A DNA stretch of 38,607 bases from NCBI GenBank assembly GCA_018398765.1, contig JAHBMJ010000889.1, forward strand, positions 1 through 38,607, written 5' to 3'. The notes beneath the pieces are model-generated. The model had not been told where the DNA came from. It ran no database searches and saw only the letters and a program-made list of their open reading frames with translations. Positions 1 through 38,607 of the stretch are shown here, piece by piece. Position 1 is the stretch's first letter, and each line of letters opens with the position of its first letter. Origin of the DNA: Chromera velia. Taxonomy: Eukaryota > Sar > Chromeraceae. Made by a program: the position numbers and the translations under genes.

Positions 1-75
1 TGTGTGTGTGTGTGTGTGTGTGTGTGTGACTGTGTGTGTCTGTGTTTGTGTGTGTACGTGTGTGTGTGTACCTTC
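1..75. repeat. (TG)n microsatellite
   Basis: The window opens inside a TG dinucleotide run with a few interruptions (GACTG, TCTG, TACG). It continues beyond the left edge. It is a simple repeat with no coding potential. Confidence 0.95.
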
Positions 76-1586
76 GTGTTGAAACTTGAAAAAGCAGTTT
101 TTGGAAATTCAAGTTGTTTTCAAAATTAGTTGTCACATGAATATAATTGATAAACACACCTGCTGAACCGTGTAACAATGAATAATGATGTCATTTGCTT
201 TTTTAGCAGCACCAGCAGGCAACTGTGAATCGAGTTGCTCGAACGAGCGCCCCAATTAAAGCGCACACCCAAAACAGATTGTTTTTTAAATAGTTTCTGT
301 ATCTTCAGTTTTTGTTCGTCAAAGCCTCCAGGATGTGTTAAGCCATGGACTTTGTTGATAGAAAAAGCTTCTTTAAGCAGTCACTACAGATGGTCTGCGA
401 AATTGGAAACGTCGTAAGTGTTTTTACATGTGCAAGGAGAAGGCACAGGCGAGAAGCAGATCGAAGAGAAGTTTGCAATCAAAGGAGGCACGTATTATCG
501 ATCAGTTACAAAAAAAGGAGGTCTATCGATTTCTTTCCTGTGGGAAAGCCTACAGCTGCACGCGTACGTCAACATTGTGTAGGAGCAATTGTCAGGACAA
601 TGAAGAAACGGGGACTTCATTCTCTCCGAAGCCCACGCTGGCCGAGTGCCGGGGGACTATGCGAATGAACGCACAGTGTCGGAAGCGCACCCCCCTTTCT
701 TATTGTTTGTGTCTATTGATCTCTTTCCATTTTGTCCCCTGTCTGACTATGTGGCTGTGTGAATTGATGTCTAAAAATCAGTTCTGCTTGCAGCCCGACG
801 TGCAGCCCCCGTTCCCCCCCCTCCGTCTCCCCTTGCGAGTTCCAGACTTTCCGGCTCCTGCTGGAAGTTCGCGGCTGTCTTCGAGCGACGGTTCCCGTAC
901 CCTGAATTCATGAAGGCAGAATTCAATTAATTCAATTCAGACATAGGTGCACATGTACTCGCGGACGTGTAAATGGACAAGCAATCTTACCCTTAAAAAC
1001 GCACAGGCGGGCAGAAGGACGACTGCAAGTAAAGGCGTGGCTCATCCGAAGCTCAAGGTAAAGGTATTCTCGGACGGCATTGTGATTCTTTTTTTCTTTC
1101 TCCTTCCATTCCTTTTCTGCTTTCCAACGTTGATGCCTGGACCGGAATGGCTCGGATCAGGTCTTGACTTGCCGAGCGTAGAGCATAAGAAAAATGTAAA
1201 GAGGCAAATCAACTGACCCTGATCAAACCGCCGACCGCTCTCCCCTCTGCAGACAAAAGATGGTTGAAACAGAAATTCAACATGAAAGCATACACAGCTC
1301 GATCATACGGAGGGAAGGAGGAAGAGACGCATGAAAGGTAGGAAGGGAGCACTGGCCCTTATGTCTGCTGATTGACGATCTCTGGCAGGCTGATAGCAAA
1401 ACACTGCGCTCGCTTACATGCCGAAAGAGGCCCAGAGACCATGACTGAAAAAACCAAGGCAGGGCAGACTCATAGACAGAACCAAGAGGGAAATCGCGTG
1501 AGATGACAGAGGGAGATGCAAAGCGAATGTCTAGAAAAAAACAGTTTCCCCCAAACCCCTCGATTTGTAAAGAGATAAGCGACCAG
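76..1586. other. Unresolved region with exon-like pieces on the + strand
   Basis: No gene model can be closed here. The right part (about 1250-1586) probably holds the 3' UTR of the minus-strand coiled-coil gene. On the + strand there are isolated exon-like pieces. One is an ATG at 345 in a good context, followed by an open frame and a GTAAGTG donor at 414. A second is an open frame around 449-571 that reads EKQIEEKFAIKGGTYYRSV. A third is a segment after a TTGCAG acceptor at about 793 whose frame ends at a TAA near 929 (WKFAAVFERRFPYPEF). The frames and phases of these pieces do not join into one transcript with plausible introns, so I do not call a CDS. They could be the end of a + strand gene that starts to the left. 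Confidence 0.3.
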
Positions 1587-4500
1587 TCATGCAAAAAGTC
1601 CAAAATTACAGAGGAACAAGACTGACCCCACGAAAGGTCGTCTGTCTTTCTCTGGGTATGCTGTGTGTGCCCTTGTCAGTCCTTGTCTTGGATTTCCAGC
1701 AGCTCTGCCGGACAGAGAAAGAGAGGGTGGCGCCTCCCTGTGTCCATGTCTCGAGCCTCTAGACTCATCCTTTCGTGAACTTCCTAGGGCAGAACTAGGT
1801 CGGGGAGGGAGACTAGGAACTGAGCTTCCTAGGTGTTCCCCACTCCCGCTGCCCTGATTAGTCCAATTCACATTTCGATCCCGTCTCGCAGCAGAGGACG
1901 GGCGGCTCCGTGCTGAAGTTGGACGCGGAGGGGATGCAGATCTCCCAGGGTTCTCTGTCCCCCCCCCCATACCTGCCAGGTCTCTAGGGCTCTGCAGGTT
2001 GATCATCAACTGGTGCGACGCCGGCTCCTCACCTAGGGATGCCAGGTGTATGTCCAGTTGGTACATGGGGGAGGGGCGGCTGTTGAGAGCGAAGCCTGCC
2101 TCGTTGGAGCACTTGAAGAGCTGACCGTCATTCCCGAAACACATGTGCTCCCAGAAGTTCTCGGGGTGCTCGTTGCAGGACAGACACTTAAAATTGGGGT
2201 CGTATCTGCAGGTGGTTTAGAAAAAGGAGTTGCATTTCTCTCTCGCAGGTGAATTTTGTGCCATGCTTCAAGCTCTCAGAAAGGTCGACTAAAAAAGAAT
2301 GTTTCTGAGAGATTGATCGAAGAAAGAAAAGAAAAGAAAGCAAAACTAAACAAGCTCTGGACAGTGTCGCAAGGAGCTACCGGGACGCAGCATTGCCGTG
2401 ATGTGACATTCTGCCGCCCTGAGGGGGTCATACAGCTGCTTTTCCTTCTGTGCATATTCATCCATGTGACTGCGAGTTTTATCCGTTCGCACGTGTGCCA
2501 TTGACATCCTTTTCGCAAAGCGCAAAGCACTGCGCTTTCCAAGCATACCCACCCTTGTGCGAGAGCTGGGATGTAATTGAGTCCCTTTCCGTTCAGCAGA
2601 GCGAACAGAGCAGCCACAGCGTCTCGAAGTCTCTGCAGGTCTGCGTTGTGCTTCTTCCAGAAATCCGCGATGAGTCCCAGGATCTTCTTCACTGATTCCT
2701 CGAGGGCGTCTGTCGTCTCCTTGTCTGCCTTCAGATTCAATTCGGCCTGCACACACATACACACACAGACACACAGACACACAGACACACAGACAGGGAG
2801 GCAGGGAGGCAGACAGGCAGAAAGACAGACAGACAAAAGTCACAGAAAGAGACGTTAGCAGACAGATCCCAAAAGGCAGAAGCCCCAGGACACATCATCA
2901 CTGTGCTGGAAGTTCCAGAAAGAGGGACACAGAGAGAAACACAAATCTTCGTTTTTCAAGTTGGAATCAAAATTAGAAAGAGGGTGACAAACGTCACAGC
3001 GGCCTGGGCACCAAGCACACAGCGTTCTCTCTCGCTCTTTTTGTCTCTCTATTCTTCCGTTTCTACTGCCCCCCATCTGACTTAACTCAAAGAATTTTAG
3101 TGCCGAACATGTGCCTCTTGAACTCCTTAATTCTCCCAAGGCCAATCGATTCTCTTCTCTGAGTGTGCATGCACTTTTCTCCTCTCCTCTCGCGGACAAT
3201 CGGGTCCAAGAGCCAACAGACAGGTCTTGTTGCGTAATTCGATCAGGACTCTGGAGGGCACACCATTTGCCAAATTGGTCGGCTGACCTTTGTCGCACAC
3301 ATTTTCAATTTCTTATCAATTTCCTCCAAGCACGTGAAGACGTCTCGGTTCAGGTCTTCCAACGCTTTCTTCAGGTTTGCAATCTCATCTGCACGATTCA
3401 CAAGTAATCTATGCTGAAGTACACGGGCTCCACTGATCTTCATCGCTCTGCTCGATGCTGAAGTCACCCAGCCAGCCACGACAGTCAGCCAGCGAATTCT
3501 TTAATCAGTCAAGCAAGCATTAACTTAAAGCAGACGCAAAGACACCACAATCCTTGCGAAGATCTGAACTTTGGTGTGGCTGGCGCAATTGAGACGGGGG
3601 GTCTGCAAAAGGGGCCCAGGAAGGAGACATTGCAGACCGACCACAGACGGAAGAAGCTTTGCGTGAAAACCGATGAGCGAACATATCTTGATTTCATTTT
3701 CCCCGATGCAATTGACTGACCTGGGTTGCTTGACATTTCTTGCAGCTGCTTGACTGCGGCAACGAGGGCGTCTATCTGTTCCTGCATCTGGTCGTTCTCC
3801 TTCTTCTGTTCCTTCTCGAGGCTGTCCAGCTGCAAGCGAGAAGAAAAGAGTGTTTGAATGCATTCAGAGAAAAATGGACTCATAGAGACCATCTGTGTGG
3901 ACGGTACGTCAACGCCGAGACAACCAGAGTGCATGACACCTCCCCCCCGCCTCCTTCCTCTCCCCCCCCCCCCCCCCCACATCGTCTCTCACACACATAC
4001 GCAACCAAACGCTCAAACTCTTACTGTCGAAGAAAATATTTCGGCGTCAACGCACGGCCTGTCCGCAGCAGGCAGCTGTCGCAGCGCTTCCCAAATTAGC
4101 TGCCTGGATTTTCGTCTCACAGAAGAAAGAAAGACAGCCGGGAGGGATCCTGTCGGCTGATCTGACAGACCTGATTTTGCAGTTTTTTCAAGTCTCCTGC
4201 CATTGCGAGCCCCTTGTCCTGCACACATGCAGTCACACGATTGAATTCTCTCTCAACTGATGTTCAGGGAGATAGAAAAAAGGAGTCCTCAAAGTGGGAG
4301 AGGTCTCATAAAGAGAGAGGCGATGGCCTGAAAGGAAGCACCTGGACGGCTCCAGGGGACAAGAAGGAGTTCGAAGCACAGGGGTCGCTTGATTCTGAAA
4401 GTCCAGAAGCTTTCAAAACAGCGAAAACAAGTGCAGAGCACACACTCGTGTCAGAGCACACACACACGTGTGCAAAGTTCCGAGTAGAATTTGGATGTAC

Positions 4501-4845
4501 AGATAGACAAGAGAGGAGCAGAAAAACAGTCAGGGAAGCCGACCGACCGCATCCATCTTCTTCCTGTCCAGTTCCTCCAGGGCCTCGTGGATCTTCTTCA
4601 ACTGATCCTTCAACCAGTCCCCCCCTGTGGCTGCCAGCTTCTCCACAACAGCTGCATACACATTTGGAGGGGATGAACGAATACGGGAAATGGAGGAGAG
4701 AGCATTGAAGAGGTTCTGTGTCAGTGAGGGCGAAAACAATAAAGGGGGGGCAGCCTTTCTACTGGTGGATAGGGAATTACGCAGGTGAAAAATTGATTAT
4801 TAGACACAAGCACACATGAAAACATTGGTAGATAGTGCGAGTGAC

Positions 4846-4892
<47 letters not shown>

Positions 4893-7800
4893 AGAGAGAG
4901 AGAGAGAGAGAGAAACTATTTTTTTGAAGAATGACTTACCAGAGACTTTCGCGAGGCCATCCATCAGCTTTTGGATCTTTGCCTGATGCTGGTATCTCTG
5001 GAGCAACCGGATCTGCAGGCAGGCAAATTTCCAGAAAGAGGGCAGGACTCTCAGGTAAGAGCGAGAGGGAATTGCAGATGAAATTGAAGGGAAACGCGCA
5101 GAATTTCGCTTGGGAGTTTGTCGAAGGATGTGAGGGAGGGAGAAAATAAGGGTGCGAGGAAGGAAGAAAGGAAGGAAGAAAGGAATGAAGGAAGGAAGGA
5201 GGAAAAGGGGCCGGGAGAAAAAAGAGATCCCCGATGCAGCTGACCGACCTGCTTCTTCCAAAGACGGACGGAAAGTCTTCCCGTGACTCTTCTCAGTCGT
5301 TTCGTCAGAACCTTTGCAGCTTCCTTTTGCTGCAAGAGAATCAAAATACAAGAGGGAAGAGTCTCCAAAGGATGTGTATGGCGACGGCAATTGGAACACA
5401 CATTCAAAGCAGAAAGACACGTCTCTCATATGAAACCGAAAGCACCCCGAGCTTTACGTTGCATGGTTTCCGTCAAGAAGATCACTGTCACTCACCCAAC
5501 ATCGAACGAACCCACCCACCCACTGACCATTCGTCTGATTTCAATGAAGAGCCGCCAAGCGTGGAAGTACCTCTCTTTTTTTCTCAACACGCCTGCTTCC
5601 GTCTTGTCCTCCATGTGATAATCTAGGTTGTTCCATATCGATGTCCTTGCATTCGTCTGCTTGTCGAAAACCGTGGCATCTTGCGGAGGTTCCGTCTTTG
5701 TTGCTCCAGAAGAAATTTCAACCGCTTTGTCTGGAGGGGATGACTTGGCGAGAGATGGATGAGGAGGAGCAGTAGTGAGAGATCGGGCGGCCGGGTCCGG
5801 TGACTTTGCAGGCTTTACGACTGCCTTGTCCGCAAATGCGTTTGCAATCTCTTTCGGTTTTTCTGCATCCTCCTCTTCCTTTTCTGCCCGCTCCGTTTCT
5901 TTGAGAACATTTGCGGCCAGATCTGCCACTGTGACTGCCCTGGCAGCTGGGGACTTGGAGAAAGACCCAGAACCCTGACGGGAACCTAGGCGAACCAGAG
6001 CACCACCACGCTGTGGAGTGGCTCTGCCAGACACGCCACCTCCTCCCACTGTGACACCCCCTATTGCAGGGTGATGTCTCGTGTATCTCGCGTCTGCCAG
6101 GACTTTGAGAAGCTGGGACACCGTCACTTCTTTGAAGGCCATCAAGGACTGAGAGAGCTTCTCGAACTGCTTGCTCCAGTCAGACAATCTGCACGCAGAC
6201 AGTCAGTCGAATGCAATAAACAAAAAAATGAAATAGGGACTAGCTGCGCATGGTCGTCACACTTCTTCAAGTTTCAACAATGGAGAAGCCCTTCTTGTAA
6301 TTGGCACGACATCCACGCTTCGACCGTTTTCTTTTTGTAAACGGTGGTTTTCAGTCTTGCCCATCGAGTTGCATGTCTTCAAGTTCACACATGCAGATGC
6401 ACTTACTTCCTTCGTTGCTCGTCCTCCATCCTCTGCCTCCAATCGTCCAACAACTCAGGGTCAAATCCCAGATTCGCGTTCCGAAGAATCTCCTCGAGTC
6501 TCTCGACGCGCTGTTGAAGGAGGAGACGCCGTTCGTCGGCCTGCACACACAAAACAAAACAAAACCAAGCAAACACGGATACAGAGGCTTGATTGATCGA
6601 ATTCCACTGAACAAAGAGGAAATGCAAGCAACGGACTGCATGGACAAGGACTGAAAACGATGGGAGAGGAGAACGAGTGGTTGCTTCTACAAGGAGAGAG
6701 ACACAGAGACTCATGTGTCGAATACCGAAAGGACGTGGAAGCAGGAGGGAGGGATGAACGGAGACTCATGTGCTTATGTCTGCAAACCCGTTGTATGATT
6801 GTCAAATACGACCGAGATCAATCATTCACTCATCCCAACGACTCCAAGCCCTAGCTCTAGATCCCTCACCTTCGCCAGCATGTCTGCAACGTTTTGGTCG
6901 AAAAGTCCGATTTTCTGCATGTGTTCCCTCAGGGCAGTCAGCTCGGACTCAAACCTCGCGGTAGTCTTCTCGAATCTGGTGGCCTGTCTCTGGCTCTGGT
7001 CCTGGAAAGAGGCCATCATGCGTCGCAACTCGTTGATCTCTGCATGCATGCACACACACATACAGACAGAGAGAGAGAGAGAGGCAGGAGAATGGAGAGA
7101 GAAAATAGAAGGGAGGAAAACTCGGACGAGAAAACGCCTCTGGGCATGTCCACGTCTTCATGAACCGCACGGAAGAAACGTGAGTCAATCTCAAAAACTC
7201 TTCTCTATGCATGACGATAACCTCAGGTGGGTAACTTGAAGATTTGCCTTTTTTTCAGTCGAGGTTTGCGTCCCTCTGTAGACTGAATGACCGTTTGCGA
7301 AGCCTTTTCTGACCCCTTTGCAGACCAGATCCCTTCCTTGGCCGCCTATTTGAAGTCTTGTCTGTGTCCGTATCAGCCTACTTGACTGCCTGACTGACTG
7401 CCTGACCTTCTCTCATCTGCACGACCTGTGCCTGTGTTCCCGTCACCTTCTCGTTGACTCCCTCTATTCCCTCCCTCACGCCGTCGACGTCGTTGGACAG
7501 AACCCGGACCTGTTCCCAGCGCATCACCCGAATTTCAATAGGAATTGTTCTTCTCACTATGACTTTTCGATGCCTTTACGTGAGGAAAAATGCGCATTTG
7601 ATCGAAAAAGAAAGCCCTTGGCAGAATGTAAGAAAAAGTCAGCGTCTTCGCCTTTCCTACTTATCGGATTGAGAGTAGTGAATGCGCTCTGGCGACTTTA
7701 CCATTTCGCTGGACATTGGGACGCTCTCCAGCTTTGTGCCTGCATCTCTGTTTCCCTCCCTGCCTACCATGCAGGTTGAATGACTTTCAGACTGACCTGT

Positions 7801-8767
7801 TGTTTTCTCTTGTTGACTTTGTAAAGAAGCCGCTCTAGCTGTTGCCGAAGTGTCAGGTTTTGAGCTAGAACTTCCTGCATTCATGCATTTATTCATTCGT
7901 ATACACACATACATACATGTATATATACATTCGTTAATGCCAGAATCCTCTCATTCACTCACTCCGTCACCCGGTCCTTTTTTTTTTTTCTCCATTCATT
8001 CATGTGTTTCATCACCAACATATTCATTAATTAGTTTATGCATAGATTGATTCATCTCTTCGATTCTGATGACAAAGCGCGGACGACCCGTGCCACTGCA
8101 TCTGTATACGGAGAGATGGGAAAAAATCGCCCGCATGAAGCCCCTTTCCTTTGACCATTTGGTCTGTCTGTCTGTATATATGTGTGTCTCTTTGTCTAAC
8201 TGCCTGTCTGTCCCCTGAAGAGAGGGAGAAAGAAGAAATATAAGACGAAGAGAAAGACAAAGAGAGAAAGATAAAAAGAGAAAAACAAAGAGAGACAGAG
8301 AGAAAAAGAGAGACAGAGAGAGAGAGAGAGAGAGACAGAGAGACAGAGAGAGACGAACCTCCAGAGTTCCCCATCCGCTATCGGACGAAGAGCTTCGTCT
8401 CCATTTCTCCACCTTGTTCAGGATGTCTGCAGGCTGGGCTGAATTGCTTTGTTTCTCTGTATTGCGTTGCACGTCTTGGGCTTCGTTTGCGTTTGTTTCG
8501 TCTCCCTCTTGTCCCTCCCCCCCCCTCTCTCCTTCCCTCGTGTTCCCACTGCTGTCTGCCCTCGCTGGTGCCGGTTTGGGGGCTCCGTAGCCTCTGTGGG
8601 GCGCCGTGATGAAATTCCCGAGGACCACCTCCAGCTGGCACAGACGCTGGTCGAGGGACTTGTGGGCTCCGTCGACCGCCTGCACATTGGGGGGGGGGAG
8701 GGTGCATGGAGAGGCTTTGTTGCCTTTGCTTGCGTAAAGGAAGGGGTGTTGCAGGCCCTGCCATACA

Positions 8768-8813
<46 letters not shown>

Positions 8814-9344
8814 AGAGGGAGAGAGAGGGCGGATAGGAGACGATACGGGGGAAAAGAAAGAGGGAGAGGGCGAGCCAGCGACGGAGGGGGGCAAGGAAAA
8901 GGGGAGCGTCCATTCCATCAAGCTGAGAGGAGGAGAGAGACGGAGAGAATCAGACACATGTGGATGGTGAGAGAAGATTTGCCGCATAGCTTGGCTGACC
9001 TTTAGATACGCCGAGTCCTCTTCTCGTGCCGCTTCCAGCTTCGTTAGCTTGCTGATCATCTTCAACTGTCCCATCCCTCCCCTTGAGGGTGACTGACTTC
9101 TGGAATCGCCTTCTTTCCTCTCCCCCCCTTCCCTCTCGTTCTCCCCCTCCCCCCCCCCATCTTCCTGGTCTTCGTCTGAGTGCTGCATTTTGAACTTGAA
9201 GGACTCCTTGAAGTTCTCCATCGACTTTGCCATCGTTTCCGAGAGCTTCTGAATGCCCGCCTTACTGAACTTCACCTCGACGCTCTCGTCGCTTCCCTTC
9301 TTGCTGAAGGTGCCGGAGGGCTGTCCGAGGTCTTGGCCACTCAT
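1587..9344 (-). CDS. Coiled-coil protein with DUF4795/QRICH2-like CLSC motif, 15 exons
   Basis: Exons (transcript order, all phases agree): 9344-9000, 8679-8359, 7874-7797, 7509-7407, 7039-6870, 6540-6407, 6188-5528, 5329-5249, 5012-4940, 4651-4548, 4218-4171, 3829-3721, 3388-3288, 2746-2553, 2205-1587. They give 3141 nt, about 1046 residues. Residues 1-115 hold an acidic, Gly/Glu-rich stretch. From about 116 to 840 the protein is charged and heptad-like, consistent with coiled coil, interrupted by an Ala/Pro/Lys-rich linker in the long seventh exon. The last exon begins YDPNFKCLSC and ends in a Pro/Ser/Arg tail (RPTSARSRPSS, PPRPSSALGSS). A coiled coil followed by CLSC is the arrangement of the DUF4795 domain of QRICH2-type sperm/axonemal proteins, so a ciliary role is inferred. 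The start ATG is the first one in frame. The exon 15 stop is the least certain part, because a GTCAGTC donor-like site lies near 1625. Confidence 0.78.
2751..2834. repeat. Intronic (CA)n/(CAGA)n simple repeat
   Basis: An ACACACAGACAC run passing into GGCAGGCAGACAGAAAGACAGA lies directly upstream (in transcript sense) of the fourteenth exon of the coiled-coil gene. On the transcribed strand it supplies the pyrimidine/TG-rich tract before the TGCAG acceptor. Confidence 0.85.
4840..4914. repeat. Compound (CT)n(TG)n(AG)n microsatellite
   Basis: A TCTCTCTC block, then about 15 TG units, then an AGAGAG block, inside the intron between exons 9 and 10 of the coiled-coil gene. The CT and AG flanks are mutually complementary and could fold into a hairpin with the TG loop. 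Confidence 0.9.
8218..8356. repeat. Intronic (GA)n purine tract
   Basis: About 140 bases of GAGA/GACAGA/AAAGAGAGA purines on the + strand, inside the second intron of the coiled-coil gene, right next to the exon 2 donor. The long hypothetical Ser/Leu reading frames on the minus strand here are an artefact of this repeat. Confidence 0.9.
8770..8811. repeat. Intronic (CA)n microsatellite
   Basis: An uninterrupted CA run of about 20 units in the first intron of the coiled-coil gene (TG on the transcribed strand). Confidence 0.95.
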
Positions 9345-10072
9345 TGCCCCCTTTCTCTGTGCTGCGAAGCTTTCAACGTCCGTAAAGCAAACAGAGGTGT
9401 GCCGAAGTGTGAATCAAATAATGCAAAGATGAAATTGACCTGTCCTCCCAAACCCTCTCCTTGTTTCTGATCCTGGACAAGGAAAAGGCAAAGAAGCTGA
9501 TATGGGTCAGTCAATCTGACCCGTAAGGTTTGTGTTATACAGGATTGGGCGAGGTTCTCAAAACCATTCACCAGGTGTTCGTGTTCGAAGAACGGAACTG
9601 GGAGTGAGGTACGAACATCAACGCACACAAGCTTTGCGGTCCTGACCAAACCTTCTGTCCGTCACATCCTTGGCAATCAACTCGATCACACATGCAGACC
9701 GAGGTCGGACTCCGACAAAGTCGTCACTGACATGCAAGCCGCGGGCGTGCATACTTGTGCACGTATATATACGATCGAGCTTGTATCGGTGTGCACGCAC
9801 TAGCTCCGATCCAGCAAAATGCGAATCTCGCGCGTTTTGTTCGTGCGCGCGGCGAGAAGTATGCCTGACATACCGCGACAAAAAGAACGAAATACGCATT
9901 TGAACAAAGGTCAGTCAAATCTGATAAATCATTCGAGGGAGCCAAAGTCTATATGGAGCTCTCACCCTGCGCGATGGACAGACGCATAGCTGGTCTTGAC
10001 ACAAATCTTTGTTCGAAACACATCTGAAGTGCGCAGAATCGAGAAACTTCGTATATAGATGTCCCCCGAGCA
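9345..10072. promoter_or_regulatory. Divergent intergenic region between coiled-coil gene and hydrolase gene
   Basis: The start codons of the minus-strand coiled-coil gene (9344) and the plus-strand hydrolase (10073) are 728 bases apart and point away from each other, so both promoters should lie here. It contains a CGTATATATACG palindrome near 9760-9773 and a CTATATGG sequence near 9949, either of which could act as a TATA-like element. No ORF of substance is seen. The promoter role is inferred from layout only. Confidence 0.4.
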
Positions 10073-11311
10073 ATGAGGCAAGCTCTATGTACCTTGGCGG
10101 TCGCTGTTGCGGGTCTTGCAGGGACAACTGCAGCACCGCCCCCGACGTGCAAAGCAGCAGGACCACATTCAGTGCCGTTCTCGACTACCGAAGTGTCTTT
10201 TGAAAGACCAGCAACAGATACGGCTGCGGCATTCAAGCTTGCAGGCTCGTTAAGCGTGCCTAGGTCGACTGAAGACTCCCAAGAACGTTTTCCGGCCGTT
10301 GTGTTCTTTTCAGGAACGTCGCTCCAAGACCGGAACGGCACACAGGGAAACATTGATATTGGAACTCATGAGCTTTTAGACGTCCTCGCTTCCTCCGGCA
10401 ATGTAGTGCTGAGGTGGGATGATCGAGGCGCTGGGCAGAGTGAAGTTCCGGTCGATACACCGTGGGAGGAGGTGGGCTTCCATGACTTCGTTGGGGATGG
10501 AAGGGCAGCACTGGACTACTTGAGAAGCAGAGAAGAGGTAGATCCAAAACGCATTTTTCTGATTGGTCACTCAGAAGGGGGCATCACAGCGGCACTTCTT
10601 GCAAACGAGTCATCGACTGAAGTTGGGGGGATAGTCTTGATGGCAGCGTCAGGGAGGAACTTCTTTGACCTGACTCTAGAACAGACAAAACGCCAAGTGG
10701 CAGGGCGCTCAGAGGAGAGTGTTGAAGCCCATATGGCACTGCAGCGGGAGATTCAGACGGCAGTCAAGGAGAAAAGGGAGCCAGATTGGGGTGTGGTGGG
10801 GGAAGATTGGGAAGAACTTGTCCATCTTGTTTGGGAAACAAAAGTGCTTCCCATCAAAAAATGGTGGTACGAGCACTTCCATCTAGACGTAGACGGTCTG
10901 TATGCATCGCTAAAAGCTCCCATCCTGATCGTGAATGGGAAGGGGGACTTTCAGACAGACTGGTACAAGGACGGTCGCAAGATCGCAGCCGCAGTGGTCA
11001 ATTCGGGTCTTTCTCACGACATCACAGTGAGAGACTTCGACGACCTCGACCATCTATTCAAACCTTGCGGAGGGAGAAAGTGCACGCGCGAGATGTACAC
11101 ACAAGATCGCCGTGTTGATCCGCCTTTTATCTCTGCTGTTACTGAGTGGATATCCACGAGAGCCGAGAACAAGGATTCAATCGTGAGGTCTGTGGGAAAG
11201 GGAGAAGAAGGAGATGTTGGTGTCGGAACAGCAGAAGAACTCGATCAGGCAGGGGTGTCAGTGTCGGGTGAAGCTTCTCAAGCAGAAGCAAAAGGGCTAC
11301 GGGGGACCTGA
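10073..11311 (+). CDS. Secreted alpha/beta hydrolase (serine esterase/aminopeptidase-like), intronless
   Basis: 412 residues in one exon. Residues 1-21 form a signal peptide (hydrophobic AVAVAGLAG, small residues at the cleavage region). The alpha/beta-hydrolase core follows: an oxyanion-side strand and loop near 75-95 (VVFFSGTSLQDRNG), the WDDRGAGQS motif near 115-123, the nucleophile elbow GHSEGG with Ser167, an acidic residue Asp292 in NGKGDFQTD, and His327 in DDLDHLFKP. This order and these motifs are those of the Hydrolase_4/S33-like serine hydrolases, close to bacterial GHSEGG esterases. The C-terminal ~50 residues are an acidic low-complexity tail. The ATG is preceded by an ACCGAGCA-like context with no upstream in-frame ATG. 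The substrate cannot be inferred. The lack of introns contrasts with the intron-rich genes at 1587-9344 and 29586-36821 and makes acquisition from bacteria, or retroposition, possible. Confidence 0.87.
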   Translation: MRQALCTLAVAVAGLAGTTAAPPPTCKAAGPHSVPFSTTEVSFERPATDTAAAFKLAGSLSVPRSTEDSQERFPAVVFFSGTSLQDRNGTQGNIDIGTHELLDVLASSGNVVLRWDDRGAGQSEVPVDTPWEEVGFHDFVGDGRAALDYLRSREEVDPKRIFLIGHSEGGITAALLANESSTEVGGIVLMAASGRNFFDLTLEQTKRQVAGRSEESVEAHMALQREIQTAVKEKREPDWGVVGEDWEELVHLVWETKVLPIKKWWYEHFHLDVDGLYASLKAPILIVNGKGDFQTDWYKDGRKIAAAVVNSGLSHDITVRDFDDLDHLFKPCGGRKCTREMYTQDRRVDPPFISAVTEWISTRAENKDSIVRSVGKGEEGDVGVGTAEELDQAGVSVSGEASQAEAKGLRGT

Positions 11312-12269
11312 CACCACCGGACACATGACATTCCGTCACAAATATTAAATCAGATTATTAAAGCTGAATTCATGCTACTAAGTTGTATAGTATGGTACAG
11401 ATCTTTCACAGTGCACATGAATACTGATCAATATGACTCGGATGTAACGCCACATCCCTTTGTTTACCAGCTGAGTTGAATCACTAGTGATTCACTATAC
11501 TATACCATTGGACTGTTTTTTTTATTAAAAATTTGTGCTAGTGATCCTGTCAGGCACTGTCTCATAAAAATTGATGATAAAATTTAAGTTTTAGGCTGCA
11601 TGCCGAGAGTATAATAACAGTGGTTATATTTTTGTTCTTATTTCTTTAATGGCTGAGTTCCATACTTAATTTTAACAATTTATATTAAAGGCAAAAAATT
11701 TTTTAGAAAAATTTTAAACTGGGAAAAATTGAGTGTTTATTAAACTTAGGTGTTTATATACGTACAGTGTTATACACTAGGTCTATACATTTTTTTTTTT
11801 TTACAAATGTAGTGCTGACCTGCCTTTAGCTGTATTTGGAGCTTGATTTGGAGCTAAGTTTGCATGGAATTTTGTTTACTATTGCTATACAGGTAATCTA
11901 CTAACACAATAGATTGAATTTGACACTCTCGTAGGAATAAACTGCCTTATCTTTTACTGCCAAACGTTGCCTATAGCTAATGGCGATGATGTATATGCAG
12001 TGATGATGATGAATATTATTATAATTTACCTTGTGTAGAACCGATCAATCACTCAATCGATCAATCAAAACCCTATCATATTAAACATAACATGAGCAAA
12101 TTAATGATATAAAACCTATATAAACTAGTATAAAACGGTATAGAGTAAATGATATCAATTAATAAACAATAGTATCTAATCAACAAAATTAAAACTAAAA
12201 TAAAAAATATACATGTAGTAACGTGATTATTATATTTAGATTAAGTTCACTTTTAAATCTTGAGGAGGG
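11312..12269. other. AT-rich intergenic DNA
   Basis: About 950 bases, clearly AT-richer than the flanking genes, with no ORF worth calling. The first part is presumably the 3' UTR of the hydrolase gene (AATAAA-like ATTAAA signals near 11344 and 11359). Short palindromes are present (TCACTAGTGA near 11482). A related pair of inverted segments is seen near 11382-11398 and 11493-11511 (TATAGTATGG versus ACTATACTATACC). A GATCAATCACTCAATCGATCAATC stretch near 12045 is a degenerate (AATC)n tract. The compositional shift suggests old transposon debris. Confidence 0.6.
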
Positions 12270-12772
12270 TGTGGAGTCCTACCCTATGGCGCCGCCCTCT
12301 GGACCCTTGCATGCGCTGTATCTGAATGACTCAGAGCCTGCGTGCCGATGCCATACTCTGCCGCCGCGTGCATGTATACGCAATCGACTTACATATATGT
12401 ACGTATTGCGTGCGTCGATCAAAGTTGTCAAAGTCGAGTCTGCATATGACCTTCGCATTCAAGCAACACGTCACTCAAGCAACGGATAGCATCGTTTGAG
12501 TCTGATGTCTGTTTGTCACAGATCAAGAGAGCTCTTGAGAGTCTGAGAGAGAGGAATGAATAGAAACTGTGCATAATAGAATGCATCTAGCTAATTAGAA
12601 TCCCACTGGGAGATCGCGTTAGCGCTTAAACTAATATAGAGCCAAACCTCTTGTAAAGTGTTGCTTAAGTTAGTGTTGCTCACGTTCCTTCCCTAAATCT
12701 TCCTAAGGTTCTTGCCCTCGCTTTACCTTCTGTCTGGACGCTATAAGGTGGCTGGACAGGAGGAACAAAGCA
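12270..12772 (+). repeat. Left LTR (503 bp)
   Basis: Direct copy of 16704-17206, same length, about 92% identical by eye with no gaps. Begins TG, ends CA. The only ORF inside (12223-12489) has a degraded counterpart in the other copy (16705-16923), as expected from the LTR similarity, and is not a gene. Confidence 0.85.
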
Positions 12773-14833
12773 TTGTGGTGACTGCTCAGCTCGATGAGTG
12801 TCGACTCTTGTTTTCCTTCTGTGATGGAGATCAGATGTGTCCTTTTATGCAACCGTTGAAAGCCGATTGCAACGATATAGGCACGGTCAAGCAAAGTCTG
12901 TGAGTGGGGGAATTCAGCATTCCCTTGTGTCCCAAGCTGATTGAAGCCCTGTTTCGGAGATTTCCTTCGAGTCTGATCCTGGACTTTGCCTTTGTCCTTA
13001 GGTGGAGAGCCCGAAGATCGTTGGAGGTCGCCAAAGCCGATGGTGGAGATGTTGCTTGGTGTTGCTCGGGATTTCAAGGAGCCTGATTTCATTGAGAATG
13101 CTGCCTATGAGCAGATCGCAATCCAAATAGCCAGTAGAGTGCTTTTTTTATGCCTTTTGATTCTGTAACTGTCTCCGTCTTCCGGATGAGTGTCAGCTGA
13201 TCACCTTCACTTGTCTTTGCTGTTAGTTGCTTGCTTGTCTGCGCAAGGCTGACCACCTTCGTGGCCTGCAAGCACATCTAGCATGTCTAGGTCTGTCTGG
13301 ACTGGTCCTCTGACAGCGTTAAAACATAAGAAGATGCCCTTCGCCTCTCCCATGTGTTTGTAAGGTTATCACTTTCTTCCAAGAGAGAGCTTGTCGCTTC
13401 TGGCTGTCCGTCTATCGTATGGATCGTTCAATGAGTAGCCGTTCGATCGGGTGTGCAAGACTCTGCTTGCATGTTAAACAGACAGAAGGAATGGATGGCG
13501 GCGTACCATATGGAATAACGCAGTGACGGCCGGTGTGCCAGCCAGGGAGGGCCTTCTGCTCTGGGACTCCGACGCGGCGAGCCTGGAGTAGGAAGGAGGG
13601 AGAAGTAAGGAAGGGGTATTATAAAATAACATCGAGCCTGTCCTTGATGGTAAGAGAGGCAGAAGGGTCGCGGCAGACCTACTGAGAGATAGAGTAGGGC
13701 ACACGGCAGCTACCGCCTCGTCTCTTACCGGCGCCGGCATATTTTTAACTAACCGGGAAGGGCAAGAGGGGGTCGTAGGGGAAGGGAAGGGAAAGGGAGG
13801 GAGAAGGGGGGGGAAGGGGGAAGAGGGGGTAAAAAGGGGGGACAAAGGGGAAGGGAAAGGGAGGGGAAAAGGGGGGGGAAGAGGGAGAGAGGGGGGTTGC
13901 TTCAGGGTGGGGGGGCAAATCAAATCGAGGCTGGCCGAGAGCATACAAAGTACTAGCGACTGAGTGTGACTGGAGCATCTTTTGTCCAGAGTTGAGAGTT
14001 CATGTGTCAAAAGGAGCAGCAAGGGGATAAAATGAGACAGAAAGAAGAAACAAGATAAAAAGAGACCAGTGGAGCAGTCTGCAATGTGTCCGGTCCCTTC
14101 TTTCCCTCCTTTTATGCAGCTACTAACACGCGCAAAATGTGTTTGTGCTCGATAAGACGGCCGAGCCCTTCTGTCAACGAGAACTCGAAGTCAATTGCCT
14201 ACCCCTACGTCAGCTACATATAAGACGGGGGCAGAGGACTGCCTGATTGCCACCGCCATGCGTTTATGCCTGCGTGTGCCCACGACTGCCTGAGACCGCT
14301 CTTGCACCCCTGCTCTGAACTTGAGAGAAGGATTGAGCTCAATGCAAAGCTGAGCATCAAAGAGGCAGACTGCGAGAACGACAAGTCAAGCACCGCACGT
14401 GCCGCGCATTCGGAACTTCTGGAACTCCCCTTGGAAGAGTGACCATTCTTCTCTCGCGGCTTCTCTTGGCTTTGTTTTGTATGTGGCTTAGGAGTCAGAC
14501 CCCTTGTATGGCTGAGAGCACGAGCGCCTAGACGAGCGCCTAGACGAGCGCATAAGAGGGCGCCTTCATTCGCTGTCTCCTTTTCGTTTCCGTCTGCTAC
14601 TTTAAAACATTTCGTGTTATCCTTAGTTTCTCTCTTTGAGAGTTTCTTTCTTTGAGAGAAAGAGACTGGAAGAGGCTGAGGAAAAATGAGTAGAGGAGGA
14701 GCAAAGAAAGAACGAATCTTAAGAGAAACAGAAAGAGATGTCTGTTTCAACGAGAAGAGAAGAAGACGAAAAAAAAAAACGAGGGAATAGCCCGTGCATG
14801 TCTCTTTGTCCCTTCTGTATCTTCTCCCTGCAG

Positions 14834-14991
14834 GGGGATGTCGGTGCTTTGGAAGCCCTCTGGGGTCTCTGGGTATCGCCTCTCCCCCTCGCAGCACGGG
14901 AGTTGATGGGAGCCTTGGTGGAGCCAGCCGTCTCTGCGCAAGCATCTGCATGGAGCCAGACAGTGTGCCGCCAGGCGTCTCCCTCCGATAG
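14834..14991 (+). other. Exon-like segment inside the LTR element
   Basis: A polypyrimidine tract and CTGCAG acceptor (14828-14833) are followed by 158 bases open in one frame (GDVGALEALWGLW..., ...VCRQASPSDR) and then by AG|GTCTGAC. The acceptor and the GTC donor match the intron style of the neighbouring host genes. It may be a fragment of a host gene captured by the element, or coincidence. I find no partner exons. Confidence 0.25.
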
Positions 14992-16703
14992 GTCTGACCA
15001 GGTGCCATTCATTCGTTGATGTCTGTTCTTGTGTATTCGGTCGATCTACGGTGTTGTTGACAACAGGCGAAGACGTGCATGCAGTCTTCGGGAAGGAAGT
15101 GAAATAGAAGAGAGAGGAGGAAGAGATGTGAATACATGTATATGAATATATATGTGTGAGGCTTTCTGCTGCCGCCCTCTGGTTTCTCCGTCTCTTTACG
15201 TTTTGTTCGAACCTCCGTTTGCCCGTCTACTTGCATTCAGAAAATTAAAAAAGCTGGAATGGGATTGTTTGCAGGCGTACTATTCTCTCTGTCACCCGCC
15301 TCCTTCCGGCAGGCTGGTCTGAGAAAGAGAGAGAGAGAGTGAGGGAAGGTGGAACGAAGTTAGGAAACGGAGTTGGCTACCTCTTTCCTTCCGTCGGTTC
15401 CGCCCTTTTCTTTTCAATCACTTTGTTGTTGGTGGTGTTCGATCTGCGTCTTTCTTTTGAGACCACGGAGGTGTTGGAGATGCTTTGTTTTTCCGTCTTG
15501 CTTCAAGGGAAACGAAGGTAACATGAAGGAGAAATGAGATAAAAAGGAAACGGTGGGACTGCACAAGAGTTTGAAGAGTGGAGATTTGTTGGAATGAGCT
15601 TGTCTGTCCCTCTTAGAATTTTTGTATTGGCACCGTCTCCACTTTCTAACCTATCGCTTTCCGATGCCCTCTAATACTATCCCGTTTATGAATGTGAAGA
15701 TCTGATGTGGTGGGAGCGTGTATCCACGCACGTGCATGCCTGAACTTTTGCCCCGTTAGTTCTTTGATTGGCTGCACGTATCCCTCTGAGTCTGTCTGTT
15801 TGTTGCTCGGTAGAAGGTCGATCGGTCTGCTCTTTTCTTTTCCCAGTTTCGGTCGTTTGCTTCTCTGTCTTCTTGCTGTGGCTGCCTTTTCTACTGGCAG
15901 CATCGAAATGAACTCTTGTCATATGGGGTGTGTTGTTGAGAGTTCATGTCCTTTACTTTTGCCTCCATGTAGCCGCGTTTGCTTATCTGACTTTGCCGCA
16001 TTGGTGCGAGGCCGGCGCCTCAGAGGAGGAAAGAAGACAAAGAGGGGAAAGCAAAGTGGGAGTGAGAAGTAAGAAAGTGAAAGAAGGAAAATGAAAAAAA
16101 GAAAATAAAGAAAAAAATGAGGTGGACGACTGTGAGCGCATGCATCAGCATGGTGATGCATGTGTACATATGACCACACGGATACCGCGTGGGCCTCACT
16201 GTGTCTTGCTCTCTATCGCTCTTTCTGTCTAGTATTTCCGTCTTGTTCTTTCTTTCACGGAGATCTGAGAGGTTAATAGAAAGCTGGGGAAACGTAAAAC
16301 CTTACATTAGGAAGCTTGCGGCCATCGAGTGACGGGCTCTCAGACTGCCGTCAGGTAGAGATGGTATGCTTTTGCAGGCTACGAGCAAGCCAACGTCCCT
16401 AAAACAGGTTTTTCGAGGAAAGATCTGGTAGGTTGGCGTTGCCAGCGAGGCAGTGGTGATAGTACCTCTGCGTACGTTAATCTGATTGACTTGCATCAAC
16501 GGGAGGAAACTTTTCTGCTTATCAGCTTTCGCGTCTAGATTTTCTCGACTACCTCCTTGAAGGTGTTCTGTTGGTTGCATGGGTTTGCATTGTGTGTAGT
16601 TGATCGTGTCCTTTTGCTCGCCTTTTTTCCCTTTCTGCGCATGCTCGAATGAGTCTGACTGATCGCGGGGACACAATTTTCTTGTCCGTGGCCGGGGGGG
16701 ATC

Positions 16704-17206
16704 TGTGGAGTCCTACCCTGTGGCGCCGTCCTCTGGACCCTCGCATGTGCTGTATCTGAATGACTCAGAGCCCGCGTACCGACGCCATGCTCCGCCACCG
16801 TGTACATATATACGCAATCGACTTACATGCATGTACGTGTTGCGCACGTCGATCAAAGTTATTGAAGTCGAGTCTGCATATGACCTTCGCATTCAAGCAA
16901 CACGTCACTTAAGCAACGGATAGCATCGTTTGAGTCTGATGTCTGTTCATCACAGATCAAGAGAGCTCCTAAGAGTCTGAGAGAGAGGAATGAGTAGAAA
17001 CTGTACATAATAGAATGCATCCAGTTGATTGGAATCCCACTGAGAGATCGCGTTAGCGCTTAAACTGATATAGAGCCAAACCTCTTGTAAAGTGTTGCTT
17101 AAGTTAGTGTTGCTCACGTTTCTTCCCTAGATCTTCCTAAGGTTCTTACCCTCGCTTTACCTTCTGTCTGGACGCCATAAGGTGGCTGGACAAGAGGGAC
17201 AAAGCA
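16704..17206 (+). repeat. Right LTR (503 bp)
   Basis: Direct copy of 12270-12772. Substitutions between the two copies (about 40) are all transitions. The G-rich purine run immediately before it fits a polypurine tract. The following bases AGGG duplicate those preceding the left LTR. Confidence 0.85.
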
Positions 17207-17219
17207 AGGGGCTAATAAT

Positions 17220-17806
17220 AGGGGTCTAGAATTGCTATCACAACACCCTATGAAGGGGTGTTATCGGCTTTGCGTGTATACTAAGTATAGCACCTCGGGG
17301 GGGGGGCGTCGGCCTTTGGCCAACGGCTATATACAACGCCCTTACAGGGGTGTAGGAGGTCGTAAGGGGGCGTTGGAAGAGCGCTTTCTATGCAAGGCGA
17401 TGCACAAGCGTTCAAAAGCCCTTTTATTCAGACACGTATGCTGATAAAGACCTTCTTCCACAACAGACAAAAATGAATGAATCATGTTTGATTTTGATTT
17501 ATAATGACTAGATTTTGCATGATATATTAAAGGGCGTAGGCTGATGTAAATTGGCTAGATTCGGCTGGATCTGACTAGCACTGTAGCACAATATGATTAT
17601 TCATGAGTTTAGCTCAATTTTTTGTGAATGAAGGGGTGTAGCCTGTCTAAGACCTTATACATTCAACACAATCAAAACACCCTAGGGGCGGCAAAATGCC
17701 TTTATATACAACGCCCTTAAGGCGTAGCCCCTAGGCACATCTCTATATACTACGCCACCCCCCCCCCCCCNNNNNNNNNNNCCCCCCCCCCGTATCTAGA
17801 CCCCTA
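17220..17806. mobile_element. Small terminal-inverted-repeat element (MITE-like) with assembly gap
   Basis: The ends are AGGGGTCTAGA (17220-17230) and its complement TCTAGACCCCT (17795-17805). Flanking them is the direct repeat GGCTAATAAT (17210-17219 and 17808-17817), a target-site duplication of 9-10 bases. That size would suit Mutator-like or hAT-like transposases, but no transposase is encoded. Inside are hairpin-prone segments (CAACACCCTATGAAGGGGTGTT near 17240) and a repeated TATATACAACGCCCTTA (near 17327 and 17701). A poly-C run interrupted by 11 Ns (17771-17781) makes the true length unknown. The element inserted into DNA touching the right LTR of the LTR element. Confidence 0.65.
17771..17781. 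other. Assembly gap (11 N) inside poly-C
   Basis: Eleven Ns flanked on both sides by about 10-12 C. The gap size is nominal, and the homopolymer is the likely cause of the break. Confidence 0.99.
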
Positions 17807-17904
17807 TGGCTAATAATGCCGTCGATGGCTTTTAATGTTCTGTTCTGGGCCGGGCTTCTTACAGTTGCCTTCAATGCCTTCATGCATGATCAGGTCGGAA
17901 AATG

Positions 17905-20900
17905 CTATAGGTATCCATACCTTTCCCTTTGCATCAAGTCATTTGCTTCTTCAACGGCCATTTGCGTTGCCCCTCTATCGTGCGAATGCCTAGGCGAATG
18001 CTGTACGAACCCTCCCGCATGGCCTTCCAATCCGTCCCTCGAGGGCCTCCCCCCCCCCTTGCTGCTTCGCCTCCAGGGAGCGTGACGCGAGACGGCACCG
18101 CCTCCATCCCGCACAGACATGGAGAGGGCTCCACCCTCCAACCCTTCTCTTTCAACCCCTGCCCCTTCTCTTGTCTGTCCTATACTGACACTCCAGTGGA
18201 GGGAGGAGCCTTCAAGTCTCTGCTCTGCGGGGAGACGGGAATTCGTCAGAGCGACTGCAGACGAAGGGAGGGCCTGCAGGTCTCTCAAGTCAACAACCTC
18301 AAGCTGCGTGGAACCGACAGGGAACGAACCGGAGGCGACTTGCTTGAAAGGTCGCCAGAGCATTCGGTGCAATCTGTCATCTCCGGCTGCTGTCTGGCTC
18401 TCCCCTACACCCCCCACTGCACCCCCGGCAGCGTCATCACCGCCTCCGGGGGCGCCACTTAGGGCAGCGGCGGGTGAGGCTGAAATGGGAGATGGTGAAA
18501 GGGGGGGGAGGCTACCCCTTGGGGCAACTACTGGCGGCTCATGCACATCCGATGCGGTGCTTCTTTGAGAATCTGCCAGAGACACAGATCCCCCACGCTG
18601 CTCCTCTACACCTCCTGCGTGCTCACCTAACCCTGCCGTCTCCCCGTCTCCTCTCATCCCCCCTGTAGCAGCGGGAGGGACGTGGGAGGGTCCGAGGACT
18701 GACGCGGAGGTTTCCAAATCCCCGAAAGGCCCCGCTGCAACGAATTCTCCTTCACAGGCAGCTGCAAGCTCCGGTCGCACCGACACACGCAACACGCATC
18801 TTTTGGGTTTAAACAGGGAATGGCAGTTATCTAGACAAAAAACAAGTCGGGCCCTGCAAAAGAGGGGGTCATCGGGCTCTCCCGATTCTGCTTCCTCTGC
18901 CCCGTCCCCTGCTCCTTCATGCGAACGCGGAGGAGCCACAACAGCCTCCTTCTCTTCAACAGACGGACAAAGAAGTCGCAAAGTCAAACACCCAGCAGAG
19001 GCAGCCGAGGCACCTCCTTGACTGCCCTCACCCCCCCCCCCTTCCCCTGTAGTGTTTCGTCCCGGTGTCGCATTTGTGTGCTGTGAGCTTCGGTAGGAGG
19101 CAAGACGCGACATGGCCCAGGAGGCCGAGCTAGATCGCCCAGACACGGAATGCCCCCCCACATCCCGCACACGCCGCGCCGCCCGAATGGGCATGCAGCA
19201 CGTCTGGACCCACGTAGACGACCCCGAGAGGGGACGCGAGGCAACGAGACGACGGCTGCCTGTTGAAACGGGGGAGGACAGAGGGGGCTTGCTGGGTGCA
19301 TCCCCCCCCGGGGGAATGCGGGAACTGACGGAGGGAGAGAGAAGCCCCGACACACGGGCGGGTGAGCGGTGTTGCAGCGATGGTGATGTCTTCCCATACA
19401 ACGGGCCGCTCTGGCCCCTTGCCCAAGAGGACGAGGGACCCGCAAGGCTGGATTCTGCAACGCTCTGCCCCCGTGCATGTGCGAGGGACAGCGAACGCTC
19501 CTGCTGACCAGGCCCGCACAGGGGGACAAATGCAGACACTGCGGGCAGAGCCGTGGAAGGCGCGGCCATCACGGCAGGGTCACTCTCCGTCTGTGCCCAG
19601 TGGAAGTCTGTGGCAGAGCTCACAGGGGTAGTCAACGCACTGTCAGCGTAGAACCCAAAAGACAAGTCGTGTTTGTGGACGTTGAGCTGCCATCCCAGCC
19701 GGAGGGGTGTCACGGCCGCGAGAGAAGTGCGGAGAGACGCGGCGAGGGCGTCAATTCGGTCATTTCGGGGGAGAGACAACTCGAGACAGACAAGCAAGGC
19801 CTGTCCTGCTGCGACTGAAAGGGAAATTTCTGTTACTCCCAGCTGCGGTCCCCCCCCTTTTGTCTCTGTACCTTTCTCTGGGTCGTTCTCAGACAAATTT
19901 CCGTTCATAACACGAACATCCTCTGCCTCTGCTCCAATAAAGTCACTCAAATTCATCACGGGTTTCAAACCAGGGCTCTTTTGCGAGAGGGGGTATGACC
20001 CTTCGCTCCCGTGTCGCAGGGGGGGGGTTGAGTTCCTCATATCACCCCTTGCGTCCAAACTTTGGGATCCTGGTGTCTCTGTCGTCCTCCCCACACTCCC
20101 CTCCTCTTCTTCTGCAAGGAAGGCGTCGATGTCTGCCATCCAGGCAGGGGGTTGCTGTGTGGACGCTGAAGGTGACTGGGCCCCCTCTCCTGACTGACCG
20201 GGAACACCTTCGCTCCCCCCCCCCTCTCCCTCTTCTCCCTCTGCAAAGCCAAACCCGTCCCCCCCCTCCATTACCTCTACCTGCCCCTGGTCTTCCTCTT
20301 CCTCTTCATCACCGAAAGGATTCAGACTGCCGGCCCAGCCGGATACTGACACTTCGAAAGCGCCCCCCTGCACACCCATTTCACCATCATCCTCCAAATC
20401 CCCCAAAGGCCTCGGTACACCTTCGCCCAAACCCCCGAAAGTCGAAGCATCGGGACCAATCGCACTCAACATCCCCCCCTGAGACTCTACTTCATCACTC
20501 CCCCCCTCTTCACCCTCCTCACTCCGCCCCCCCTCCCCATTCCCCTTTCCCCCCTCTGTTCCATCCTCTTCGTCCACTTCCAAAATTACTTCTACTGCCG
20601 GAGATGCTGCTGTAATCCCCAAATCTACCCCCTCACTACTTGCGGTCTTTCGGGAAAGCGCAGACACAGGGCTCGTCCCAGACGGGTCTATCGCTGCCCC
20701 CCCTGCCCCTACTGTCTCAACAACCTCCTGCCCGCTACCTGAAACTTCAACGCCCTCTGCAGAGACAGCAGCCGTCTCGACCCCTACGGCAACTGTAGGG
20801 TCTGCGACTACTGCTGCTGCGTTTGCTAGGGCGGCATCTGCCCGTGCACCCTCCCCCTCCTTTCCCCCGAAAGAGAAAGTCGAATGGAAAAACCCGGCCA

Positions 20901-23900
20901 GACTCGAGAAGGCTCCTGACTGGAAACTCGCACCGTGACTGTGGCCGGAAGCGTCTGCAATATCTCGATGACTGCCCCCCACTCCGTCAGCGTTACCCGT
21001 CTGCCCATCCGCAGACCTCCCCCCCTCATTTTTTTTCTTGTTGCCGGACGAAGAAGAAGAAGATTCCTTCTCCCTCTCCCCCCCCCTCCCACCCGACGAT
21101 GAGGACCCCCTCCTGTATCCCCCTCTGTCTTTCTCCTTCGAGGGACGCCCTCCTGGACTTTGAGAACCCGAAGCGCTCAGTCCGTTTTCGAGAACTTTGG
21201 TGGGAAGGGAGACGGAGGAGCAGGAGGAAAGGAAGTGGAGAAAGTTGAAAGTCGCAAGCCAGGCGAGAACAAATTGCACGCCGAATTCGCCTATCGGGAG
21301 GCTGCTCACAACTGAGCTCGGGCTTTTGCTCCTGCTGCCCAATTCAGGAATCAGAGGAAGCGCGCAGCCGAAAAGAGATGCGACGTAATGCCGAATCCGT
21401 TGCTGCAGCCACAGGCAAAGGACACAGGAGGATCGAGAGAGAAATGCAGAGACAGTTTTTGTGGTCCAAAAACCACTGGAAAGAACACTGCTCTTTCAGA
21501 AGAATGAACAAAGTGAGACGACGACCATGAGAGGAGAGGGAAACAGAAGCCCTTTCAAACGTGAGGCCGGAATCGTGCATACAAAAAGATGGGGAAAGCG
21601 GTTAGCGGAAAAAGTGCAAGAAAGAAAGAAAGAAAGAAAGAAAAAGAAACCAGAGAGAAGGAGAGTGGGCCACGGAGAAAACGCAAAAAAAAACAAACAA
21701 TCAACGCACTAGCCCAGCAACCAACCTTCAGGTCTCTTTCTACAGAGTCCAATCTGCTCTTCACTTTACGAAGAGCCCGAAGCACCCGAGCCTGACTTTT
21801 TTCGTCAAGCTCTTCGACTCCCTCACGGGTCGCACTCTCATCACCCCTGCCGTCCAAATTTTCCCTCGAGGAGCTGATAAAAGCTAGCCCCTCACACGTG
21901 ATCTCTAACCCCACCTCAGCAAGGCGCATGCGTGCGTCACTGAGCCCCGTCTCGGCGGCTGCCAGGAGATCTTTGGAGAATTTCTTGTCTGCCTCTGTCA
22001 GCTCACACGCACTTTTGAGAGACTCTCCCCACAGGCCCCCTGCCTCCAGGAGGGAAGAGGGGTGTGAAGCCTCCAGAGCGTCAAAGTCACTCTGGAGCAC
22101 GGACATCATCGAGGAGTCCGACCATTGCCGGGAAGGACTCATGCTTCCCCTCTCCATGCCCCCTCCTACACTCCCACCCCCGTCTCTGTTGGCATGGGAC
22201 ACAGGGGTGGCTGCAGTGGACTGGCGACTGCGGCCAGGCACAGAGCCGACTGCAGTTCCAGCGGCAGGGGCTGCACGGGAAAAAGAAAGCAGACCTCTCA
22301 CGTTTGTGAATAAGGCAGTGGACAGATAGTTCGTCCGCGGGTTTCCTTCCTCCTTTCCCCCGCTCCTGTCCTTACCCCACCCTGAATTTTTCTTCGTCTT
22401 GCCTGAAGACATTGAAACCTCTGCCTCGACCCCCCCCCGTGTTTCAGACGCCTCCCCCAACTCTGCTTCTGCGGCAGCAGCTGCTGCCGCGGCCGCCGCT
22501 GCAGCCTGTTTTTCCTGTGCGGACTTTCGACGGGCCCTATCTCTCTCCGCTTCTGCCTCCAGCTCTGCGATCAGAGAGGCGAAGGCCTGCCCCCCTAACT
22601 GGGACACCCGACGGAGACGGAGGAGAACCCAACGTCGGCGTCTCTCAGAGGAACGGGGAGACAGGGCAGGAGGGGGGGGGACTGAAGAACCAGGCGACGA
22701 TTCGGACGCAGAAACGAACGATGCCACTGGAGCCTGCTGTTTGCTGCTCCCAACAGCCAAACCCCCGTTTGCTGCACTCGGTTCTCTCTCCCTTCCCGTC
22801 CCCCCTGATCCCGGCAACACAGGCAGGAGCCTGAGCTGCCCCGCAGACACATCCAGCACGGCATGCACATGGGGCGTGACGGCATTCGGAGCTGCAGACA
22901 GTCCTACGTGAGTAGAACCAAGAAGGAACCCCCCGGAGCTGCGGGAGACCTGCCTTTTGGGTCTACCGGGCAGGCTAGAGAACCCCATTTGGAGGGACGA
23001 CAGCTGATGACAGAGGGTCCAGGGAAGAAACGGAAGACAAAGATTTCGACCATGGAAAATGCGAAGGTGATCTGCCCCCCCCCAACTTCCTGTCAGGGAG
23101 GCTCTTTTGTTGGTATTAGAGACGGAAGAAAGGGAAGGCTCAGAACTGGGAGACGAAAGCGGAGAACAAACTTTCTCTTCCTCCGATCTCTTTACAGAGT
23201 TTCGGTGTGGAGCCCTCCCTCCCCCCCCTAAATTTTTCTTTCCCTCATCTCGAGCAGGATCGCCGTCTCCCTTGCTGGCACCCCGATTATCCATCGGGAT
23301 CCTTGGAGACTCGCCCTCCTGCCCCCCCCCTGCAGTACCCTCCTCCGTTTCCGCTTCCGTCTCCCCCTCTCTCGTTGGTATCGCGTCTTTTTCATCCCCC
23401 TCTTCACAATCATAGAAGGTACTCCCCCCCCTCTTGGACTCTGACAAAGGAGACGCATTGGGAATATGCCGGACCGACAAGTCCCCTAGTCTGCCTGTCT
23501 GCCCACCCTCTGCCTCTGCCTCACCCGTCCCCGTAGCCGCAACTGCAGCTTCACTTTTCCCGTCCTCATCTCCCAGCACTATTTCTGACATTTCCTCCTC
23601 CCCTTCCCCGCTCTTGAACGCGGGGTCCTTCTCTGAGGGTCTCAAATCGGGGGGGGACCTAGGGCTACCCCTGTCTATATCTCCCGCCCCTTCTGCTTCC
23701 CTCTCTCTGTCCCCATCTCCTTCAAGCGAGATCTGAGAATGCAGAATGGAACCACACGGGGAGGCAGACAGCACTGGAGACTCACGCATCTCTCGAAGGG
23801 ATTCCCCTCCCCACCCATCTTCCTTGTCTCTTTCTCTGCTGTCTCTTTGAGACTCTCGCTCGTCCCCCTCCTCTTCCCCTTCACCGATTTCCCCTCCAAG

Positions 23901-25106
23901 GCCAAATTCAGAAAATGCAGAAAGAGCAGCAGCACGATCTGCTGCAAGCACAGATGAGGCAATCCACCTTCCCTCATCACTTGCAGAGGTCTCTGCAGTA
24001 CGGGAGAGGAGGGGCAAGGCAACAGAGGATGTCGCTTTCCTCCACCCCCCAGGGAAGAGGTCAGCGATTGATAACACCCAATGCGCAACAGAAAACTCCG
24101 ATGCGCGCTCCTCCCCCGGATTTGCGTACACGACCACTCGGGTCTCTAGAAGGAGCAGCTTGATCAGACGGAGAAAGTCAAGCTTTAAATCAAGGAGAAG
24201 ATCTAACAGAGACGGCAACTCCGTCTCCCCACTGACGGACGACGACGAAGAAGAACTGGAGGGACTACTGCTGTTCGGCTTCTCACCCTCGGACCCTTTC
24301 GGTTTCACCCGCCCCCCTCCCTCCGTCGCCTCCTGAGAGGCTCCAACCTCAACACTTCCCGCCCCCACAGCGGGAGATGACGTGTCCTCTCTCTCCTGGT
24401 CTTTCAGGGACGGCCTCCCCGGTCTCACCCCCCGTCTCTGGTGCTGCTGCCAGACGCGGTACAGAGCCCCTACCGCCCCGATGAAAGACGCCCTTTCCCG
24501 TTCCCGTCCCCGCCCCCCATCGGGCGGAGACGCCATCTCCTCCTCTCCACCCCCCTCTCCCTCTTCCGGTGTACCCGAAAGATGAGTGCGTGCTTCCAAC
24601 ACAACCCGGAGCCCCGAGTCAAACGTGTGCTTTCTCCTCAAGCTCAAAACAGACACACAAAGATAAGAGACTGTGTCAGCTTCACTTCCCAATCCTGTGA
24701 GTGCACTTCTGTGGACACGCACGGGGGCGGAGCAACACGAAAGATTTCGGCCCTCTTCGTCTGCGCCCCTTTTGGCAGACGGCTCACTCAACCAAAAACA
24801 ATGGGGGATCATGAAGACGAGCGGATACACGTTACTGCAATCCACTGTACTGAACCCCTCCCGCATTCCTGCACCCCCAAATGACCTGCCTGCATGGTCA
24901 AGAGATGCAATCCACTCTGCCAGAGTCTTTCCAATGTGTTGCCAGAGTGGACTCGGACTCAGCAGAGGCTGCAATTTGGGGGGGAATGTCAACTTCAGGT
25001 GGCAGTCTGAGGCCCTGGGAAGAAGCAGAGCTCCTCCGCACTCTGATGACACACGGACCTCTGCGAGCACGAGCACAAAGCTGTGCTTGGAAAAAAGCGA
25101 CTCCAT
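17905..25106 (-). CDS. AVL9-like DENN-family protein with long low-complexity extension, 2 exons
   Basis: Exon 1 25106-21726 (1127 codons, phase 0), donor GTTGGT; exon 2 21402-17905 after CTGCAG, giving about 2292 residues. Three blocks match the AVL9 family of late-secretory DENN-like proteins. The first is an N-terminal part with VSYLCVSVLSLRRKHTF near 146-162. The second is a central DENN block at about 297-356 (LIKLLLLETRVVVYANP ... LSIADLFPGGW). The third is a block near 680-760 with NLCLPFLPWTL and GFLLGSTHVG. AVL9 is implicated in export from the Golgi and in polarised growth. Acidic Ser/Glu/Gly insertions (about 180-295 and 360-670) split these blocks, with a poly-Ala run near 880. 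The second half (exon 2) has a hydrophobic stretch (FGVQFVLAWLATFNFLHFL) near its start, then Gly/Ser/Pro-rich sequence I cannot assign. Antisense + strand frames are GC-bias shadows. Additional introns within exon 2 cannot be excluded. Confidence 0.72.
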
Positions 25107-25791
25107 CTTTTCAGTCTGTGTATCGGGTCAGGAGGAAAGTGAATAGAAACCCTCTACATCGGTCAAGAATTTCTCATGCACTGCCGGCACAAACGACACT
25201 TGTCACGAAACGTCTACCTTACTCCGACATGCTCCGATGTGACTCTCGCATTGCGACAAATAGAACTCTGTGGCTTGAATTAAAGGCGCCTTCAAAAGTG
25301 AGGAGAAGTCTATCTCAGAACGTACGCGGACATGCGTCTGCTGAGATTTTGTCATGCATGCAGTCATATGCAGTCACTTGCTCTTTCTTCCGCGCGCGCA
25401 CTCTACACTCGCGCGCACTGTGAAAAAAAAGAAAATCAATCAAATTGTAAGCTATAGCTAGACCATGCAAAAAAAGAATTGAAGCTAGAAAAAGGGATCG
25501 AACACATGCGGCCATGCAGATCGAAAAGCTATAAAAGAGCAATATGTATATACACAGAATCCATCTGACATACGTCACTGCATGTGCTTTGGACGCTGAA
25601 CAGCTCTCAAAGCGAGAAAGAGTGAATTTCTCTTACGCCTTTGCGGACTATACAGTCGATCCTGCAGCTCATCCAGTCAGCTTCACAACTGGGAACTGGT
25701 GCCGTCTCCCGACTCGCCAGTGAGTCGCCACCATCTCGCCCTACGTTTGCGCGGCCCAGTTCAGGCAGCGCCGGCAGATTTCGAAATAACT
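25107..25791. promoter_or_regulatory. Divergent intergenic region with TATA-like box
   Basis: Separates the AVL9-like gene (ATG at 25106, minus) from the ankyrin gene (ATG at 25792, plus). CTATAAAAG at 25529-25537 is a good TATA-box match facing the ankyrin gene and would place its transcription start near 25560. A GC-alternating CGCGCGCGC tract lies near 25392-25417. Upstream + strand frames here are not in a convincing exon context. Confidence 0.4.
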
Positions 25792-26657
25792 ATGGTCTCA
25801 TGTGTGATGTGGTTGCCATTGCTACTGCTTCTTGCACTGAGCTTATCAGTGAACTCCTTGACAACTCTGCAGCACAAAAAGAAGACAGCAAAGAACCCAA
25901 ATGTCCAATTGTTGCGGATGGTGCGCAGGGGCAACCTGGCCGGAGTCAAGAGAGCCCTTGATGGCAAAGCAAACATCGATTGGTATGACGACTGGAAAGA
26001 GCAACGTGCCATTCACCTGGCGGCCAAAGGAGGGCACATCTCGATTCTTTCTTTCTTGATAGAAAGTGGAGCCCGACTTGACAAGCCCACTGTTCCCGAC
26101 CACGACTACCCCCTGCATCTTGCTGTCGAATCGGGGTCTGTAGAAACAGTCAACGTTCTCATCGACGTCATGAAGAAAAAAGGGCTCGATATCGACATCA
26201 AAAATATGCGCATGTCAGAGACGCCCTTTCTGATTGCCGCCAATTTTTGAAAGAGGGAAACACACAGATCATGCAGACCCTTCTCACGAACGGTGCAAAT
26301 CCCACCCTGGTGGATCGGAGGGATCGCACCTGCCTCTTTCTTGCTGCTCAGGAGGGAAAGTTGAAGGCTATACAGTTCTTGCTCAAAGAGCATCCAGAGC
26401 TCCTCAATGTGCCGGACGATACTGGACGCACGCCCCTTCAGAAAGGTCACCGAGAAGTCGTGGAAGCCTTAGTGGAAGCCAAGGCAGATCTTTTGGCTGT
26501 CACAAAGGACGCATGGGACAAGAAGACGGCTCTGCATTACGCAGCGAAAAAAGGAGATCGAGAACTGATGAAGTATCTTATCAACGCTGGGGCAGACGAA
26601 AACGCAAAAGATGTTAACGGTCGAACACCATTAGAGATAGCAAGGGGGAAACGATGA
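25792..26657 (+). CDS. Signal-peptide ankyrin-repeat protein, frameshifted
   Basis: The first frame runs 25792-26250. It starts with a clear signal peptide (MVSCVMWLPLLLLLALSLSV), then ankyrin repeats (AIHLAAKGGHISILSFLIES, PLHLAVESGSVETVNVLI, TPFLIAA). It stops at TGA (26248) just after a run of five T. The ankyrin pattern continues without a gap in the -1 frame from 26247 to 26657 (NTQIMQTLLTNGANP, CLFLAAQEGKLKAIQFLL, ALHYAAKKGDRELMKYLI, GRTPLEIARGKR). One extra T would join them. A later repeat reads GRTPLQKGHREVVEAL, lacking about five residues that normally sit between TPL and the second helix. The gene may therefore be decaying, or the assembly may have a homopolymer error. The start was chosen because it places the signal peptide at the N-terminus. 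Ankyrin repeats bind proteins; the partner is unknown. Secretion or entry into the endomembrane system is inferred. Confidence 0.7.
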
Positions 26658-28062
26658 ACACTGATGAGCAGGGCAGAAATTGCATCTATGCTTTGAAGCA
26701 GTCGCTTACACCGCTTGAGAAAAGGGTTGTCTTTCTAGCTAGCTTTCTAGTTGTCTTTTGACACAAAAAGCAGCTAGGAATACCTAGAAAAGCCGTTGAC
26801 TGAAACGATGAAATATTATATTCGTATTGCAGCCTGAGGTAACTCTAGGACCGCAGCGTCTAATACTACGAGGAAGCAAAACAACTATATATATATATAT
26901 TTTTTTTTTTAGGTGTGATATGTCAAGTTTTAAAGTGAAAAAAAGTTTAAAGTCCGAATTCAAACCATAAGTTGAGAAATAAAACTTTCGGAATTTACTT
27001 TAAAAGTTTGTTGGTATAGATGTTTAGAAGTTTTTTAAGGTGAAAGAAACTGAAAAAAAACCATCGTAAGTTATTTTTTTAGTTAAAGCTTCTCAGTTCT
27101 AAAGTTATAAAGTTGCATGAAAAAGTTTTAAGTTTATAGGAGGCCGCCCCTGGTAGGGAAAAAGGTAGGTTATAAGGTTAGGTTATAGGTTATTGGCGGC
27201 ATATAATAATTGGCCCTCCAGTTATGATAACTGGTCATAACCGGCGGTTAACCGGGTTAACCGGTGAGAGCTGATAAAAACGATATTATAGGTAGAAACA
27301 ACTTCAAACAAGCAAAAAATTACTGAAAACATACTATTAAACCCAACGCCGTGACAACGGTTAGAAAACTTAGTTATGTCGACTATATAAACACAATTAA
27401 ACAAGTGGTTATATGAATTAAAAATATCTTTTCATTATATTTTGGTCATCTTTCATTTGTTTTCCATATGTTACACCTGTAAAAATCATGTTTTTACAGT
27501 GAAAAGTTTTATATTTAATGAGGAAACGACCTCTAGAGTCTAGACATAAAAAGGTTATATAACCGATAGGTGATTCGATACGTTAACTGAACCGAAATGC
27601 TTTTTCACGGCCAAGTCAATTCGGTTCAGTTAATAACCTATTTCCTATCCCTCTGACACACTCGGCCTGTATTATAAAAATAACTTTACAGATCACACAT
27701 CCTAGATATATTTTTGGTTTTTTTGTGAACTGCACTCTGCAAGAGTAATTTAGATGAGTAATTTAGATGAGTAATTTAGAGTAATTTAGCTGAGTAATTT
27801 AAAATAATCTAGAGTAATTTAGAATAATTTAAAGTAATTTAGAATAGTAAACTAAAGTAATTTGGAAAGCTAAATTACTATTTTTCATTAAACTTTGGAA
27901 GTTGATTTCTCGTAAACTAAAAAGAGTTAGACATTCAAACTAACAGTGCTTCTCGGTTTGGTCATTTGACACCACCTCTATAGGTAGGGGGGTTTGGCAA
28001 AGAAAACTTAGAAAAGAAGCAATGGCCGGCACTGTACTCACCAAAACCAATAATTAAGATAA
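26658..28062. other. AT-rich intergenic DNA with simple and tandem repeats
   Basis: About 1.4 kb with no supportable gene. It contains a (TA)n run near 26885-26900, many A/T homopolymers and TTAGGTTATAGG-type short repeats near 27170-27190. There is also a GGTTAACCGG palindrome cluster near 27240-27265 and the tandem repeat listed separately. The base composition is far from that of the flanking genes. Confidence 0.6.
27743..27862. repeat. Tandem repeat of GTAATTTAGA-type units
   Basis: About ten imperfect copies of a 10-12 base unit (GAGTAATTTAGAT, GAGTAATTTAGA, AATAATTTAAA), decaying toward the right. It is a minisatellite in AT-rich intergenic DNA. It has no spacer structure, so it is not CRISPR-like. 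Confidence 0.85.
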
Positions 28063-28269
28063 CGCATGCCGGGGGCGGGTAGGGTGCTTTTTGCCCCCCT
28101 AAAGCGGCGCATTTCTGCAAAAAACTCGTTCTCATAATTGGTAAGGAGTTAGAACATTCTTGGTAAGCGGCACATTCTTAGCTTGTAGGCTAAGTTGTAG
28201 CTGGTATAATTGAATAGACCCATGCATGTATGCACCGCCTGAGAATTCTAACTCCACCTAGGGTTTGGC

Positions 28270-28309
<40 letters not shown>

Positions 28310-28676
28310 AGAAGCTGAAACTTTGTATAAGAAGACGTTGTAACGATAGAAAAAGAATTATGGAACAGATTTTTTATATCATTTCTAGAAACATCGGCTG
28401 TTATACAATTTTTTTGATTTTGAAGCCATTTTTTAACGGTTTTGAATAGTAAGAAAAACGGTATAAAACTTATAAAATTTGTATAGCAGCCTATATTTCT
28501 AGAAATGATACAAAAAATCTGTTCCATAGTTCTTTTTCTATCGTTACAACGTCTTCTTATACAAAGTTTCAGCTTCTAACTCCTTACCAATTATGAGAAC
28601 GAGTTTTTTATGGAAAAACGCTGGTCTTCTATGTAGAGGGGGGGGTAAAAAGCATTTTACTTGCCCCCCGCATGCG
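28063..28676. mobile_element. Foldback element with long inverted arms
   Basis: The left arm (28063-28154 plus 28311-28408) and right arm (28479-28676) are inverted copies about 190 bases long. Matching landmarks are CGCATGC...GCATGCG at the tips and a G-rich/C-rich tract next to them. Further in, ACTCGTTCTCATAATTGG matches CCAATTATGAGAACGAGT, and a near-perfect ~100-base stretch follows (AAGCTGAAACTTTGTATAAG versus its complement). The outer tips are more diverged than the inner stretch. The loop between the arms is about 70 bases. There is no ORF of its own; ORFs listed across it are antisense readings of the repeat. It is best described as a MITE/foldback transposon, split in its left arm by another insertion. 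Confidence 0.7.
28155..28308 (+). mobile_element. SINE-like insertion with (AATC)n tail
   Basis: This 154-base segment interrupts the left arm of the foldback element and has no counterpart in the right arm, so it is a later insertion. It is flanked by the 5-base direct repeat TAGAA (28150-28154 and 28309-28313). It ends in about nine AATC units (28270-28304). Inside, GTAGGCTAAGTTGTAGCTGG resembles a tRNA A box region and ATTCTAACTCC resembles a B box (GTTCGAANTCC). A tRNA-like head, a simple-repeat tail and a short target duplication are the plan of a SINE. The box matches are weak. Confidence 0.45.
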
Positions 28677-28869
28677 AAGAAGAATGATGTGGAAAACTGT
28701 ATGAAAAATAACTTTTTTGTGACTATAAGCTCGTGTAAGACAAGAAAGGTCACAGGGAGCGGATAAAAACAGTGACAAAAAAAAATGAGTAAAAATAAGT
28801 AAAAAAGGAGGTGGTGATTCGTCGGCGAACAAACGTTTTACCACAGTCTAACACGCATCTTGACATGAT

Positions 28870-29030
28870 CTTGTAGTCATCGTTTGGTATTTGCAGTCCT
28901 CCGAAACCTTTTCTGCAGTGGCACTTGCTGAAGGCTCTTAAGCAGCTCCGAGGCTCCACTAGGCTCCACAAAGGGCACACAACAACGCCACACCTCCCAA
29001 ACAAAAGGAGACGGCCAGAAACGATCGCAT
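28870..29030 (-). pseudogene. Inverted dead copy of the signal-peptide exon of the downstream repeat-protein gene
   Basis: Read on the minus strand from an ATG at 29030, this segment aligns with exon 1 of the + strand gene at 29586. Both have ATGCG, a hydrophobic stretch ending in LCALCGA, then a block reading LQQVP...RF/KF.RTA. The two share a run of about 20 identical bases over the CALCGA codons. The copy has an in-frame TAG at 28961-28959 followed by a ~10-base duplication. A TGA falls near its end, and G-to-A has turned the GTC donor into ATC at 28869. It is therefore a broken, inverted duplicate lying about 560 bases from the working exon. The rest of the gene is not duplicated here. 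Confidence 0.65.
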
Positions 29031-29585
29031 GGTGAGACTTGGGGATACTCAAGGAAATATAGATTGAATATCAGATTATCTCCTATTCCTGCCTCATCAG
29101 CCACAGCGCTAACCCTCAGTGACTGCCGAAGGTATCGTTGAAACGCAGTCGATGCGTACTTTCTGAACCAGTCGTTCCAGCTGAAAGGCAGTGAAAGCAA
29201 TGATCTAGCTATAGCTGTAAGCTAGCTAGTTAATGAGTGTTTGTGCACATATCGCATGGCGTGCGTCAATTAAGCGGCGCGCCCCGGCGCAGCGCGCCCG
29301 CGCGGCGCCGCGCGTCGCAACTGCATGCCTACACCGCAGTCCGTCACGCATTGCAGGTGACCATCCAGCTCCGACGCTCAGGAGTGTTTAGGAGTCGCTA
29401 TGGAGTCGCTAATGCTCGCTATATAATTTAACAAAACAGCCGGCTCTATACACACAAGCAGCTCAAAAGAATTCACCGACAAGAGTGCATCGGTGTCTCT
29501 TTGAACACTACCTGTGGTGCATCAGCGCCGGACGTGACTTTTGTTTTGCAGTCTGGAGAAACTCTACAAATTCCTGTATCTCAAG
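29031..29585. promoter_or_regulatory. Upstream region of the repeat-protein gene; GC palindrome and TATA-like box
   Basis: Lies between the inverted dead exon and the ATG at 29586. It includes an extremely GC-rich, self-complementary stretch (about 29273-29318: GGCGCGCC, GCGCGCCCGCGCGGCGCCGCGCG). A TATATAAT at 29420-29427 is followed by an A-rich stretch, giving a plausible core promoter about 160 bases before the ATG. TTTTGCAG at about 29544-29551 could be a 5' UTR acceptor. Confidence 0.4.
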
Positions 29586-31624
29586 ATGCGCCGTATCCAA
29601 GCCGTCTCCCTGTACCTAGGGCTGCTGTGTGCCCTTTGTGGAGCCTCCGAGCCGCTCGAGAACCTGCAGCAAGTGCCAGTAGAGCGAAAGTTTCTGAGGA
29701 CTGCAGACTCCAAGCGGCGGCTCCAAGGTCTTTCTCAGAGTGCGACAGAGTGTTTTTTTCTCCGTCTCGTCTTTTCCTTTCTGTCTCTGTATCATTCGTT
29801 TGCCTTCCAGCCCCCGCCTGCTTTCTTTGACCTCCCACTTCTTGCACGAGCTGTATGCAGTCATAGAGAAGCTGCTTCCTGATTTATCACCAGTCTTCAC
29901 AATATCCGTTTGTAAGAAAACCGCCACCCCCGCTTATTTCTGTTTCGTGTCCCAAGCTTCCGTCATGAGGTTCCCTCCCCGCTCCCTGCAGAAGGGGTTC
30001 CAAATGACCAAACGGAGAATGCTCAGGTCCTGGAATTCCGTGAAACTCTGGAGAGCGGAGCTTCGATTGCCTCTGTCGGAGATTCCTTCAGCGTCTCCGT
30101 CAACGGCACTACGGTGGGAGCCTCTGCACACCCTGACTACTCTCGGTGCGGCGGGAGCTCGTCGCGTCCTGGAGTCTGGTATAGCTTTCGCGTGCCTGAG
30201 TCAAACTCGACATGGAGAATCACCGTGGACACCTGCAAGTCCTCTGTCAGTTTGAACTGCCTTGTCCAGCGTTTTTCAGAGGATCAGAAGTTCCCCACGT
30301 CTGAATCCTTTTTTTCATCTCTTGCATCCTTTGGCCTTGCTTGCAGCTGAGCACCCGCATTGGACTTCTCTCTGGAGAGTGTTCCAGCGGAAATGATGGG
30401 GGATGTTCATGCATTGGCACAAATGGATGGGGAAGCTGCGGAGGAGGGTCGAGGATCTCGACTGCAGCGCGAGGCGGCGAGGATTTTCGCGTTCTCGTCA
30501 GATCATCAGGAAGGGATCCGGGTCCTTTCGAACTGACACTCACAGCCACAGTCCTCCCTCCGCCGCCCGAAAATAACGCCATAGAAAAAGCTGCCAACGT
30601 GACTATGGAGAGAGCACAGAATCCCGCATCGGGCTCGACACTCTCTCACTCTTATGTAACTGTAGACGGGTCTCTGCTCAGCGCCTCCACCGACACCTCT
30701 GTGTGCTCTGACGACTCTGACAGGGCTGGAGTCTGGTACAGTGTGGAGGTGAACGAGACGAGTGCCCTGTCGGTGGAGGTGACTTCGAATGAGGTTAGTG
30801 AGTCAAGGACCCCGCTACTCCGCAGGGTTGTCTGCCGATACCGATTTGCCTGAGAGAAGACACTTCGAAATTTCTTTGCATAGGCAAGAAACTCTCGGAT
30901 TGCACGACGCAGTAGCAAATGTCGTGCGTCCTATTTTCCTGCTTTGTTTTCCTCTTTCCATCGAACCTGAACCGCTCTCCTGTGTTCAAAGGAACCAAAA
31001 ACAAAATGATCGGCGAGCCGCTCTTTGCCCCTTCCTGTTTGTGTGCAGCGGAGCATGAGAGCGTTTGTGCTGAAGGGAAGCGAGTGCCTCTCTGATCCCT
31101 CCAGTGCCCCCTGTTCATGCCTGACAAGAAGGGGGCAGAAAGAACAAACCAGTCGCGCCTCTCCTTCCACCTACTTTGTGTGGGTCTATGCCGACGCCGA
31201 CGCCGCTCTCCGCGAAGAGAAGGCTTCCTTCACCCTCACAGCAGCGGTCCTCCCCCCACCTCCCGAGAACAACGCTGTCTCTGGAGCCGTAGATATTGAT
31301 TTGGAGAGCGTAACAGTTCCTGCGTCTGGATTGGCTCTCGCTCGCTCTTCTGCTTCTGTAGAAGGGTCTCTGCTGAGTGCCTCCAACGACGCCTCTGTCT
31401 GCTCTGACCGGTCGGGGAGGGCGGGGGTCTGGTACAGAGTGGAGGTGAACGAGACGAGTGCGCTGACGGTGGCCTTACAAGAGGTGTGTGAGTCAGTGAA
31501 CATGTCAGGGAGGCGAACGGGTCTTGCTCATGGGAGAGAAAAATGTCCCGAAACAGCAGTGATTGAGAATGTGTGAACCTTTTTTTTTCAATTCTAGAAG
31601 CACAGTGAAAATGGTCAACTCACG

Positions 31625-31670
<46 letters not shown>

Positions 31671-34600
31671 GATGGGAAGGCAGTCCACGTGCTGAAGGGA
31701 AGCGAGTGCCTCTCCGATCCCTCAAGTGCTCTTTGCTCGTGTGTGACAAGCAGAGGCCAGAGGGAGCAAGCTGTGCTCGCGTCCCCATCCACTTACTTTG
31801 TATGGGTCTACGCGAACTCTAACGCTGCTCTCAGTGAGCGTACGAGCGCCTTCACGCTCACCGTCACGTCAAAAGTCCTCCCATCGGCGCCCGAGAACGA
31901 TGCTGTCGCTGGAGCTTTGAACGTCATCATGAAGAGCGCACCGATTCCTGCATCAGGGCTGACTCTCGCTCGCTCCTCTGCGACTGTAGAAGGGTCTTTG
32001 CTCAGCGCCTCCAACGATGCCTCCGTTTGCTCTGACGAGGCTGGGCGTGCGGGAGTTTGGTACAGAGTGGAGGTGAACGAGACGAGTGCGCTGTCTGTGG
32101 TGGTGGCAGCTGATGAGGTGAGTGCAGCAGAAGATTTTTGATTCGTGCTGTCTGCCTCCCATTTCGCATAGCTCTCTACTTTCTTGCGTTCTTGGGAGTC
32201 TGTTTCTCTCTTCGCTGGATGCACAATTTTTTGTTGCAAAGTCGAACGGAATGGAGTTGTGTGCGTTCGTGTTGGGCTCGTCCGGATTGAAATAAATGGC
32301 GTCAGGCCCTTCACTTCGACCAGGCCCCTCGAGACAGGAAGGCAGGATGACATTCACCGTCTATCTTTTGTCGCTTCATTCCTTGTTGCATGCAAAGAAA
32401 GCCATCCTTTCAATCGTCACTCTGCGCTGTCTGTGTGCGTGCAGTGGAGCTTGAGAGCTCTCGTGCTGAAGGGAAATGATTGCCTCTCCGATCCCTCCAG
32501 TTCCCCCTGTACGTGCTTGACGAGCAGGGGTCAAAAGGAGAGTGCGGTCCAGGCTTCTCCTGGCACTTACCTCGTGTGGGTGTACGCAAACTCCGAAGTT
32601 GCCCTCGATGAGCAAACGGCTTCCTTTACACTTACCCTCACCACAACAGTTCTCCCTCCCGTCCCTGATAACGACGCCATCGCAGGAGCCATGGCCCTTG
32701 GAATGGAGAATGTCCCTGGACCCGCAACCGGCTCGGCCCTCGCGCGCTCCTCTGCCACTGTAGAAGGGTCCCTGCTCAGCGCCTCTAACGACGCCTCTGT
32801 TTGTTTTGACAGGTCTGGGTATGTCGGAGTCTGGTACAGGTTGGAGGTGAACGAGACGAGTGCGCTGTCGGTGGCGGTGACATCAAATCAGGTCAGTCAG
32901 GTGTTGATGCCGTTTTCCCTTCCTTCCTCCTGGTGGGATGTTAATAGTGAAAGGAGGGACTGAGCTCAAGTGGAAGGGTCTTTACGTGAAAAGTAACGGG
33001 GCACTGAAAAACAGTGGGGCCCCATCGTGGGGTTGTCTGTTGCGTCAAAATTGTTCTGCTGTCTCTTCGATAGGTTCTGCATGCCACGTTTTGGCTCACT
33101 TGCCTTTTGAAGGAGCAAAGATGTTTGGAGAAGGAAAGATGTTCGTGATACCGTCCCTTGGTGTGCAGCTTTTCGTGCTGGAGGGAAGCGAGTGCCTCGC
33201 CGATCCCTTCAATGCCACCAACTGTAGGTGCATGTCAAGAAGAGGTCAGAGGGAGCAAATCCTGCGGACGGCCCCTGAGTCCACCTACTTTGTGTGGGTC
33301 TTTGCCGACTCTGACGCTTCTTTTATGGAACACAAAGGGGCGTTCAACCTCACTGTGTCGTCGGCAATTCTTCCCGCTCCTCCGGCCAACGCACAAATTG
33401 ATCAGGCGACGCCTCTCTCTCTTGGCGCGGGAGATTCGTTCGGTTCGGATTCTGTGGTGGGGTCCTTCCTCACCTCTGCTCCCTCTAGTGGCGGCAGTGT
33501 ATGTGGAGAGGGCGGGGGGGTGTCGGGAAACGGCGTCTGGCACAGAATGCAGGTGGCAGAACGAGGAATTGTGACTCTCCGCCTGAAGGTCAGGGATGGG
33601 CAAACTGCGTGCGTGCATTCATTTTTGTTTCAAAGTTCTCCCGCGTTGCCGTCCCGTCCTTGGTAATCACTCCTTTGTGTTTGGCCCCGTGGATTTTGTG
33701 CATTCTCCTGTCCATTTTCACTCTTCCATTTTCTTGTTTTTTTTACTCTTACCTACAGTCCCTCTTTCTTTCACTTCTTTCGCCTTCCTTCTTCGTCTTC
33801 TCTGACTCTTCAGCTCCCATTTGATGTTCATCATACACTTTTTCTTGTCTTGAGTCCTTCGTTTCCTCTCTTTCTGCTCCCCACTCTCTTATGTGTGTGT
33901 CGGCATGGATGCGTTTTCTCTCCCTGCGTGCGACTGTAGCTGGCGCGTCCATGCATCTACTCCTCCATCTGTCGCCCTCACTCTCTACTTTCTTCTTTCT
34001 ATGATGTTTGCCAGGGACCAAGGCCGCGGAACTTCAATCTCCTCAAAGGCGCCGCGTGCGGTGACGATCCCTCGGCTGCTGGGTGCCTCTGTGTCCACCC
34101 AGAGGGCCACTCCTTCGAATACGAAACCTTCGCCGTAGAACAGACGTGTACTTCGTGTCTGTCTTCACAACGGACTCCAAGAAAACTCTCTCCCCCGAGA
34201 AGAGCGAATTCTCGCTTCAAGCGACGTTCATCAAGTCGGGAGCAGTTTCTCCCACCAGCACTGAGCTGACCCTCGACGCTCCAGTGAGTGGAGAGATCAA
34301 CGGTAGTGCTCCTCACTCGTTCTCTTTCCTTCCGAGAGAGAGTGGCCGTGTAGCCTTCACTCTGTGCTCCAGTCGGCCGACGTCGCTGACTGTTCTGAAC
34401 GGCTCTGCGACTGTAGGGTCGGCCGATGTGACTGTTTACACTGGTTGTCGGGAGGTGTGGGTTGACGTGAATGAAGGAGAGAGACTGGGTGTTGAGATTC
34501 CTTTCGAAGGGGGAGACAGGGGAGAGGAAGGCGGGGAGTTCTTCACGCTTTCTGCGAAAGAGCTGCCGGTACCCCCTGCCAGCAGATGGGAGAGCGCATT

Positions 34601-35275
34601 CGAACTTCAGGGCAACCAGACGGTTGAATTCTCCACCAGCGTTGTCCCTCCAGGTCTCTACTGGGAAGGTTTAAGTGTCTTCTGGTTCAGTCACAGAGCG
34701 GAGAGACAAAAAGGTCTTTCTCTGACGCTCTGCCGCAGACGTGAGAGAGATGAACTTGTTCAAGGAGGTGCCTCGTGGAGTCTTTCAGAAGCTACGTGCA
34801 GTGCCGCGGGGTGCAACTTTTCCAACGAGAGACTCGCTTTGCAGAACGAACGCGAGTACACTTTTTCCTCACCAAAACATGGGCAGGCTTGTACACTTTT
34901 TTTTCGCACTTTGGAGGCAGGAGAGTCAGTCCTTCTGTTTGCTTTCCAGAGAGAATTTCCGGTGCAGTCTGAACACGCAGGAAGTCTGAGCCTTAACGTG
35001 ACAGAGTTTGAACTTCCACCCAACGGCAGCCCCCAGTCAGCATCTCCCCTGGCCCTGGGGGGGGAAGTTCTGGTGGACACTTCTTTTGCTTACTCAATTC
35101 CTTTCGAGCACAAGGGGTCAGTCTGCTTTCGGGGGGGTTCTTGAAGGAAAAAATGGGACGTTGAGGGGATCCCTGGGCAATTTCCCCGTCTCTCTCTCTT
35201 GAAGTTTGTTTTCTAACGATTACTGCCTCTCTTGTTAGTTGTTCGGTCGCTGTAAAACCCATCTCCGATCATTTT

Positions 35276-35322
<47 letters not shown>

Positions 35323-36821
35323 ATTGTCTGTTCATGAAGAAAAGGAGGGAGAATAAGAAGAAACATATAGTCTGTCTGTGTGTCTCTCTGATTGTGCAGG
35401 TTCTTCCCAGGAAACCTGACAGACTCTTCCGGCCTCTGGTATCGACTTGACGTTCCTCAGGGGAGCTCTCGTGTTGCCGTGGCGGTCGGGCTGTGCGCGT
35501 TGGCGGCGCGCGATGAAGTGGCAACAGTTGATCTGCGCGTTTGCCCTGATGGTGAGGACATCAGCTCTTGCAGGACTGTGGTCAAGAAGGACGTATCGAA
35601 AGTGCACGCGAAAGTTTAACGCCATCCGGAATTGTATGCACCCGGTTGCACAGAAGAAGGTGCACTGAAAGCAGTACTGTATGAGGGTCAACACCTGATT
35701 GTGGGGGTTGGCACGATGCATCAGAATCGTGGACAGTTCTCGTTGACAACCAGAGACGCAGAGGAAGAGGGCGCTTGTACTGAGGACTCCCGATTCGCAG
35801 ACAGGGACGGCGACGGCTGTGACGTCTACTTTGCGCTTCTCGAATTTTGTGGGGGCGCTGAGCAGCTGTCCGCTCCTTCTCTCGGCATGCGCTCTGCCCG
35901 GGACAGCTGCTGTGTCAGTCGATTGAATTGGAGGCTTGATCGTTGTAGGCTTGCTGCTGTCCATCCTTTTCTCTCACTTGCTGTGGTTGGCTCCGGAGCG
36001 ATGCATACTGTGCTAGATTGTGTGTCTGTCTGCCTGTCTGTCTGACTGTCTATCTATCTATCTATCTGTCTGTCTGTCTGTCTGTCTGTCTGTATTCTTT
36101 CTCTCCTTTATTTTCTTCGCTGTTGCGTATGTGAAAGAAAAGCAAGAGGAAAAAAATTGGTCCGTCTGTCTTTCTGTCTCTTTCTCTATCTTTCTGTGTG
36201 CTTTATCTTTTTTATATTTCTCTCTTTCCTCGTGTGGAAAAGGAAGAGGAGAGCCAAAGGAAACAGAAAAGCGATCTGTCTGACTGCCTGTTTGTCCTGC
36301 AGGCATACATCGGGAAGCCCGCCCCCTCAACTCCCGTGACCCTCCTCAATGGCACCTGTTCTGAAGGCACACGCAGGAAGCTCAATGCTTGCCTCGCTCT
36401 CGACGCAGAACCAGCAGATCAGGTGATGCCTCCTTCTTTCTATCCCGGAGATGGATGGCAATGCCAAAATGTCCTCCAAGACATTGGATGTTCGGCCCAG
36501 TCTGCTGTGGTTTTCAAGGACGCATCGGACCCCTCTTCTGAATTCTGCGCAGAGGCGGCAGAGTATGCACGGGTCACCCTCAGAAGCCCTCAGCTGTTCT
36601 GTGGCCCAGCAGGCGAGCCCCCGTTCCTGATTGGTCCGAATGAGAACTGTTGTAGGGGAGACGGCTGGTGTGCTCAAATGCCCCCCATGACCACTTCGAT
36701 GAGTGGATGCGCAGCCAGTGTGGATGCGAGCGGTCAGGTGTGTGAGATTTCCCGCATTCGTGTAGAGAGGCTGGAGCTTGCAGAAGACGCGGGGGTCGAT
36801 GATCTGCCTGACATGGACTGA
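29586..36821 (+). CDS. Secreted multidomain protein with repeated PPC-like beta-sandwich domains, 10 exons, with lesions
   Basis: Exons: 29586-29727, 29992-30245, 30347-30793, 31049-31483, 31671-32117, 32445-32891, 33169-33588, 34015-35116, 35400-35913, 36303-36821; about 1575 residues if read through. Exon 1 encodes a signal peptide (MRRIQAVSLYLGLLCALCGA). Exons 3-6 each begin and end in phase 0 (447, 435, 447, 447 nt) and encode one permuted repeat. Each repeat runs VLKGSECLSDPSS, a C.C pair, STYFVWVYA, FTLT, LPP.PENNA, SLLSASNDASVC and GVWYRVEVNETSAL. The pattern (C...GVWY...then Cys-rich strand...YFVWVY) resembles bacterial prepeptidase C-terminal (PPC) type sandwiches, so an extracellular binding role is inferred. 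Exon 8 needs a one-base frameshift between about 34120 and 34145. Exon 9 contains an in-frame TAA at 35617-35619, yet its frame and splice phase continue correctly into the Cys-rich last exon. The gene may end early, be decaying, or reflect sequence errors. Confidence 0.72.
31626..31668. repeat. Intronic (TG)n next to acceptor
   Basis: About 20 GT units run directly into the TGCAG acceptor of exon 5 of the repeat-protein gene, replacing the usual pyrimidine tract. Confidence 0.95.
35276..35330. repeat. Intronic (TCTG)n tetranucleotide repeat
   Basis: About 13 TCTG units with two substitutions, in the intron between exons 8 and 9 of the repeat-protein gene. Confidence 0.95.
36019..36096. repeat. 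Intronic (TCTG)n/(TCTA)n tetranucleotide repeat
   Basis: A mixed TCTG and TATC run in the last intron of the repeat-protein gene; same motif as the repeat in the preceding intron. Confidence 0.92.
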
Positions 36822-37809
36822 GGGGAGGAAGCGACACGGGTTTTGTGCCGAGGGGCTATCACGAGTTGGAAGCCGGGCATGCAACTCTTTTTTTTTTCTC
36901 AGGTCCATCGATTGAAAAGCTTGTACAGAAGAAGAAAAGGTGGTCATTATGCTATGCTGTGTTTCTTCTTTGTTCCCTGTTTGAGTTCTCAAATGATCAG
37001 TAGCTGTGAAGTGAATGGGGAGAGATACATTGCAGTGCCTCAAAGGAGAGCGACACTTCTCAAGTTGTGTGGCAGTGCAGTGTGTTGGGGGTGCCACCAG
37101 CTGGTGAGAGCACCACGTACAGCAATGGACATGGTCTGTGCACTCTCCTGTCAGAAAGACGCGCGTGCTGGAGTGGGGGAGAAAGGGGGGGATTCCATGG
37201 GCTGAAGAAAGAGACTGGACAGTGAAGCTTAATTTCGTTTCGTTGGGGGGGGGTAGGCTTTGTTTAATTGTCCGCGTGTCTGCTGAGGCGATGTGTCGAT
37301 CGTTCAACTGGAACAGTCTGTCGGTGTTTATGCATGTGGATGCGGGTGTGTTTCCCTGCAGCCTGCTCGATACTCATAGCTGCTGGCTGGGGATTTGCAT
37401 ATGTGGGTTTCCGCGCACCATTCTGGAAGGTGGTGGTTTTGTGTGTGCTGTCTTCATGTAGGTTTCTTTCTGCCGCAGCCCCCTTTTTTTCGGGCCGCAG
37501 TAATTTCTGACTTGACTTTTCGGTGGTTTTGTTAAGTTTCTTCAAGGATTTTTTTCCCTGCGGAATTGCCAGCAAGGACGTTCATGAGAGAGAGCATAAT
37601 TCTATGGAACGTGTCTGAGGTGCAATTATGTCGTCGGCTTAATCTTTCAGAAGTGAGGATAATTGAGATCAGGACCCGCAGTATAGTCGAGTGACGTTGA
37701 CTGTATGGCTTCACGCAAGGGACAGAGGAGAGAAAATAGAAGTTGAAGAAATTGCAGTCCGGCTTATTTTTGTATTTCAGTGACTGTCAGGGAATTCCTG
37801 ACAGGATAT
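36822..37809. other. 3' flank of the repeat-protein gene and intergenic DNA
   Basis: About 1 kb without a supportable gene. Short frames of 80-120 codons occur on both strands, but they lack recognisable domains or consistent splice signals. The first few hundred bases are presumably 3' UTR of the repeat-protein gene. Confidence 0.45.
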
Positions 37810-38607
37810 ATGAAATGCGTGATTCAAATGGGAAAATTCATCTTTTTTTGTTCGGTCCTTTTTTGCTTGGGGTGGGTTCGCCTCCGGCGTGTCTGTGTAC
37901 TATGGAGTACTGTATTTTGTGTGGGAGGGCGGAGTGGTGCGGCGTTAGGGCCATGGCTGGGGGCGGGAAGATGGTCGAGTCCTAGATTCGACTGTAGTAG
38001 ATCGAGTCTTTGTTTTCATCCTGCACTGAATCGCAGCTCGAGTGAAGTTTTGCTTTCACGGCCTTCGCCGTCATCTAACGAGCTTTCTCGCTCGAGGGGA
38101 CAGGGCCTTCCGTCCCCTTTTTCTGGATCGCCACGCCTTTCTGACTCTGAGTCCTCTTCCCCGCGGGGCGATCTCCCTCCTATTTATCGACCTTCCTCTT
38201 TTGTGCCAGCCTTGACACTCCTCGTCCCACGCAGCAAGAGAAGGAGGAGAAAGAAACGAAGGAGAGATCGTGATATTCTGGATGATTCTTCTTCCTTTTG
38301 CTCTGCTGCCTCGCATGCTCCTCCCAAATCGTCCTCTTCTTCTTTTTCTTCTTTTTCGGATTCTTCTTCTCCCCCCTCCTCCCCCTCCTCTTCTTCCTCT
38401 TTTTCTTCTTCTCCTCCTCTACTTGTATTAGGGCATAAGAGGTTGCACGGTGGTGAGAGATGGTTTGAAATCAGACGCTCTCCTGAGTCTGGTCTCCAAT
38501 GGGTAAAGGAAAGGGACTTGATGAAAGAAAGGTCGGAGGATGAGAGAATAATCATACAGAAAGCCGTGAGAGAGTATTGGAAGGTGAGAAGAGGCAAGTT
38601 CAAGAAG
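37810..38607 (+). CDS. Partial open frame with Ser-rich linker and chromo-like C-terminal part, runs off the window
   Basis: One + strand frame is open from just after a TGA at 37744 to the window end (287 codons); the first ATG in it is 37810. The second half looks like protein: a basic KRRRRKKRRRDRD cluster near 38230-38270, a long Ser/Pro linker, then VLGHKRLHGGERWFEI and LQWVKERDLMKE. The pattern of a basic strand, a WF strand, then W-V-x-E-x-D-L and a charged helix (DERIIIQKAVREYW) resembles a chromo domain, as found in chromatin proteins and at the end of Ty3/gypsy (chromoviral) integrases. The first part (before about 38050) is less convincing and the true start or an upstream acceptor is unknown. 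The minus-strand Glu-rich frame opposite is the shadow of the Ser-rich linker. Confidence 0.38.
   Translation, partial: MKCVIQMGKFIFFCSVLFCLGWVRLRRVCVLWSTVFCVGGRSGAALGPWLGAGRWSSPRFDCSRSSLCFHPALNRSSSEVLLSRPSPSSNELSRSRGQGLPSPFSGSPRLSDSESSSPRGDLPPIYRPSSFVPALTLLVPRSKRRRRKKRRRDRDILDDSSSFCSAASHAPPKSSSSSFSSFSDSSSPPSSPSSSSSFSSSPPLLVLGHKRLHGGERWFEIRRSPESGLQWVKERDLMKERSEDERIIIQKAVREYWKVRRGKFKK

Follow-up and report, generated by a model that had tools for sequence, protein, structure and literature searches.

The LTR element and its paired repeats

The window analysed here, a 38,607-nucleotide stretch of the Chromera velia genome, contains an LTR element (12270..17206) that looks non-autonomous. Its 5′ LTR (12270..12772, + strand, 503 bp, TGTGGA...AAAGCA) and 3′ LTR (16704..17206, + strand, 503 bp) are adjoined by the left and right copies of a 4-bp target-site duplication, AGGG (12266..12269 and 17207..17210); an exact 4-bp repeat was also present at two of ten other loci (L050 and L051), the remaining eight having none at the borders used. 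Between the LTRs lies the internal region (12773..16703, + strand), with at least 79 DNA matches across the genome and zero Pfam domains in the eight scanned of its 15 stop-to-stop frames of at least 90 amino acids. It opens beside the 5′ LTR with a putative primer-binding site region of approximate extent (12773..12790, + strand, TTGTGGTGACTG...) and closes 5′ of the 3′ LTR with a putative polypurine tract (16694..16703, + strand, GGGGGGGATC); similar bases lie 3′ of the LTR in other copies, and the polypurine motif recurs in them. Neither RNA families (gathering threshold) nor tRNAs were detected in the window.

The two LTRs differ by exactly 40 transitions (12 G/A, 11 A/G, 10 T/C and 7 C/T) and zero gaps, and derived states are present in both, as a sequence-only reading of this DNA had maintained. 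That reading had also counted 24 differences in CpA, 7 in CpG, 5 in CpT and 4 in CpC context. We reproduced these unpolarised counts exactly, but they are partly misleading: three TG/CA doublets between the LTRs at 12411..12412, 12429 and 12514 look like the outcome expected of CpG sites deaminated on opposite strands, and such doublets get scored as CpA. With the remaining 28 fetched LTRs voting on the ancestral state, the pair comprises 33 C-to-T changes, 1 T-to-C change and 6 undecided sites, with the C-to-T contexts becoming CA 15, CG 10, CT 4 and CC 4; within a 47-LTR alignment the figures are 29, 2 and 9. The absence of transversions among the 40 differences stands against 45:34 transitions to transversions in a similarly diverged gene pair, alpha-tubulin (Fisher p = 5e-8), while within its family, set against the 16 remaining pairs, the pair is only mildly extreme (p = 0.04). 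The internal region, compared with its relatives, shows 104 C-to-T, 18 T-to-C and 14 transversions with 665 columns undecided, and is thus C-to-T-biased too.

A C-to-T spectrum common to three sets of transposable elements

The spectrum is not peculiar to the window pair but is common to three sets of transposable elements (TEs). Across 17 LTR pairs of the window family (7952 sites) there were 363 transitions, 27 transversions and 6 gaps, so the normal rates of transversions and gaps that would have spoken against the earlier reading were not seen; polarised by other copies, these pairs gave 262 C-to-T, 13 T-to-C and 88 unpolarised changes. The count covers fetched pairs with both LTRs, further candidates (for example on C178, C841 and C3513) lying outside it. 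One pair, L044 (40 transitions, 10 transversions, 7 gaps), was excluded as probably composite, its inclusion giving 403:37, and L013 was left out as it coincides with one LTR of L037. In a Copia family, 11 LTR pairs (2725 sites) carried 112 transitions, 6 transversions and 2 gaps, polarised as 89 C-to-T, 8 T-to-C and 15 unpolarised, and private states in Copia bodies, excluding L059 with its tandem repeats, numbered 251 C-to-T, 22 T-to-C and 18 transversions. The unclassified RVT_1 groups yielded 100 C-to-T, 15 T-to-C and 4 transversions as private states, and they behaved similarly in pairwise comparison, for which seven pairs without shared members were hand-picked from 20 pairs at ≥93%. Transitions outnumber transversions by about 13:1 and 19:1 in the two sets of LTR pairs, seemingly a more extreme bias than in plant LTR pairs.

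Both strands are affected, with 157 C-to-T and 195 G-to-A changes relative to the element strand, and in TEs C-to-T per C is about 14-20 times T-to-C per T. Strand switches in the LTR pairs numbered 111 of 227 (permutation mean 110.8) and 32 of 66 (mean 33.5), which reveals no strand runs, and no heterogeneity in transversion share was found across the 17 pairs (p 0.52). Together, the lack of runs and of between-pair heterogeneity suggests a steady process on double-stranded DNA. The view that this divergence is not ordinary is borne out: a C-to-T process acts on repeats, on both strands and in both LTRs, and probably does so in a non-fungal protist.

Sequence context does not single out CpA. 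By 3′ base, C-to-T per site in the window family was 5.83% before G, 5.16% before A, 2.56% before T and 2.14% before C; in Copia the figures were G 7.57, A 4.86, C 2.17 and T 1.37%, against T-to-C rates of 0.19% and 0.28%, respectively. Polarised rates at CpG thus equal or exceed those at CpA, both being about 2-3.5 times those at CpT and CpC, and the excess of CpG and CpA held at three vote thresholds. Across four data sets the CpG/CpA rate ratio was 1.13, 1.56, 1.28 and 1.77, reaching significance in the last only (p 4e-4). The CpA excess that the sequence-only reading proposed does survive correction, but it is shared with CpG, and the special preference for CpA does not hold. The reading's objection to plain 5-methylcytosine (5mC) decay, namely that this would favour CpG, falls, since the polarised data do contain a CpG preference. 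CpT and CpC are also elevated, at about 5-13 times T-to-C.

We found no CHG effect (CHG 3.38 versus CHH 3.51%, and 2.33 versus 2.87%), and CHG methylation was rejected on this ground. The identity of the 5′ base likewise had no clear influence (A 4.26, C 4.50, G 3.51, T 3.76%), and UV damage was rejected because the dipyrimidine 5′ effect is absent. A CpT excess (26/58) under singleton-only polarisation was judged an artefact, as restriction to conserved columns drops hot CpG and CpA sites, and votes of other copies were used instead.

Duplicated genes, microsatellites and candidate enzymes

Outside TEs, the duplicated DNA that was tested shows, for the most part, an ordinary spectrum. The alpha-tubulin pair (1.4 kb, 92% identity), at 45:34 overall, gave 31:23 at third codon positions in coding sequence only (36:24 in one Fisher test that adds 175 upstream bases) and, in its non-coding flanks, 13:10 in 175 bp upstream or 19:14 with downstream sequence. 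Third positions of the histone H3 pair gave 15:11 (L071/L072), the longer LHC comparisons 24:10, 13:8 and 6:7, and an inverted repeat in the window 7:6. The closest LHC pairs, with few sites, were nearly transition-only (L063/L065 8:0, L064/L065 5:1, L065/L067 5:1); LHC sequence outside the Pfam domain gave 13:10 and 5:7, that inside it 11:0, 1:0 and 4:0 (coding, few sites and overlapping pairs), and LHC private states were 2 C-to-T and 3 T-to-C. The proposal that duplication as such directs the process is not supported, given the ordinary ratios of the tubulin, H3 and longer LHC comparisons. Duplicated genes are also a class of control in which selection could have purged mutated copies.

Microsatellite interruptions outside the family form a small control whose settings contradict one another: stricter settings gave 18:2, 13:2 and 8:1 transitions to transversions, and a looser one 17:11. 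The 13:2 ratio is indistinguishable from that of TEs (p 0.27), and the C-to-T to T-to-C ratio of 10:3 or 11:6 is below that of TEs (p 0.03 and 3e-4).

Among genes, a genome search with PF00145 recovered two clear Dnmt2-type genes and a weaker one that is probably also of this type, which is usually a tRNA methyltransferase. Two further weak candidates are unlike Dnmt2 (E 0.32 and 0.72 genome-wide): on C788, a frame with LDFWAGIGGLSLGAEAAG is followed by a 3′ frame with GGFPC and then a run of N, and on C1422 a frame contains HGFPCQ. No RID/Masc1-type (DNMT4) gene was identified among the PF00145 matches in the assembly searched, which falls short in size of the one published for Chromera. Unclassified PF00383 deaminase matches occur at 11 places. 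A SAD_SRA domain is encoded across two exons, with TagI as the top PDB match and UHRF1/UHRF2 also among the nearest; the gene is a predicted 5mC reader, which hints that 5mC may exist in this genome. SRA domains occur in modification-dependent nucleases too. Among PDB entries, the alpha-tubulin lies closest to 7tnt and 7miz, both from Toxoplasma, whereas a light-harvesting protein had no near-identical counterpart.

Proposed methylation-driven decay and its alternatives

Based on these data, cytosine methylation targeted to TEs followed by 5mC deamination is our preferred explanation for the C-to-T decay of Chromera velia TEs, with a probability of roughly 0.6. After insertion, TEs would steadily lose cytosines by C-to-T change on both strands, with CpG and CpA hit most and CpT and CpC to a lesser degree. 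Methylation of TEs would be strongest at CpG and CpA, and 5mC would passively deaminate to T and escape repair, with mutations building up during ordinary growth rather than in bursts. The elevation of CpT and CpC means that methylation would need to cover all contexts. The SRA gene and the two weak non-Dnmt2 candidates fit such a system. Counting against it are the Dnmt2 type of the clear PF00145 genes, the occurrence of SRA domains in nucleases, and the transition-rich results from the closest LHC pairs and the strict-setting microsatellites. The pattern shares with 5mC-driven TE decay in plants and vertebrates steady C-to-T change on both strands in TEs with elevated CpG, and differs in that CpA mutates almost as readily as CpG, with no CHG effect.

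The sequence-only reading had favoured repeat-induced point mutation (RIP), and an active defence of this kind, in which an enzyme of a non-fungal eukaryote recognises repeats and converts C to T at a CpR target, shares with Neurospora RIP (RID/Masc1) the near-pure C-to-T change on both strands in repeats. According to PMC10538959, protein CEM15752 of Vitrella brassicaformis, a chromerid like Chromera, belongs to the DNMT4 clade, which PMC9998398 relates to fungal RID. In Zymoseptoria tritici, PMC8016269 describes a Dim2-dependent mitotic process that produces a RIP-like spectrum in TEs without meiosis; there, however, by that account, more than 98% of C-to-T changes fall at CpA and CpG is not mutated at high rates, whereas in Chromera velia TEs CpG is at least as mutable as CpA. 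Nor are Chromera TEs dominated by CpA or marked by strand runs, bursts or heterogeneity between elements; the alpha-tubulin duplicates are not C-to-T-dominated, the longer LHC comparisons are ordinary (the closest pairs having too few sites), and no RID-like gene was identified among the PF00145 matches. The composition indices that the earlier reading had called for, TpA/ApT and (CpA+TpG)/(ApC+GpT), judged by the cut-offs for RIP, are not RIP-like for the element (0.79, 1.25) or its LTRs (0.94, 1.18), the rest of the window giving 0.64 and 1.26. RIP proper is thus not supported as the mechanism, and we regard a RIP-like defence more broadly as doubtful. The decay resembles fungal genome defence, and TE methylation would account for it more simply.

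Three other readings appear weaker still. Poorer repair of ordinary deamination in silent TE chromatin, without methylation, would suit the elevation of all four contexts and the ordinary tubulin pair, but the 2-3.5-fold CpR preference seems beyond poor repair, the 14-20-fold excess of C-to-T seems too large and the SRA gene suggests the presence of 5mC; we consider it improbable. A mutation bias acting genome-wide, with TEs not special, draws on the strict-setting microsatellites and the almost transition-only closest LHC pairs, which make a wider C-to-T bias in non-coding DNA possible. It is at odds with the tubulin pair and its flanks, the H3 third positions, the inverted repeat and the lower C-to-T to T-to-C ratio of microsatellites, and the G+C of 0.51 and TpA observed/expected of 0.50 in the window outside the element argue against an unopposed 14-20-fold excess everywhere, so that we hold such a bias to be quite improbable. 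Editing of TE DNA or cDNA by an AID/APOBEC-like cytosine deaminase would yield nearly pure C-to-T change, and PF00383 matches exist. Known AID/APOBEC enzymes show a 5′ base preference, however, and none is marked here; strand-coordinated clusters are absent, and the mutation of both strands is more in keeping with a double-stranded, already inserted target than with single-stranded cDNA. This reading we judge very improbable.

Our literature searches found no paper linking Chromera with repeat-induced point mutation and no methylome paper for the Chromera lineage, and the Chromera velia deamination papers retrieved, judged by title and the start of the abstract, included none on C-to-T decay of TEs. 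A photosynthetic apicomplexan relative with near-pure C-to-T TE decay offers a test case; if the methylation reading is right, TEs in the Chromera lineage should carry methylated CpG and CpA. Dating of LTRs here would probably give ages several-fold too high unless it relied on transversions. It is a tentative and rather unlikely further step that a CpR-targeting methyltransferase, DNMT4-like or of some other type than Dnmt2, directs C-to-T mutagenesis to TEs in this chromerid and spares duplicated genes; if true, TE-directed mutagenesis in an alga related to the parasites that cause malaria and to Toxoplasma would be the first mutagenic-methylation defence outside fungi.

Transition bias in the LTR pair and other transposable elements

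The two LTRs of the retroelement at 12270..17206 (12270-12772 and 16704-17206) align over 503 sites with 0 gaps and 40 differences, every one of them a transition, as the sequence-only reading had stated. The element is flanked by a 4-bp target duplication, AGGG; a putative primer-binding site follows its 5' LTR, and its 3' LTR is preceded by a G-rich tract. It looks non-autonomous, since no Pfam domain was found in the 8 stop-to-stop internal frames scanned, out of 15 of at least 90 aa. TpA is strongly depleted in the window outside the element (0.50 of expected, versus 0.90 in the LTRs), and a unit that looks coding recurs as four direct repeats at 31064-33353, 68-85% alike where matched and with a spacing of about 620-775 bp.

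The genome containing the window spans 177.8 Mb (4040 contigs); for Chromera velia, the published assembly is described as 193.66 Mb in 5953 scaffolds, with about 30 Mb of TEs (PMC4501334). The LTR query matched at least 41 places (40 of 579 candidates scored) and the internal region at least 79 (40 of 323 scored). At C849:24771-25584, two LTR copies adjoin with 13 bp between them, one being partial in the match. Over 7952 sites, seventeen pairs of the window family with both LTRs showed 363 transitions against 27 transversions, plus 6 gaps; the corresponding counts for 11 Copia LTR pairs over 2725 sites were 112, 6 and 2. The RVT_1 sample comprised 20 places out of 150 among the matches listed; its seven non-overlapping close pairs gave transition:transversion counts of 4:0, 9:1, 21:0, 13:1, 21:0, 23:0 and 24:2, pairs at 79-80% identity about 2:1, and pairs among those listed at 68-77% near 1:1 or lower. 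Near pairs of Copia bodies gave, for example, 173:13 and 162:10, and comparison with the more distant locus L058 gave 229:57. Because close pairs are strongly biased and distant pairs less so, the bias seems to mark changes acquired after insertion. L103 and L104 (C2362:4055-4537 and 5012-5494) are identical RVT_1 domains separated by 957 bp, either a recent tandem copy or an assembly artefact.

Direction and sequence context of the changes

With LTR differences polarised by the votes of other copies, the window family yielded 262 C>T, 13 T>C and 88 undecided changes, and Copia LTRs 89, 8 and 15, respectively. Per available site, C>T exceeded T>C about 20-fold in the window family (12-46, bootstrap over pairs) and about 14-fold in Copia (7-31). 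Private states pointed the same way in RVT_1 groups (100 C>T versus 15 T>C) and Copia bodies (251 versus 22). Both strands are affected (on the element strand, 157 changes read as C>T and 195 as G>A, window family and Copia pooled), no strand runs of C>T were found in LTR pairs, and the transversion share is constant between pairs (p 0.52).

The raw contexts reported earlier for the window's pair were reproduced (CA 24, CG 7, CT 5, CC 4), and CpA is indeed raised; the proposed preference for it did not survive, as CpG at least equals CpA after polarising and dividing by opportunities. Raw contexts miscount CpG because the C state is taken as context and the two LTRs can change on opposite strands, as three TG/CA doublets in the pair show. 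For the window family, C>T per opportunity was 5.83% at CpG and 5.16% at CpA; for Copia, the values were 7.57% and 4.86%. At CpT and CpC, both families lay at 1.4-2.6%. The rate ratio of CpG + CpA to CpT + CpC was 2.3, 3.5 and 2.7, with p values between 1e-10 and 3e-6, and the excess was present at all vote thresholds tried (0.6, 0.8, 0.95); that of CpG to CpA ranged from 1.13 to 1.77 over four data sets, reaching significance in one of them. The 5' base and CHG context had little effect in the window family and Copia.

Duplicated DNA outside transposable elements

Alpha-tubulin copies of this genome (closest PDB entries 7tnt and 7miz, which we take to be Toxoplasma) share 92% DNA identity and differ by 45:34, with 31:23 at coding third positions. 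Their flanks, 13:10 in 175 bp upstream and a further 19:14 in downstream blocks, are the cleaner control, since codon selection could mask C>T at coding sites. Histone H3 copies (L071/L072) gave 15:11 at third positions. The window's inverted repeat at 28309-28578 (125 nt, arms 20 nt apart, 90% complementary) holds 7 transitions and 6 transversions. Tubulin, its 3' flank, H3 and the inverted repeat all differ from the TE counts (Fisher, p 1e-4 to 2e-10). Copies of the light-harvesting family PF00504 (58 matches) gave 24:10, 13:8 and 6:7, the closest pairs 8:0, 5:1 and 5:1; counts were 13:10, 5:7 and 1:1 outside the Pfam domain and 11:0, 1:0 and 4:0 inside it, with private states of 2 C>T and 3 T>C. 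Interruptions of microsatellites lying outside the family form a small control of 9 to 28 events that may speak against a bias confined to TEs: strict settings gave 18:2, 13:2 and 8:1 and a loose one 17:11, and 13:2 does not differ from TEs (p 0.27). Their C>T:T>C ratio nevertheless lies below that of TEs (p 0.03 and 3e-4).

Candidate machinery and mechanism

Matches to the PF00145 profile include two clear Dnmt2-type genes (C3982:50424-52049 and C1092:6065-8385) and a probable third (C675, about 106615-109800; PDB E about 0.03); one of the three (L031-L034, L116) has an unusually long open frame of 622 aa. Repeating the search at E up to 10 added two weak candidates unlike Dnmt2: at C788:24000-25600 (L118), a LDFWAGIGGLSLGAEAAG frame followed 3' by a GGFPC frame, beyond which lies a stretch of N (L119), and at C1422:24236-24325 (L117), a frame with HGFPCQ. 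Their motifs resemble motifs I and IV of DNA-type C5 methyltransferases. A predicted SRA domain, split over two exons (C2797:69898-70705, L115), has TagI as its top PDB match and also matches UHRF1/UHRF2; SRA domains read methylated DNA and occur also in modification-dependent nucleases, such as the restriction enzyme TagI. A protein of the DNMT4 clade is reported from Vitrella (PMC10538959), and DNMT4 is described as kin of RID, the RIP enzyme (PMC9998398).

RIP proper, which the sequence alone had suggested by its likeness, is not supported, as none of gene targeting, CpA dominance and bursts was shown. RIP would mutate duplicated genes, whereas most duplicated non-TE DNA tested here is without C>T bias; it favours CpA, but here CpG is at least its equal; and it proceeds in bursts, whereas the transversion share is constant over pairs. 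A RIP-like active step may nevertheless act on methylated TEs. The C>T changes in TEs are best read as deamination of TE-targeted 5-methylcytosine, because they are steady, lack strand runs, accompany a constant transversion share, are raised at CpG and CpA, and spare most duplicated non-TE DNA. On this reading, methylation would be directed to TEs, and deamination of the methylated cytosines there would convert C to T steadily, foremost at CpG and CpA.
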